Below are positions 1 to 64,000 of a stretch of DNA of 64,000 nt, piece by piece. Source of the DNA: Gordius sp. MW1 (lineage: Eukaryota; Nematomorpha; Gordioida; Gordea; Gordiidae); the NCBI GenBank assembly GCA_964036665.1, contig OZ038530.1, forward strand, positions 20,730,001-20,794,000. Reading direction: 5' to 3'. The first letter of the stretch is position 1; the number at the start of each line of letters is the position of its first letter. Under the pieces are notes generated by a model. It searched no databases. It saw only the letters and a program-made list of their open reading frames with translations, and had not been told where the DNA came from. Both the position numbers and the translations under genes were made by a program.

Positions 1-60
1 CGACTACAATACCACGTACGATGATTTTTGCTGCGCAGCTAAATTCGATATTAAGATAAA
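1..60 (-). repeat. Truncated end of a MITE family (full copy at 25933-26217)
   Basis: The first ~55 bases match, in reverse orientation, the terminal part of the element at 25933-26217. They share the words GATTTTTGCTG and CAGCTAAATTCGATATTAAG with only a few differences. The copy is cut by the window edge, so its length is unknown. Confidence 0.6.
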
Positions 61-564
61 AACTAAATTATAGGCCATGCAACATTATATTTCCTTCACA
101 TGAAAGCCAAATTGTTTCTAATCTTTTTTTAAAAATTTTATATGAAGTTTGCAAGTATGTCTGCCGCATATATGTGTAATTATAGAAACTATACATCAAA
201 GCAGTCAAATAATATCTAAAGCACCATACAAATATAGACCATAAAACATTTTATCTCTTTAATAAGTTAAAGGTCCACGCAGTATTACAGGTTGGGGTAG
301 TAAAGATTTTTATAATATTTTAAATAACAAGTTAATAATTATAAGATGTACTATACATGTGATTACAAAGTAATAAGAGATTTATATACTGCTGTAGTTA
401 TTTTAAAATTTGCATGATTTGTTTTTATTAAAATTGGCGTGTTTTTTATTAAAATTTGCGTAGTTACGGTGCTTATTTGTATAGTCAAGTATTAGTTAAA
501 TTCACACCGCATACCAACTCTAACCATAAAGAAATGCGCACACAAATGGACTCGAGGAGACGTC

Positions 565-814
565 TTGGGTTCAAAATGTCACAGTCCAAAATGTCACACG
601 AATATCACGAAAAATTAAATCTCAAATGGGGAGGGAATTTGATGTACATCTAATCCTAACCCAACCCCTAACCTAAAACGCTGACCTAAAACACTACCCA
701 ATGGAAATTATGCGCTTGCGCAATGAGTAATTGCGAATCTCACGATCGTGAGATTCGCGAATCTCACGATGTGGCTTAGTTGCATTTTGGACTGTGACAT
801 TTTAAAACGATACC
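565..814. mobile_element. Foldback element 1 with telomere-like core
   Basis: The arms are inverted repeats sharing AAAATGTCACAGTCCAAAAT (near 573-593 and 784-803). The left arm contains the word AAAATGTCAC twice. Near-identical 11-bp direct repeats, GAGGAGACGTC (554-564) and GAGGAGACATC (815-825), flank it and look like a target duplication. The core (about 612-700) begins CAAATGGGGAGGGAATTTGA and runs into degenerate CCTAACC/CCTAAAAC repeats. A perfect 26-bp palindrome centred on CACGATCGTG lies near 735-762. The same core occurs in the element at 18445-18660. No coding capacity is visible, so it is probably non-autonomous. Confidence 0.75.
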
Positions 815-825
815 GAGGAGACATC

Positions 826-2680
826 GCTTGATCGTATGTTTTAAATAGTAAAAACAAGCTAGAAGGGAGATTCATACTAAAAAACACTTTTTTTTCGTTC
901 TATATTTTCCTGTATCAACGGTTTAACCTTTGGTTTTACCCTAACATATTTAAATGTATACACATAACGGGGACATTAGGCATTTTTTATCCGTTTCTTT
1001 GATCTAAGTGGTTATGAAAAAAATTGATATAAGGTGAGAAACGCAATACTGTTTACGGGAAGGCTTTACAAGTTATCCTTGGAACGATGAAAATTTGTAT
1101 GGGCAGGGATTTTGTTAAGGAAAATTGTGATTATTTAGGAGAGAAATGGAAGCTATCTGTTAAGAAAAAATGGCTGTTCCACATGTAAGATATGTGGGAA
1201 AGAATGAAATTTTAAAAATGGCAACAAATTAATATTTTACCCAAAATCTGGATTTCCATTCATAGGCCAAAAATTGACTGTTGCCACCTGACACCCCGTC
1301 ATCCTAATTAACGAAAATAGGGGTTTAATTACAAAAAGGATTAATTTGGTATTATTGCTTGTAATTGTAAACAAAACATGTGTGGATAGATTAGAGGCCT
1401 GCAAAGTAACTTTTTATCTTTCCAAACCTTTTTTAAAATTTCCACCCGAATCCGACCCAAAACATTTTAACATGTTCAACCTAAACCCGACCCAGCCCAA
1501 CTCGAACGCGTTTAAAATTCTTTATCGAATGTCTCAAAAGCAAAATCTCGCCTCGTCTCAGGCGTCATTATGAGAGTCTTGTCTCGATCTGAAAACAATA
1601 TTATCTCGGCTCGACGAGAAATCTCGACATGTCTCGACTTTCTAAAAAATTTTAATCCAATCGGTTTCCTCTTATCCGTTTACATTAATATGATAAAAAA
1701 AAATCAAAAATATAAAAATAGCGAACCATTTTTCTAGTCAAAAACCTTTACAAACATGTCCTTAACATCTTTGAACTAGCTAATACCCTTAGTTAGAATT
1801 GACAAAATGTCTTTTGATCAATTAATACAAGAGTTAGCCTTTCAATAAAAACGTCATCATTCGTTTTTTAAAGAATTTATCGCATGTTTGCGATATTGTT
1901 ATAGAAACCTGAAAGGTACGAGTGGGTACTTTTAATGTTTAATATTTAATTAGTGCATGCATTACAGCGTTGTAAAAACACCAATTAAAGTAGTATTGCT
2001 AATATAATAGGAACATAAGAGTAGCCTTTAAAAGAATTCCACATATACAATTTTTACAAATCCTTTTTAAATAAGTAAACTAATTTATTATAGTATAGGA
2101 CTTCCTATGTTCTATAAAATTTACTTGATCCATTTTTTGAATAATTTAGGTACAAAATATTTTTTTATAAATCGTATGCTCATATATTTTTTTTTGATTT
2201 TGCCTGCCAACCCAACTTTATAAGTAATGTAAATGGTAAAACAAATGCATTACATGGCTTGAAAATGTAAGCAGTCTTGAGTTAAAGCATAACAAACTCT
2301 TGATAGTTTTATGATTTAATGTAAAGCTTCTAAAGGCAATAGTTCAGCAGACACAAAAGCCGCTGGGGTGCTCCAAAAAATTTTAGTCATTGTAGCCAAA
2401 TTTATATATTTACTTTGATTAATTAACTAAGGATTCAAATATCATCACATTTGAAGGGATGATATTTTGCGAAATTTGAAGATGCTTTACTACTTCATCA
2501 AACATTTTAATCTGTATGTTTTAATTATATATATTAATGCTAAGGATATAAATATGCGATAAGTATATTTAAATGTTATTAATATGCCTAGGCCCTCACT
2601 CATATTTTATTCAAAAAAGCTAAAACATTTTAAATTTGAATTCTATGCGGCTAATTGAGTGTGTAAATTAGAGGCCTGCA
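826..2680. other. No gene seen; contains a divergent TCTCG/CCCGACCC repeat
   Basis: AT-rich sequence without coding signal. Between about 1440 and 1640 there is a block of CCCGACCC-type words followed by degenerate CTCGTCTCG repeats. The same two blocks recur, in the opposite relative order, at 4350-4600, so this is a dispersed repeat and not a gene. Confidence 0.6.
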
Positions 2681-3725
2681 TTATTTAAAATTATTTATAT
2701 TAATTGCTATGCAATTTATGGGCTCTCTTTTGGTTATCCGTCCTGTCCATCCTGTCCTGTCCAACTTATAATTTTTCAATAATTGCCGTGTAAACTTATA
2801 CGGGGTTTTAATGGCTGTGGACTTATGCTTCTGTAAAAGACTTTTATTTGGCTGACCTGGCTTTACTTTTTTCGACTTCGCTTAAGCTCCGATTCTGCTT
2901 AAATATAAAATAACGAACCGGGCCTAGACGGGCCGATCTATAACTGCGGGCTCGGGCCGGGCCTAGTTATATTTAAGGCCGGTTAAAAAACCGTTACAAA
3001 ATTAATTAGATTTAGTATAAAAGAAGGCATTTTCCTATTGTTCTAATTTATTTATGTATATTAAATTAAGAAGGAAAGTTAAATTTTGTTTCCAACTTAG
3101 TTCATTAATTCATCAATATCTCAACCCGCATTATAAATGTGCATTATAAATGTTTAAGATAATATATACACGTGATCCCATGGGCGGAGTCAATTTAAAT
3201 TAGAGGGGGGGGGCAGTTTAAATAGGACACAAAATGTTTTTTTCATCAAGAATTTTTGGATTTGGAGGGGGGCAGCTGCCCATCCTTGCCTCCCCATTTA
3301 TACCCTCTAGCAATATTAAGTGAATTAATTTATTATTTAAGATTATTTATATTAATTGCAATGCAATTTATGGGCTCTCTTTTGGTTATCCGTCCTGTCC
3401 ATCCTGTCCTGTCCAACTTATAATTTTTCAATAATTGCGTGTAAACTTATACGGGTTTTTAATGGCTGTGGACTTATGCTTCTGTAAAAGACTTTTATTT
3501 GGCTGACCTGGCTTTAATTTTTTCGACTTCGCTTAAGCTCCGATTCCATTATCATTTTTGTACCCGGCTGATTACCTGTATTGATGAATTTCTATCGGCA
3601 ATTTGTCTAGGTTGTTAATTTATAACGGATAAATGCGAAACTGGTTAAATAATTCCCTGCAAATTAATGCTGACCGTTGCTAACTTCTATTTTATCTAGC
3701 CCCGACCAAATGCCAAAATTTATAT
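2681..3725. repeat. Two copies of the 'ATGCAATTTATGGGCTC' dispersed repeat
   Basis: Copy one is about 2681-2894 and copy two about 3331-3725. Both begin TTAATTGCTATGCAATT or TTAATTGCAATGCAATT and continue with GGGCTCTCTTTTGGTTATCC, a CCTGTCC-rich stretch, a TGTGGACTTATGCTTCTG block and a TTCGACTTCGCTTAAGCTCC block. The copies are nearly identical over about 210 bp. Copy two continues for another ~180 bp that is shared with the copy at 5188-5555. Between them (about 2920-2990) is a GC-rich GGGCCGGGC island, and 3178-3300 resembles the CATGGGCGTAGCC element family. Confidence 0.75.
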
Positions 3726-4091
3726 AATCATTATCATTAACAAATATAAAAATGAAGTCTAAAATTTAATTTTTGCGTACTTTTATCACTAGTTTTTTAT
3801 ATCAATAACCTAATTATTTAAAATGGTGGCAAAGCAAAGAAGTTAAGTAACTTTATTAAAAACATTATAACCTTAAATAAGGGTTTTAAAAGTTTATTTG
3901 GCTTATATGGTTTTATGTATCCTGAAGTGCCACTTGTAAAAAAATTTTTCCATGTAGGTAGTTTCTTAAAAGATAGAAGAACTCGAGTGACCGGGAATTA
4001 CCAATTTATTATTTTTACAATAGTTTTATTAACATTTTTAACACATACATATGTTTACCATATCGATAAAGATAATTAAACAACAACAAAA

Positions 4092-4210
4092 AAAATTTTA
4101 CGGGCCCGGGCCGGGCTCGGACTTTATATAAAATTAGCGGGTCGGGCCCTGGCTTCTAAATTTTTATTATGGGCGGGCCAACTGACCTAAACAGGCCCAT
4201 TGCAGGTCTC
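4092..4210. repeat. GC-rich GGCCCGGGCC-type island
   Basis: A short block of alternating GGGCC and CGGGC words in otherwise AT-rich DNA. Similar islands occur near 2925-2990, 32040-32110, 32585-32705, 35375-35465, 47560-47640, 52690-52835, 53865-53950 and 58065-58125. They share no reading frame and look like a dispersed, decayed repeat. Confidence 0.5.
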
Positions 4211-4349
4211 TAGTGTAAATTATCACATATTATAATTATTCCAATTATATTATTTTACAATTAACTTAATAAATGTGAATCACAAATAAATATACACAAT
4301 TAAATTTAATATATTATGATTATGATGGGATGAAAATATTTTAAAGCCG

Positions 4350-4600
4350 AGATCTTACTGATAAAATCTCGTCTCGTCTCGAGGTCGAAATTCTCGTCTC
4401 GGTATCGGCACAATTTATCAAAGTCTCGTCTCGTCTCGTCTCGTCTCGTCTTGTCTCGGTAACCGAGACGAGATCGTGGTTTTTCTCGGATTTTCTGCAT
4501 CATTCCCCAACTCTTTAACTCCAACCCAACCCAAAAGCATTTCAAAATTTTCAACCTGGGCCCGACCCAACCCGAAGACATTAGAAAAATTGGGTCGGTT
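4350..4600. repeat. (TCTCG)n microsatellite with CCCGACCC tail
   Basis: About 4366-4460 is a degenerate pentanucleotide array that becomes a clean TCTCG run near 4425-4450. It is followed by CAACCCAAAAGCATTTC and CCCGACCCAACCCGAA. The pairing of array and tail is repeated, diverged, at 1440-1640, which argues for one mobile or satellite-derived unit and against chance simple sequence. Confidence 0.65.
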
Positions 4601-4925
4601 CGGGTTACCCGTGCTGGTCTCTACGGATAATTATAGTGCAAAATCACTTTGATAGCAGTTTAAGGCGTATTTAGATTTATATATTTATAAAATTTACTCA
4701 TTCAATTTTATAATTATAAATATTTTTGACTTAGGCATTAAAACCACAAAAAACGAAATTACTATAACATTTATTAGCCAAAAACTTGACTTTTGAAACC
4801 CCTTTTCCGCCATTCAAATCTGCGGACAGAGACCATAATAATAAAATTTCTCGTAACACCATTCCGCTTGTGTTGTCTTATCCCTCTTAAATGAAGAAAC
4901 AGAGTTCATCCGAGCTCTAAAAAAT

Positions 4926-5735
4926 ACTTATAATAAATGCTACACAATTTATGGACTCGCTTGGCTGTCCGTCCTGTATGTCGCGTCCGTCCTGTCCAAC
5001 TTGTAATTTTTTAATATTTGCTGTGGAAACTTATAGGCGTTTTTAATGGTTGTGGACTCATGCTTCTGTAAAAGACATTCATTTTGCTTTCGCAATAGAC
5101 TAGCCAATGACCGCTGGTTGGCTTTAATTTTTTTGACCTCGCTCGAGCCCTAATGACATTATTGTTTATAGGCCCGATAGATTACTATTATTAATTGCCA
5201 TGCAATTTATAGGCTCGTTTTGGTTGTCTTGTCCGTCCTATCCAACCTGTAATTTTTCACTAATTGTTGTGGAAACTTTACGGGTTTTTAATGTCTGTGG
5301 ACTTATGCTTCTGTCAAGAACATTTATTTTGTTTTCGCAAATAGACTCGCCAATGACCGCTGGTTGGCTGTAATTTTTTCGACCGCGCACGACCCCAAAC
5401 TCTATTATTGTTTATCGGCCTGACTGATTTTGGCAATTTGTCAAGGTGGTGGCTTTGGATAATTGCGAATCTGGCTAAATAACTCCCTGCAAATGAATGC
5501 TGACCGTTGCCTACGTCTAAGTTGTCTGACCCCGGCCCGAGACCAAAATTCTGGGTTATTGCTATTTATTTTTGCCTCTTCGTCTATAAATTTCTTTTGA
5601 CAATTTGTCTAGGTTTTTGCTTTATGACGGATGATTAACTGGCAAAATAATTCCCTGAAAATTAATTATGACAGTTGAATTCTACTTTATCTGACCTCGG
5701 CCAAAGGCCAAAATCCATCTTTGATTTTGTGCCCG
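4926..5735. repeat. Further copies of the 'ATGCAATTTATGGGCTC' repeat
   Basis: Copy three is about 4926-5150 and copy four about 5188-5555; a partial copy lies at 5590-5735. They share the CCTGTCCAAC, TGTGGAC, CCAATGACCGCTGGTTGGCT and TCCCTGCAAAT blocks and are arranged head to tail. A reverse-orientation fragment occurs at about 13905-13975 inside the hAT element. No reading frame or clear terminal inverted repeat was found, so the class is unknown. Confidence 0.7.
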
Positions 5736-5919
5736 CAGGTTTTGGCATGTATGATACCTTAGCTTCAAATATACATGTTCCCTGAAAATAATAAATTTTT
5801 TTGCCTGAAAATAAATGATGACCGTTCCTCGGCCAAAGATCAACCATTTTGTCCTTTTTCGGGCCTCACTTAATTCTTAATTTTATGTGCTCTTTTTTGT
5901 GAATTTTTCAAATCGCCTG

Positions 5920-7135
5920 CATAAAGTTTGATCATTGCCCCCTCCCCTTGTTCTCCAGTTTGTCCCCTTGCTCCTCCCCCTATGCTCCTCATGCCACCCC
6001 CTTTAGCCCCCTCCCCTTTGCCGCCATCTTTGTCGAAGAAATAACGGAGGCACAACCATGCTAGGATTCCTGGTGCTTGGCTTTGATACGACTTGCAAGC
6101 TTACCTTAGATCCTGCAACAAAATGTGAATTGTAATTCCTTCTACAATTTTTTAAAGTGTATTTTTTAAAAATCCGTTGACAGTAATATAATATAATACA
6201 TGAAATATAAAAGACAAAATGCGTCAAATAAAATGATAAATTATTTTGATATAGCATCATCGAGAGGATCTTCCAAAATTGGCCAAGAATCCGCGAACGA
6301 TTTAAAATTGTAATTGGCTAAAAGAATACCAAGTCTTTGTTTCATTATATAGTATACCGAATGTTTGGACGGGGGAGAACGTCTTCCTACCTCTTTAAAA
6401 AAAGTTAAGGCCTATTTCCAAAGGTCTGAACGAACACGAAGCAACCAATGGAATGAAAATGTTTGAGGATAATAGGGCTTTGTATTTATTTGTTTTCCGC
6501 CCCTCTGCAAAAACTAAAGAAACATTCTTGTAGTTAGAGGGGGCAAATAGGTCAATACATGTGAAGTTTTATATAAGGTGAAGACTATTGCTCCATGGGA
6601 CTAAAGAAGCATCAGGACGCATACGTCCCTCCAAGGAGAGGTCCGATGGCTCAAAGATGGATGGGATCTTTGCCCTCTTAAGAGCACTTTGAATTGAGGC
6701 ATTGATTTTATTGTGTCTAACATATTTGAATTTGTTTGCCAGGCAGTGTAAGGGATGCCTGGCTTGTTCGTCTACGAGTATGCTGCAATTTCGGCATATA
6801 AATGGCTTCGAAAATTTACCCACAGCCTGAGAGCTATCTTGCCCCCCCCCCCCCCCCCTTCTTCCTCTATCCCCACCCCTTCCAACCCATTTAAAACCCT
6901 TTTTGGGCCCCTTGCTCCCCCTGCCCTTTGTTTGCCACCTTCTTTCCCCACTTGCCCCTCTCCTCTTACTTGACCCTTCCCTCTTGTCCCACTTGCCCCC
7001 CCTCCTTTTGACCCTCTGTTTGCCCCTCCCCCTTTTGCCTCCTTAAATACCCCTTTTTTAAACTCCTCATTGTCCCCCCCCCCCATTTTTGCCCCTCCCC
7101 ATTTTCCCCCCCCCCCCCCCCTCACGCAGAACAAT
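5920..7135. repeat. C/T-rich low-complexity blocks
   Basis: 5930-6030 and 6840-7125 consist of CCCCTCCCC, TTGCCCC and related words, including C runs of more than 10. The long minus-strand reading frames here encode only Gly/Lys/Arg-rich low-complexity sequence and are not credible genes. Between the blocks lies a decayed coding remnant (6241-6335). Confidence 0.7.
6241..6335 (-). pseudogene. Decayed coding remnant, family also at 47224-47475
   Basis: On the minus strand this reads LANYNFKSFADSWPIL followed by EDPLDDAI. The minus strand at 47224-47300 reads AKYNFKSLANSWPLL followed by LDDTCDAF. The matching residues with differing bases show a shared ancestral protein. I do not recognise the family. 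A transposable-element protein is likely because there are two broken copies among repeats. Confidence 0.5.
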
Positions 7136-7358
7136 AAGTGGTGACGCATGGCATACCAAGATAAAATGCCATAAAATTTTTATTACCTAGCAAAAAGAAT
7201 TCGGGAGAGGAGAGAACCTTACATTTGGCATCTTTGCTAACAAAACATTACATCTCCACTACTAACCAATCAGATATTAATAAACACGAAGTTCATGTGT
7301 CATATAATCTAAAGTAAAACTAACAATGTGTCATATAATCATCTAGAAACTTTTTCCC

Positions 7359-8383
7359 CTATAGCAGTTTGTCACACTTAGTGGTCAGCTCCTTCAAGCA
7401 GTTTCTCCGCGTATTCCTGCACTTAAACCAGCTTCGCTTTAGCTCGTACCTTCTCAAGTCCATATCTATAGTATGTTTATATGTCAATTTAGACATCCCT
7501 TTCTTAATTTCGACTTGCACTTTCTTGATACGTTTTGCCAGGTGAATTTCCATCCGTCTCTCCTAATGGCTATACCATCTCAATCTTCTTACAACCAACT
7601 TTCTCTAAATCGGAACTTCTTAGTTTATCTTTAATGTCTTGATTCCTTACATGGTCCTTTTTATTTAATCCCAAGATCCATCTTAACATTCGCATCTGGT
7701 AGCTAAGCTTTGCTCTTCTTTTGCCTTAATTGCCCATGTTTCTGCTCCATCCAATACCGTGGGTACAATAACGGTGTTATATCCTTTCAATTTGAGTGGT
7801 ATATGTTTGTCACAATGCACACCACTCAACTCCCTAAATTTTAGCCAGCCTGCGTCGATTCTTGCCTTCATTTCTCTTTCCACACCCCATCACATAGTAC
7901 CCTAGGACGATATTTGAATTCCTTCCTACTGCTTAAACACCAGTCAAAGATTTGCAGGTGTGTTTCTTTGTATTAATTTCTCGACTCCAAGCATACATGT
8001 TCCGTATTATCTCGATTTACCCTAAGATTGCTTTCAATTCGGCCCATCCACACTTTCCAGCTCTGCTAATGTCACCTTGAGCCTCCGCACAGCACTACAT
8101 CATCGGCAAAGGGCATTTTGCCCGAAATGATTCGTGTTTCCTTAGCTATCGAATCCATCATCGTTATGAAGAGCAATGAACTTAGTGCCGATCTTTGATG
8201 CACACCGACATTTAGACTGAATCTCTTTAATGTACCACTGGATGTCCTTACTTTAGTTTTTGTGTTTCTATACATATCCTTTACTAACATTATATAAGCG
8301 TCGGTCACACCATTGGAACTAAGACTATCCCATATCAACTGCCCATAGGGCAAAAATACGTAATTGCTGGCAAATTTGATTAA
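7359..8383 (-). pseudogene. Reverse-strand LINE remnant (reverse transcriptase and C-terminal region)
   Basis: Read on the minus strand, 8345-8072 encodes a reverse transcriptase stretch: DAYIMLVKDMYRNTKTKVRT (palm region before motif B), then GVHQRSALSSLLF, then FADDVVL, the catalytic (Y/F)xDD box. Frames at 7883-7683 (ARIDAGWLKFRELSGV and LDGAETWAIK) and 7553-7359 match the usual sequence after the catalytic box of APE-type non-LTR retrotransposons. Stops and frame changes break it, and it cannot be active. It is a relative of, but clearly different from, the LINE copies at 39-45 kb. Confidence 0.85.
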
Positions 8384-8520
8384 CGGAAATTGGCTAAGGT
8401 GGTACAAAAAGGGGAGACGAATAATGTAAACGAAGTATTTCACATGGAGGTGCTGGGAAAAAGAGAAAGAGGAAGACCTCGTGTCACGTGGACGGCAAGT
8501 AGACAAAGTAATAAAACAAA
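8384..8520 (+). pseudogene. Plus-strand LINE C-terminal fragment
   Basis: It reads AKVVQKGETNNVNEVFHMEV then LGKRERGRPRVTW. This is the typical conserved end of APE-type LINE polyproteins, the basic GKRxRGRPxxTW box. It abuts the oppositely oriented LINE remnant at about 8383, giving an inverted junction. Confidence 0.75.
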
Positions 8521-8584
8521 GATAAATCGACAAGGCGCTTACTCCATCAAGATGGAAGAAACCTTTGGGACCGATGGGCGGGCC

Positions 8585-10793
8585 TAAATTTATAAATTTC
8601 TAATTTTGATTTCAGGCTGGAAAGTATGTTTCTAAAAAGCTTTGTAGACACTCATGTCCCCGGATATTTTGTCATCAAAGATTATTTCTATAAAAATCCC
8701 TAGAGGCCCTTTTTAACCAGGATCGCCTACAGAAATTTTGACTCACTCAAACCCGGCCCGTTTAATTATTTTATTTTCAAAGTCCATCCATACCCACGCA
8801 CGATGGACGTTAAAGTCCGTCCGCGGGCCTGGCCTACCCTTGCAGATTACTAATTTAAATGTCTTTGTGGATGCAATGAAAACATATAAGGTAAATAAAG
8901 AAATATTTAAATCATATAAAAATAAGATAAACATCATTGTGGACAAACAATCTGAAAAAAAGCACTTTAATCGATTTATTAAATTATCTTTAATAGAAAT
9001 CCATGCACTATTAGTTATATAATAATTTCAACCATAATATATATGTGATTTTATTAAAAAACTAATTAAAAGAATACATTCATAGTGCCTTTTCCTTAAT
9101 TTATTTCCAAATCTTTACGATTAAATTTCTGTCCGTGTTTATAATTTAATAAAATATGTTAATTTTGTCGTTAACATTTAATAAAGAAGCGAACTACAAC
9201 CACAAAGTTTATACAAATTATAGATCAAAAATCAATAAGAATTAATATAACAACTTGACAATATTTAAATAAAAATTATGATGAATTGAAGTCAATTAAA
9301 ATAGTTAAGTATAAAAATAGTTTTTATTATCAAAGGATATAGTAGGTAAAAGTCATATAAATGTATAATGATAATATTCTATAACGGACATTTAAGGTAT
9401 AAAAATCTACATAAACACTAAACTAGATCCTAACTATTATTGAATTTACAAAAATCATTATAAATTTGCAAATCTGTGTTTTATTTCTTGTGAATATCCA
9501 GTATATTGTATTTCTGTGTCTTGTTTCTTTAATAATAATTTGAAGTTTAATGTAATTGATATTGCTTAGATAGGTACAAAGCATATATATATTAATGATA
9601 TTTGTCAATCCATAAAATTATGTTCACTCTTAAGGCCAGCTATGTATGCTCTTTGAACACATTCCACACTTTTGCACAAAGGCAACATATACATTAATAT
9701 ATCCAATTTATATATCTTCTCATATTTTCTATAATAATATCATACATTAAACAACATAAACTAATAAAAAGCATTGTGTGATTTTATTTTTTTGGTAGAC
9801 CATAAAAGTTACATATTTGCTATATAAATATTATGTAATGTATTCAAACGCCAAGAATTGCTAAAAAAATGTTAAATCTAGTGCATTTAGGTCATTTGGC
9901 GTAGGCAAGACTAAATAAGTTAAAATTGCATAGCAATTAATAAAAGTGAGTAAAACTTTACATTTTTTTTTGGGGGGGGGGGGGGGGGGGTTAACATCAA
10001 TATTAGACAAAGTAGGGATAGGCACTAAAGTTTTTATTTTAGTTATTTTCATCCAATTGTTTAAACCGCTTAGCCAAAAATTCATCTCTTAAAAGACTAT
10101 TTCTTTAGTAACAAAACAATCCACTAATCGTTAACTCCAATTTAACAACGACATGACTAGTTAAATTTTTGACAATCCTACTTAATTATAAGATAGTTAT
10201 AGGAGAAACTAAGTAAATAACATTTAGCCATTTGCGACTAAGAGCAAAAGATTCGAGGGATGACTTTATAAGATAGGTTCTTACACCTCGCACGCAGTGT
10301 AAGCGCGAATTAGAGAGATATTAAACGTAACAACTAATAATTTCTTTATTTCTTTTTAATTTAATAAAGTTTCTTAAAAAATAATGAAAATTATAATAGT
10401 TGGGTGTATTAAAACAAATAGGTCGTCCAAAATTAAAAATTTAATGCAATTCGTTTTATTGACATTAAACATTTAATTACTACTAGACTTTATCAATGAG
10501 CATACCAATTTTATAGATAAATATAATTTACAAGTTATTTTAATTATCGTAAAGTTTAGCAATCGAAAATTTTATTAATAGTATCAAATGATTTTGAGTC
10601 GATTTGAAAATGGTGTTTTGGGTTCTCGAGATTCTGAAAAATAAATAGGAATAATCTCAAATCAATAAAACAATCCTTCAAACAAACAAAAATCTAAAAA
10701 AAATTTAAAAAAATTGAGCCACGAGATTAACAAAGTATCGAGACAAATAAAAAATTTAGTTTGCAAAAAAAAATTATTCTAACATAGTTCATG
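8585..10793. other. No gene seen; one long T-then-G homopolymer tract
   Basis: AT-rich DNA with no conserved reading frame. A T run followed by about 18 G residues occurs at about 9963-9990. No recognisable RNA gene or element ends were found. Confidence 0.5.
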
Positions 10794-10917
10794 CAATAGA
10801 GCAGTGATTTTTAACCTGGGGGTCGCGAGAAGTTTGCCGGGGGGTCGCCAAATTTTTTTAGAATAAAATAAAAATATTCAAAAAAGCTTTAGAAAAAATA
10901 CTCACCAGGGGATTCGA

Positions 10918-11239
10918 ACTCATTGTCTTCAGATTCATTATTAGAATTAATAAAGGATTGTAATTTAAAATCTTTGTTTAAAACTAAAAGTTTGCCGCAA
11001 TTTTGGATACAAATTCGTGCAGAATATCATCCATTATTTTCAGCAGCAATTCAAAATTTGCTGCCTTTCGCTAGTACATATTTGTGTGAAAAAGGCTTCT
11101 CATCTCAACTATGGTGGATATAAAAACTAAAAAACGCAATCGATTGCGACTAGATTCCTGCATGAGGATAGCATTACAATCAATTAAACCAAGAATTAAC
11201 AAATTGGCTGAAGATGTTCAGCAGCAGAAATCTCATTAA
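10918..11239 (+). pseudogene. hAT transposase C-terminal remnant (ZBED/SCAND3-like dimerisation region)
   Basis: The frame from 10923 reads FWIQIRAEYHPLFSAAIQN then LLPFASTYLCEKGFSS, the start of the conserved C-terminal dimerisation domain of hAT transposases. After GFSS a +1 frame change is needed at about 11105. The next frame then reads MVDIKTKKRNRLRLD, SCMRIALQSIKPRINKLAED and ends at a stop near 11239. The fold is as expected for animal ZBED5/SCAND3-type hAT proteins. The N-terminal BED finger and the catalytic DDE residues are absent. Confidence 0.88.
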
Positions 11240-11483
11240 ATATATTTCCGAATGCATATATTTTTTATTTTAAACATTGTTTTTATGTTTAATTATGAAG
11301 TTTTTATGTTATTATTATTTCATTATCTATTTAAATTTTAAATAGATAATGAAATAATAAAGTTGTGTTTTATGTTTATTATAAAATAAAATAATAGAAA
11401 ATCAATATATTATAGATAATATAACAAATATCAATGGTAGTAACAGGAAAAATATATTAATTTAATTTAAAAATAAAAAAAAA

Positions 11484-12185
11484 TTTTTACTTAAGTTTAC
11501 TGCGACCGAACTTGTGGAGAATATTGAATTTTGTGAATTTACAGTTAAAACTAAGCTTAAGCTAGAAGTGCTAAACGAATTTAATCTAAACAGCGTAAAA
11601 GGATTATCTTTCTAGAAGATTCGAAATCTTAAATAAGTTTAAATTACAATAGAATCCTCAGCTTTTATATGACAACTAATAGAAATGTTAACTTCCGAAT
11701 ATCTATTTAAGATATTTACCTAATAAAAAACATATTATTCAATTAAAGTAAATGTTATTTTTACTTAAGTTTACTGCGACCGAACTTGTGAAGAATATTG
11801 AATTTTGTGAATTTACAGTAAAAACTAAGCTTAAGCTAGAAAAACGAATTTAATCTAAAAAGCGTAAAAGGATTATCTTTCTAGAAGATTCGAAATCTTA
11901 AATAAGTTTAAATTACAATAGAATTCTCAGCTTTTATATGACAACTAATAGAAATGTTAACTTCCGAATATCTATTTAAGATATTTACCTAATAAAAAAC
12001 ATAATATTCGATTAAAGTAAATGTTATTTTTACTTAAGTTTACTGCGACCGAACTTGTGAAGAATATTGAATTTTGTGAATTTACAGTAAAAACTAAGCT
12101 TAAGCTAGAAGTGCTAAATGAATTTAATCTAAGCAGCGTAAAAGGATTATCTTTATAGAAGATTCGAATGCTTAAATAAGTTTAA
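11484..12185. repeat. Tandem array, ~270-bp period, 2.6 copies
   Basis: The block starting ACTTAAGTTTACTGCGACCG begins at about 11489, 11763 and 12032. The copies share GAATATTGAATTTTGTGAAT, AAGCTTAAGCTAGAA and a TTCTAGAAGATTCGAA block with few changes. The array lies entirely inside the hAT element. A 20-bp inverted repeat around AAATTTTAAATAG (near 11325-11350) lies just upstream. Confidence 0.85.
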
Positions 12186-12984
12186 ATTACAAATTATTTT
12201 ATTGAAATTAAATTAGATTCAATTAATAAATAGCAATTAATTACCTGTTGTGAATTTAATTAATTGTTAATGATTAAGTTTGTAGATGGTTTATTGGAAA
12301 TAAAGAAATGAGTATTTGAAAATTTACAAAGTCATGCTCTCTATACGATTTTTCGTTTCCCTCGGAAAAGCCATTAAATTCCAAGGTTGAGTAATTAAAG
12401 TAAGATTAAGTTATTGGGCGAAGCGGGTACTCGAGAGTATGTTTTTGGGGGGGGGGCATTAATTAGGGTTAATAAATAACCTATCAAAATTAATTTTGGG
12501 ATAACAAATATTTTTTTTTAATTTGAAAAGGTGCCTAACATTAAGAAATATTAAATTATTATTAAATAAAAAATATAATCCTCAAGGTTTATATGTAAAC
12601 TATCAAATTGGCATAATGCGAGCATACTTACGAGCTTGGAAAGAATTTAGAGGCTTCCATTGGAGGGACCGGTTAAAATTTAAAAAAATCACTTTGCCCC
12701 TCCCAGGTATTGACCTACGCAAGTCCTGCATTAAGGATACATAAAATTAAAATTAAACTTTGTTACAAACATAATTATTTAAACTAATTTAAAACTCCTC
12801 GTTTCAAATCATCAAAAGCGAATAAAAAATAAGTTTAAAAACGGGTATATGTGCCAAAATTCAAAAATATTTAAAATTAGGCGTGTAACAAACATTATAT
12901 TATAAAACATGACAATGTTAAGATTTTGCAGAATTGTTGGGAGAAAGTTTTTGTTGAATTTGAACAATTTTTAAAAAAATCAAA

Positions 12985-13665
12985 AATTTGGCCAATGGTC
13001 ATTTTTTTCCATTGGTCAGTACCAACAGATACTCTATAAGTCAATGATAGCCAAAAAAACGAAAACAAAATTTTCGAATAACATTTTGGCCAATGGTCAT
13101 TTTTTTCCATTGGTCATCAGCCAGGACACGGTAAAAGTGGATATAAATTCATAATAGTCAAAAAAAACTAAAAAAAAATTTTCGAATCACATTTTGGCCA
13201 ATGGTAATTTTTTTCCATTGGTCAGCAGCCAGCGGACGGCCAAAAAGTCATAATAGCAATGGTAGTAACAGGAACAATCATAATAGTCAAAAAAAACGAA
13301 AAAAAAAGTTTCGAATCACATTTTGGCCAATGGTCATTTTATTCCATGTGTCAGCAGCCAGCGGACGGCCAAAAAGGCATAATAGCAATGGTAGTAACAG
13401 GAACAATCATAATAGTCAAAAAGAAACGAAAAAAAAATTTTCGAATCACATTTTGGCCAATGGTCATTTTATTCCATTGGTCAGCAGCCAGCGGACGGCC
13501 AAAAAGTCATAATAGCAATGGTAGTAACAGGAACAATCATAATAGTCAAAAAAAAAACGAAAAAAATAATTCCGATTCACATTTTGGCCAATGGTCATTT
13601 TTTCCATCGGTCAGTAGCCAGCGGACGGCTAAAATGTCATATTATCAATGGTATTAACAAGAACA
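12985..13665. repeat. Tandem array, ~110-130-bp period, about 5 copies
   Basis: TTTTGGCCAATGGT recurs at about 13084, 13193, 13321, 13451 and 13582. It is followed each time by a TTCCATTGGTCAGCAGCC block, CGGACGGCCAAAAAG and AATAGCAATGGTAGTAACAG. More diverged copies occur near 12987 and 13785. CCAATGG words face each other in each unit, so single units can fold. The reading frames spanning the array are repeat translations, not genes. Confidence 0.85.
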
Positions 13666-14079
13666 AAATATTAATTTAATTAACAGGGACCCATATCAGT
13701 AGAGGCATAGGCCCTTGTAGTGGAGGGCACAGGGTAATTATCAATGGTAACCTATTCAAAAACGAACAAAAAATTTCGATTTATTTGGCCAATGGTAATT
13801 TTTTTCAATGGTCAGTAGCCTGCGGACGGTCAAAAAGTCGAATTATCAATGGTATTAACAATTAATTTAATTTAAAAAAGGCTGGCGCCAATAACTTGGT
13901 GGACGACGGACGGACGACGGACGGACGACGGACGGACGACGCACAAAAAACGAGCCCATAAATTGCATAGCAATTAATATAAATTATTATGAAAAAAATG
14001 GGGGGGGGGGGGCCGCAAACAAATTATAAAATATTTGGGGGGTTGCGTGTATAAAAAGGTTAAGAACCATGCAATAGAG

Positions 14080-17000
14080 GGTTAAACACGCTCTTTTCAC
14101 AGAAAGTATTGTATAACTTTTAAATTAAATGCAATATTTGCAGGTGTTTATTTCAAAAACAGTCCTCATACCTAAATTTGCTATTCTGTTCAACGTTCTC
14201 TTAATAAAAACTTAGAGACTATGACACACTGAATAAGAGAGCATTCTATAAGCGATTAGTTATAATAGAAAGGCTATAATTAATTTATGCAAAAGTTGAG
14301 AAATGATTTCAAGGATACATCACAAACGTAAGATCGCCTTAAAAAATATCATTAAATTTCGATAATTTTAATAAAACTTGGGTGCTCTACATTAGATCTA
14401 AATATGATAACTTGTGTACGAACTATCTTGGTAGGTGAATTTTTAGAATTAATTAAACATAAGTTACTATGCAATTAAATATCATAAACATATATAGTTT
14501 TAAATAATAAACTTAATTATTTGTAATTAATTAAAAATTACTAAAATAGACCTGTATTTACAATGAATACATTTTCATAATTCGACATTTTAACAGCCAA
14601 TAGACTTTAACTTTCTGTATTTATAAATATTCAAACGGAAGACTGTAATAATTTGCTTTCACGGAATTCAATAAATTTGCTAAAATAAAACTTGTAAAAG
14701 GATATTATTTCGAGCCAAAAACTTTGTATGATATTATTTGATATGTCTAGAAGGTTATAACATAACCGTGCTTAACTTCGAATTCACAGCAGATTTATAT
14801 TTCAGACGCATAACATTGCACTGGAAATCTTTGCCAATCACACATTTTATAAACATATCTTACAATTCGCTTTTCTTAATTAATAATTTTTGTATTAGTT
14901 TTAGCGTCTTACTCTAAAACAAACATTAAACAAATTAATTTAGTGATAATATATTATAGGACATTGTGATCCATTAATTATTATTATTGATCCGACTTTT
15001 CGTAGAAGACCGAACAACAAACAAATGTATAATCATGTAAATGTGCTATTTAACATTGCTGTTCCTATTAATATTTCTATAACAATATTGAACTCCTCTA
15101 ATACATATATCTATAAATTACTTTAACCAGGCCATTCATTAATTGGAGGGTATAAATGGTAGATTATCATGTATTAACCAATAATTGCAAACGTATTAAG
15201 CCATATACTATATGAGAAACTTTTGTCAAATCAATTTAATTAATCCTAATTCTTTAAAAGTATATAAATTTAATTAATATAACCCTATGGCCTACGTATA
15301 ACATTGGAGGTTAGAGAGGATTAAGCTATGCCAAAACGATGTATAAACTAAAACATTATTTGACGCTCGATTGAATGCAAAATAAGTTGTTTTATCTAGA
15401 GAACTTTATCACATAAATTACTAAGTAGCTCGTGTCATTAAATCAATAGGATTAGCCTAGAAGTATTTATAAAATACTGCAAATATAAAATGTGTCTTTT
15501 TACGTTAAAACTTTATATAGGGTTGTCCAGTTTTACATTAAAAAAGAGAAAATTCGAATACAAATTTCAGAATTCAGCTTACCAAGCAAGACACAGGACT
15601 TTTTGACAATTTATTTATGGGCTATAAAAACCATTGATCGCAAAATATTTATTTAATTATTGCAAAAATTATTTTAAAAGTTGGAATATTACAAGTAATG
15701 TTTAACAGATATTGATATTTACACTACTCAAATAATCAAATACTTAATTTTAATATACAATAGTTTATATGAGCTACAATTTTCAATATATTAAAAGATT
15801 ATACACATAAGCTTTGCATTTTTTGAAAGTCCTAATACCATATTTATGTCCAACTATGTTTCTTTGAATATTTTTACAAATGAGTTAAGATTGTCACACT
15901 TCGCTTCAATTGACAAAGAACACTCAAAATTTATGGGTCAATATCTTCCATTCCAATGATTATTATAACAAAATATTATCATATAAAAGATTATGAGTCA
16001 GCCAAGTGCAACCACTTCAATGATTTATGCAAATATTCCATTAGCATAGACTTTTCGGGTTTTTATAAAGTCAACGTCTTGATTTTAGCAATATTTTTTT
16101 TTAACAATTGCCTCTTTTACCATCCAAACAATCACACCGTAATAAATAATTTTAAGTGATTTTTAATGAAGTTTTTTTATTCGCGTAATGAAAGGCTCAT
16201 TCGTACTCATTATGCATATCACATCACACACCTCGACAAATAGTGTAATTAACAATTTTTTTACCATATTCTTCTGCAAAATAATATGAAAGTTGATCTA
16301 TCGGTCTCCCGAGACTCCATATAATGCCAAGTAGGCAGCTTTATACCCAAGGTGCCGGGCGGTTTAAAGAGTTACGCAAACCTTATCTAATTTAATTTAT
16401 AATTGCCGCCGTGCCTTAATAAATTTGTCACATGTCGTACTAACACAAATTATGTTGTATGAATATAAATTATGCGCCACCAAAAAGGCTGGATGTCCAT
16501 GGACGATTTTGGTCTCAGACGACGGCACATGGTTAATACGTTAATTTACATAGTACCCGACTACCATAAATTACCGGGAGTGATAATAATTGTTTTCGTG
16601 CTTGATGAATTATACCCATATATCATAATCCTGCAGGGCATAATTGCTGAGCCTGTTTATTGATGTTTTGTTAGGTGATTTTACATGGTTAGATTGTTAT
16701 GTAAATAACGTTGAATTTTGGTTTCATGTTACTTTAAAAAGTTATTTATTTAATAAAATTCATAACTATAGGTTAAAATAAAAATTTATAGCATTATCAA
16801 CGATTAAAATATAAATTAATCCTAGGACCGGATAACTTGTGGCATTTTCATTCTTCGACCAGATTTATCTATTTTTGCATTGGATTTGTCTGATTGCTTT
16901 CATAAACGTAACCATAATTAAAATAGAGAATGGAACTCAACCAAATCGAGATCGGAAGGGGGGGGGGGGGGGTTAAGCCGTTCAGTCTCCCTCCGGCTAA

Positions 17001-18435
17001 GCCCATGGTTGCTTCCAACAATTGAATATTATTTAAATTTAAGTTAAGACATGTTAAATTTAATATTCATAGGTCTCTCGATTAATCAAAGTTATGCTAA
17101 TAATCTAGATACCATACCAGGCGCTAGAGATAGCATTAGATTTGTGTGATTTCTTTAAGGTCATGTCGTGAATTTTTTTTTCTCCCTTGTTTCCTTACGT
17201 GACATTATTAACGCTTTGCCGAGCTCGTAAATTTTACTGATCTTCTCTCCGATGCCCTCACATTCATCTCACACTTCGGATGGCACACCAATGTTTGACT
17301 TAAGTTTTACGGCAAACCAATCGAGCCTCAGCCATCTGTAGGCGATAAAACACTTCTTTAATTTTGTCTTTATATTCTTTGACTAAATGTCTCACATCTT
17401 AATTAAGATGAAAAATTAAAACGACGTTTTCAAAACGAGACGCGTGTACAGTCTAAACTTCTTAATCGCAAATCGGATTATCGCGAAAAATTTTTAATCG
17501 CAAAGTTAACTGCCATTTTGTTTTTTTAAACGATAATATTAACAAAAACATCGTTTTTTGACAAATCGCTTAATAGTAAAATATCGGAATTCACAAACAT
17601 TTTCGAGTCCTTAAATCAACCAGATAATTATGTAAAATATCGTTTTATTGCGAAGCGTAAAAAATGAATATTAAATATCATGTACATATACTTTTATTTC
17701 CATCGTTTAATCGCGAAATATCGGTTAATCGCAATTTTTTTTCTCAGGCCCAAGGCTTTGCAATTAAACGGTTTTGACTGTAGTGAATTATAGGTTTAAA
17801 ATTTTATCTTATAACGCAAGTTATCAAAAGTTAGTCTCGTTTATACGTGCAAACATTGAATGTAAATTGAATGGTTAATATTTAAACAAAAATTTTCATA
17901 AGAATACTTACTAAACCTTAAACGTAAACAAAGCAAACTTTGAAACAAAAAAAATAAGTTTGCTTTAGCATAACTCCTCATACCATGATAAAGGATCTGA
18001 AATAAAAGCAATTTGCTACAACCATCGGATAGTTTGTATTGTGCTGTTAAAGAACGCTTTGATTTATGTTAATCGATGCCGATTGATTTGTGAAGCACCT
18101 ATTTTAAAAGCATCTTAAACAATCTGCTTTTTAACACATAAAATCCATCCGATTCTCTATGTAGAAGGTGTACATTTAAAATTAAAATCAGCATATTACA
18201 GTATTTGTTAAGAATTCTATATTTTGAGCTTTTAATATTTTAATATTATGATTTTAAAATTATAGTTTAGATTAATTATTAATGATAAGGCAAGAAAGTT
18301 TATGATGAATTATTGCAATTTTTAAACCAAGCCTTTATGGTTTGTTAAATGATGTATATTTATGTCCTCTTCCATACCTATCCTAACTCCAAATTTGTTA
18401 TAGATTATTTTGGATAAAAATGGTTATTTCTAATT
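14080..18435. other. No gene seen
   Basis: AT-rich DNA with no frame showing domain-like composition. 14752-14818 shares about 60 bp with the centre of the MITE at 25933-26217 (around CTTAACTTCGAATTCACAGC). A G run of 14 occurs near 16960, beside a pyrimidine/purine inverted stretch. Nothing else was recognised. Confidence 0.5.
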
Positions 18436-18444
18436 GATTAAAAC

Positions 18445-18660
18445 GAATCGGGGTCAAAGTAGCAGAATGATGAAAAAGTAGCAGAAAAATATTTTTTTAG
18501 ATTATCAATATATTAAAATTAATTCTCAAATGGGGAGGGAATTTGATGTGCAAATAACCCTAACCTTAACCTAAAACGCCAACCTAAAACCCTAACCCTC
18601 CTGGCCAATCTTGATCTGATCAATTTGGCTGCTTTTTTTCTGCTACTTTGACCGGGTGCC
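18445..18660. mobile_element. Foldback element 2, same core as element 1
   Basis: The left end reads GGGGTCAAAGTAGCAGAATG and has a second AAAAGTAGCAGAAA 16 bp further in. The right end read inward gives CCCGGTCAAAGTAGCAG. The direct repeat GATTAAAAC flanks it at 18436-18444 and 18661-18669. The core (about 18523-18605) shares CAAATGGGGAGGGAATTTGA and CCTAACC/CCTAAAACGC with the element at 565-814. The arms, however, carry a different sequence built on the same plan. Confidence 0.75.
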
Positions 18661-18669
18661 GATTAAAAC

Positions 18670-20700
18670 AAAGAATCGGATCAATACAATTCTTTATCAT
18701 TTCATCTATTTGAGTAACTTAATGACGGTTAAACATTTTAACAACTTCAAACAGTCTAATTTTTAAATATATGATGAAACACATTTAATAAAATTGGGTC
18801 AACCCGGTTGAAGCTGCAATTTTAAAAAACTCAAGCTAAAAAATCTAAATTTATATCATTATATAAATAATTTTATATGAAAAATAACTTTATACTTCCA
18901 CCTACAATTTATTTAATACATAATAATAGCATGTTATAAAGTTGGTTTTATAAAGTATTATCGGACAAGGCCTTAATAAAACCATCTTTCTTATACGATG
19001 GATTAAACATTTCAGATTTCATCTCGCAACATGTAATTTGACATTATTCAAAACTAGACTGTCCTATATAACAATAAGTTTTTCACGGTTTTTAATGACT
19101 TTTTGGGTATAATTATAACTAGTTATTTGTGTAAAACACGTTCAATATGATGAGCATAATGTTTCAAGGTTAATCTATTGTCGTATGATGAATAGGGAAC
19201 GAATTAAATGGGCCATGCTTTTGTGTAACTAATTTTAAAGCTTAATGCATGCATCGCGAGGAATTTTTAAATAGGTTAATTTACCATTTAATAGGTTAAA
19301 AATTTAAGCCTCCTCCCACACTCTTAGTTTACTGTCGCATTCGTTGATGATTGATTTGTTAATTGCATAACGTTTTCCAAATAATAATAATCGATGATTT
19401 AGCTTAGTTCTATTTTATCCTTAAATTTTTTTATTCATTTAAGAAAAAATAATTTATAACTGGTTTATTTGTACGAAAATTATTTTAAACATGTACCAAA
19501 AAGACACATTAAGGATAGGGATTGATATTTTTTACATTACTTAGCATTGGCGTAGGAAGGGGGTGGTTTTCGGGTTAGAATACCTCCCATGATTTTGAAT
19601 TTATAAATATTTGTTGGAATTTTACTTTAAGTATTTTATTATTTTTACACTATTGTCACTTTAAACATTTAGAAAAAAAAATATTTTTATCCAAAAAAAG
19701 TTACAAAAAAAATTTCACCTCGAAAATTTTATACCCCCCCCCCCTGAGGAAACTTTACGCCTATGATACTTAGCCCCATATAAAATTAATCAAAACATCC
19801 ACTACTGTGGAACCAAATGCACAAAGAATCAACGTCAAAAGCCTACACTTCAAAGGAAAATATTTTAAAATAAGTCGACTTTAAAAACATATATTTCTTG
19901 AGGTAAAGTAACTATGTAATATCCTTGGATTTAACTGATACCAAATTTGTTGAATCACAATATTCGCAAATCATTGAGATTAGATCTAAGGATTTAGAGA
20001 TTTCTAAACTATCTGATGTACCTTTTAAAATTTTATTTAAATAATGTTTTGAAACTATGTAAATATCTAAATTAATTATATTAAATAGCACCCAATAACC
20101 AAACATCACATAAAAATATGATGTTCACGGGGATGTATCCCATTAAAATCATTCTTAGCTACAAGAGTTTAGCTTAAAATAATAATTCGTTAAAGGGGAG
20201 AGAAAGGAAAAGGCAATGAAACATTTATACCGTTAGGCGGTGTTAAATAAATTAATATTTCGAAGGAAAAAAACGATGCTGAGAAGGGGAAAAATTCAAT
20301 TAGCTTTACGACTTTGTCTTTAACGCGCCATTAAATAAGGTAAGTAGCGACAAAAATTTCTAATTAACGATCCTTGCCATGCCCTCTGTTCTTTCATTAA
20401 AAAAATCGAGGCAAAAATATGTATTGACCGGAAAAGAGAAACCTATGTCATGTCCAACAAATAACACCAACAATAAAATAGTTTAAATTAGGATGTCATA
20501 ATGTAAACACTATCTATAAGGATGCATATACATTCAAAAAAAAATAAATAAAATAACAAAATCCAATTATACATTCTATCTCCTAACCTCTGCCGTTCGT
20601 TTTTATATTGAAAACTCTGTTTACATTTATCTCAATATAAAAATAATAATTATTTGCAATTTTCATAATGCGATTGAATAAGCGGTTCCTCTTCACTAAC
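18670..20700. other. No gene seen; presumed upstream region of the receptor gene
   Basis: AT-rich. 19548-19770 has GGCGTAGGAAGGGGG at one end and an opposed CCCCCCC...TTTACGCC end, resembling a decayed CATGGGCGTAGCC-type element. A promoter for the downstream receptor gene should lie here, but no motif decides its place. Confidence 0.45.
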
Positions 20701-21128
20701 TGATTATGCCAAAGCAATCATCACCCCTCGCGTTGAAGTATCCAATTTTCGTTGGTACTTATAGTAGTGATGGTGATAAAGCGATTTGTTTCCAAACTCC
20801 AACTCCCCATAATACCACAACATCTCCCATCATAATCTACTACTCTTATTCCAATTACAATTCTCACTATAACGACCGCGTTTTTTACATCGTTTTTTAC
20901 CGCATTTACCATCTTATACCTGACACCCCCATCGTAGTATTATTTGCCATAGACAAGTTAGAGCATCGTTTAGTTACCTCTTGGTATTTATTGATTGTCT
21001 GCCGCCAAGCTTTAATTTGGGTTCTCCTGATTCGACTCGAATTCCGTATAATCCCAACCCATGGGTCGTCCTTAATCTCCGATGATCTTATGATTCTAAC
21101 ACGAATAAATGAATCACTTAGCACGACA

Positions 21129-24100
21129 ATGTATTTAGTGATTGGCATTTGTCTAGCTCTTTGTGACCTGGCTCGCTCCACCAAATCCGACTCGTTCAAT
21201 TGGTCTGGTTCAGGTGGTAACGGCTCCTCTAATAATTTAGAAACGAACGACTCCAAAGACGATTACATAATACGGGAATATTTTATTTACCAAGATAGGG
21301 ATGATGATTACGGTGATACCATAGACACCAACCCCAATTTGTATAAACCACTGAACGACGAAGGGCATTTGGAAAGCTTAACTGCAAGGAAGAAGCTTAA
21401 ATACGACAAGGTCCTTTTTCAAACTTATCCAAAATCTAATTACAGTCCAGTCACATCAACCGGCAAACGCTTGGAATCGAGCATTTTATACAATCCCCAC
21501 CCCAATGATATGAGTCGGTCGAGGGTCACTTCTAACAGCGTTGGGCCAAATTACAACACCTATAATCGTAATGCCACTTTTAAGCTTCCTTCCTTAGTGT
21601 CAGGGCGAAAGGTAAGGGCTAGGGCAAAGGTTATAACTAAACATGGTAACATCTCTCTCCTCCGATCTGCCAACCGAACCGATAAAGCTACTGCAAAACT
21701 ACCGACTCAATTTAACGCCACTAAACTTCGGCAATCCTCGACCTCCTCCTCTTTTTCTATTACAAATTCGTCCACGACGACATTACCAACGTTAACTACG
21801 ACCCACTCGCCATTACCTAATAGTGCTGTTGGGACTAAAAAACAAGGTAGCGCCTCCGGGCTTAAGATAGATATGGTGACTCAATTCTTGAAGATCGTAG
21901 AAGAATATGAACAAGATATCGAACATTGTAATGCGGGTACGACGGTTAATTTGGGCGAAGGTGTTATAGATCAATATGGCTTGAAGAGGTATTATTCTCA
22001 AGCGTTGATAGCCGTGAATAGAGCTAATCTCCTAACCCGACTGTGGAAATATGGGGAATCCGAAGTTTTAGCTTCTGAATATTTACTCTACAGCCTAGTT
22101 CGTTCGATGGTGGAATCGGATGAAAATATTTTTGCCGCTGGTAATTGCTACGATGCCTACGAATACAAGGATTATTTTTTGTATTGCCCCTTCGCCCATT
22201 ACCTTCCCCAAGGTAACCAGATTCTGGTAAAAGATTTGTCCGTACAGTATAAATACATGGGGAACGATTCCGAATGGTTTCACAGCCTCAAGGTTTACGC
22301 CAAAAAACTCGCCAATTTCCACAAAATCAAAGGTTAGCTCCTCATCAATTATTTACGTTTTTTCCAAGAATTCACAATTTTATAATTCGTAGGGTATCTT
22401 TTAGAGGGGTTAGATAAGAGTGAAATACCCCCCGCCCTCCTTGAATGTCCAAAATTCTACCGTGTTTAAAAAAGTTCTGCGTGTATGAAACTTAATTAAT
22501 ACTTAAAAATAAATCTTTATACAGGCTCAATATTTTAAAAGCCCCCCCCCCGCCCGACGAAAAAAGTATCCTTAATATATATTTGCATTCAACGACTTTA
22601 TTAATTTAAGAAATTGCTGATATTTAAATTTATATGTATGTTTTGTGTGGGAAAAATTCTAACTTTTTCCCAAAATCCCATATTGTGAACCATATGCAAT
22701 TTTTCATTTTATTTAAAACTAACTTAAAGAATTACAAAATTTATTTAGTTGTGAACTGGGAAATTGTGTTGGATTTGATCCTAGGTAATTGTGGAATCTT
22801 TAATCCATAATAAGGAAAATGCTTCTTAAGTTTTCTCTTATAGTGGCTTATAAATTTTTCAAATTAAAATACATATTTTTACAAAAGTTAATTAGTGATA
22901 AATGATGAATTTGCTCTGCTTTTTAGAAGAACCCGTAGGCATTTATCAATTATTTATATACGCTAGCTAGATTAAAAATTTAATAATTAATAATAATTAT
23001 TATGACGTCGTTGAACTTTTGATGTTACCGGCTTATTTTATATCCATAAAGTAACTAAATGGAATTAATTTATCGCATAATATTATTGTTAAATAAATAA
23101 TTAAAATTTAGATCGTATAGCGTTTAAAAATAATTTAATTATAATCCAACTTTATAAGCTAAATTATTGCTTATTTTAAAAACACTATTTTAAAACACAT
23201 CTTTAATAAAGCACTTGATCGAAGTCTCAAATTTATCGAAAAACACTCGAATATTCATAAGTTAAATTGTTAATTGCAGTATTGTATGACGGCCTATATT
23301 TTTGAAGTTTTGATTTGCACTTCGCTACGATGTAATTCAATACCTGCAAAACTCAAACTACTTTCCCCTAAATATGACCTAGCTGCACATTCCATTATTG
23401 TCAATTTAATATGAAAACGAAAACAACAGAAGCGGTTTTTAAAACAGGCCCCATTTATGCAGCATCTGTTGCTATATATTATTCAGTCAAACAATATATT
23501 AAATTAAGACGCAATTTTTTACTACAAATCGACTCTGTGTTCACATCGACCTTTTAATATTCTTATTAAAATAATAATTTGCTTCGATATTTTACGCAAT
23601 TAATCTTCCATATATGCACTTACGCGCATCGCATCAATTCCCCAAAGAGTAGTCATCTTATTAATAACTGAAGTTACTTAATTCAACGAACATAGTATGC
23701 ATGGAAATTAATTAAAAAAATTAAAATCTAAGATTTACGGCCAGTAATCCGGAATAATTAATTTGCGATTTGCTATGCTAATACGAACACTTTCATTAAA
23801 GTTGTTGTGGCCGTGTGCAAAGAGAGCTTGATAATGTTAGGATTAAGTGCACTGTTGCGTGTTCAATAGAAGATCGCCGCCTTTTCTTTGATAACAGATC
23901 GCTTTAATTAACGGAAAACTGTTAAAAAAACTTTTTCAATTATTAAATACATGCAAAGAATTTAATGGAGTGGAGTACCATTGCCCTTAAATAATAATTT
24001 TATTAGGGTTGTTAAATGAACTAGAACTGATGCCAGATAAAGTTTTTGGTTTAATTTTTTTTTTATGATTTTAATATTTTTTAAAGAGTCCTTTTTCGAT

Positions 24101-27100
24101 ATTAAATGTCTTTCGAAATGAAAACCATAATATTATAATTACCAAAGTGTGTCTGTTAAACAATGGCTATTTTATAATTTGATAGATATTTTTTGTAAAT
24201 GTTAATTGTTATTTATTGTTTATATTTATTTTTGAACATTTTTATTTCGTTTTGAAAAACTTTTTCCCGTGCTCTTTTTTTGTACTTTCAGAATTATTTA
24301 ATGAATTGTATTTAAAAACTAACATTTTCTATCTTCTTAAAAAAAAATTTAAGCGTTTGATTGTATCTTTGTGTATTTTATGATATTTCCTCTCTACCGC
24401 TATTTAATGTAAATCTCACATATTTCATCTATTATCCCCTTGAATTCTTACACATACTAAGTAATTTATTAATTTATCGACCGTAATATTCTAATAAATA
24501 TCATGTTATATTTGTTTCTATTATAATTTTTTATTTGTGAAAATACTTTAGTATTTTCTAAATAATTTTTCTCTCCTTTAATCATAACGCATTTATTTGT
24601 TTTAATTAAATGGTATTTACACTATTTTTTTTACTTTTGGTGTATATTAAATACTCAAATATTTATTATAATCATTGCATATCATCCTGAATTTCTTCCA
24701 ACTTATTGTATTTTGTGATTTCTACTTTTTAACTTTGTGCATATCTTATCAAGTTTTATTCTATAATAATTCGTTTTAATGCTATATTTGAAATTTAATA
24801 TTCTTATTCTTATTAATTGCTATGCAATTTTTCTTATTTATTTTTTAAACTTTTTAATTAGTTTTTGTTACCTCTCGTAGCTTTGTCTTAATTTATTTTA
24901 TAGTTTTTTGTAATAATTTTTGGTTTGCCTTATGATCTTACTCCATTTATGCCTTAGTTATTCAGAGTTTAGTTTTATTTGATTAGATATTTTTCACCGG
25001 ACTATGGTCGGCAACGAGTTGAGAATATATTATAAGTCGCCAGTTGGTACAATAGGACAATTTTAATTAGACTAGATTTCGAGGTATCTGTTAGGTATAT
25101 CAACAAAAATTTAACGTAGCCCAAATTATGTCATTTATATTTTTCATCAAAAGCGATTTTATCACATTTTACCTCAGTCACTTTTTAAAATTGGAAAATG
25201 TAAAAATTTATTTAATTTTTTTTTATTTTTAGACTTGTATCTACGTGGGTAAAAGATGGCTTATTAAAGTTTTATTAAAAAATATCGGCTTTTTATCTTA
25301 ATAGTCATAACTTATATAATCAATTAGATTTTATGAATCAACTTTCAGGGCAAATTTGATTTAAATTTTATAAAATACGAAAATTTGAACTAGATTCTTT
25401 TTTTTTGGTTGGACTGAACCTAAGCAGGTTCTTTTTGACAAGAAAGAGAACGAAGTAGTCTTTTTTTGACTGATTTCCTCATACATAAATTTTCAATTAT
25501 ACACAGATTTCTCATTGTAAAAACTGAATGTAGATCATTTACAAAAGCCATAACTAAATATTTAATTTTCCCATCTTCACCCATTTTTAGATCATTTATT
25601 TCTAAATACCACCTTAAATTACGAGTTAGCTTTGCGAAAAATGCTTATATAGTTTTATCCTCGAATCCTTTTAATCTTTCATATTCATCCTAATTTGAAA
25701 TGTCATGCAATACTTTGCTCTTTGCTGCAACTCAATAGAAAACCTACAAGGGCGTAGCCACTGAGTGACACGGAGGGGCAGCTGCTCCCTCTAAATTCAA
25801 AAATATAAGAAATTTTATCAAATTGTGTATTAAATTTTGAAATTGTAATTTTGCCCCTCCTTAAATTATTATTTTCCCCTCTAATTCTAATTTTGGTTAC
25901 CCCCATGAACACATAGACCTTTAAGACTAAGGGCTTGTCTTAATATCGGATTTAGCTGCTCAGCAAAAATCGTTGTACGTACGTGTTATAACATAGCCGT
26001 GTCTTAACTTCGAATTCACAGCAGATTTACATTTGAGACGCATAACATAACAGCGATTAAACTCAAGAGTTGAAATAAACAAAAAAAAAACGTTTTTGAC
26101 TATCAAAAAACAAAATATTAATAATTACAACCGAGTTTGACACATAAAATTGAATCGGATATTTGATAAAGATAAATTCGCGCCATTTGAATCTGAATCC
26201 GATATTAAGACAAGTTCCTAAGGATTACAAGTAAAGGTAAAGATAAGAAATGTAGTATTTAAAAATATGAGAGACTGCACTAGCTAAACCTGGTACTCAG
26301 AAGTCAGGGTTTTGTCGATATTGGTTAATTAACGCAAAAAGGTACATTATTTATAACCAATTTATATTTATTAGTAAACGCCATTGAATTATAAAGCAAG
26401 GGAGGGGGGATCTTTAATTACCAACATTCTGTTAACGGCTTTAATGCTTTTGAAGCCAGTCTGATCAATTTATGGCAATGCTAAGCGATTTGCAACAAAA
26501 AATTATATTGATGTGTTAGAGGCGGGTCGAGAGGGTGGGGAGTAGAAGGAAGTGGGCGCCTTAGGAAAATCGATGATTTAATTATCAAAAGCGTAAATTT
26601 ATTTTTTGCAATCACTTACAACTTTTTCTATAGCCTGAAGTGTTTCATAAAGAAATAAATTTTGAATTTATATTGATGAATTTTACCAGTGTAAATAAAT
26701 TACTAGCTTAATCCTTGCAAAAATGTATAGTAAGAAGATTGATTAGTGTGGGTCAATATGCAAATTATTTGTCATATTGAGCATATTTTTGTAAATATAT
26801 AAAAAAAGAGGTTAAATCATGATATGGTCACATAAGGTTTTCGAACATAATGTCAAATTTATTTTTGACATTGATTTTTAAGCGTGTATCAATTAATTTA
26901 TAAAGACAATTTTTGATTTTTAAATAATAAATTGTTTTGGGGTAGTTAATTCATATGGTGCCCAAATTTTTTAAAGGCGACATGGCCGAAATATCTAATA
27001 GATTAAAGAAAACATTAGAGCCAAATTGCGTACTTTTTATGAGTTTGAAACTGGACTAATTTATGGGCTCTAAACCGACATTCCTTATTTTATATTTTAT

Positions 27101-30100
27101 AATGCATTTCCATTCTGATTTTCCCCAAAACTCCGATTGGATTTAAAACAATATAGGCGAAGGTTGATAATTCAAATGGATTTTAATAATTATTTAATAA
27201 AGAGGAAGAGTTATAAAAAGTCTAAAATTTAATAATGCCCCCTATTTGGGTCATACTCATAATAACCCATACATAAGCTTGAACTCGACTAGGATTTGAT
27301 TTAAGCAGGGCTTGCATTAAAAGGTTAATAGATAAATGGGAGCAATTGTCTTTAAAACTGCAACAAACTGTTTTTGTGAGCTTCAAAAAACTGATCTTTA
27401 AGCCTATTTTCTAATTCATGTAAATAAATATATATTTTTGATTAAATAAATCTTATAAAATTGAAATGTTATTGTTAATAGTTATTGATAATTCATCCTT
27501 AAATATTTTGTCCTTTTCGAATAAACGTTTGTTATACTATACCTCCTTGTTAAGAAGTAGAGGAGTTGATATTTATCTTTAACCACATTTTTTTTTATTT
27601 TAATAATATGTTTAAGAGTTTAATTATTTCGCAAAATTGAAAAAAAAACTTGAGATATTTTATAGAACCTCCGTACTAAAAAGGATGCGGTAAATTGTCA
27701 ATGGTGCATTCATGGATTCCTTCAAAAGCGCTATTATTAAAATGGGCAAGAAATATTGATTATCCTCACATAGCTTTCAGATCACGTTAATTAATATTTT
27801 GGAAGTATACGAAATCAATTCGAATTTTATGCCTAAAAGTTTTTTATTATCATAATTTAATGGTCACACTGTTTGTCCCCTTTTCCAACAAAAAGGCCAG
27901 TAATAAAAGTTAATTAGGCGTTTTACGATTAATTTATTTGGAACTGTAGGATTTGTGGACGTATATATTTTGCACGTTAAAGGTGTATTATTATAAGGGC
28001 CATAAATTATTAGCTTCAAGGCTACGTGGATGTTGTGGAGTGTCGTTTATAATAAAGGTCTCAAAATGTAAAAAACGGTAATGAATTGGGAACCGTAATT
28101 GTTAATAAACTCATAAACCAAAATTACATATAATAGACAAAGTTGGGAGTAAATCAATAATTTGAAATCGTCTAATTTAAGCGATTTCTTGTCCATAACT
28201 TTGCATACCTACAAAATCTTATTGAAGTCCGTTAATTACACTTGTTAGTTGTTACATATATATACAAGTTTTTAAATGTGCAATGATTGTTCTGTTCATT
28301 TGGTTTTATCAAAGCGTATCAAACTAATAATATGTTTTAAGGTTATAATGTAAACCCGTCAAGATGACAAAGGTTACTATTCAAAATCAAATTTATATAC
28401 CTATTAACTCTGAGATATTTAATGCAACTGTGTGGCTAGTTAGTAGTTACTTATAGTAAAAGGCATGTCTAAATGATTTCCACTTGAGCATTTTCAAATT
28501 ATTTGAGAATATTATCCATAATAATAAATAAAATAGTAATGTAAATGTTACTTTGTCATGGAGATCTATGAAACCTAATAAGTTTTACTAGGATAATAGC
28601 TCTTTTATAGTACTTGATAAGTGGTTAAAATAACGCTCACTTGGTCTATGCCTACACTTCAAAAGAAACGAAGGATTTTTTCCTATTAGTATATCAATCA
28701 CCACAAATCTATTTTTATTAATCGTTGAATTTTTACTAGTTGGTAGAGTGAAAATGGAATTCTTTGAATCTTCATTACTATGTATGGTCTAAATGGAAAT
28801 TATAATAAGATACAAAATCGAAATTTTAACTAGAAGCCGCTTAAATGCATTTTGGTAGCCAATAGTATCTAACCATTGAAAAATCTAATATATCTAAAGA
28901 AATAAGGAAGAACTGGTTATTTATAAATTGATAGACTGTTGAAATTTTAAAACTATCACGGGAATTATAACATTTCAAAATAACAGTGAATTATATTTTA
29001 TATTGTTGAATAGATATTTAAGTCAAATCATAAAGCTCTCTTTAAAATGGCGCTTAGTGTTATACATAATCATGGGCCTAGGCTTTTGGATTAGAGGGGG
29101 GCAATAATAATTTTGGCAGGGGCAAAGTGATCATTTTTTGAAATTTTAGCCATAATTTGAATAAATTTTATGTACATAATGGATCGCAAAATATGCAAAT
29201 AATGTAAAATATGAAACCGTTTTATAATTTTGGGCGCAGGGGGGGGGGGCTGTCCCTCTCTGCATCCCCCTGACTACGATATGGAAAACTTTTAAACTCA
29301 ATTTTTTTAATGAAGGCAATTAGCTCAAAATGTAACGTTTTGTTAAAATATAAAGCACTAATGGAATAAGTACAAAAAATTGCCGTAGCTACTACTAGCA
29401 AGGTTAACTACTATTTTATTACATTACAAGACGTTTGGGCAGACAAATAAATTTGGCGGATCATCTAATTGACTATTCCTGCTTGGTCTGCGACTATTGA
29501 TTTTTAATTTAGATTGATATATCTAATATGCGTGAAAAGCTTGAACATCATCACCATGTTATTCCCAAATCACAACCAATTTATGGAAGATTTGAAAAGG
29601 GCATCTAGAGGTAGGTTGTGAGAGATCATCCTGTGTAAAATGTGCTTATTATTCTATAGATCCACAACCTAATCCCTCTAATAATGAGATGAGACCGTGG
29701 CTTGACATTGTTGTATAATTTTTGTTCCCCTACTCCTCCACTATACAATACGACAGAATCCTAATCGTACGATTAAACCTCGCTTTAGGCGCTTATTGAT
29801 CAAAAAGGCATTAGAGTATGAAAAATGATTATTAATCAATAGATTTGTTATCGTGAAATATAATAAATAAAAAAATGGTTTGCTTGACCTGAACAATTCT
29901 TATGTTAATAAATTAATGCATTATATAGGATTAAAAGCGAAAATGAACCAACATTTATTTAAATTTTGTTATAATTAGAGACAATTTATTCTTAATAATA
30001 TGAATTATGCTTATACCTTAGGTTGAAGAACCCTGGCAAGATAGCTATGTATTATACTTTTAACTCATTTTTCTCTTCATGTGTTGTTTAATGCATTTTT

Positions 30101-33100
30101 AATTCAACTTTATGGCACAAAGTTTCAATGCTGCACGTATTAATTTAATTTAAAACATGTTTATGATTAAATCATCTATTTTTCATTAGAAAATAAGGAA
30201 TTTTGTAGTTTGGAATAAACATGGGCCTAGTCAGGATTGGATTTTAAAGGGGGACATTAATGATTTAGGGAGGAGCATTAGTTGTTTTAGTCATATCATA
30301 ATTATATTAAATTTTGAAGAATTGTTAGATTTAGAAGGGGGCAGCCGCCCCTCCCTGCCACCCCTCGCTACGCCCATGGGAATAAAGGTTGTTTTTAATT
30401 TGCTAGCCCATAAAAATACTAATTTAACTCTTTATAAGAAAAGAACCACAATTTTATATTTAATTGTTTTCCTATGGTCGTTAACTTATGCCACAAACTT
30501 GGGAATAGCCCAGGGAGGAGCCATGGAGGGGCACCTTACCCTCCCCATAAAATCAAATTTTTTGTATTTATTTATATTTATAGAGTCAAAGCTTTTAATT
30601 TTAAAAACATATCGTTTTGCGCTTCCCTAAATCATTTTAAAAATAATTGCTTCCCTGCTATTCCAAATTTTGGCTACGCTCATGATCCTAATCAAGGAAA
30701 AAGTTAACAGCTAAATATTATCCTGATCATATTTTCTGAATGTATAGGATAAATCATTTTAAAGGGAGCTCTTTAACTTCAATAGTTTTTTTTGTCTATC
30801 AATACTAATAGGGATGATACAAATAATTCCATAATTTTTTTTTTATTTTTGACACGATCCAAAAGACTGATGATAAAAGAAAAAGCTCTCAAATTTTATA
30901 AGCATTAAGATTGAGATTTATATTTAATGTAATAATCTGTAATGATATTTCAAGCGTTTTACATAGTTTTTTAGCTAACCAACGTAAACTTTTTGAAGCA
31001 AATAAACTTTATCGAGAAATGCACTTTTATGAAAAAGGCAGATAGATGAGCTAGGTAAAACTAGATTTTTAATGACCAAACCTTATTCAAACAGATGATT
31101 TGTTCTTCCTACTACCGATTCCTAATAATAATACAAAAAAGATCTAAATTTTAAAACAAATGATTGGTAATTTATTTTTAAAATTAGGCGTATACAGGAT
31201 GCGCTATAATGGAACAGCTGATGGGGTAGAGCAGAAGGAAGAGATACTAGCAGTTTCGTACAAAGATGGTCATTGGAGCAAACCATATTTCGATTGTGGT
31301 GGAGGCAATATATGGATGATGACCTATACTATTCCTTTCTTCGGATTCAAAAATGGTGAATACTACTTTAAGTAAGATCCCATGCACTATAAGATTTTTG
31401 ATATTCCTGCACTGCCAGAAATACAACATTCATCCTTAGGCATGGGCGTAGCCAAGAGGGGGTGGCAAGGAAGGACGGCTGCCCCCCCCCCCCTCTAAAT
31501 CCAATTAACAAAATGTTCATTTTGCCCCTCCCTTAATCATTATTGCCCCCTCTAATTCCAATGCTGGCTACACCCATGTCTTTTTTTGTGATTTAAATTT
31601 AAATGTTTATTAAGTTGTAAATTATATTCTTCACTGGAATGTGTTAGATTTTGGACGTTCCAAAACTTAAAGATAATTATAAAATGTTGTTAGGCTTTAT
31701 TTTTAAAGAATAGATTCTTGAAACTTAAACTATCCCTTTAAATACGATATGAGTTGCTACGAGTGCTTTATTACACTTCAAGATAAATATTAAAGGGGAA
31801 CGAGTGGGATTGATATTGATTTGAGAAAAGTTGACATCGATCAATGCCCACAAGGTGTGAACGACACGTCCTTAAACGTCTTCGCCGGTTCCGATAAATG
31901 TCAAGAAAATTCAACAGTGGTAAACACTTTATTATAAAAATTAAAACTCCCTCCAGTTGAGTTGTCCACTACCCAAATTATAAATTGTGAGCCCAACTAT
32001 TTAGTAAACAATATTTTAATCTATGTCAACCAGCGACCAGAAAAGCCCGGCTTGCTGCCCGACCTAACTGGCCAATGGGCTGGGCGGGGAAAATGCCGTA
32101 AATTTAGATTTTTGCACTGGCCTGGACTGGCATCATAACAAGGGGAACCGGTCAAAGGAGCTCATCAGAACTCATCAGAAAAGGAGCACACTGCTCAGGA
32201 TGAATTTAACAAATTGTCTTAGCACATAATATTTTATATTAACATGTCCTAGTGATATCATAACAAGTAAATATATGGGTTAGGGTAAGTATTAGGGCCA
32301 GGGTAAGGGTTATGGTTAGGGTGTGGGTTATAATAACAAAGTGTGCTCCTTTCCTGATGAGCTCTGATGTGCTCCTTTGACCCCCACTCACAACAAGATT
32401 AGGGAAGTCGGGCTTAATGACTTTTTTACATAGAATTTAATATTCTGTTTTCGTGTACTATTTTGTCACCCTTTTATTTGATTGGATTAAAAATTTATTA
32501 ATCATAGTTCCTATCCAAATAATCTCAATTTCAAAAGGTTCCAAAAATTAACGAAATAACTATTAAAATTAAAAAAAACATCATTTCAGTTCGGGCAGTT
32601 CGGGCAGCTCTAATGGTTCGGGCATGGCCGGGCGAACACTTGGGGCCCCAGGCGGGCAATTTAGTTATAAAATCGGACCGGGCTAGGTTTAGGCGAAAAA
32701 ATTAAACAAATCTGGCCTTAGATGAAAACACAAATAATCAAAAAATTATTTTAAAATATGTTACAAATGAATGACTTAATTAATAAAAAAAATTAAATTA
32801 TTTTAAACCTCATCTTACAAGAAAGAGAAATAATTTATAGATTACTGCCTTCCGAATGCGCCGCTTTATCGTGTTGGTTTTGATTTATTTAACCTGCTCG
32901 ACCTGATTAGTTTGTTAAAAAGCCTTTGTTTTTTTTTAAATTGCAAAAGAGCAAAGGCAAAAAATATTAATATTAACTTTTTGGTTAGCAAGTTGATTTT
33001 AAAACATTTCTTATTAATGGTTTTTAGGACAAAGCTTACTAAATTTTGTATCACAATCATTATTAACAAGGTATTCCACTTGCTTTTTATTTAGTTAACA

Positions 33101-36100
33101 ACTAGGGGTTTACATAATTCGATTAACTTCAGAGATTTGGCAGATTTTAAGCCTATTTCAGATGATAATAATTTAGATCTTTAATTTTACTCCATATGTC
33201 TTTATCTAAAATTAAAATTATATTTTTAAATAAAAAAAATTAATAATGGACAGAACTGTATTATGATACAAATGGCATACTGACTATTGGTAGGTCCTTA
33301 TTTTTTTTGTTTGCTAACCCTAATCGAAAAATAAATTTAGAAACTTGCATAAAGAAAGGTCGAGATTTATTTTATCAGAAAAGCTGTCATACGAAGGGTT
33401 TTTAAAGCACTTTTAAAGGTCAATTTATTGTGAATTAATTAGGGGCCCTTATTAGAAACATTTAGATATATTTCAATTTATAATCAACGTATGTCTCATT
33501 ACATCATAGAGTATATTACCTCGAATTTTCGTGTAGATTTGTTAAATTTAGTCATAAAGGCTTGGATGGAGACAGAAAGAGAAATCTGCTCACCACAGCC
33601 TAAATCCAATTATTTTTTGAAATATATTATGGATTCAATCATGGATAAAAGTTTAAATCTTATCATCTTTCAGCCTTTTTGTCGCAATCATTGATGCATT
33701 ATACTTTTTTTGACAAAAAATAATCTACTTTATATAATAGCCAAAACTGTTATTATTGAAAATTACAATTTAAAATAATATTTTTTTTCTAATATAGTGC
33801 GTGCCAGTCGAAGGTCAAGGATTCAGAAGGGGTTCTTACTTGTGCAAATGCAAAAAAGGTTTCTACTTCCCTTACAAAGACAACAAGAACAAATATTTCG
33901 TAGGAACTGAAATGGAAGTTGAATATGAAAAATATGTTAAGGTAATAAACTTACAAATTAATGATAATTATGGCAATAATTATTTTTTGGAAAAAAGTAT
34001 TTTCAAGGGGTATCTGTGAGATAATTCTCACACCCACTGTAATAAACATTGGGTCACTAGGATCTCACATATACACAAATAGATCAAGGGTTAGTAAAAA
34101 AAACCTAAAAGCACGTTGATAGATGAAATTTTGAAACTTTAAAAACATAGTAGGTATGACTATTTTGGTCTCAAATTCCAGCAGAGTTAATACTTTTCTA
34201 AAAAAAATTATTCTTAAAATAACTCAGAGTAAGGGCCAGAGACCATAAACGCACTCGATTTTGTTAGATATGTAATATTTAATAAAACTTTCTTTAACAA
34301 TAAGAATTATAGACATTTGGTTTTAACGTTTAGATTACGAATTACTTAGAGTTAGAATCAGTTGTATTGGCTTATTTTATTCTCTGTTTCTGAATATACA
34401 CTGATCATGGGCGTGGCCAGGGGGGGGGGCGGCTTTTATGTTTTACCCCTCCATAATTGAACTTTTAAACGTTTTGCCCCCCCCCCCTCTAATCCAAAAC
34501 CTAGTTACGCCCATGACTGTGATTCTTAATTAACAATTTTTAACAAAATTTGCTCGGATAGCCCTTTAAAAGTAACTTCTTCAATGTTAACAAAAAATTT
34601 ATATTAAGGAAGTTCTCCCTCTCCACTATATATTATAATATTTTTTTTTCTTAATCAATATAAACGTATATCTTTAAATGATTTTGTATGGTACAGGCTA
34701 AAATATATTAAATTAATGAGCAGGCATAGAGCCATAGATCGAAATTGTATTGTATTTTACAATTTCCATGGTGATTTATTGCTTAATATAAAAAAATTGG
34801 TGCCCTATCAACTCGCCGAAAATCATCTCGTCGAATTTAATGTCCCTTGGTTAAATAAGGTCGCCTAAGATCAAATTATTTCCCCATTCAACCATTAACA
34901 AAATGTCACAGATGAATTCGGCGAGATGGTTTTCGGCAAGTTGACGGGCCACCAATAAATTCTATGGGGTCGTGTGTAATTGAGGTATTTAATTGGTTTA
35001 AATTGTAGGAAGAAACCAACCAATATGACGAGATGATATGTTTACCCTGCCCACCAGATTGCGAAGACTGCCAAGAATACAAGCCATGTTCTGTTATAAC
35101 CAACAAAATCTTAAGAACCATCATACTTTGCCTGCAATGTTTGGTTATGAGTCTCGTACCCGTGCTCGTTTGGTTCACTTGGACATACCGCGAAATAAAA
35201 GTACTAAGGCCTTGCCTGCTAAATTGCTTTTTATCGGCCCACGCCCAACTCGAACCTGATATATTTTTTAATATGTCCAAGCCCTATCAGGCCTTAAATT
35301 AATACCCAGACCTAAAAATTATGAATATAAAAATGGTTTTAAAAAGATTCTCTGGCTAGCTTGTTTATTAAGTGAGACCTGAGCCCGAGGCCCGATTTTT
35401 TTATTACTTTGGCTCAAAACCTTCTCGTGCTGTGCTGGGCCTCAGAAGGCCGGTGCAGAAATCTAAATTTAGCTGGACTAAATTATAAAAATATTACTTA
35501 AATTTTAACTAAAGTTTGGGCTATTCATTAATTTATCAGTTTTAATTTCTTAATAAATTAATTTTAGCAATTACTTTAAAAATCAATTTTTACATTATAA
35601 TAAACGCTATTGAGTAATTTTACTTTTATAACATACTAGGTTGTGAAAGCATCCAGTCCGACTCTTTTAATCATATTCTTAGCCGGAACGTTGTTTCTAT
35701 ATTTACCGGTAAACCACATAAAACTCATATTTAAGTTAATATGTATTGGTCAATCTTTTTGATCACTGGCAAAAATTCTTAATAAAGAAAATCTTTCTTT
35801 CTTTGCATTTATAATATTTAATATTGTAAGGTCATAGTCAGTTTTCCCGAACCATCTACAATTACGTGTACCTTGAAAATGTGGTTTCGAGAGTTCGGCT
35901 TTGCCATAGCCTACGGGGCTCTTCTCCTTAAAACATGGCGGTATCTATATTTCTAAAAATATTTATATTTGAGAACTGGAGATATAAATTTATATAAAAC
36001 TCATAGATTGTCAATAAGACAGCCACTTGTTGTTTAAATTCATAAGTTTTGCGTTAATTTGTTCAAGCTTTGATTAAAATTGAACTTATAATTAAGTGGT

Positions 36101-38341
36101 CATGAGTTTAATTATGACTTGAATTAGGGTTGTGACAAAAAGTTTGCTAATAACTAAAGCGTTAGCAGTAAATTAATTTGTGAATTCTATACCAATTTTT
36201 TGTTAAATTTAGAAGATTTTGGGTTTCTCACCTTGCCTCCCCCGGCTAAGATTAAGTGCTGATTACAAATAAATTATTGAAACCATAGTTTAGGTACAAA
36301 GCTTCCAATTATATCTAGAGTTCTTACCAGATTAAGCTTACTCTCATTTCATTTTACAGCATAAAATGAATATAATATTAAGACTGGGAGAAAGTGTGTT
36401 TTAAAATAAATAATTTTGCATGTTTGTTTCGACTAGAATAGCGATGGTATTTCGCGTGAGATCGGCGCAAAAAATAAAGATAACCGACTTGAGTTTGATC
36501 AAACGAATGGGTATCATAGTAGTAGTGTTTCTGGGATTGGTTATGGCCCGTACAATAATCACGCCAGCGGGAGTTACCACGATTTACAATAGGCAAAACT
36601 TGAAGGCTTACCTTTGCGTCACTGATTGGTGGGACTACTCTATAGCTATAGGTATACTGTTAAATCGTGATAATCTAACTTTCCATTTATTTTTTACAAT
36701 TTAGTTCTTAAATAAAATAAAATCAAATTATTTTTTTTTTATAATCAAAACAGGTGAGTTAACCCTTCTTTTGTGGGGTATCAAATTGAGCTTCGATGTG
36801 CGGAAAGCGCCTTCCGAATTTAACGAAAGCAAATACATTTCCATGGCCATTTACAACGAATTTTTACTCTCCCTATTCCTAAACATATCCTTGTAAGTTA
36901 AACTAATATAGCCAATAATCTTGGACGTAATTGTAAAAATCAATTGAAAATTACACGTCCATAATACCAATTAAAATGGTGATTATTTATATTCACATAT
37001 TTCAAGATTCTTTTTGCAAACTTACGGAGACCCAGATTTGCTGTATATTATACTCTTCGTGCATAGCCAATTAACTACAACCGTCCTTTTATGTTTGATA
37101 TTTGGAAGCAAAGTACTAAAGGCATATTTGATGTGAATAATAATGTTTATCAAACTTAGATCTATGTCATATACAAAGGACTTGGGAATAAGCAAGACGA
37201 TTCGAGTAGCAAAAATAAATTTTTTCACAAAAAGACGCCAAACACTACACAAATTACCTCATTGCTATCACAGAGTGATAATGGTACTGGTTTATTGAAA
37301 GATCAGGATATACAAGTAATCATTCCTAGGTTTTTGGATTCATAAATAATATTATAAAGGTCTGTTGATGATTGCCATTATAGGTCTTATTAAACTGTTG
37401 TTTTGTCACACAAATTTATAAATCTCTTAACTTTTTTCATGCCTTTAAAGACCGAGATAAAACGCCTTTATGTACAAATGGAAATAATGCGAGTCCAAAA
37501 TATGCGATTAGGTAATCGTCACATACCTGGTTTCCATGCAGCTTCGGTTGCGAGAGCTAAGAGCCATGCCACGATTAAAAAGGGTGTTGTAAATTCGTTC
37601 AATTTTGGTCGGAAATGGTCGGGTGAAGCCCTGTTAGGAAATACACCTTCAGCCATCTCCCACACGTCTAAGATTATTAAAAATCGCCTCACAAAAACGG
37701 CATCGGTAATGGCTCGGAATTCTAGATCTAAGAAAACTGGTAAAACCTTCGCGTCCAAAAGAGATAAGTCGGCCTTTATAGGCAGACTGAAAAAAATGTC
37801 TCCTCCAATATCACCTTCAACGGTTGTTTCACGCCCATCGCTCAGCGATAGTGAAATGGCGATGGCCAACGCCATAGTCAAGTTAAATTCTCAAATCTTT
37901 AGCCCCACATCCCCTGACGACACGAATTTGGCACAGCTCATTCAATCCTCCATCTTTTTACCGTCACCGTCTAATTTACAAAACAGCCGACCGCCGTCGC
38001 TCTCTTCACTCACAGAATACTGTAGCCGAGACGAGCCGGAGCATAAAATGAGCCAAGATCTTATACGAAATTTATCAAAAGAAATGAAAGGTGCGGTTTT
38101 AAAGCCAGAACCTATCGTTAACGGAACTGTAGTAGATGGTGACAAGCTTAGTGCTAGCCACGACAAAGCTAAGTTATTAACGTCCATTGAAACAAAATCT
38201 GTGCCTCAATCAAATATACTATCACCTTTATCTGCCATACCCGAAATACCTCCGGCCTCCAAAATTATCGATTCGATGCCTCAAATGCGATTGGAGCGTG
38301 TTATAACTATCAATTTTGACGATATGGATGTTCAGATCTAA
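21129..38341 (+). CDS. GPR158-like: GPR158/GPR179-like class C orphan G-protein-coupled receptor
   Basis: Twelve exons join in frame to 1,177 codons: 21129-22332, 31188-31371, 31796-31919, 33798-33941, 35009-35200, 35640-35708, 35831-35940, 36437-36651, 36754-36892, 37007-37112, 37160-37315, 37451-38341. Order: signal peptide (MYLVIGICLALCDLA); Ser/Thr-rich linker; extracellular Cache domain (LKRYYSQALIAVNRANLLTR, then YFDCGGGNIWMMTY and PFFG across exons 1-2); Cys-rich Ca-binding EGF-like part (VDIDQCPQGVND, GFRRGSYLCKCKKGFYFP); CLPCPPDCEDC; seven membrane segments in exons 5-10 (for example FVHSQLTTTVLLCL); a cytoplasmic EIKRLYVQMEIM helix. Relatives are class C-like receptors that recruit RGS7-type proteins; glycine is reported as a ligand for mammalian GPR158. 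I see no VCPWE repeats in the tail. The frame is open back to an ATG at 20706 (1,318 codons), but 21129 is preferred because it places a signal peptide at the N-terminus. Ligand and expression are unknown. Confidence 0.93.
25748..25907. mobile_element. GGGCGTAGCC-family MITE (copy a, decayed)
   Basis: It starts AAGGGCGTAGCCACT and ends TTTTGGTTACCCCCATG, with GAGGGGCAGCTGCTCCC near the left end. Family features: ends CATGGGCGTAGCCA...TGGCTACGCCCATG, length about 110-200 bp, one arm with GGGGCGGCTGCCCC and the other with CCCTCTAATTCC. Confidence 0.7.
25933..26217. mobile_element. MITE with 20-bp terminal inverted repeats
   Basis: The ends are GCTTGTCTTAATATCGGAT and, inward from the right, ACTTGTCTTAATATCGGAT. 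CTAAGG flanks both sides (25927-25932, 26218-26223) and is a candidate target duplication. There is no reading frame. Related pieces lie at 1-60 and 14752-14818. Confidence 0.85.
29071..29278. mobile_element. GGGCGTAGCC-family MITE (copy b)
   Basis: It begins CATGGGCCTAGGCTTTTGG with TTAGAGGGGGGCAATAA, and ends in a long G tract followed by CTGTCCCTCTCTGCATCCCC and TGACTACG. The right end is diverged. Confidence 0.65.
30220..30377. mobile_element. GGGCGTAGCC-family MITE (copy c)
   Basis: It begins CATGGGCCTAGTCAGGATT and ends with GGGGGCAGCCGCCCCTCC, then CGCTACGCCCATG. Confidence 0.75.
30501..30684. mobile_element. GGGCGTAGCC-family MITE (copy d, decayed)
   Basis: It begins GGGAATAGCCCAGGGAGG and ends ATTTTGGCTACGCTCATG. 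The reading frames over it are artefacts of the element. Confidence 0.6.
31441..31578. mobile_element. GGGCGTAGCC-family MITE (copy e)
   Basis: It begins CATGGGCGTAGCCAAG and ends GCTGGCTACACCCATG: near-perfect ends in the intron between receptor exons 2 and 3, 70 bp after the exon 2 donor site. Confidence 0.85.
32142..32390. mobile_element. Foldback element 3 with telomere-like core
   Basis: The left arm has CCGGTCAAAGGAGCTCATC and, further in, a second AAAGGAGCACACT. The right arm read inward gives GGGTCAAAGGAGCACATCAG and GGAAAGGAGCACACT. The core (about 32275-32335) is a degenerate GTTAGGG/GTAAGGG run. AACAAG occurs at both sides. The plan (duplicated word CAAAG-AGCA in the arms, telomere-like centre) matches elements 1 and 2, though the sequence differs. 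Confidence 0.7.
32585..32705. repeat. GC-rich GGGC/CGGGC island in receptor intron 3
   Basis: TTCGGGCAGTTCGGGCAG, GGCCGGGCGAAC and GGACCGGGCTAGG words in AT-rich surroundings. It is preceded at 32040-32110 by a similar block. Non-coding and of unknown class. Confidence 0.45.
34406..34515. mobile_element. GGGCGTAGCC-family MITE (copy f)
   Basis: It begins CATGGGCGTGGCCAGG and ends ACCTAGTTACGCCCATG; about 110 bp, in receptor intron 4. Confidence 0.8.
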
Positions 38342-38597
38342 AAATACTTTGTTTTGAAATATGTTTATATAATTGATATACATCAGATGCAATACCTATA
38401 TACTCCAATGCGTTTTACCTATTAATGAAAAAACTGCTATACATTAAAAATTATATAGAGTTTTTTATATATAAAAAAGGATGATGGTACAGTTGTAAGG
38501 TAAGGTTTAGTTGGGATTATTTGGAGTTGTAGCAATATCGCTTTAATTTATTTGTACTATAGCGATTTCAACAATAGTTTGTAACAATATATATTAG

Positions 38598-38603
38598 AAT
38601 AAA
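38598..38603 (+). terminator. Candidate polyadenylation signal of the receptor gene
   Basis: AATAAA lies 257 bp after the stop codon and is followed by a GT-rich stretch (GAGGGTGTTATATT). The choice among A-rich sites cannot be settled from sequence alone. Confidence 0.4.
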
Positions 38604-38609
38604 AGAGGG

Positions 38610-39079
38610 TGTTATATTATCCGGAGAGGTAAGGAGATGTAAGGGTTTCAGATATCGGCAGAGGATAGCGGTGTGTATGGAATTTCTAGTTAACCGTATA
38701 CGATAAGGCTATGTATATGTGTTAATTCAATTTTTTATTGGAAAATCTTTTTTTTAATTCGGTAGTTTAGGTAACACCCAAATGCTCGACGTTCACCTTT
38801 AGTAGCTTGTTCCTCTCAGTATGAATACTGCCTTGGGTTTATTGAGGTTAACGAAATCGTTACATGAATGTTAGGGGCGATTTTTATATATGTATAATTG
38901 GTTCTTATGGCAGTCTTTAACCTGAATGTGGGGTGGCTTTAATACATACAATCGGCGCTAAGATATAACTAAATCGCCACAGAAAACGGGTTCTATAGTA
39001 GAATATTATTTATTAATTGCTATGCAATTATATACATATAAATACATCGGCATGTGTTATACGACGCTGTTATATAAAT
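38610..39079. other. No gene seen (3' flank of the receptor gene)
   Basis: AT-rich. A fragment ATTAATTGCTATGCAATTA near 39012-39030 matches the start of the dispersed repeat at 2681. Nothing else was recognised. Confidence 0.45.
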
Positions 39080-40397
39080 CAAGGCTTGTCTTCTTCTTCG
39101 TAATCAAGTATTTCGCTTCTCAGTCATAGCGTTTGTTTTGAGGTAAGTGCCATGCCTTGCTTAACCCTCGAGAGCATTCCTGAAAATCCCGAACGCGAGA
39201 GCATTCGTGGGGTATATTTGACCCCATTTTTTAACTTCTTATAACTATTAAAGCATTCTTTTTAAACCTTTCAAATTTTAAACATGTGTTTATAAAGGTC
39301 TTAAGGTTGATGGTATAAATTTTGATATGAATCTAATCAACATTACAATACTTATTAACGATTTTCTGGACCCCCATTTGGTTATTTTAAAGCTTTCCCT
39401 TATTTGACCTCTTGACATCATATACCTTAAAATCAAAATAAACGTGATTTTTTATTAAAAGAATGTTCAAAATGTATTAAAAACACATATTGTAAAAGAT
39501 ACTATCAAACGAAAAAAATACACACATTTTTTCCAACAGAAAAAAACTTACGTGAGAGCATTCGTGGGCACAGGACCCCTGTGGCCAAAAAGATGCTATA
39601 TTTTAAAAAGTAATGGCCAAAAGTTATAAAATTTTCCTCGAACTTAGTTCTTGGTATAATATTAGGCTACTGAAAAGGCCAGATCAATTCGCTTTTAAAC
39701 GCGTTTTTTATTTAAGTTTATACCTATAGTGGGATCCGTGGTACCTCACGAATGCTCTTGAGGATTAAACTTCTTGTATTTCATAACATTGCCACTAGCC
39801 CTTTCCACGTTACACGATGTCGTCCTCTTTCACGTCGAGTACGTTTCGATTTACATTCTTTATCCCCCTTCTTAGTATATGTCCATACCACCTTAGTCGA
39901 TTTTCTTAATGATGGCCGCCATAGATTGAATACTCATTTTTGTCATGAAAAAGTCATTCGTCATATGATCGAGGTATACCCCAAGGTCCCCCGTACCATT
40001 CTCACCTCAGTGCCCTGTAATAGCTTTTCTTCCGAGGTGTTCAATGCCCATGTTTCACTTCCATATAGTAGTCGGATGGATTTTCAAGTTTGGCTCTTCA
40101 ACCCTATTGGCACTATCTTGTCGCTCATATTACACCGAATTTACTCGCCATTTAAACCATCTTTTTTGGATCCGGGCATTGATTTCTGTTGCGCAACCTC
40201 CCTCTTGATGTGGCATTGAGCCGAGGTATGTAAACCTGTCTATTTTTGGGTACTTTAAATGGTCCTCCAGCAAAGGGGTGCCTGTAACGTTCATTTCCAT
40301 GTATACCATTTTTTGATCGTTGTCCTTTAAACCATATCCAGCTAAGCGCTCTGACCACTTTTCGGCTTCTTCGAATACTTTCTCCTTAGTCTCTTCC
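39080..40397 (-). pseudogene. LINE 3' part, copy A, interrupted by a piggyBac-like element
   Basis: Read on the minus strand, 40380-40150 gives EEAEKWSERLAGYGLKDND, EMNVTGTPLLEDHLKYPK and HQEGGCATEINARIQKRW, the region after the reverse transcriptase catalytic box. It continues, with stops, through the C-terminal region to about 39785. 39080-39160 matches the 3' region seen at 57245-57310, showing that the LINE was continuous before the TTAA element landed. Compared with copy C it ends abruptly at 40397, where an LTR-like unit begins. Confidence 0.85.
39161..39768. mobile_element. Non-autonomous piggyBac-like element with TTAA ends
   Basis: The left end is TTAA-CCCTCGAGAGCATTCC. The right end read inward is TTAA-TCCTCAAGAGCATTCG. 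TTAA at both sides fits the piggyBac target duplication. Subterminal repeats GAGAGCATTCGTGG occur at about 39197 and 39550. The 600-bp interior has no transposase frame. It is inserted inside LINE copy A. Confidence 0.85.
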
Positions 40398-40703
40398 TTT
40401 AATAACTTTGAATGTTACTTTGTTTTATTCAAACGCCGAAATTATAAACTGTGGAACAAAAATTACAAGACTGATTATATAAAGGCGTATTGCGTTTTTA
40501 TAGTTAATACATAATCATTATTCTTCTAAAAATCCATAATCTTCTTGGAAGCTTTTAGAATGGAATGAATGGAATTTAGTTTCCATGAAGATCGATGGAA
40601 TTCAAGCCATGCTATCTCTGCAGCTGTCACTACAGAATGAATGGAATTTAGTTTCCGTGAAGATCGATGGAACAAGGCATGCTGTCTCTGCAGCTGTCAC
40701 TAC
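40398..40703 (-). repeat. 306-bp LTR-like unit (solo copy X1)
   Basis: It is nearly identical to 41280-41583 and 42902-43207. On the plus strand it runs from TTTAATAACTTTG to CAGCTGTCACTAC. It contains a 70-odd-bp direct repeat (GAATGAATGGAATTTAGTTT ... GCAGCTGTCACTAC twice). LINE sequence abuts both sides without spacer. Confidence 0.8.
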
Positions 40704-41279
40704 AAGGTCGTCCTCTTCGAGTACTTTTTGATTTACATTCTTTATCCCTCTTCTTAGTATATGCCCATACCACCTTAGTCGATTTTCTCAATGGTGGCCG
40801 CCATAGATTTAATACTCATTTTTGTCATGGAAAAATCATTTGTCATATGATCGAGCTTAGTCCCAAGGTCCCCCGTACCATTCTCACCTCAGTGCCCTGT
40901 AATAGCTTTTCTTCCGGGGTGTTCAATGCCCATGTTTCACTTCCATATAGTAGTCGGATGGATTTCTAAGTTTGGCTCTTCAACCCTATTGGCACTATCT
41001 TGTCGCTCATATTACACCGAATTTACTCGCCATTTAAGCCATCTTTTTTGGATCCGGGCATTGATTTCTATTGCGCAACCTTCCTCTTGATGTGGCATCG
41101 AGCCGAGGTATGTAAACCTGTCTACTTTTGGGTACTTTAAATGGTCCTCCAGCAAAGGGGTGCCTGTAACGTTCATTTCCATGTATACCATTTTTTGATC
41201 GTTGTCCTTTAAACCATATCCAGCTAAGCGCTCTGACCACTTTTCGGCTTCTTCGAATACTTTCTCCTTAGTCTCTTCC
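40704..41279 (-). pseudogene. LINE 3' part, copy B (internal segment only)
   Basis: It spans exactly the LINE segment from the GTCGTCCTC word to CTTAGTCTCTTCC, corresponding to EEAEKWSERLAGYGLKDND through the post-RT region. It begins at the same base as copy C and ends at the same base as copy A, bounded by LTR-like units on both sides, as expected of a tandem duplication. Confidence 0.85.
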
Positions 41280-43207
41280 TTTAATAACTTTGAATGTTAC
41301 TTTTTATTCAAACGCCGAAATTATAAAACTGTGGAACAAAAATTACAAGACTGATTATATAAGTGCGTATTGCGTTTTTATAGCTAATACATAATCATTA
41401 TTCTTCTAAAAATCCATAATCTTCTTGGAAGCTTTTAGAATGGAATGAATGGAATTTAGTTTCCATGAAGATCGATGGAATTCAAGCCATGCTGTCTCTG
41501 CAGCTGTCACTACAGAATGAATGGAATTTAGTTTCCGTGAGGATCGATGGAACAAGGCATGCTGTCTCTGCAGCTGTCACTACGATACTCCCTTCCCAGA
41601 TACATTGGTTAATGTATCGGTTAAAAGGGGGGGGGGAATGTGAATTATGTGAAATATTCGCTAAGTTTCCTCTGCCAATGAACCTCTCTGACCTTACGTG
41701 TCACTTTCTGTGGATTTTTAACCTCTATAGTTGTTTCTGCTGATTGATTTTGTGTTTTGTCGGCGAGAAAAATTTTGTGCAGTCGGAAGGTGAAGAAAGT
41801 GGGTTTTTGTGTGGTCGTTTTATGTGAGGCAAAAATGTTTCCGATAGGTGGTGTCTAATTTGTTATTTCGTTGTAATAATCTCAGTATAGAGTTTGGACT
41901 TTTTGTGGCCATATGTGCTCCAACCAGGTGAGATAAAATTGTAAGCTGGTTAGATTCAAGATGTGGACGTTTTTTTAGTAGGACAGCAAAGTGCAATCGA
42001 GTAAAAAAGGTCCATGTGCGCTGCTTTCAGTTGCGCTAAAAAATGATTTGTTAGGCCTGGTAAAGTTGTTGATGTTGCCATTGTTTGCAGTAATATTTAA
42101 AATGTTGCAAAATGAAATATCGTTTTTGTTTAAGAACCAACTAGTAAAAGTTTGTCAATGTTTTATGTTGTAGGGAAGCTCGTCTGTCGATAAGTTACAT
42201 TGTATGCTGTCATGAAAGTAGATGTAACGGTTGTTTTTCGGTGGCGAAATGCCTATGACGATAACCCCGATTGTTTGACATCAGTAATTGGTTCGGTGGT
42301 AGTAGTAGCGATGTATTGCAAATCACCTAGTTATCTGTATCATCTTCGGCCACATCCGCGGAGAGGGATTCCAATGAATACGCAATTCTTCTTGTTGTAA
42401 AAATAGCGTCTTTATGGGCTATCCATATTTGAATATTCCTCGAGTGGAATTCAGGAAGTTTTATGTATACTGATGATTTCTGTTATACAGTTTCCACAGG
42501 TGGGATATTGTTGTCCGAAATGGATGGGTCCGGGGTGAGAGATAGCAACTCTTTTGTTTCCATTAAATTTCAAGGGAGGAGGTTAAGAAGGAAAAAAAAT
42601 ATTATTTGCTAGTTATACGAGGTATGTCCTAACTAGAAGTAGCGGGGGTTGGTGAATATGGATAGAATATATATAGTTTCCCCTGATAGATCAGTTACTT
42701 GTCCTGAATATGTTCCTTGATGGCGTTGATAATTCCACCTGTTGTACGGCATAGTTGTGTGGGTAGGGATTTTAACGAATAATTTGTGACAGTTTTATAT
42801 GCGATCCCTTGAATGCCGAAAATAATACCAAAAGGTAGTGCTCGAGGGGGTGGGTGGTAAAAATTTAAAAAAAAATTTGACCCCCGAAAAGCGGGTCACC
42901 ATTTAATAACTTTGCAAGTTATTTTGTTTTATTTAAACGCCGAAATTATAAAACTGTGGAACAAAAATTACAAGACTGATTATATATGTGCGTATTGCAT
43001 TTTTATAGTTAATACATAATCATTATCTTCTAAAAATCCATAATCTTCTTGGAAGCTTTTAGAATGGAATGAATAGAATTTAGTTTCCATGAAGATCGAT
43101 GGAATTCAAGCCATGCTATCTCTGAAGCTGTCACTACAGAATGAATGGAATTTAGTTTCCGTGAAGATCGATGGAACAAGGCATGCTGTCTCTGCAGCTG
43201 TCACTAC
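41280..43207 (-). mobile_element. Candidate short LTR retrotransposon (LTR-internal-LTR), reverse strand
   Basis: Two ~305-bp near-identical units (41280-41583, 42902-43207) in the same orientation flank 1.32 kb. Read on the minus strand, the base after the upstream unit starts TGGTGACCCGCTTTTCGG (42901-42884). This has the form of a tRNA primer-binding site, which begins TGG opposite the CCA end of a tRNA. A purine stretch GGGAAGGGAG precedes the downstream unit. The interior has no long frame, so it would be non-autonomous. Against this, the units do not start TG and end CA, and no short target duplication is seen. Confidence 0.55.
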
Positions 43208-44760
43208 AAGGTCGTCCTCTTCGAGTACTTTTTGATTTACATTCTTTATCCCCCTACTTAGTATGTGCCCATACCACCTTAGTCGATTTTCTCAATGGTG
43301 GCCGCCATAGATTTAATACTCATTTTTGTCATGAAAAAGTCATTCGTCATATGATCGAGCTTAGTATACCCCAAGGTCCACCGTACCATTCTCACCTCAG
43401 TTCCTTTCTAATAGCTTTTCTTCCGAGGTGTTCAATGCCCATGTTTCACTTCCATAAAGTAGTCGGATGGATTTCTACGATTGGCTCTTCAACCCTATTG
43501 GCACTATCTTGTCGCTCATTACACGGAATTTACTCACCATTTAAGCCATCTTTTTTGGATCCGGGCATTGATTTCTGTTGCGCAACCTCCCTCTTGATGT
43601 AGCATCAAGCCGAGGTATGTAAACCTGTCTACTTTTGGGTACTTTAAATGGTCCTCCAGCAAAGGGGTGCCTTTAACGTTCATTTCCATGTATAACATTT
43701 TTCGATCGTTGTCCTTTAAACCATATCCAGCTAAGCGCTTTGACAACTTTTCGGCTTCTTCGAATACTTTCCCCTTAGTCTCTTCGTATAGTACTATATC
43801 ATCGGCATACATCATTCACCATGGCGATGGCTTTTGAATGTCTCTCGTTATCGTATACATGATTATATTAAAATAAAAGGGACGCAGATCCTTGATGTAA
43901 TTCAATACAACCTGAAAAGTTTTAGAGTCTCCAACTATTGTCCTAACGCACGAACTTGAGGCTTGATAAATATTTTTCATAAGCCGTATATATGCGTCAG
44001 GGATATTTTGTTCACTTATGCACCACCATATTAAATCGCGAGAAACCGAGTCATAAGCAATCTCCAAGTCGATAAAGACCATATATAGGTTTCTTCTCTT
44101 TTTACCATTATCCATCATTTGTCTTGGTGCGAAGATTAGGTCAAATGTGGATTTGCCTGCCACAAATTCCTATTAGTTAACCGATATTTCCACCTAGTTT
44201 TTCAGCCTTATACTAAGATCCTTTCCAAGTTAGCTTGCTTGATAATTCTAAAATTGCAACACTCCTGATGGTCTCCTTTACATTTGAATAAGGGTATAAT
44301 TGTGCTTGCTCTCTATTGATTAGGAATTCGCTATTTTTCCAATATCTTATTAAAGAACTTCTTCATGGTCAGGACTCCTTCTTCACGGCACTCGAGCAAT
44401 GCTTCCATTGATATTTCATCTGGACAATTTGCTTTTCTTTTTTGCATCTTTTTCATTCGCATCCTAGATCATCCTCCTGAAAGAGAACCATACTCATGCT
44501 TGCTTCAATAGGGAATCTTTGCCACTTGCAAAATTACAAGTTGCTTGAAATATTTTATATTCCTTTCCATCACTTCATTTGACTTGAATGAGGTTTAAAC
44601 CTTCTCGTTTTTGACTATTTTAAGGATTCAAACTTCCCTAACATTTTATTTCTACTCCCTTATCTTGGTCTATTTGTACATAAGCCTGTGACCCTCATTA
44701 TGGCCCAGTGTGTTTGCCATCTTGGTGCAACGATATTTATCCAAGCTCTCTTTAGAATTA
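43208..44760 (-). pseudogene. LINE copy C, 5'-truncated, with reverse transcriptase
   Basis: The minus strand from about 44480 reads RKANCPDEISMEALLECREE, FNKILEK, ASTIIPLFKCKGDHQEC and NFRIIKQANLERILV (RT motifs 0-1). 44163-43816 follows with GKSTFDLIFAPRQMM and NLYMVFIDLEIAYDSVSRDL (motif A), then NIPDAYIRLMKNIYQ. 43815 onward has MMYADDIVLYEETKGK (catalytic YADD) and EMNVKGTPLLEDHLKYPK. Stops and frame changes break it. It is the most complete of the three adjacent copies; 44500-44750 still looks like the degraded inter-domain part. Confidence 0.9.
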
Positions 44761-45085
44761 ATTAAGATAAATTTCTTTACATATAAAAACACCAAGTTGT
44801 GGAATAAATTTGTATAATTAGTTTAACTGAATATATTTTTCTCACCTAATGAAACAAATATTTCTGTAAGCGCAATATTAACAAGTGTTTTATTAACAAG
44901 TGTCCTAATATTATCATTAAGTTTTTCTATATAACTAGGAAAAATTATAAAAAATTTAATGAGGGACCGCTTTTCTAGGCCAGTGAGTACGATCAACTCT
45001 ATGATTGCAGCGAGATAGTCATTTCGCCATTTACCCTTTCGAAACCTGGCCGCCTACTTTACTCTAATTTTCTAGCTAATTTAAA

Positions 45086-45559
45086 ATGGAAAACCCAAAA
45101 GGACCAGGTCCTATGATATGGAAACCCGGAGAACAGTACGACATAAGTGCCGAAGAGAAAAGAAGAATGATTGAACGGGCAAAGATTAGAGATAAAAATA
45201 GAACTGATTTTAATAAAAAAATTCATAATCCTTTTCTTTATGTTACAGAAGTTAAGGAACCAGTAAGATAAATACTTACCATTTGGATTAGATTCATTTC
45301 ATATTATTAATAGATATGAAATCACAATTATCCATATAAAAATTTTCTTTACTATGAGTGATTGCATTAAAGAAAAATGTCTCATACAGATCTAAAGTTA
45401 ACATTTATTTTTTAGTGGGACCCAGCTATGGAACGCTTTCATCAAATGCTAACAGCTCGTCAAAATTATTTTAAATGGAATTTTAAAACTTTTATACGTA
45501 TTGTTCCTATTATGCTTGGATTTTTTGGTTGTTTTGGATTTGCATTTTATAAATCTCAG
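45086..45559 (+). CDS. NDUFB4: NADH dehydrogenase 1 beta subcomplex subunit 4 (complex I B15), 3' end uncertain
   Basis: A small accessory membrane subunit of mitochondrial complex I. Exon 1 (45086-45262) carries PGEQYDISAEEKRRMIERAK, matching the NDUFB4 N-terminal pattern Y(N/D)ISxExRRxxxERxxIR, then NPFLY. Exon 2 (45416-45559, phase 0) encodes WDPAMERFHQMLTARQNYFK, a basic TFIR and one membrane segment IVPIMLGFFGCFGFAFYKSQ. Donors are GTAAGA and GTAACT. The usual family length is about 130 residues; these exons give 107. A third exon is needed. One candidate in phase after AATTAG is 46638-46760 (AVQQKNRLQSQS..., 40 residues and stop), but it is weakly supported. The name rests on the N-terminal motif and the topology. 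Confidence 0.8.
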
Positions 45560-46799
45560 GTAACTTTGGAGATGACTATATATAATTTTTATATAGAGTA
45601 GATTTGAAGAGAGATGTGCCAGAGGAGAGATTTTACTGAAAGATAGAGAATTTCGCATTGCATAGTTTATTTAATTTTTTCTATCTATAAATATTAGTAT
45701 TTATATATATTTGTTATACATGTGCTATATACAACTGATTGGGATATATTTTACTTAAAATCCAAGTTTTTGGAGCTGCCTGATAAATATATATTTAAAG
45801 GGTATTAGTTTTAGCAACACATTTATTGAAAGTTTAAACAAAACCTAGCAATTATCAAAGATTTTCATGATCTTAAATTAAAATGGGCATATGTGGTGAT
45901 AGTAACAAATCTATCTAAATTATCTATACATCTGACATTAGTAAATATGCCATTAAATTTGGACATGAACAATAGTTTTGATAGTATCCATAGCTATAAC
46001 TCCTGTTAATGCTTAGTTAGTTATTTATCTAGGCATTTATATTTGGATAAAATAATTGCATCTAATATGAATATATATAAATTTATTATTTTTTTCCTTC
46101 TCTAACTTGCTATGCTAGATTTTGCTTAACTTTATGTTAACTATTTGATTTACTAATTTGTATCCCCCAAAATGACCAATAAATTTTTGAAACAACTTTA
46201 ATTATTGTAAATTTTTTCTCAGTGCAGGGAGAGGGTTTGGGGTTAGAATCCCCTCTCCCTAGTTGTACTAAATTTTAATATTTATTCTGGATTGTCAGAA
46301 GATCTTGAAAATTGGACTCCTATTAGTGTTCCGCAATAAATAGATTAGCAAATTTATTTGAAAAATTATTTTATAATTTTAACAAAGAGTTTCTAATTTT
46401 ATGCTTTTTCTTCATTTTAAATCAATGCCTTACAACTAAATTTCTAAATGTGAAAATAAATTCAATCATCGAGTGAGAGACTAATTTTATCTATCAATTA
46501 TTATTATTAGTAGTCGAGGCAATTAATATATTTGCAAAGAGTTAATTAAATACCTATATAAAATAACTTTCTTTTACTTATAAATAGAAAGATTATATTT
46601 TTTAAAAATTTTATTCTACCAAATGTCAACAAATTAGGCGGTTCAACAAAAAAATCGACTGCAAAGCCAAAGTGTTTGTTTTGGTATAGTTCTTCATGAT
46701 AACACTAATTTAATTTTTTTCCCTATACGTCAAGTTTTAGAAATATTAGATGTCGCTTAAAACGGTAATTTTGGGGTTTTCCAACATAACTTGCAAATG

Positions 46800-47000
46800 G
46801 TTTAAATTATACGCATCAACATAGGCGTAGCCAGGATTGCCTCATGGGGGGGGGGCGTTTCCAATAAATTTTTAAATGATACTATTAAACAAAAATTTAT
46901 TAAGCTTATATCCAGTAGTGACGGAGGTAGGGCTATCTAATTAAGGGGGGGAGGGGTAAATTTTGTGTCAAAGAATTTGGTTTAACAAAAACTTATTAAA
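46800..47000. repeat. GGGCGTAGCC-type element remnants
   Basis: 46822-46860 reads ATAGGCGTAGCCAGGATTGC and a G run. 46918-46960 has GACGGAGGTAGGG and another G-rich stretch. Only one end of each element is recognisable. Confidence 0.5.
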
Positions 47001-47063
47001 ATTATATAAATTCAATATCTATGAAGGATTTTTGGTCAAAAATGCATTAATCCATAAGCAAAA

Positions 47064-47505
47064 TATCTTCAGAGACACAAATTGCAACTCTTTCCAATTT
47101 TTCTGTTTGCTCTAATTTTATTGTTTTTTAATGTATATATTGTTTATTTGAACGTAAGAACATTATAAAAACGAAGTGTTAAAATTCGAAAAATATAAGA
47201 GCGGGTATAAAAAAAAATTATAATTAAAAAGCGTCGCATGTGTCATCTAATAAAAGAGGCCAGCTGTTGGCCAGGGATTTAAAATTGTACTTGGCGATAA
47301 AGATACCAATTTTTTGTTTGAGTAAAAAATTTGTGGAATATTTAGAGGGCGGGCAGCGACGGCTGATTACTTTAAAAAGCTTGATGGCGGCAGGACCAAA
47401 AGTCCCAGAACACGAGGCAACGATAGGGGTAAAGATATTGGAGGGCCTGGTTATCTTCAGAGACACAAATTGCAACTCTTTCCAATTTTTCTGTTTGCTC
47501 TAATT
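47064..47505. repeat. 54-bp perfect direct repeats, 388 bp apart
   Basis: The 54 bases from TATCTTCAGAGACACAAATT to GTTTGCTCTAATT occur identically at 47064-47117 and 47452-47505. The interval carries the decayed coding remnant shared with 6241-6335 (minus strand 47475-47224). A recent local duplication is likely. Confidence 0.8.
47224..47475 (-). pseudogene. Decayed coding remnant, second copy of the 6241-6335 family
   Basis: The minus strand reads VASCSGTFGPAAIKLFKVIS, then GIFIAKYNFKSLANSWPLLL and DDTCDAF. The last part aligns with LLANYNFKSFADSWPIL and EDPLDDAI at 6335-6241. The protein family is not recognised. It probably belonged to a transposable element. Confidence 0.5.
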
Positions 47506-47889
47506 AGGGCCATTGTTTAAACTAAGCACTTGCATTGGCCTTTTAGCCTTAATCCCACCAGAACCAATAATTGTCCCGCCCGGGACCGTTTAAATTAAAT
47601 TAAAGCCCGAGTTCGCCCCGCTGCTAAAATTTGGCTTGTAACAGCATCTTCCTCGTTTAATTTTTTAGAGGTTGAGATAATTTTTTAGGGAAATAATTAA
47701 GAATTAAATAACTTCTTATTAGAAAACACGCACTCGGGACGACATAAATTTTTTGTATAAATAATGTTATAATTATTAGATTTCATCTAAAATGAAATAT
47801 CAAATTAATTAAGATAATATATTATTTCTATATGCGCAACACACACAAGACTCTTTTTACTTTTTTCCGTATATTTTGAAACAAAATTC

Positions 47890-47965
47890 TTTTTTTTTGT
47901 CAATGGGGGGGGGGATCCTAACTCGAAACCCCCCCCCCCCCCCCCCCTTCTTCCCTACGCTACTG
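47890..47965. repeat. Paired G and C homopolymer tracts
   Basis: A G run of about 11 (47906-) is followed within 30 bp by a C run of about 19, then CTTCTTCCCTACGCTACTGC. It could form a strong hairpin and resembles a collapsed CATGGGCGTAGCC-type element. Confidence 0.5.
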
Positions 47966-48315
47966 CGCATCAAAATTAACGCATCTCACTACTATTCTTT
48001 TACGTCGCATACTCCTATACATCAAAAGTTTACATATACATAAAAGGTTAGCTTTTTCTAATTCTAGATCTAATTTTATGTAACAATTATAATGATTACC
48101 CGATAAAGTTAAGTTTGAAATAAGTTACTGTGGCAGGGGCTGAATCTCTAATGCTTAAGGCATTAGGTATTATATAAGGACTAACTCTAACTAATTTATA
48201 AAGTTATTTTTCTAAATTAAAATCTAGTAATCATATAATTTTACTAATTTTGAATATTCTTGTAAATTAGACAAGGGATGTGTGATACAAACAGAAAAGC
48301 AATAAATGTTAAATA

Positions 48316-49860
48316 TTATTTGACAACTTTTTTAAGCTGAGATCGTTTAGCTACCATTTCTTCCATAACGTCATCCCACGTTGGCCCATTACTTTTTTCT
48401 GGTGCTATTTCTACAACTCGTCGATTTGGAGTTTCTCTGGGTAATAGTGGACCTGTTATTTGTATTTTGTCGCAATAATCAGCTGGTTTGACAGTTGTCA
48501 CTTTTCGCTCTGTCATGCGCATGCTTTCTTCCACTTTGGCCAGCACTCATTTGTAGAAATATTAAAAATATATAGAAAGTAATACGCTTTGAATAACTCT
48601 AATTTTCGTCACAAATGGAATCGATTATTGATCAGTTATTTATTTAGGTAACCGGATCATAGGAAACCGCTACTTTATAAACTTTTATAACTGTATGTGA
48701 GAATTGCTAGGGATTAGTAATGAGTCATTACTAATGACTTAATATGTTTATTTAAAAGGTAATATTTTTCATGTTATCCTGACTTAATTAGGTCAAAAAG
48801 CAAAAGATCAATAAATTTGTCTTATCATTTATTTGTTATCCTGTATCTAAATTTTGATTTTAAGATTTTGTTTTATGAAAAAAATAAAAAAAATTACATT
48901 TTATTTATTTTATATCAGAGATCTATAAAAATGCCATGATAATTAAAAAACTCTCCCAAACTTTTAATACATTTAGATACCTGGGACAGCCCAATGTCCA
49001 ACGACAAGATAGTAATAAAAGACAGCAAAAACCGTGGTTTTATAAAATATTCTTATGGCTGTAAAACCACTAGAAGAAAGCCTACTCATTTGTCCTTCAA
49101 TATTATAAATGACTGATTAATTGTGTTCTGACATTCTAATTTATTAAATATGATTTAAGATGTTCATTTTTGTATTACAATGAATCTATGTTCTTGTTAT
49201 GAAAATTTTTTTCAGGTGGGATCGGCCCCAGCATTATATACGAATATGAGTCAAAGTAGCACAACGTGAACAAATTAGTGACGAAATTCGATGTTATTCT
49301 GTGCTACTTTGACCGATCCCCATTAATAACTATTATTAAACCGGGCGGGAAATCTATGCAAAGCGGATTCTATAAGGGCAAAAATAGGTCAATTTTGGAC
49401 CGAGCCGAGTTTAGGCTTTTTGTATTTGCAGTCCTCTGAATTATAAATCTCTTTATTTTTATTAATTTCTGCGTGGATAGTTAGTTATCTTATGTAAAAA
49501 TCATGGCATGCCCTATTAATTAGCCAGGTAAAATATTAGGGTCAGCCAATTTAATTTTCACGATGCTTTTAAATAATGTCTGTAAAAAAATACGTACGAA
49601 ATAATGCAAAAATGGTTTTTACATTGATCATAGCCCTCTTGCGTTTTTTTCATCCAATAACGCACCAGGCGTTCATTATTCTTTTGCTGCTTAGCTATAT
49701 CTTCGAGACGAGTTAGAACCATTCGCTCAAACAAATAATTCGGTTGCGCTTCAAGCTTTTGATTCAAATCTTTCATAGCATATTCTTTGGCTAAAGCTCT
49801 CACTATTCTACCTTTAGTTTTTTCGGCCCAGTAATCATAATCATAACTGTTGGGGTTCAT
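48316..49860 (-). CDS. Unrecognised two-exon gene, 155-residue charged protein
   Basis: Exon 1 is 49860-49623 and exon 2 48545-48316, joined in phase 1 by a GTAAAA donor and an AAATGAG acceptor. The product begins MNPNSYDYDYWAEKTKGRIV, has helical charged stretches (FERMVLTRLEDIAKQQKNNE and RLVRYWMKKTQEGYDQLLAK across the junction) and ends WDDVMEEMVAKRSQLKKVVK. There is no signal peptide or membrane segment. The balanced composition, clean frame in repeat-rich DNA and phase-compatible splice sites argue for a real gene. I do not recognise the family; a coiled-coil or mitochondrial accessory protein is a guess only. It is transcribed toward NDUFB4 (convergent). A small foldback element lies in the intron. 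Confidence 0.7.
49250..49313. mobile_element. Short foldback element 4 (GTCAAAGTAGCAC ends)
   Basis: GTCAAAGTAGCACAA at the left faces CTGTGCTACTTTGAC at the right across about 35 bp. The arm word matches the foldback at 18445-18660. It lacks a telomere-like core and is in the intron of the minus-strand gene. Confidence 0.7.
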
Positions 49861-49936
49861 AACTTTTAAATCTAATCTGAACTAGGTTCCCATTCTTTTG
49901 GTCTACGTTTTTAATATCACGATTAGCTAAGGTTGA

Positions 49937-50330
49937 TTGAAAGAAATCATTATAAATATGAGAGAAGGCGAGATACAAATAGACTGCATTGTTGCGTCAC
50001 ATTTTTTGTTTTTTGCATACAAACTTCATTTTTATAAAGCTGCCAAATTTTGTCTTCAAATCGATATAATAATCCAATACACTCCAACTTTTAAAAAAGT
50101 AGAGCCAAGAATTAATATTTACAAGGATCCAAGCTAGTAACTTATAACTACAAATGGTTTTATACGATTACTAAAGGTATAATTTATGATATTATAAATC
50201 ATAATTAAATGTAAAAACCATTTTAGTATAATATCCATGAAAAGTTAAATATTTGCACAGTAATAAATTGGAAATTCGACATCATTATATGCGTCTATAA
50301 CCGTTAATATGCTATCTTAACTGGTTACCT
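49937..50330. other. No gene seen
   Basis: AT-rich DNA upstream of the minus-strand gene; it should hold that gene's promoter, but no motif stands out. The short frame here has no domain-like features. Confidence 0.4.
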
Positions 50331-50539
50331 ATGTTGGTGGTCAGTCCTTTTAACAATAATTTTAATGTCCATTTATATATCTGTTTATTCTCTTTTATGT
50401 TTTCATATAAGACTTTATTTTGTGATTCCATGTAAGCTTGGGAATTCTTTCAATTTTATTTAACACGTTGCCTTTATCTCGTCTTTCTAACATTTATGAT
50501 CATAATATCTAAGTCTGTTTGTTACAAGCTTTGCCTTCA

Positions 50540-50720
50540 TAAATGTTAGAAAACTATTTATTTTATCATTGCGTTTGTGCTACTCCTTGCTTCCTAACAT
50601 CCATCTTAGCAATTTCATATCCATAGATGGTAAATCTTGCTCTTGCTTTTTCCGTATAACCTATGATTTCCGGCTATAAAGTATTGGCGGTTTAATTGAA
50701 CTATACAATATGGTATATCT
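50540..50720 (-). pseudogene. Decayed LINE C-terminal fragment
   Basis: The minus strand around 50700-50560 reads PPILYSRKS and later LPSMDMKLLRWMLGSKE. This matches the (M/K)xxLRWMxG motif downstream of the reverse transcriptase in APE-type LINEs. Stops interrupt it. Confidence 0.6.
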
Positions 50721-50799
50721 TGTTTACGCTTAAGTAAACCATTTTAAATATAATTTATACCTACCATGTTCATCATAATAATTGTGGTATCCATGTAGT

Positions 50800-51650
50800 A
50801 CACCAAGATGTTTTTAATTATCGTGCAGTTTACTAAGATCTTTAATGATATGTAACGTAAAAAGGGTTTAAGAATGGTTCGGCAACTCTTGTAATAAACA
50901 GGGAATATGTCAAAGAGAGGCACTTTAACGTGGATTAACCTATACCCGGAAGTCACCAAATTTCTTTGACGCCATTTTTTGATTACTTTTCTTTTTAAGT
51001 ACGCCATCAACATCTGCTATAAATTCCTTAGCTCTGTCTGAAGATCTCCGGACCATTCATCGTTCAATCAAGCTCAGCACCCAGGGGGAGAAAACAACAT
51101 TTATAGATACAAAATCATTTAACAATAAATCATTATCGTACCTTCACCCCATCGCAAACCCCTCCTTTCGTAAAACCACTTATACTTTACAAAAATCCAA
51201 ATTTACAAATAATATATTCGAGTTTACAAAAAGGAGGTTATTCCAAAATTATTAATACTGTATTCAAATTTACAAAAAGGGGGTTTTACAAAAAGAGGGT
51301 TTTGCGATGGGGTATAAGTATAATAATGTTTTTTTGTTATATAATTTGTGTTTATAGTTGTCGTTTCCTCCCCCTGTGTGGTGGGCTTGATTGAACGAAA
51401 TGGTCGTGAGATCTTCAGGTATGGCTAAGGAATTGATAGCAGATGTTAATGGCGTACATAAAAAGAAAAAGTAATTGAAAATGGCGTCAAAGAAATTTGG
51501 CCATTTCCGCGTACAGGTTAATCCGCGGTAAAAGTGCCTCTCTTTGACATAAAGGTTGCAAAACCATACTTAAACCCTTAATGAGTTACATATCATCCCA
51601 AAGATCTTAGCATGCCGGACTATGATAAAAAACATCTTGGTATACCGAAA
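50800..51650. mobile_element. Large foldback element: ~370-bp imperfect inverted arms
   Basis: The left arm (about 50805-51170) and right arm (about 51300-51648) are reverse complements over most of their length. Shared blocks include ACACCAAGATGTTTTTA versus AAAACATCTTGGT at the outer ends, AAAGAGAGGCACTTT versus GTGCCTCTCTTTG, TTTCTTTGACGCCATTTT versus AATGGCGTCAAAGAAATTTG, and GTTCAATCAAGC versus GCTTGATTGAAC. The ~130-bp centre has GTTTACAAAAAGG-type repeats. The arms differ by scattered substitutions, so the element is not recent. Confidence 0.85.
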
Positions 51651-51659
51651 TAATATGAA

Positions 51660-54190
51660 AGACGTGATCTATTTAAACTTTAATGGTTGTTTTAGGTAAA
51701 TAAAATATCAATTAAATATGATAGTTTTGCAATTAAAAGTTTGATTTTTCTTAGTATATAAAAAACTCTTATAAAATTTAGAAAGACTTATTCATTTTTA
51801 AAGTGACACACGTATTTTATCTTTCACTCCTTTAGATGATTATTAATCAGGAATGAAGTTCATGCCTCTCATCATCCATATTGTAAAATAACAAATTTAA
51901 TTATTTATATATAAGATTTCTATATAAAATTACCGTGTCGAAAGGTTTTCCTCGATTTCGAAAAATAAAAAATTGTACAATCAAATAAAAAATTACGATG
52001 GAGCGTTTATATTAAATTTTGCATATGATTTAATTAAATGTGTTAGTCCCATAAATTTAAAAGTCTCTGACACCTATTCTTATAGGTTAGAAGTCCAGCG
52101 CCTAGCTAGGTTTCAAATATTTAATTTTCAATTTTTAACCCCCGTGTTGAGCTAAATATATAGCTTGAAATACTTAAAATAATACATGCATTATGGTATT
52201 AAATCTATCAGTCTATGCCTTCAATAAATTTCTCTTAAATTTTAATAGACCTTGCCATATGAGACCATACAAAAGTGCAAAGCAAATTCCTAATTATTTC
52301 GCGCGCAATATAGGAATAGATGCATTGATAGTGACCGGCAGTTTTTATTTTATTTAAATTTTTTTGAAATAATGAGATGCAAAAACATAAATATACTACG
52401 AATAAATTATTAAAAATAATTTGAGTTACATGAAATTCAGCAATTAAAGCTTAAATTTTATGAGATGCTTGAATTTTGTGGGATAAGGATAAGGAGCTGA
52501 CAGAGGAGTTAGTATCTTATTTTTATATATAGATGCTGGCACAGAATTAGAATAAAGAGTCGGATAACGATAGAAAGTTAGAATGGCAAATAAATAACTA
52601 GTAAACTTTATGGTTTGTTGACCCATTCATTTAAAAGCTGTTCGAACGATATTTGACCCATACTAGAGGTAAGATTTGAGTGGAATCTCCTGCCCGAAAC
52701 AGGACCGGTTCAATTTTTTAAATTTATTGCCCGCCTGGGCCCGCCCGAACCTTTTAAAATGTCTGCCCGGGCCCGCCTTTAATGTTAAAACTGCCCAGCC
52801 TGAAATATTAAATTTACCCGCCCAAAAATGTGCGAACCCAAATTTTTTCAACCACTATTAAACATTAAATTAATGACATTGATTAAAACAAATACAGCAA
52901 TATTTTATAATCACGGGCAAAATCAAATTTCCTATATTATTTAAAAGATAAAAGAGATACAATATTTTCAAATATAACTTTTAATTTTTAAACCCTTATA
53001 TGTCAAAAAATTGGTAGTATTTAGTCTTTCTAAAGATTTTGGCAAGTATTTATTAAAAATATTATATTATCTCTGGTACAGTCGCTCATAGTTTACAAAA
53101 TTTTAAGACTAGAACGTTTACCAATTATATAACAGCAAAATATTAATTGAGTCCGTCGAGGTTCATGAAAATGTTTAAGCAGTAATTTTTCAATTAAGAA
53201 TTTATAAATAATTTTACAGTAAATTAAATTAGATTCCCCATTTGGGTAAACCCGCTTATACCCTTACCATATAAATAAACTTCTTAATAGATAAAATCAG
53301 TTCTATTAGTCATGTTTTGTGCTCTGTTAACAGTTACTTGTTTGATGAAAACACTAATTTATCAATAGAATTTAAATGCAATTTATGAAGAATTTTTTTT
53401 TAAGCAAAAAAAGAAAGGTATGAAAATTTATTATTAAAAAATAAGTAATAGCTTAGCGATAGCGACGAGTGATAAGGGAATAAAAAGAGCGAGTTGTAAA
53501 TTAGGGAAGCTATGTTAAACCAAATTTAATTTATAATTTTTTTTTGTTATATTAGAGTTAAATTTAACACTTGCATGCATTGTGTGAATTTGGGCATAAA
53601 ATTTTTGTATTATATTTAAACAGCACATGTGAACAATCAAAGGGCTACATAAATAGAAATATTTCAAACCTTTCGATGAATGTAGGTAGGGACTTGATTA
53701 AAATAGAGGGATTCCGGCAAAGATTTTAGAAATAAATTAGGGACGGGTGGCAAATCCAGCTTCTCAACTTTTTTTATCATTTTCTATATATAATCAAATA
53801 AAAATGTAACAAAATAATACACTATCTAAATAATCTGATTAAGCCTTTGCCCGAATCTTATAATCACGCCGGTCCGGGCCCAACAGAAAATAAAAATTTA
53901 CGACAGTTGCCCGGCTCTCGGGCGGCGGGCTGGGCATTCTGGGGTCTGATCCCTATACAATTTTAAGAATATTGGTTAACTGACCGAATAGCTGCTTCCT
54001 TATATAATTGCACGTTATGTTAATCACTATTATCTAATATGGTTTGTTAGCAGCATTATAAATAAAGTGTTATTTATTACAAATTTATGTTATATATTTT
54101 TATTTTATATTATTCATTATCTGGCGTGTTTTCGAATTCCACTTTTTGACTCAATCCTATATTATCTCAGATGTGGTTTTGATTTAAAAT
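51660..54190. other. No gene seen; two GC-rich islands
   Basis: AT-rich upstream region of GTF2H1. GCCCGCCTGGGCCCGCCCG-type islands occur at about 52690-52835 and 53865-53950, of the same class as elsewhere. The frames over them are not genes. Confidence 0.5.
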
Positions 54191-54191
54191 T

Positions 54192-57100
54192 ATGAAGTCA
54201 TCGGAAGAGGTTTTAGCCTTAATAAATCATGTTAGGCATAAAAAAGTAGATGGCTCGTTGTACGTTATGTCTGAAAGAATGGCTTGGGCAGTTGAAAAGA
54301 CTCAAAACTTTTCTGTCACCTATAATTATTCCGATATAAGAAGTAATTATCAAATTGATGACCAATAAATTTTTATTTTTCAATCTTATTTCTCTGCTTA
54401 GGCTATTAGATTAAGGAATTAAAAATTTAAGCTTAAGATAAATTGTTATGCAAGTGTAATTAATAATGCTGAATTTTGGCTAAATTGTAAATTTTTATTA
54501 AGTATATTTTATATCGTATTATTTTCTCTCAAGGATAAATTCTTATTTTTGTGAATATGACAGCTTATTTATAAAATTATAATATAAATGCCTTATATAT
54601 ATTAAAAATGAATTTAATTTATATTAATTTAAATATTAGCACAAAAAATCTCACCAGATGGTAAAGTAAAAATTCAACTTCAAATAGTTCTGCATACTGG
54701 TGAGACTGCCAATTTTCATTTTAACTCACCTGAAGGCCAAGAAAAGGAATTAAATGACAGAAAAAAGGTCAAAGAATTATTACAACAATTACTGCCACGT
54801 TTTAGAAAACAATTAGATGCAGAATTAGAAGAAAAAAATATTCTATTACAACAAAATCCTCAACTTTTTATTTTGTACAAAGAATTAGTTGTTACCCAAG
54901 TATGTGATACTTTATAGAAGTGTAATTAAATGTGATAGTTTTTTTCATTAATGTTGATAAACATTAATTAGAATAGGAGGGTCTATAAATGTCACTTCTA
55001 AGTGTAAACTTTAGGAAAAAAGCTAGCTTTGTTTTTACCATAATTGAGATTTTGTATCGATTTGTAAAGTTAAATTTTTACCCTAAACATGCTTTAATAA
55101 ACAACATTTTTAACCCTGGCTGAGCTCAGGTTGGGTAAATCAGAAGATTAAACCTCAAGCCTAATTTTAATTTTTGCAAATTTTACTTACCATCATATAA
55201 ATTTAACATAAAAAAAATAGTTTTGATTTAAACTATATTTGGTATTTGCAAAGTATTTAAACCATTAAAAATACTATTAAGCTGTTAAAATATATGTATA
55301 AACGTGTATTTAGATAATAAGCCCCGAAGAATTTTGGGATAATTATGCCAAAAAATATAAAGGCAAGGCTAGAGACGAGATGATCCCAAACTCTATCGAG
55401 AATACTTCAAATGAAAAGTTCTCAGCATTAGGTGATTCAGAACAACAATCTGTTGGTGTATCTGCATCCTTCCTCTCAGATTTAATTCCTGAATCTGATG
55501 GAGCAAATGGCATCAAATACAATTTAACTACAGATATTATTGATTCTATCTTCAGAACGTACCCTTCTGGTTGGTACTAATTATTTAATTTTCATTTAGA
55601 TAGGAAGACATGGGCGTAGCCAGGGGGTGGCAGGGAGGGGCGGCTGCCCCCCTTTAAATCCAGGATTTTTTTTTTTAAATTTGAGATAATTGTGGGTGAA
55701 ATAAAAAATATTATTTTGCCATTAATATTGCCCCCCTCTAATTCCAAACCTGGCTACGCCCATGTAGAAAGGTAAGTTAGTTTGGTTTAGTTTGAATTGG
55801 GCATTAAATTTTTAAGCTTTTAGTATTATTCGTTCTTAAACTAGGGTATTTAAACGCGTTTTTGACTCGACTCTAGGCCCCTGTTAAGCAATAAATCATT
55901 TATAGGACACATTTAACAAATCTTTAATTTTGCATGATATTCTTATTTTGATTTTTTGGGGGTTAAAATAGCATTTGATTTGTTAATGTTTTCTCAATAA
56001 ATTGTCTAATCTTTCATTATTTTTATTGTGGTATCTTCCACCCCTTTAAGCCCCACCCCCTTACGTGTGTGTTATCCGATAATTTATATATGCGTCCCCC
56101 CCCACACACATACGCGTAATTTTTACTCCTAATTCTGAGGATTCACGATTGTTAGTTTCTTTAATATAAATAGATACGATTTTTATTGCCCCTCTTTAGC
56201 GACTATTATTGCCTCTCTTACTCGGATATATATTTTTTAGAGTAAACATTTCGGAGAAAATGTGAGCGCGAATTAATTTATTTCGCGATATTTTCGCGGA
56301 CATTACTCGCAGACTCCTAAATGAATAAATAAAAATTTTCTGAGTTGGTTTTGATTTTTCGGTATTATAAATAGCAAATAAATTCTTCGCCATCCTGACT
56401 AATTGAATCCCTTTAACTTCAATAAAACCTTAATTTCTGAGGATTTATTAATGATTTTGCAGCTTAGAAAAGCATGGGCGTAGCCAGCATTGGAATTAGA
56501 GGGGGGCAAAAATGATTTAGGGACGTGCAAATTTTTTTTGAAATTTTAGCCTTAATTTAAATTTTGATAAATTTTTGGATTTAGAGGGGGCAGCCGTCCC
56601 TCCCTGCCCCCTTCCCTTGGCTACGCCCATGTCGGCAAGTCTAACCAAATGCTTCCCCCCCCCCCCATAAAGACAAAAAATATTTTAATATTTATAAATA
56701 AAATTAAGGCCAAAATTTAGGTATTAATTGCCTTTGTTTACTACTATTTTAAATGGCCTTCCCTCGCATTTTTATTGAAACGATCAATAGCTGTCTTAAT
56801 TGCAAAATTTAATTTTAAATCTTTTTTGGATTCCTTGCCTCTTCTAAAAGAGGAAGATGAAGACCTACTCATATAATGTTTTTTAATGTTAATAATACCA
56901 TTATTATATAATAGTAGTATTCAATATTATGTTTAGATGTATATATCAACAAATTAACTTTATCTCTAAATTTTTCAACCCTTAGTGAGGAAAAAGTATG
57001 GCGAATTTGTGCCTTACAAGATATCCGAAATGGAATTTTGGACTAAATTTTTTCAATCGCATTACTTTTACCGCGACCGAAATCTCTCGAAAGCCACTCA

Positions 57101-60100
57101 AAGCAAAGATTATTTCTTCGCCGAATGCGCTAAGTTGGATGAAAAAGGTGAGTTTTTCCCCCGCTAGCTATAATAATTTTGTAACTACTTCTCAAACTTT
57201 CTTTAAGCACTATGTTATTCCTATAATAGGTTAATTACAGTGTTCGTTATTTCATTATGATAGTTGTCTTTATCATGTTTGATATGTTTTGTTTTCGTGT
57301 AAGTTTCATGTCTTGATTTGTCTCCTTATTTTTTATAACCATGTCCACTTGCCCTTTCCACGTGACACTAGGTCGTCCTCTTCCTCTCTTCCCCAATACC
57401 TCTGTGTCCAGTACTTTTCGATTTACATCAAATGTCTTCCTTCTCAGTTATTGATATACTACCTTAGTCGATTTTCGTTAATTAATAGTTATAATTTTGC
57501 TAAAATTATCTTCTAAGTTTTTACGATTTGGGTTTTAGGGTGTCATAGGAACAAAATTTTAACTTAATTTTAAAAGATTTTGTCTATTATATGGTTGATA
57601 CGTAATAGCCGTTCAAAGCGAGGTGGAAAAGGGAGTCCAAAACAATCCGTTGCTGAATCTCGACGAGTTTGAAGATGAAACACCCTATTCCGAAGTTGTT
57701 ATAATTTATTTGTAATTCTTTGCTAATATTATGAATATTTAGACTTCGTTGGGTTTTTGCTGTTATATGCATGGGCGTAGCCGAGGGGGGTTGGACAGGG
57801 ATGGGCAGCTTCCACCATCTTAATCCAAAAATTTTGTTGACATTCATTAAAATTATGACTAAAATTTCAAAAAATAATCAATTTGCCCCTCCCTAAATCG
57901 TTATTGCCCCCCCCCCCCGTCTAATTCCTATCCTGGCAACACCCGTGGTTATATGCATAGACAAATGATACTAATTAACTCGAGAGCTATTGATAAATTT
58001 AAGCAAGGGTATATATCGCCATGTTTGAAGCGTATGTCAGAAACTCGAAAAGCTTGGCCCGCTGCACGAATCTGCTCGCCCGGCCCGTCTGTCGTATATT
58101 TAGATTTTCGGGCCGGCCAAAAAGATGAGTTTCATATTGTTGAGTATTGTATATGCTAAAGGCTGATAATTCACGAATTGATGAAATTTTATGTTTTTAA
58201 TTATGAATTGTTCAGAGATTATTTCGAATACAGATATAATTTAATCCATACCTAGGATATTTGCTTGACTCCTTTACTTACAAAACCTTATAATGAATTA
58301 TTATCATTTATGTAAACCTATTGTAAATATACGAAAACGCTTTTTTCAAATGGCAAAGTGCGATAATTTGAAAACTCTTTTTAAAATAGAGCTTTTGACA
58401 AAAGAGATTAGTTAAAAGTCTCAAAGTCCCTTAAAAAATTATGGGATTTGCGTCCAGAGTTTGTTGAGGCAGTATGTCCTAGATTATATAGACTGCTCGT
58501 GCCTTATGTTTCGTACCATTAAATTCACCATTTTGAATTTATCTATCTCCCATGTATTTCTGCAATGTACCCCATTATTAAAACAGAGATAGCGAATTAA
58601 CCTTCCCCTTTAGTTAATAGAATTCGTAATAATGTTTTAAAATGCTGTTTTTAGTGTTTAACTAGTTCAATTTTTTTAAATTACTTTCTGAAAACACTTT
58701 AATAACCAATCTATATGTCCTTCCCTTATTTGTGCACATTTCAAAATGGCGGAAAGATGGTACACTTATTTAACGTTGATGAGCAGTCTATTTAGTCCAT
58801 GGTAGTAGTAGAATTTTTTTAATTTTGTTCAACTTTCAGTACAGAAATTTGCACTGTGACATAATTATATATGGAGCTTACTTGAGTCTTTAATTAAACC
58901 ACTATTTTTTTACTTAAAGTTCATTTTTCATTGCATTTTAGCCAATTTTCGATCTCTACTCCGACATTGGCAATCAAAATTTATCGCTCATTCAAAGGTT
59001 CAATCAACATTCTATCCTGTTATCACAAGCCACATTCCCCAAAAATAAGTCATCGCAATTATCGAGAATTCTGCAAAAGAACGGCCAACAAATAACCGAA
59101 ACCGCTAGCGCCAGTGAAAAATTTGAAATTCCCGACAAAAAGGTATTTCACCTTATTACCTAAAAACTTAGTTGTCACTTTAAAATTACATATAAAAATA
59201 GTAGCATGTTAGTGTTGTAAAAACGGCTGGGTTTTGCTTGGTACCAAGCAAAACCCAGCCGTTTTTACAACACTAGTAGCATGGAATCCTATAATAAAAC
59301 GTAGTTTTTTTTACAAAATCGCTTGATACTTTTTTATTTAAATGTTGCCAGTACAGTATATTTAAATTTAAAAGTAGTTTAAACTCAAGGAACTAGATAC
59401 TTTTTTATATTTTTTTCTGAGATAAATAATAAAATTGCAACTTTTTTTAAATCCGACAAATTTTTCTAAAAACTACATAATTTAGTTGATCATCTCTTCA
59501 AATATCTAATTTAATGACAATCTTAAATATCTCAAGAAAATTGGAATTAAGTGTTTTACCCTGATTTTCACTTATTTCATTCATTTTTATAAAATACGTG
59601 TATTTTTTAATTAAGAAAAAAATTATAAATATCGGGCTTTGATTTACAAGGTAATTTTGCAAGATCGTTTACACAACGAATACATGGATTTGGAAGGTCC
59701 AGCCACAGTTTCCACTAGCCACACCCAACAAAATGACTCGTCCGATGGTCCTGCTAACACTTTCAAGCTGAATAAACCTTCAAATTTTTTTCAAGGGCCC
59801 ACAAATCTAGATTTTCAAGTAAGAACCTATAATTCAAAAACCTGCTAAAGCTGTAAAATTTTACATGGATTTAAGGTTAGGCGAAGGGTAAATACTGTAA
59901 CTTGGGTGTTAGTGTTATCGTAACCGAGTTCTTTAACAATTTTTTTCGGTGCCAAATATCGTGTTAGATTTATAATACTTATTGGGGGTCGGATTGGGTG
60001 CATTAGTCTGCACGAGTGGTCCGTAAAAATTCTTTGGTTCGGGTTGAAACTTTTTTTTGCACTTTCGGGTCGGGTTTGGGTTGAAAAAAGTGAATTGCAG

Positions 60101-61412
60101 GTCTCTAGGGTGCACACATGGACATACCATCGAGGGACCCTTCATTTATTTCAATAATATATATATATATAATTGTTTTTAGTTGTTACTATAATATCCG
60201 ACTATCTTAAGATTTATGCCTTATCAATTTTCATAGAGAAGTTCATAATGAGTCGACCGAAAGCAAAAAGTGGACAAAAATTTTGACGTATACTTAATTT
60301 TATTTGGACCCACTCAATTATGTTTGCTATAAAAATGTGGCAGGGGAGGTTAGCTGTTGGTGCTTTTTGGCTGAATATAGATCCCAAGTCCGAGATTTTT
60401 AAATTAAACCATTCTGATAAAGAGTACTTTTTATTAGGCAAAAGATCTTAATGGAAATCGTTAAATCCAACACGATTTTCATACACGGATCAATGCCATC
60501 CGTTTAATTTTAGCGCGTTTCTATAGTGTTTTAGTCGAGAATGTAATTTTTTTTTATCGCAGTATAATTTTAAAATGCTCTGGAAGTTTTTTGCATTTCC
60601 TATATTCCTTTTAAGTTTTTTCTCCCATTTGGTATACGATAACGGTAGGTTAGCTTTGCCAAAGTATAGATCAAAATAATTATTAAATTTAGAGAAGGTT
60701 TAAAATATTTGGACATATAATCATTTTTTCCCATTGTCACTTGTAAAAGGTCGACCTGCATCATCATGATACCATGTCGTCTCACCAGGGACACCAGGAT
60801 GTGACGTACGAAGAAGTTTTGCAATGCCACGAAATTACGAAAAATTTAATCAACGATATCACCAAAGATACCTCTTCTCTAGTGCTTATTTCTAAAAATT
60901 GATTTTTTACCTAGAAAAAAAGTTTTTTTTGTAATAACAACGCTTTTACTAAAATTTTTGCTACGAAAGCTTTTGATAAATTATGCTAAGCGAAAAAAAT
61001 TTACGATCATAAAGACATTTATAGCTGTAAGTAAATAAATAAATTTGATTTTTTTTTTGGTATTGTTTAAACTTGTTGAATTTAAGGCTTAATCTCTTTT
61101 TAAATGTTGGCCTTTAGCTTTAATTTTAAACTAGTATCCTTTGGCTTTAAGGGCATTATTTTTAAAAATGGAGGTGCGATGCGTTTTGTAACATATCTCG
61201 CAACTTTACTGTTATAAAATTGGCACTTAAATTCGATTTTATCCGAAAGAAAACGGTTTTAAAAATTATTAGGACGCGTTTAAACACCATATTTTAAATG
61301 TATTCGCACATTTAGGATTCATTGCTGCAAAGGGCAGCGCCTCAAATACTGAACGACCTTTCACCCGGTGGTCGACTGATGGACAAAGCGACTCCAGCGC
61401 TAAATATTAACG
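54192..61412 (+). CDS. GTF2H1: TFIIH core subunit p62 (general transcription factor IIH subunit 1), 3' end outside window
   Basis: Nine exons keep frame for 504 codons: 54192-54342, 54640-54899, 55314-55569, 56986-57147, 57609-57694, 58942-59142, 59651-59818, 60750-60881, 61316-61412. p62 is a core TFIIH subunit in RNA polymerase II initiation and nucleotide excision repair. Order: PH domain ([30 protein letters not shown], then [20 protein letters not shown] across exons 1-2); first BSD domain ([20 protein letters not shown]); [20 protein letters not shown]; second BSD domain ([15 protein letters not shown], then [11 protein letters not shown]); IQRFNQHS; and LSPGGRLM. All match human p62 closely in order. 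The last 150 or so residues must lie beyond 64000. The donor of exon 5 (GTTGTT) and that of exon 8 (GTGCTT) are weak. A LINE sits in sense in the intron after exon 9. Confidence 0.95.
55609..55764. mobile_element. GGGCGTAGCC-family MITE (copy h)
   Basis: It begins CATGGGCGTAGCCAGG and ends CCTGGCTACGCCCATG: a near-perfect 16-bp inverted repeat, 40 bp after exon 3 of GTF2H1. GGGAGGGGCGGCTGCCCCCC lies near the left end. Confidence 0.9.
56474..56631. mobile_element. GGGCGTAGCC-family MITE (copy i)
   Basis: It begins CATGGGCGTAGCCAGC and ends TTGGCTACGCCCATG, in the opposite orientation to copy h (the CTGCCCC-rich arm is on the right). A C run follows at 56657. Confidence 0.9.
57245..57480 (-). 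pseudogene. LINE 3'-end fragment in GTF2H1 intron 4
   Basis: The stretch CTTGCCCTTTCCACGTGACA followed by AGGTCGTCCTCTTCC matches LINE copy A at 39795-39830 (minus strand: GRPRxxWK-type basic box, then the 3' region). It also supplies the uninterrupted sequence across the piggyBac insertion point of copy A. Confidence 0.75.
57770..57947. mobile_element. GGGCGTAGCC-family MITE (copy j)
   Basis: It begins CATGGGCGTAGCCGAGG and ends TCCTGGCAACACCCGTGG, 75 bp after exon 5 of GTF2H1. The right end has diverged. Confidence 0.75.
59201..59283. mobile_element. Perfect 66-bp palindrome with 8-bp target duplications
   Basis: 59210-59275 is an exact palindrome centred on TTGGTACCAA with outer ends TAGTGTTGTAAAAACGGC. 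GTAGCATG occurs immediately outside on both sides (59201-59208, 59276-59283), with one extra T on the left. Ends plus an 8-bp duplication suggest a minimal hAT-type element with no interior. It lies in the intron between GTF2H1 exons 6 and 7. Confidence 0.9.
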
Positions 61413-61599
61413 GTATATTTTCATTGTGCCCTTGGCATTCATTAAGTTTTATATTAATTTGAAGAAAAAAATTGAATGGAAAATTGCTCTGATTATTATA
61501 AATTGCCTTTCTCGGCCAACACGAGCAAACTATACCTCTGAAAAGCCTCCTATTCTTAATAAATAATTTTGGATTATGTTATTGCTTTTAAATTAATTG

Positions 61600-63750
61600 G
61601 CTCACCGGAAGAAAATCCGCTCTCCTACGTCTCGTCGTGCAGGGGGGTAACAGATTATATCTGGCTAAAGGAGAAGCGGTCCGTGTCACTTAGAAAGACA
61701 AAAAAAAAAAAGTTTAAAGTGACACGGCTCATACCTCTCTATATGTGGATTCGTTTATATGGAAAGGTTTCAAAAGAATGGTCCTTTAGAACTCACCCTC
61801 TAAGGAAAACGACTCAAACCCCTGTGATCTGGGGTCAGAATAGGATCTCCGCTCCTCGCGAATCGTACAAACCGACGAAGAGGTTGGCGCCAGGAAGGGC
61901 ATCCGGCTGTAAAACCTGCTCCAATCTCCCCCTATCTCTAAAGGCTACACCCTAAGGGTTGCAACCTGGAACATAGGGAGCATGACGGGAAGAGCGGGCG
62001 AGGTAGTGGAAGCACTCAATCGGAGAAGGATAGATATATGCTGCATACAGGAGACAAGGTGGAAAGGAGAGGGTGCTAGGATGATGGGAGCCATTGGTGC
62101 GCGGTATAAATTCTACTGGCAAGGGCACAAGGATGGAAAAGCTGGTATAGGAATACTTGTCGCTGAGAAATGGGTGGACAAAGTTATCGATGTCAAGCGA
62201 TGGAATGACCGGATTATAGTTATAAAGATGGCGATGGGAGAATGGCTATTCAACGTTATATCGGCCTACGCCCCTCAAGTAGGAAGAAGCGATGAAGAAA
62301 AAGACATTTTCTGGGATCGTCTGATGGAAATTACTTCCCACCCTCAAGAATCAATTATTTTAGGCGGGGATCTAAACGGACATGTTGGCGCGAATATCGA
62401 TGGTTATGAAGGTGTCCATGGTGGTCACAGCTACGGAACCAGGAACACGGAGGGGGAACGCATTCTGGATTTGGGGACGCTACTCAGATGGTTATATGCA
62501 ATACTTTCTTCAAGAAAGAAGACAGGAAGCTTATAACCTATGAATCGGGCACCCTCAAAAGTACTGTCGATTATATGATGGTCAAAAAATCGGACAGATG
62601 TATGGTGAAAAACGTCAAGGTTGTCCCTGGGGAAGAATGCGTGACACAACACCGTCTTATTTTTGGGGATCTCGTAATGAAGGGGCTTATAAATCCAAAG
62701 AAACGCTATATCCCGAGACTCAAGGTGTGGTGTTTGAAAGATGATACTCAAAAGAGGGATTTTGCCGAAGCACTTGATGGAACCTCAGTGGAGATGGCGA
62801 AGAACGTAAACGACAAATGGACGGCTATGAAGAATGCTTGGCTTGACACAACATCGCGCGTTTGTGGTTGGACAAAGGGGCCCCCAAGACATAAGGAAAC
62901 TTGGTGGTGGAACTCTGAGGCGGCTAAAGCTATCGAAGATAAAAGGCGTTGCTATAAAGTCTGGCATGAATCTCAACAAAGGTGCGATAAGGTTACGTAT
63001 CAAGAGGCTAAAAGAATTGCAAGAAGGACCGTCTCCAGAATAAAGGAAACAAAAAGATGCGAGTTTGCTCTACGCCTTGACTCAGAGGAAGGGAAGAAAA
63101 ACATGTTTCGTGTAGCCAAACAAATGGCGAAAGAACGACTCGATGTTGTGGCGACTAAATGCGTTAAAACGCCGGCGGGTAACATCATCTCCCATGGCGA
63201 TGGAATCAAAAAAGTTTGGAAAGACTATATGAAACGACTCTTAAACGAAGAGAATACCTGGGACAATGACGTTGTTTGTGATAAAGTTGAGGGACCCTGC
63301 TGCTGGATTGGGACTGACGAAATTCAGCGTGCCATAAAGAAAACGAAACAAGGTAAAGCGGCAGGCCCAACAGGAATAGTGGCGGAGATGGTAAAAGCTT
63401 CTGGACATTTGGGAGTCGTTTGGCTTACACAGCTGTGTAATGCCATAATTCAGGAAGGGACTATACCTAGCGATTGGAAAAAGAGCGTTATTCTACCAAT
63501 CTACAAAGGAAAAGGCGACCCACTTGACTGCGGATCATATCGGGCTATTAAGCTCCTCGACCAAACTATGAAAGTTATAGAGAGGGTGCTCGAGAAAAGA
63601 ATCCGGGAACAAACGAACATCGACGCTATTCAGTTCGGATTTAAACCAGGGAAAGGGACCACCGATGCCATCTTTATAGTACGACAGATGCAAGAAAAAC
63701 ACCAAGCAAAAGGGAAAAGACTATACTACGCCTTCGTAGACCTAGATTTT
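61600..63750 (+). mobile_element. APE-type LINE, 5' part intact, cut inside the reverse transcriptase
   Basis: The untranslated leader includes a stem (CCGTGTCACTT at 61681 pairing with AAGTGACACGG at 61717-61727) around an A run, and GCGCCAGGAAGGGCATCCGG, a leader motif common in such elements. The coding region follows from 61943. The element stops matching at about 63749, immediately after FVDL of RT motif A; the following 250 bp are unrelated AT-rich DNA. Confidence 0.9.
61943..63748 (+). pseudogene. LINE polyprotein: apurinic endonuclease plus truncated reverse transcriptase
   Basis: The first frame starts LRVATWNIGSMTGRAGEVVE and has CCIQETRWKG (catalytic Glu), VISAYAPQVG and GGDLNGHVG (Asp/Asn), ending near 62535. 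A one-base loss at about 62475 moves the frame; the second frame continues GDATQMVICNTFFKKED, STVDYMMVKKSD and TQHRLI (His). Then comes WWWNSEAAKAIEDKRRCYKV, GKAAGPTGIVAEMVK (RT motif 0), LPIYKGKGDPLDCGSYRAIK (motif 1), FGFKPGKGTTDAIFIVRQM (motif 2) and YYAFVDLD (motif A start). The YxDD box is absent. The order endonuclease-RT and the motifs fit RTE/CR1-like animal LINEs; the clade is not settled. Confidence 0.92.
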
Positions 63751-64000
63751 CTATTCTTAAATAATAGGAATAGATACGGGGTTTAATTAAACTTTTAGAA
63801 TTTTATTTATCAGGAACTATTGCTGTTAAGTCCTTTAATTTGGTGGTCCTTCCCGGAAAGGGAAGGATATTAACTACAAAATTATATCTACTTTATTTCT
63901 ATCAGAAAGTTATAGAATGAATGAGTAAAAGATCATCTACTACATTAATCGATAATGATAATTAATAATATCTCTTGTCAAGCGAGGTATTCATATATTG
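63750..64000. other. No gene seen; unknown sequence joined to the broken LINE
   Basis: AT-rich with one GGTCCTTCCCGGAAAGGGAA inverted stretch near 63845. It is probably either the start of another insertion or GTF2H1 intron. The window end prevents a decision. Confidence 0.4.

Follow-up and report, generated by a model that had tools for sequence, protein, structure and literature searches.

Mobile elements with a shared telomere-like core under different arms in a Gordius genome, most likely Mutator-like MITEs

MITEs are normally grouped by their ends, the ends being taken as kept and the middle as variable. In the part of the published account available to us, Muta1 of Aedes aegypti is a FLYWCH-MULE that has target site duplications (TSDs) of 8 or 9 bp and subterminal repeats and that transposes in yeast, and the FLYWCH MULEs of Aedes have many short non-autonomous derivatives (PMC5225508). 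The CMITEs of the coral Acropora, according to the accessible portion of their description, form families with different terminal inverted repeats (TIRs) and one conserved interior, the origin of which is left unexplained (PMC2872659). For Mutator-like elements (MULEs), excerpts of a further source give a TSD range of 8-11 bp (PMC6446971). In the genome of Gordius sp. MW1 we find the reverse of the usual view of MITEs, in that the ends vary around a conserved middle. Our best explanation of the whole, to which we give a probability of about 0.8, is that these are MULE MITEs between which a core has been transferred by nested insertion and deletion, with a telomeric tract riding along.

The window, the whole stretch of DNA that was analysed, comprises 64,000 nucleotides of contig OZ038530.1. 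An initial annotation had placed three foldback elements in it, and all three were found there with edges (562-814, 18445-18660 and 32143-32389) that agree to within a few bases. Element 1, a MULE-type MITE of family A, lies on the forward strand (253 bp) between exact 8 bp copies of the TSD GAGGAGAC at 554-561 and 815-822. The flanking repeat GAGGAGACRTC, as first described, reaches three bases into the element, whose left end starts GTC. The left arm of element 1 (570-593, forward, 24 nt) matches the right arm (783-806, reverse) in inverted form at 96% and carries the word CAAAATGTCACA twice at a spacing of 15 nt; its shared core region (613-699, forward) has CAAATGGGGAGGGAATTTGATGT at 623-645 and then a degenerate CCTAACC stretch. 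Element 2, a MULE-type MITE of family B (forward, 216 bp), lies between exact 9 bp copies of GATTAAAAC at 18436-18444 and 18661-18669. Its 16 nt left arm (18452-18467, forward) has a 100% inverted match at 18638-18653, the word AAAGTAGCAGAA occurs twice at a spacing of 19 nt, and the shared core CAAATGGGGAGGGAATTTGATGT at 18527-18549 (forward) is followed by a CCTAACC stretch to about 18607. Element 3, a MULE-type MITE of family 3 (forward, 247 bp), is flanked by 8 bp that differ by one mismatch, ATAACAAG on the left (32135-32142) and ACAACAAG on the right (32390-32397). Its 43 nt left arm (32150-32192, forward) has an inverted match of 93% at 32340-32382, and AAAGGAGC and CTCATCAGAA each occur twice, at spacings of 26 and 10 nt. 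The duplicated arm words first noticed were thus recovered in all three elements.

Elements 1 and 2 have 89 aligned columns in common at 83% identity, which bears out the earlier observation that they share a core despite different arms. The common plan proposed for all three elements holds as well, and it extends to a telomere-like centre in element 3 (32277-32331, forward, GGGTTA type); this centre has no homology to the core of the other two beyond telomere likeness. The elements are shorter than about 500 bp and non-coding (longest stop-free stretches 37, 46 and 49 aa in elements 1, 2 and 3), have TIRs with arms of 16-43 nt together with TSDs, and occur in high copy, as MITEs do. No known RNA family was detected in the window at the gathering threshold.

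Other features of the window lie apart from these elements. A large imperfect palindrome at 50924-51532, with arms of 134, 54 and 66 nt at 82-83%, looks like another foldback. A perfect inverted repeat of 33 nt without spacer (TAGTGTTGTAAAAACGGCTGGGTTTTGCTTGGT) stands at 59210-59275, and similar sequence is found beside elements in three of the fetched loci (L054, L064 and L066) and also in L082. Two open frames that overlap, at 61982-63786, resemble the endonuclease and the reverse transcriptase found in LINE-type elements.

A first look across the genome gave 1378 candidates for element 1, 1517 for element 2 and 321 for element 3, and in the best 40 per query the match spans nearly the whole query. 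Among the 40 highest-ranking copies of family A, identity is 98-100% across some 250 bp, and family A has therefore probably moved recently. From the fetched loci we delimited 71 elements of six end types at 71 distinct places, with lengths of 178-383 bp, leaving aside copies below 150 bp and those in which an end departs by more than four edits (for example L042, which lacks a left end). An exact TSD of 8-9 bp flanks 52 of the 71, nine more have one mismatch, and by the same test none was detectable in 10. When, within a family, the left flank of one copy was set against the right flanks of the others, only 2 of 1136 comparisons matched; these two probably come from L012 and L013, which lie within a duplicated segment with the same flanks and so are not independent insertions. 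The suggestion that the flanking repeats mark real insertions is well supported by these counts. Of the families that carry the shared core, A, B, B', C and F have TSDs, and so does one D copy of the two read; lengths of 8 bp predominate in B, B', 3 and F. The duplications of the delimited copies fall within the MULE range of 8-11 bp; they varied, at 8-9 bp, and are not the TTAA of piggyBac.

Empty sites, which the initial annotation proposed as a check, were sought by joining the flanks of 61 elements minus one duplication and comparing them with the fetched sequence and the window. Eleven of the 61 have an uninterrupted match elsewhere without the element. The best is L006 against L058 (97.9% over 233 columns), and the empty site of L035 is in the window itself, at 11116-11290 (93.8% over 177). 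All 11 are paralogous sites inside other repeats, not alleles.

With up to two mismatches allowed, the core CAAATGGGGAGGGAATTTGATGT occurs at 944 places in the genome and its reversed control at none. We read the first 30 exact copies on contig C1, out of the 944, and grouped them by eye into eight arm types (A 9, A1 1, B 4, B' 6, C 4, D 2, E 1 and F 3). All 30 lie within elements that have arms, the right arm of L058 being the one that we could not recognise. What the families have in common extends from about -8 to +84 (to near +51 in B and +76 in A), and A1, C, F and D share a longer part, to about +160 to +181. Over -8 to +84 the core is 97.5% identical within families and 94.9% between them (indels uncounted), a conservation that is inflated because the copies were picked by an exact 23-nt match. 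Outside the core, the arms of A, C, D, E and F cannot be aligned, except for A-type remnants inside C and F. What had been proposed as a single undescribed family is instead several MITE families, most likely of the known MULE superfamily, with element 3 in a family of its own.

The edges of the core bear on the idea that it is a short unit, mobile in its own right or reverse-transcribed, that independently entered several MITEs. The left edge falls at -8 to -14 of the CAAATGG word and the right edge varies from +50 to +181 between arm lineages, a pattern that, read on the other strand, resembles a fixed 3' end with variable 5' truncation. However, this comparison involves only three independent left edges, no target duplication was noticed by eye around the core, and the copies that we read sit in armed elements, with the reservation for L058 given above. 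We therefore give a separately mobile core very little credence.

Family C points to another origin for the change of arms. In all four copies read (L056, L057, L062 and L071), the last letters of the C arm are AAAAGATAAAC, or AGAGAAAC in L071, and GAATTGGGTTCAAAATGCC, the left end of an A-like (A1-type) element, follows directly. The right A arm is absent from these copies, and the C right arm closes the element. Given this direct junction, the 'rewritten' arms are best explained by nested insertion and subsequent deletion, and we infer that an A-type left terminus lies inside C. Family F keeps a shortened A1 left arm inside F ends, and family A corresponds to A1 with a deletion of about 112 bp. 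A1 was read in one copy, L051, for which a clear TSD could not be made out, and in B, B', D and E no such junction is left at the arm exchange. Hence the trace of nested insertion is seen in C and likely in F, and the same route would apply by extension to B, B', D and E. The initial annotation had imagined arms 'exchanged or rewritten' around a conserved core; different arms around one core are indeed what we find, with nested insertion and deletion, on the evidence of family C, probably taking the place of rewriting.

It might be argued instead that one ancestral core MITE had its arms diversified in place, by point change under different MULE lineages, while the core was kept as a cis enhancer, as proposed for the coral CMITEs. 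Arm types with known ends do share one plan (an outer stretch and mostly a paired word), the words of B, B' and 3 are similar (GGTCAAAGTAGCAG, GGTCAAAATAGCAG and GGTCAAAGGAGC), and core identity between families is near that within them. Yet point change does not predict that C keeps the old A end whole inside a new arm, the arms of A, C, D, E and F are unalignable outside the core apart from the remnants in C and F, and the similarity of the core identities owes something to the selection of copies by 23 exact nucleotides. Divergence in place thus appears improbable to us.

Under nested insertion, the sequence of events would be as follows. MULE transposases, acting in trans, would recognise the paired arm words and cut and paste the short non-coding elements, a staggered cut of 8-9 bp producing the target duplications. 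A core-bearing MITE would insert into another MULE MITE, and a later deletion would remove one end of the guest, after which the host arms would mobilise the guest core. The telomere-like stretch of the centre would be a telomeric repeat tract that rides along. The intermediate of this course would be an A-type MITE with both ends, with AGATAAAC duplicated, inside a C element.

The ends of the families are built alike, with an outer stretch, not the same on the left as on the right, and then an A-rich word in two copies. To the words of the window elements, CAAAATGTCACA in A (15 nt apart), AAAGTAGCAGAA in B (19 nt) and AAAGGAGC in 3 (26 nt), family C adds AAGATAAA (15 nt); the duplicated word is weaker in family F and went undetected by an exact test in L080 and in the L081 foldback described below. 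The arms consist of paired words, whereas type 2 foldbacks such as Muta1 have arms composed of an array of short tandem repeats, and these paired words may well be the sites that a transposase recognises. Left ends read GAATC for B, for B' and for L055 (a D copy), GATTC for C and for F, and GTCTT for A. Family 3 ends in GGGAAC and GAGTG, the family C MITEs in GATTC and CGTTTC.

When the genome was scanned with the MULE profile of Pfam, the program counted 128 matches, and we read four of these loci (L079-L082). L079 contains a 7.1 kb element with a MULE match, a FLYWCH domain (27.8 bits), an exact 9 bp TSD and two copies of CACAATGCCAAT; L080 contains a 5.1 kb element with a MULE match and an exact 9 bp TSD. 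Both have a GAATC left end and a CGCTTC right end, and in both the MULE domain runs from the CGCTTC end toward the GAATC end. An automatic end search ranked the L079 ends first and those of L080 fifth, the latter being picked for their fit to the plan. Tandem repeats lie between the CGCTTC end and the MULE domain in both loci (L079 5839-8454, units of 110-164 bp; L080 5769-6488, 115 bp) and resemble those of minisatellite-bearing MULEs. L081 and L082 were ruled out as MULE partners, as their ends do not match.

The end pattern of family C was found at 118 places, and among the 100 listed the end pairs are mostly about 290-360 bp apart. One listed pair spans 5.3 kb (C3:10602684 to 10607959) and encloses, by coordinates only, a MULE match at C3:10604712-10604903 that scores 26.9 bits, below the curated cut-off of 27.6. 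The MULE domain of this element runs from the right-arm word to the left-arm word, like that of L079 and L080. About 0.01 MULE matches would be expected by chance within facing C pairs of 1-6 kb (about 20 kb in sum), a post hoc estimate that omits one facing pair 90 kb apart. The families are most likely MITEs of the MULE superfamily, an assignment that is drawn from coordinates for family C and from the end plan for the other families; we infer that transposases of the MULE type, like those of C, also move the window families. The autonomous partner called for at the outset has thus a candidate in family C, by coordinates and a weak match, and none was found for A, B or 3. For these three, end patterns that depart early from the MITEs gave 2, 4, 0 and 1 places and no pair, in a search blind to partners that have longer stretches in common with the MITEs. 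Between F ends lie two long spans, of 3.0 and 4.1 kb (C5:3498703-3501716 and C5:3578092-3582227), with no listed MULE match inside.

One may ask whether another superfamily with 8-9 bp duplications (Merlin, hAT, P or KDZ) moves the elements, as the dominance of 8 bp duplications in B, B', 3 and F would allow. Merlin, the one of the four that was searched, was rejected, its transposase PF12762 (DDE_Tnp_IS1595) having no match in the genome, and the MULE match between family C ends also speaks against another superfamily, for which we see only a slim chance.

Further arrangements of these sequences were seen in the genome. Five spans of 2.33 kb with C-like ends, one mismatch at each end, stand among the listed matches (C1:14278498, 15999646 and 27061413, C2:20981005 and C3:9291705) and are probably one internal-deletion family. 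MULE matches also occur in pairs of opposite orientation whose members lie 2-19 kb apart and have scores that are the same or close (C7:6519378+/6524241-, C3:21984316-/21990013+, C1:3787309-/3792158+ and others), as if they were long palindromic elements or segmental inversions. Inverted pairs in which both members are F left ends lie 13-14 kb apart at C1:22248819+/22263242- and C4:7107129+/7120105-. The assembly also includes a contig of 14.8 kb on which what look like cob and nad1 stand in opposite orientation.

The host telomere is of the TTAGGG type. Arrays of this repeat stand at four of the six contig ends read (C1 start, C8 start, C2 end and C4 end); the C8 end and the C4 start are not TTAGGG arrays. 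The centres of all three elements, described initially as degenerate TTAGGG/CCTAACC, have telomere scores above those of all 1000 shuffles (34 against a maximum of 30 in element 1, the least of the three; 43 against 28 in element 2; 63 against 33 in element 3). In a comparison with 500 shuffles, the element 3 centre, along with the core of each of two related copies, likewise scored above all of them. Telomere-like centres therefore recur and match the telomere of the host. Common descent of the element 3 centre with the core was considered and rejected, its score being 63 for the telomere repeat and at most 28 for the core.

Mere low-complexity drift toward the telomere repeat is doubtful, though it has some weight. 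Clusters of at least five telomere hexamers per 60 nt occur in the window in element 2 (13 hexamers), element 3 (13), element 1 (6) and at 33266-33370 (5, with a single CTAACCCTAA), and 20 shuffled windows contain 0-3 such clusters each (mean 0.55), so by this count the cluster in element 1 says little by itself; its score of 34 is also near the shuffled maximum. In the other fetched loci, 79 of 87 telomere-like clusters are inside known elements, as expected, since those loci were fetched for them. The eight outside comprise one foldback centre and seven clusters without long arms, around three of which there are matches of only 11-16 nt; these seven suit drift, and, at one in eight, the clusters outside known elements do not show foldback centres to be enriched in general. 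The one foldback (L081, 6429-6749) has an 8 bp TSD GCTTATAG, 90 nt arms of another type and again a telomere-like centre. Against drift, then, stand this further element, the shuffles that all three window centres exceed, and the identity of the repeat with that of the host telomere.

A bolder reading holds that the core is a telomerase repair scar, left at a MULE excision or aborted gap repair and giving rise to a new non-autonomous element. Telomerase would fill the break with telomeric repeats, and the fixed AAATCTCAAATGGGGAGGGAATTTGATGTGCAT side may have been copied from part of the telomerase RNA. If so, the AAATCTCAAATGGGGAGGG side of the core would match that RNA next to its template, element 3 and the element in L081 would each have arisen on its own, and telomerase would be a maker of MITEs. 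We regard this as a long shot; nevertheless, with telomere-like centres under three sets of arms (those of the core families, of family 3 and of the L081 element), a possible role of telomerase in the birth of MITEs becomes testable.

Collectively, we favor transfer of the core by nested insertion, for which the family C junction, with a guest MITE inside a host MITE, is the likely route. If this route is general, a non-coding core can switch transposase and outlive its original partner, and classing MITEs by ends alone would hide such families. A search of the literature that covered it in part, by titles and abstract openings, found no report of a telomere-like core or centre in MULE MITEs.

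Several known systems share parts of this picture. Vertebrate TERC-ITS loci, in the sections of that report at hand, likewise have telomeric-like repeats that adjoin unique sequence and were inserted at a break in a single step, but they are individual repair scars rather than the core of a mobile element, and no role of transposons in their spread was found there (PMC8537989). The Tm1 Mutator/Foldback elements of root-knot nematodes, again from a partial view of the source, resemble ours in their TSDs of 8-10 bp (45 of 53 complete elements), composite TIRs, MITE-like members and Phantom-type FLYWCH/MULE transposase; unlike ours, they have terminal motifs common to their members and, in some, a histone hairpin, and the text available mentions no telomere-like core (PMC3169594). 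With the Muta1 group, as far as the accessible text describes it, our elements have in common TSDs of 8 or 9 bp without apparent site preference, short direct repeats beside the ends, a transposase with FLYWCH and MULE domains, and many short derivatives. Muta1 derivatives keep the TIR and vary in the interior, whereas here the interior is kept and the arms vary, and the Muta1 arms are an array of nine, in contrast to the pairs of words seen here (PMC5225508).

The coral CMITEs come near in another respect, one core under different ends, and in the available part of that work a new coral element, CMITE-IN, was made by MITE insertion, as we propose here. They differ in being of piggyBac type, with TTAA duplications and a length of about 100 bp, and the portion at hand describes nothing telomere-like in them; it also leaves the source of the shared core open (PMC2872659). 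A conserved interior under variable ends is therefore not unique to these elements, the coral CMITEs, as that portion presents them, being the precedent (PMC2872659). Here a core is shared in what is most likely another superfamily, with a visible trace of how this came about.
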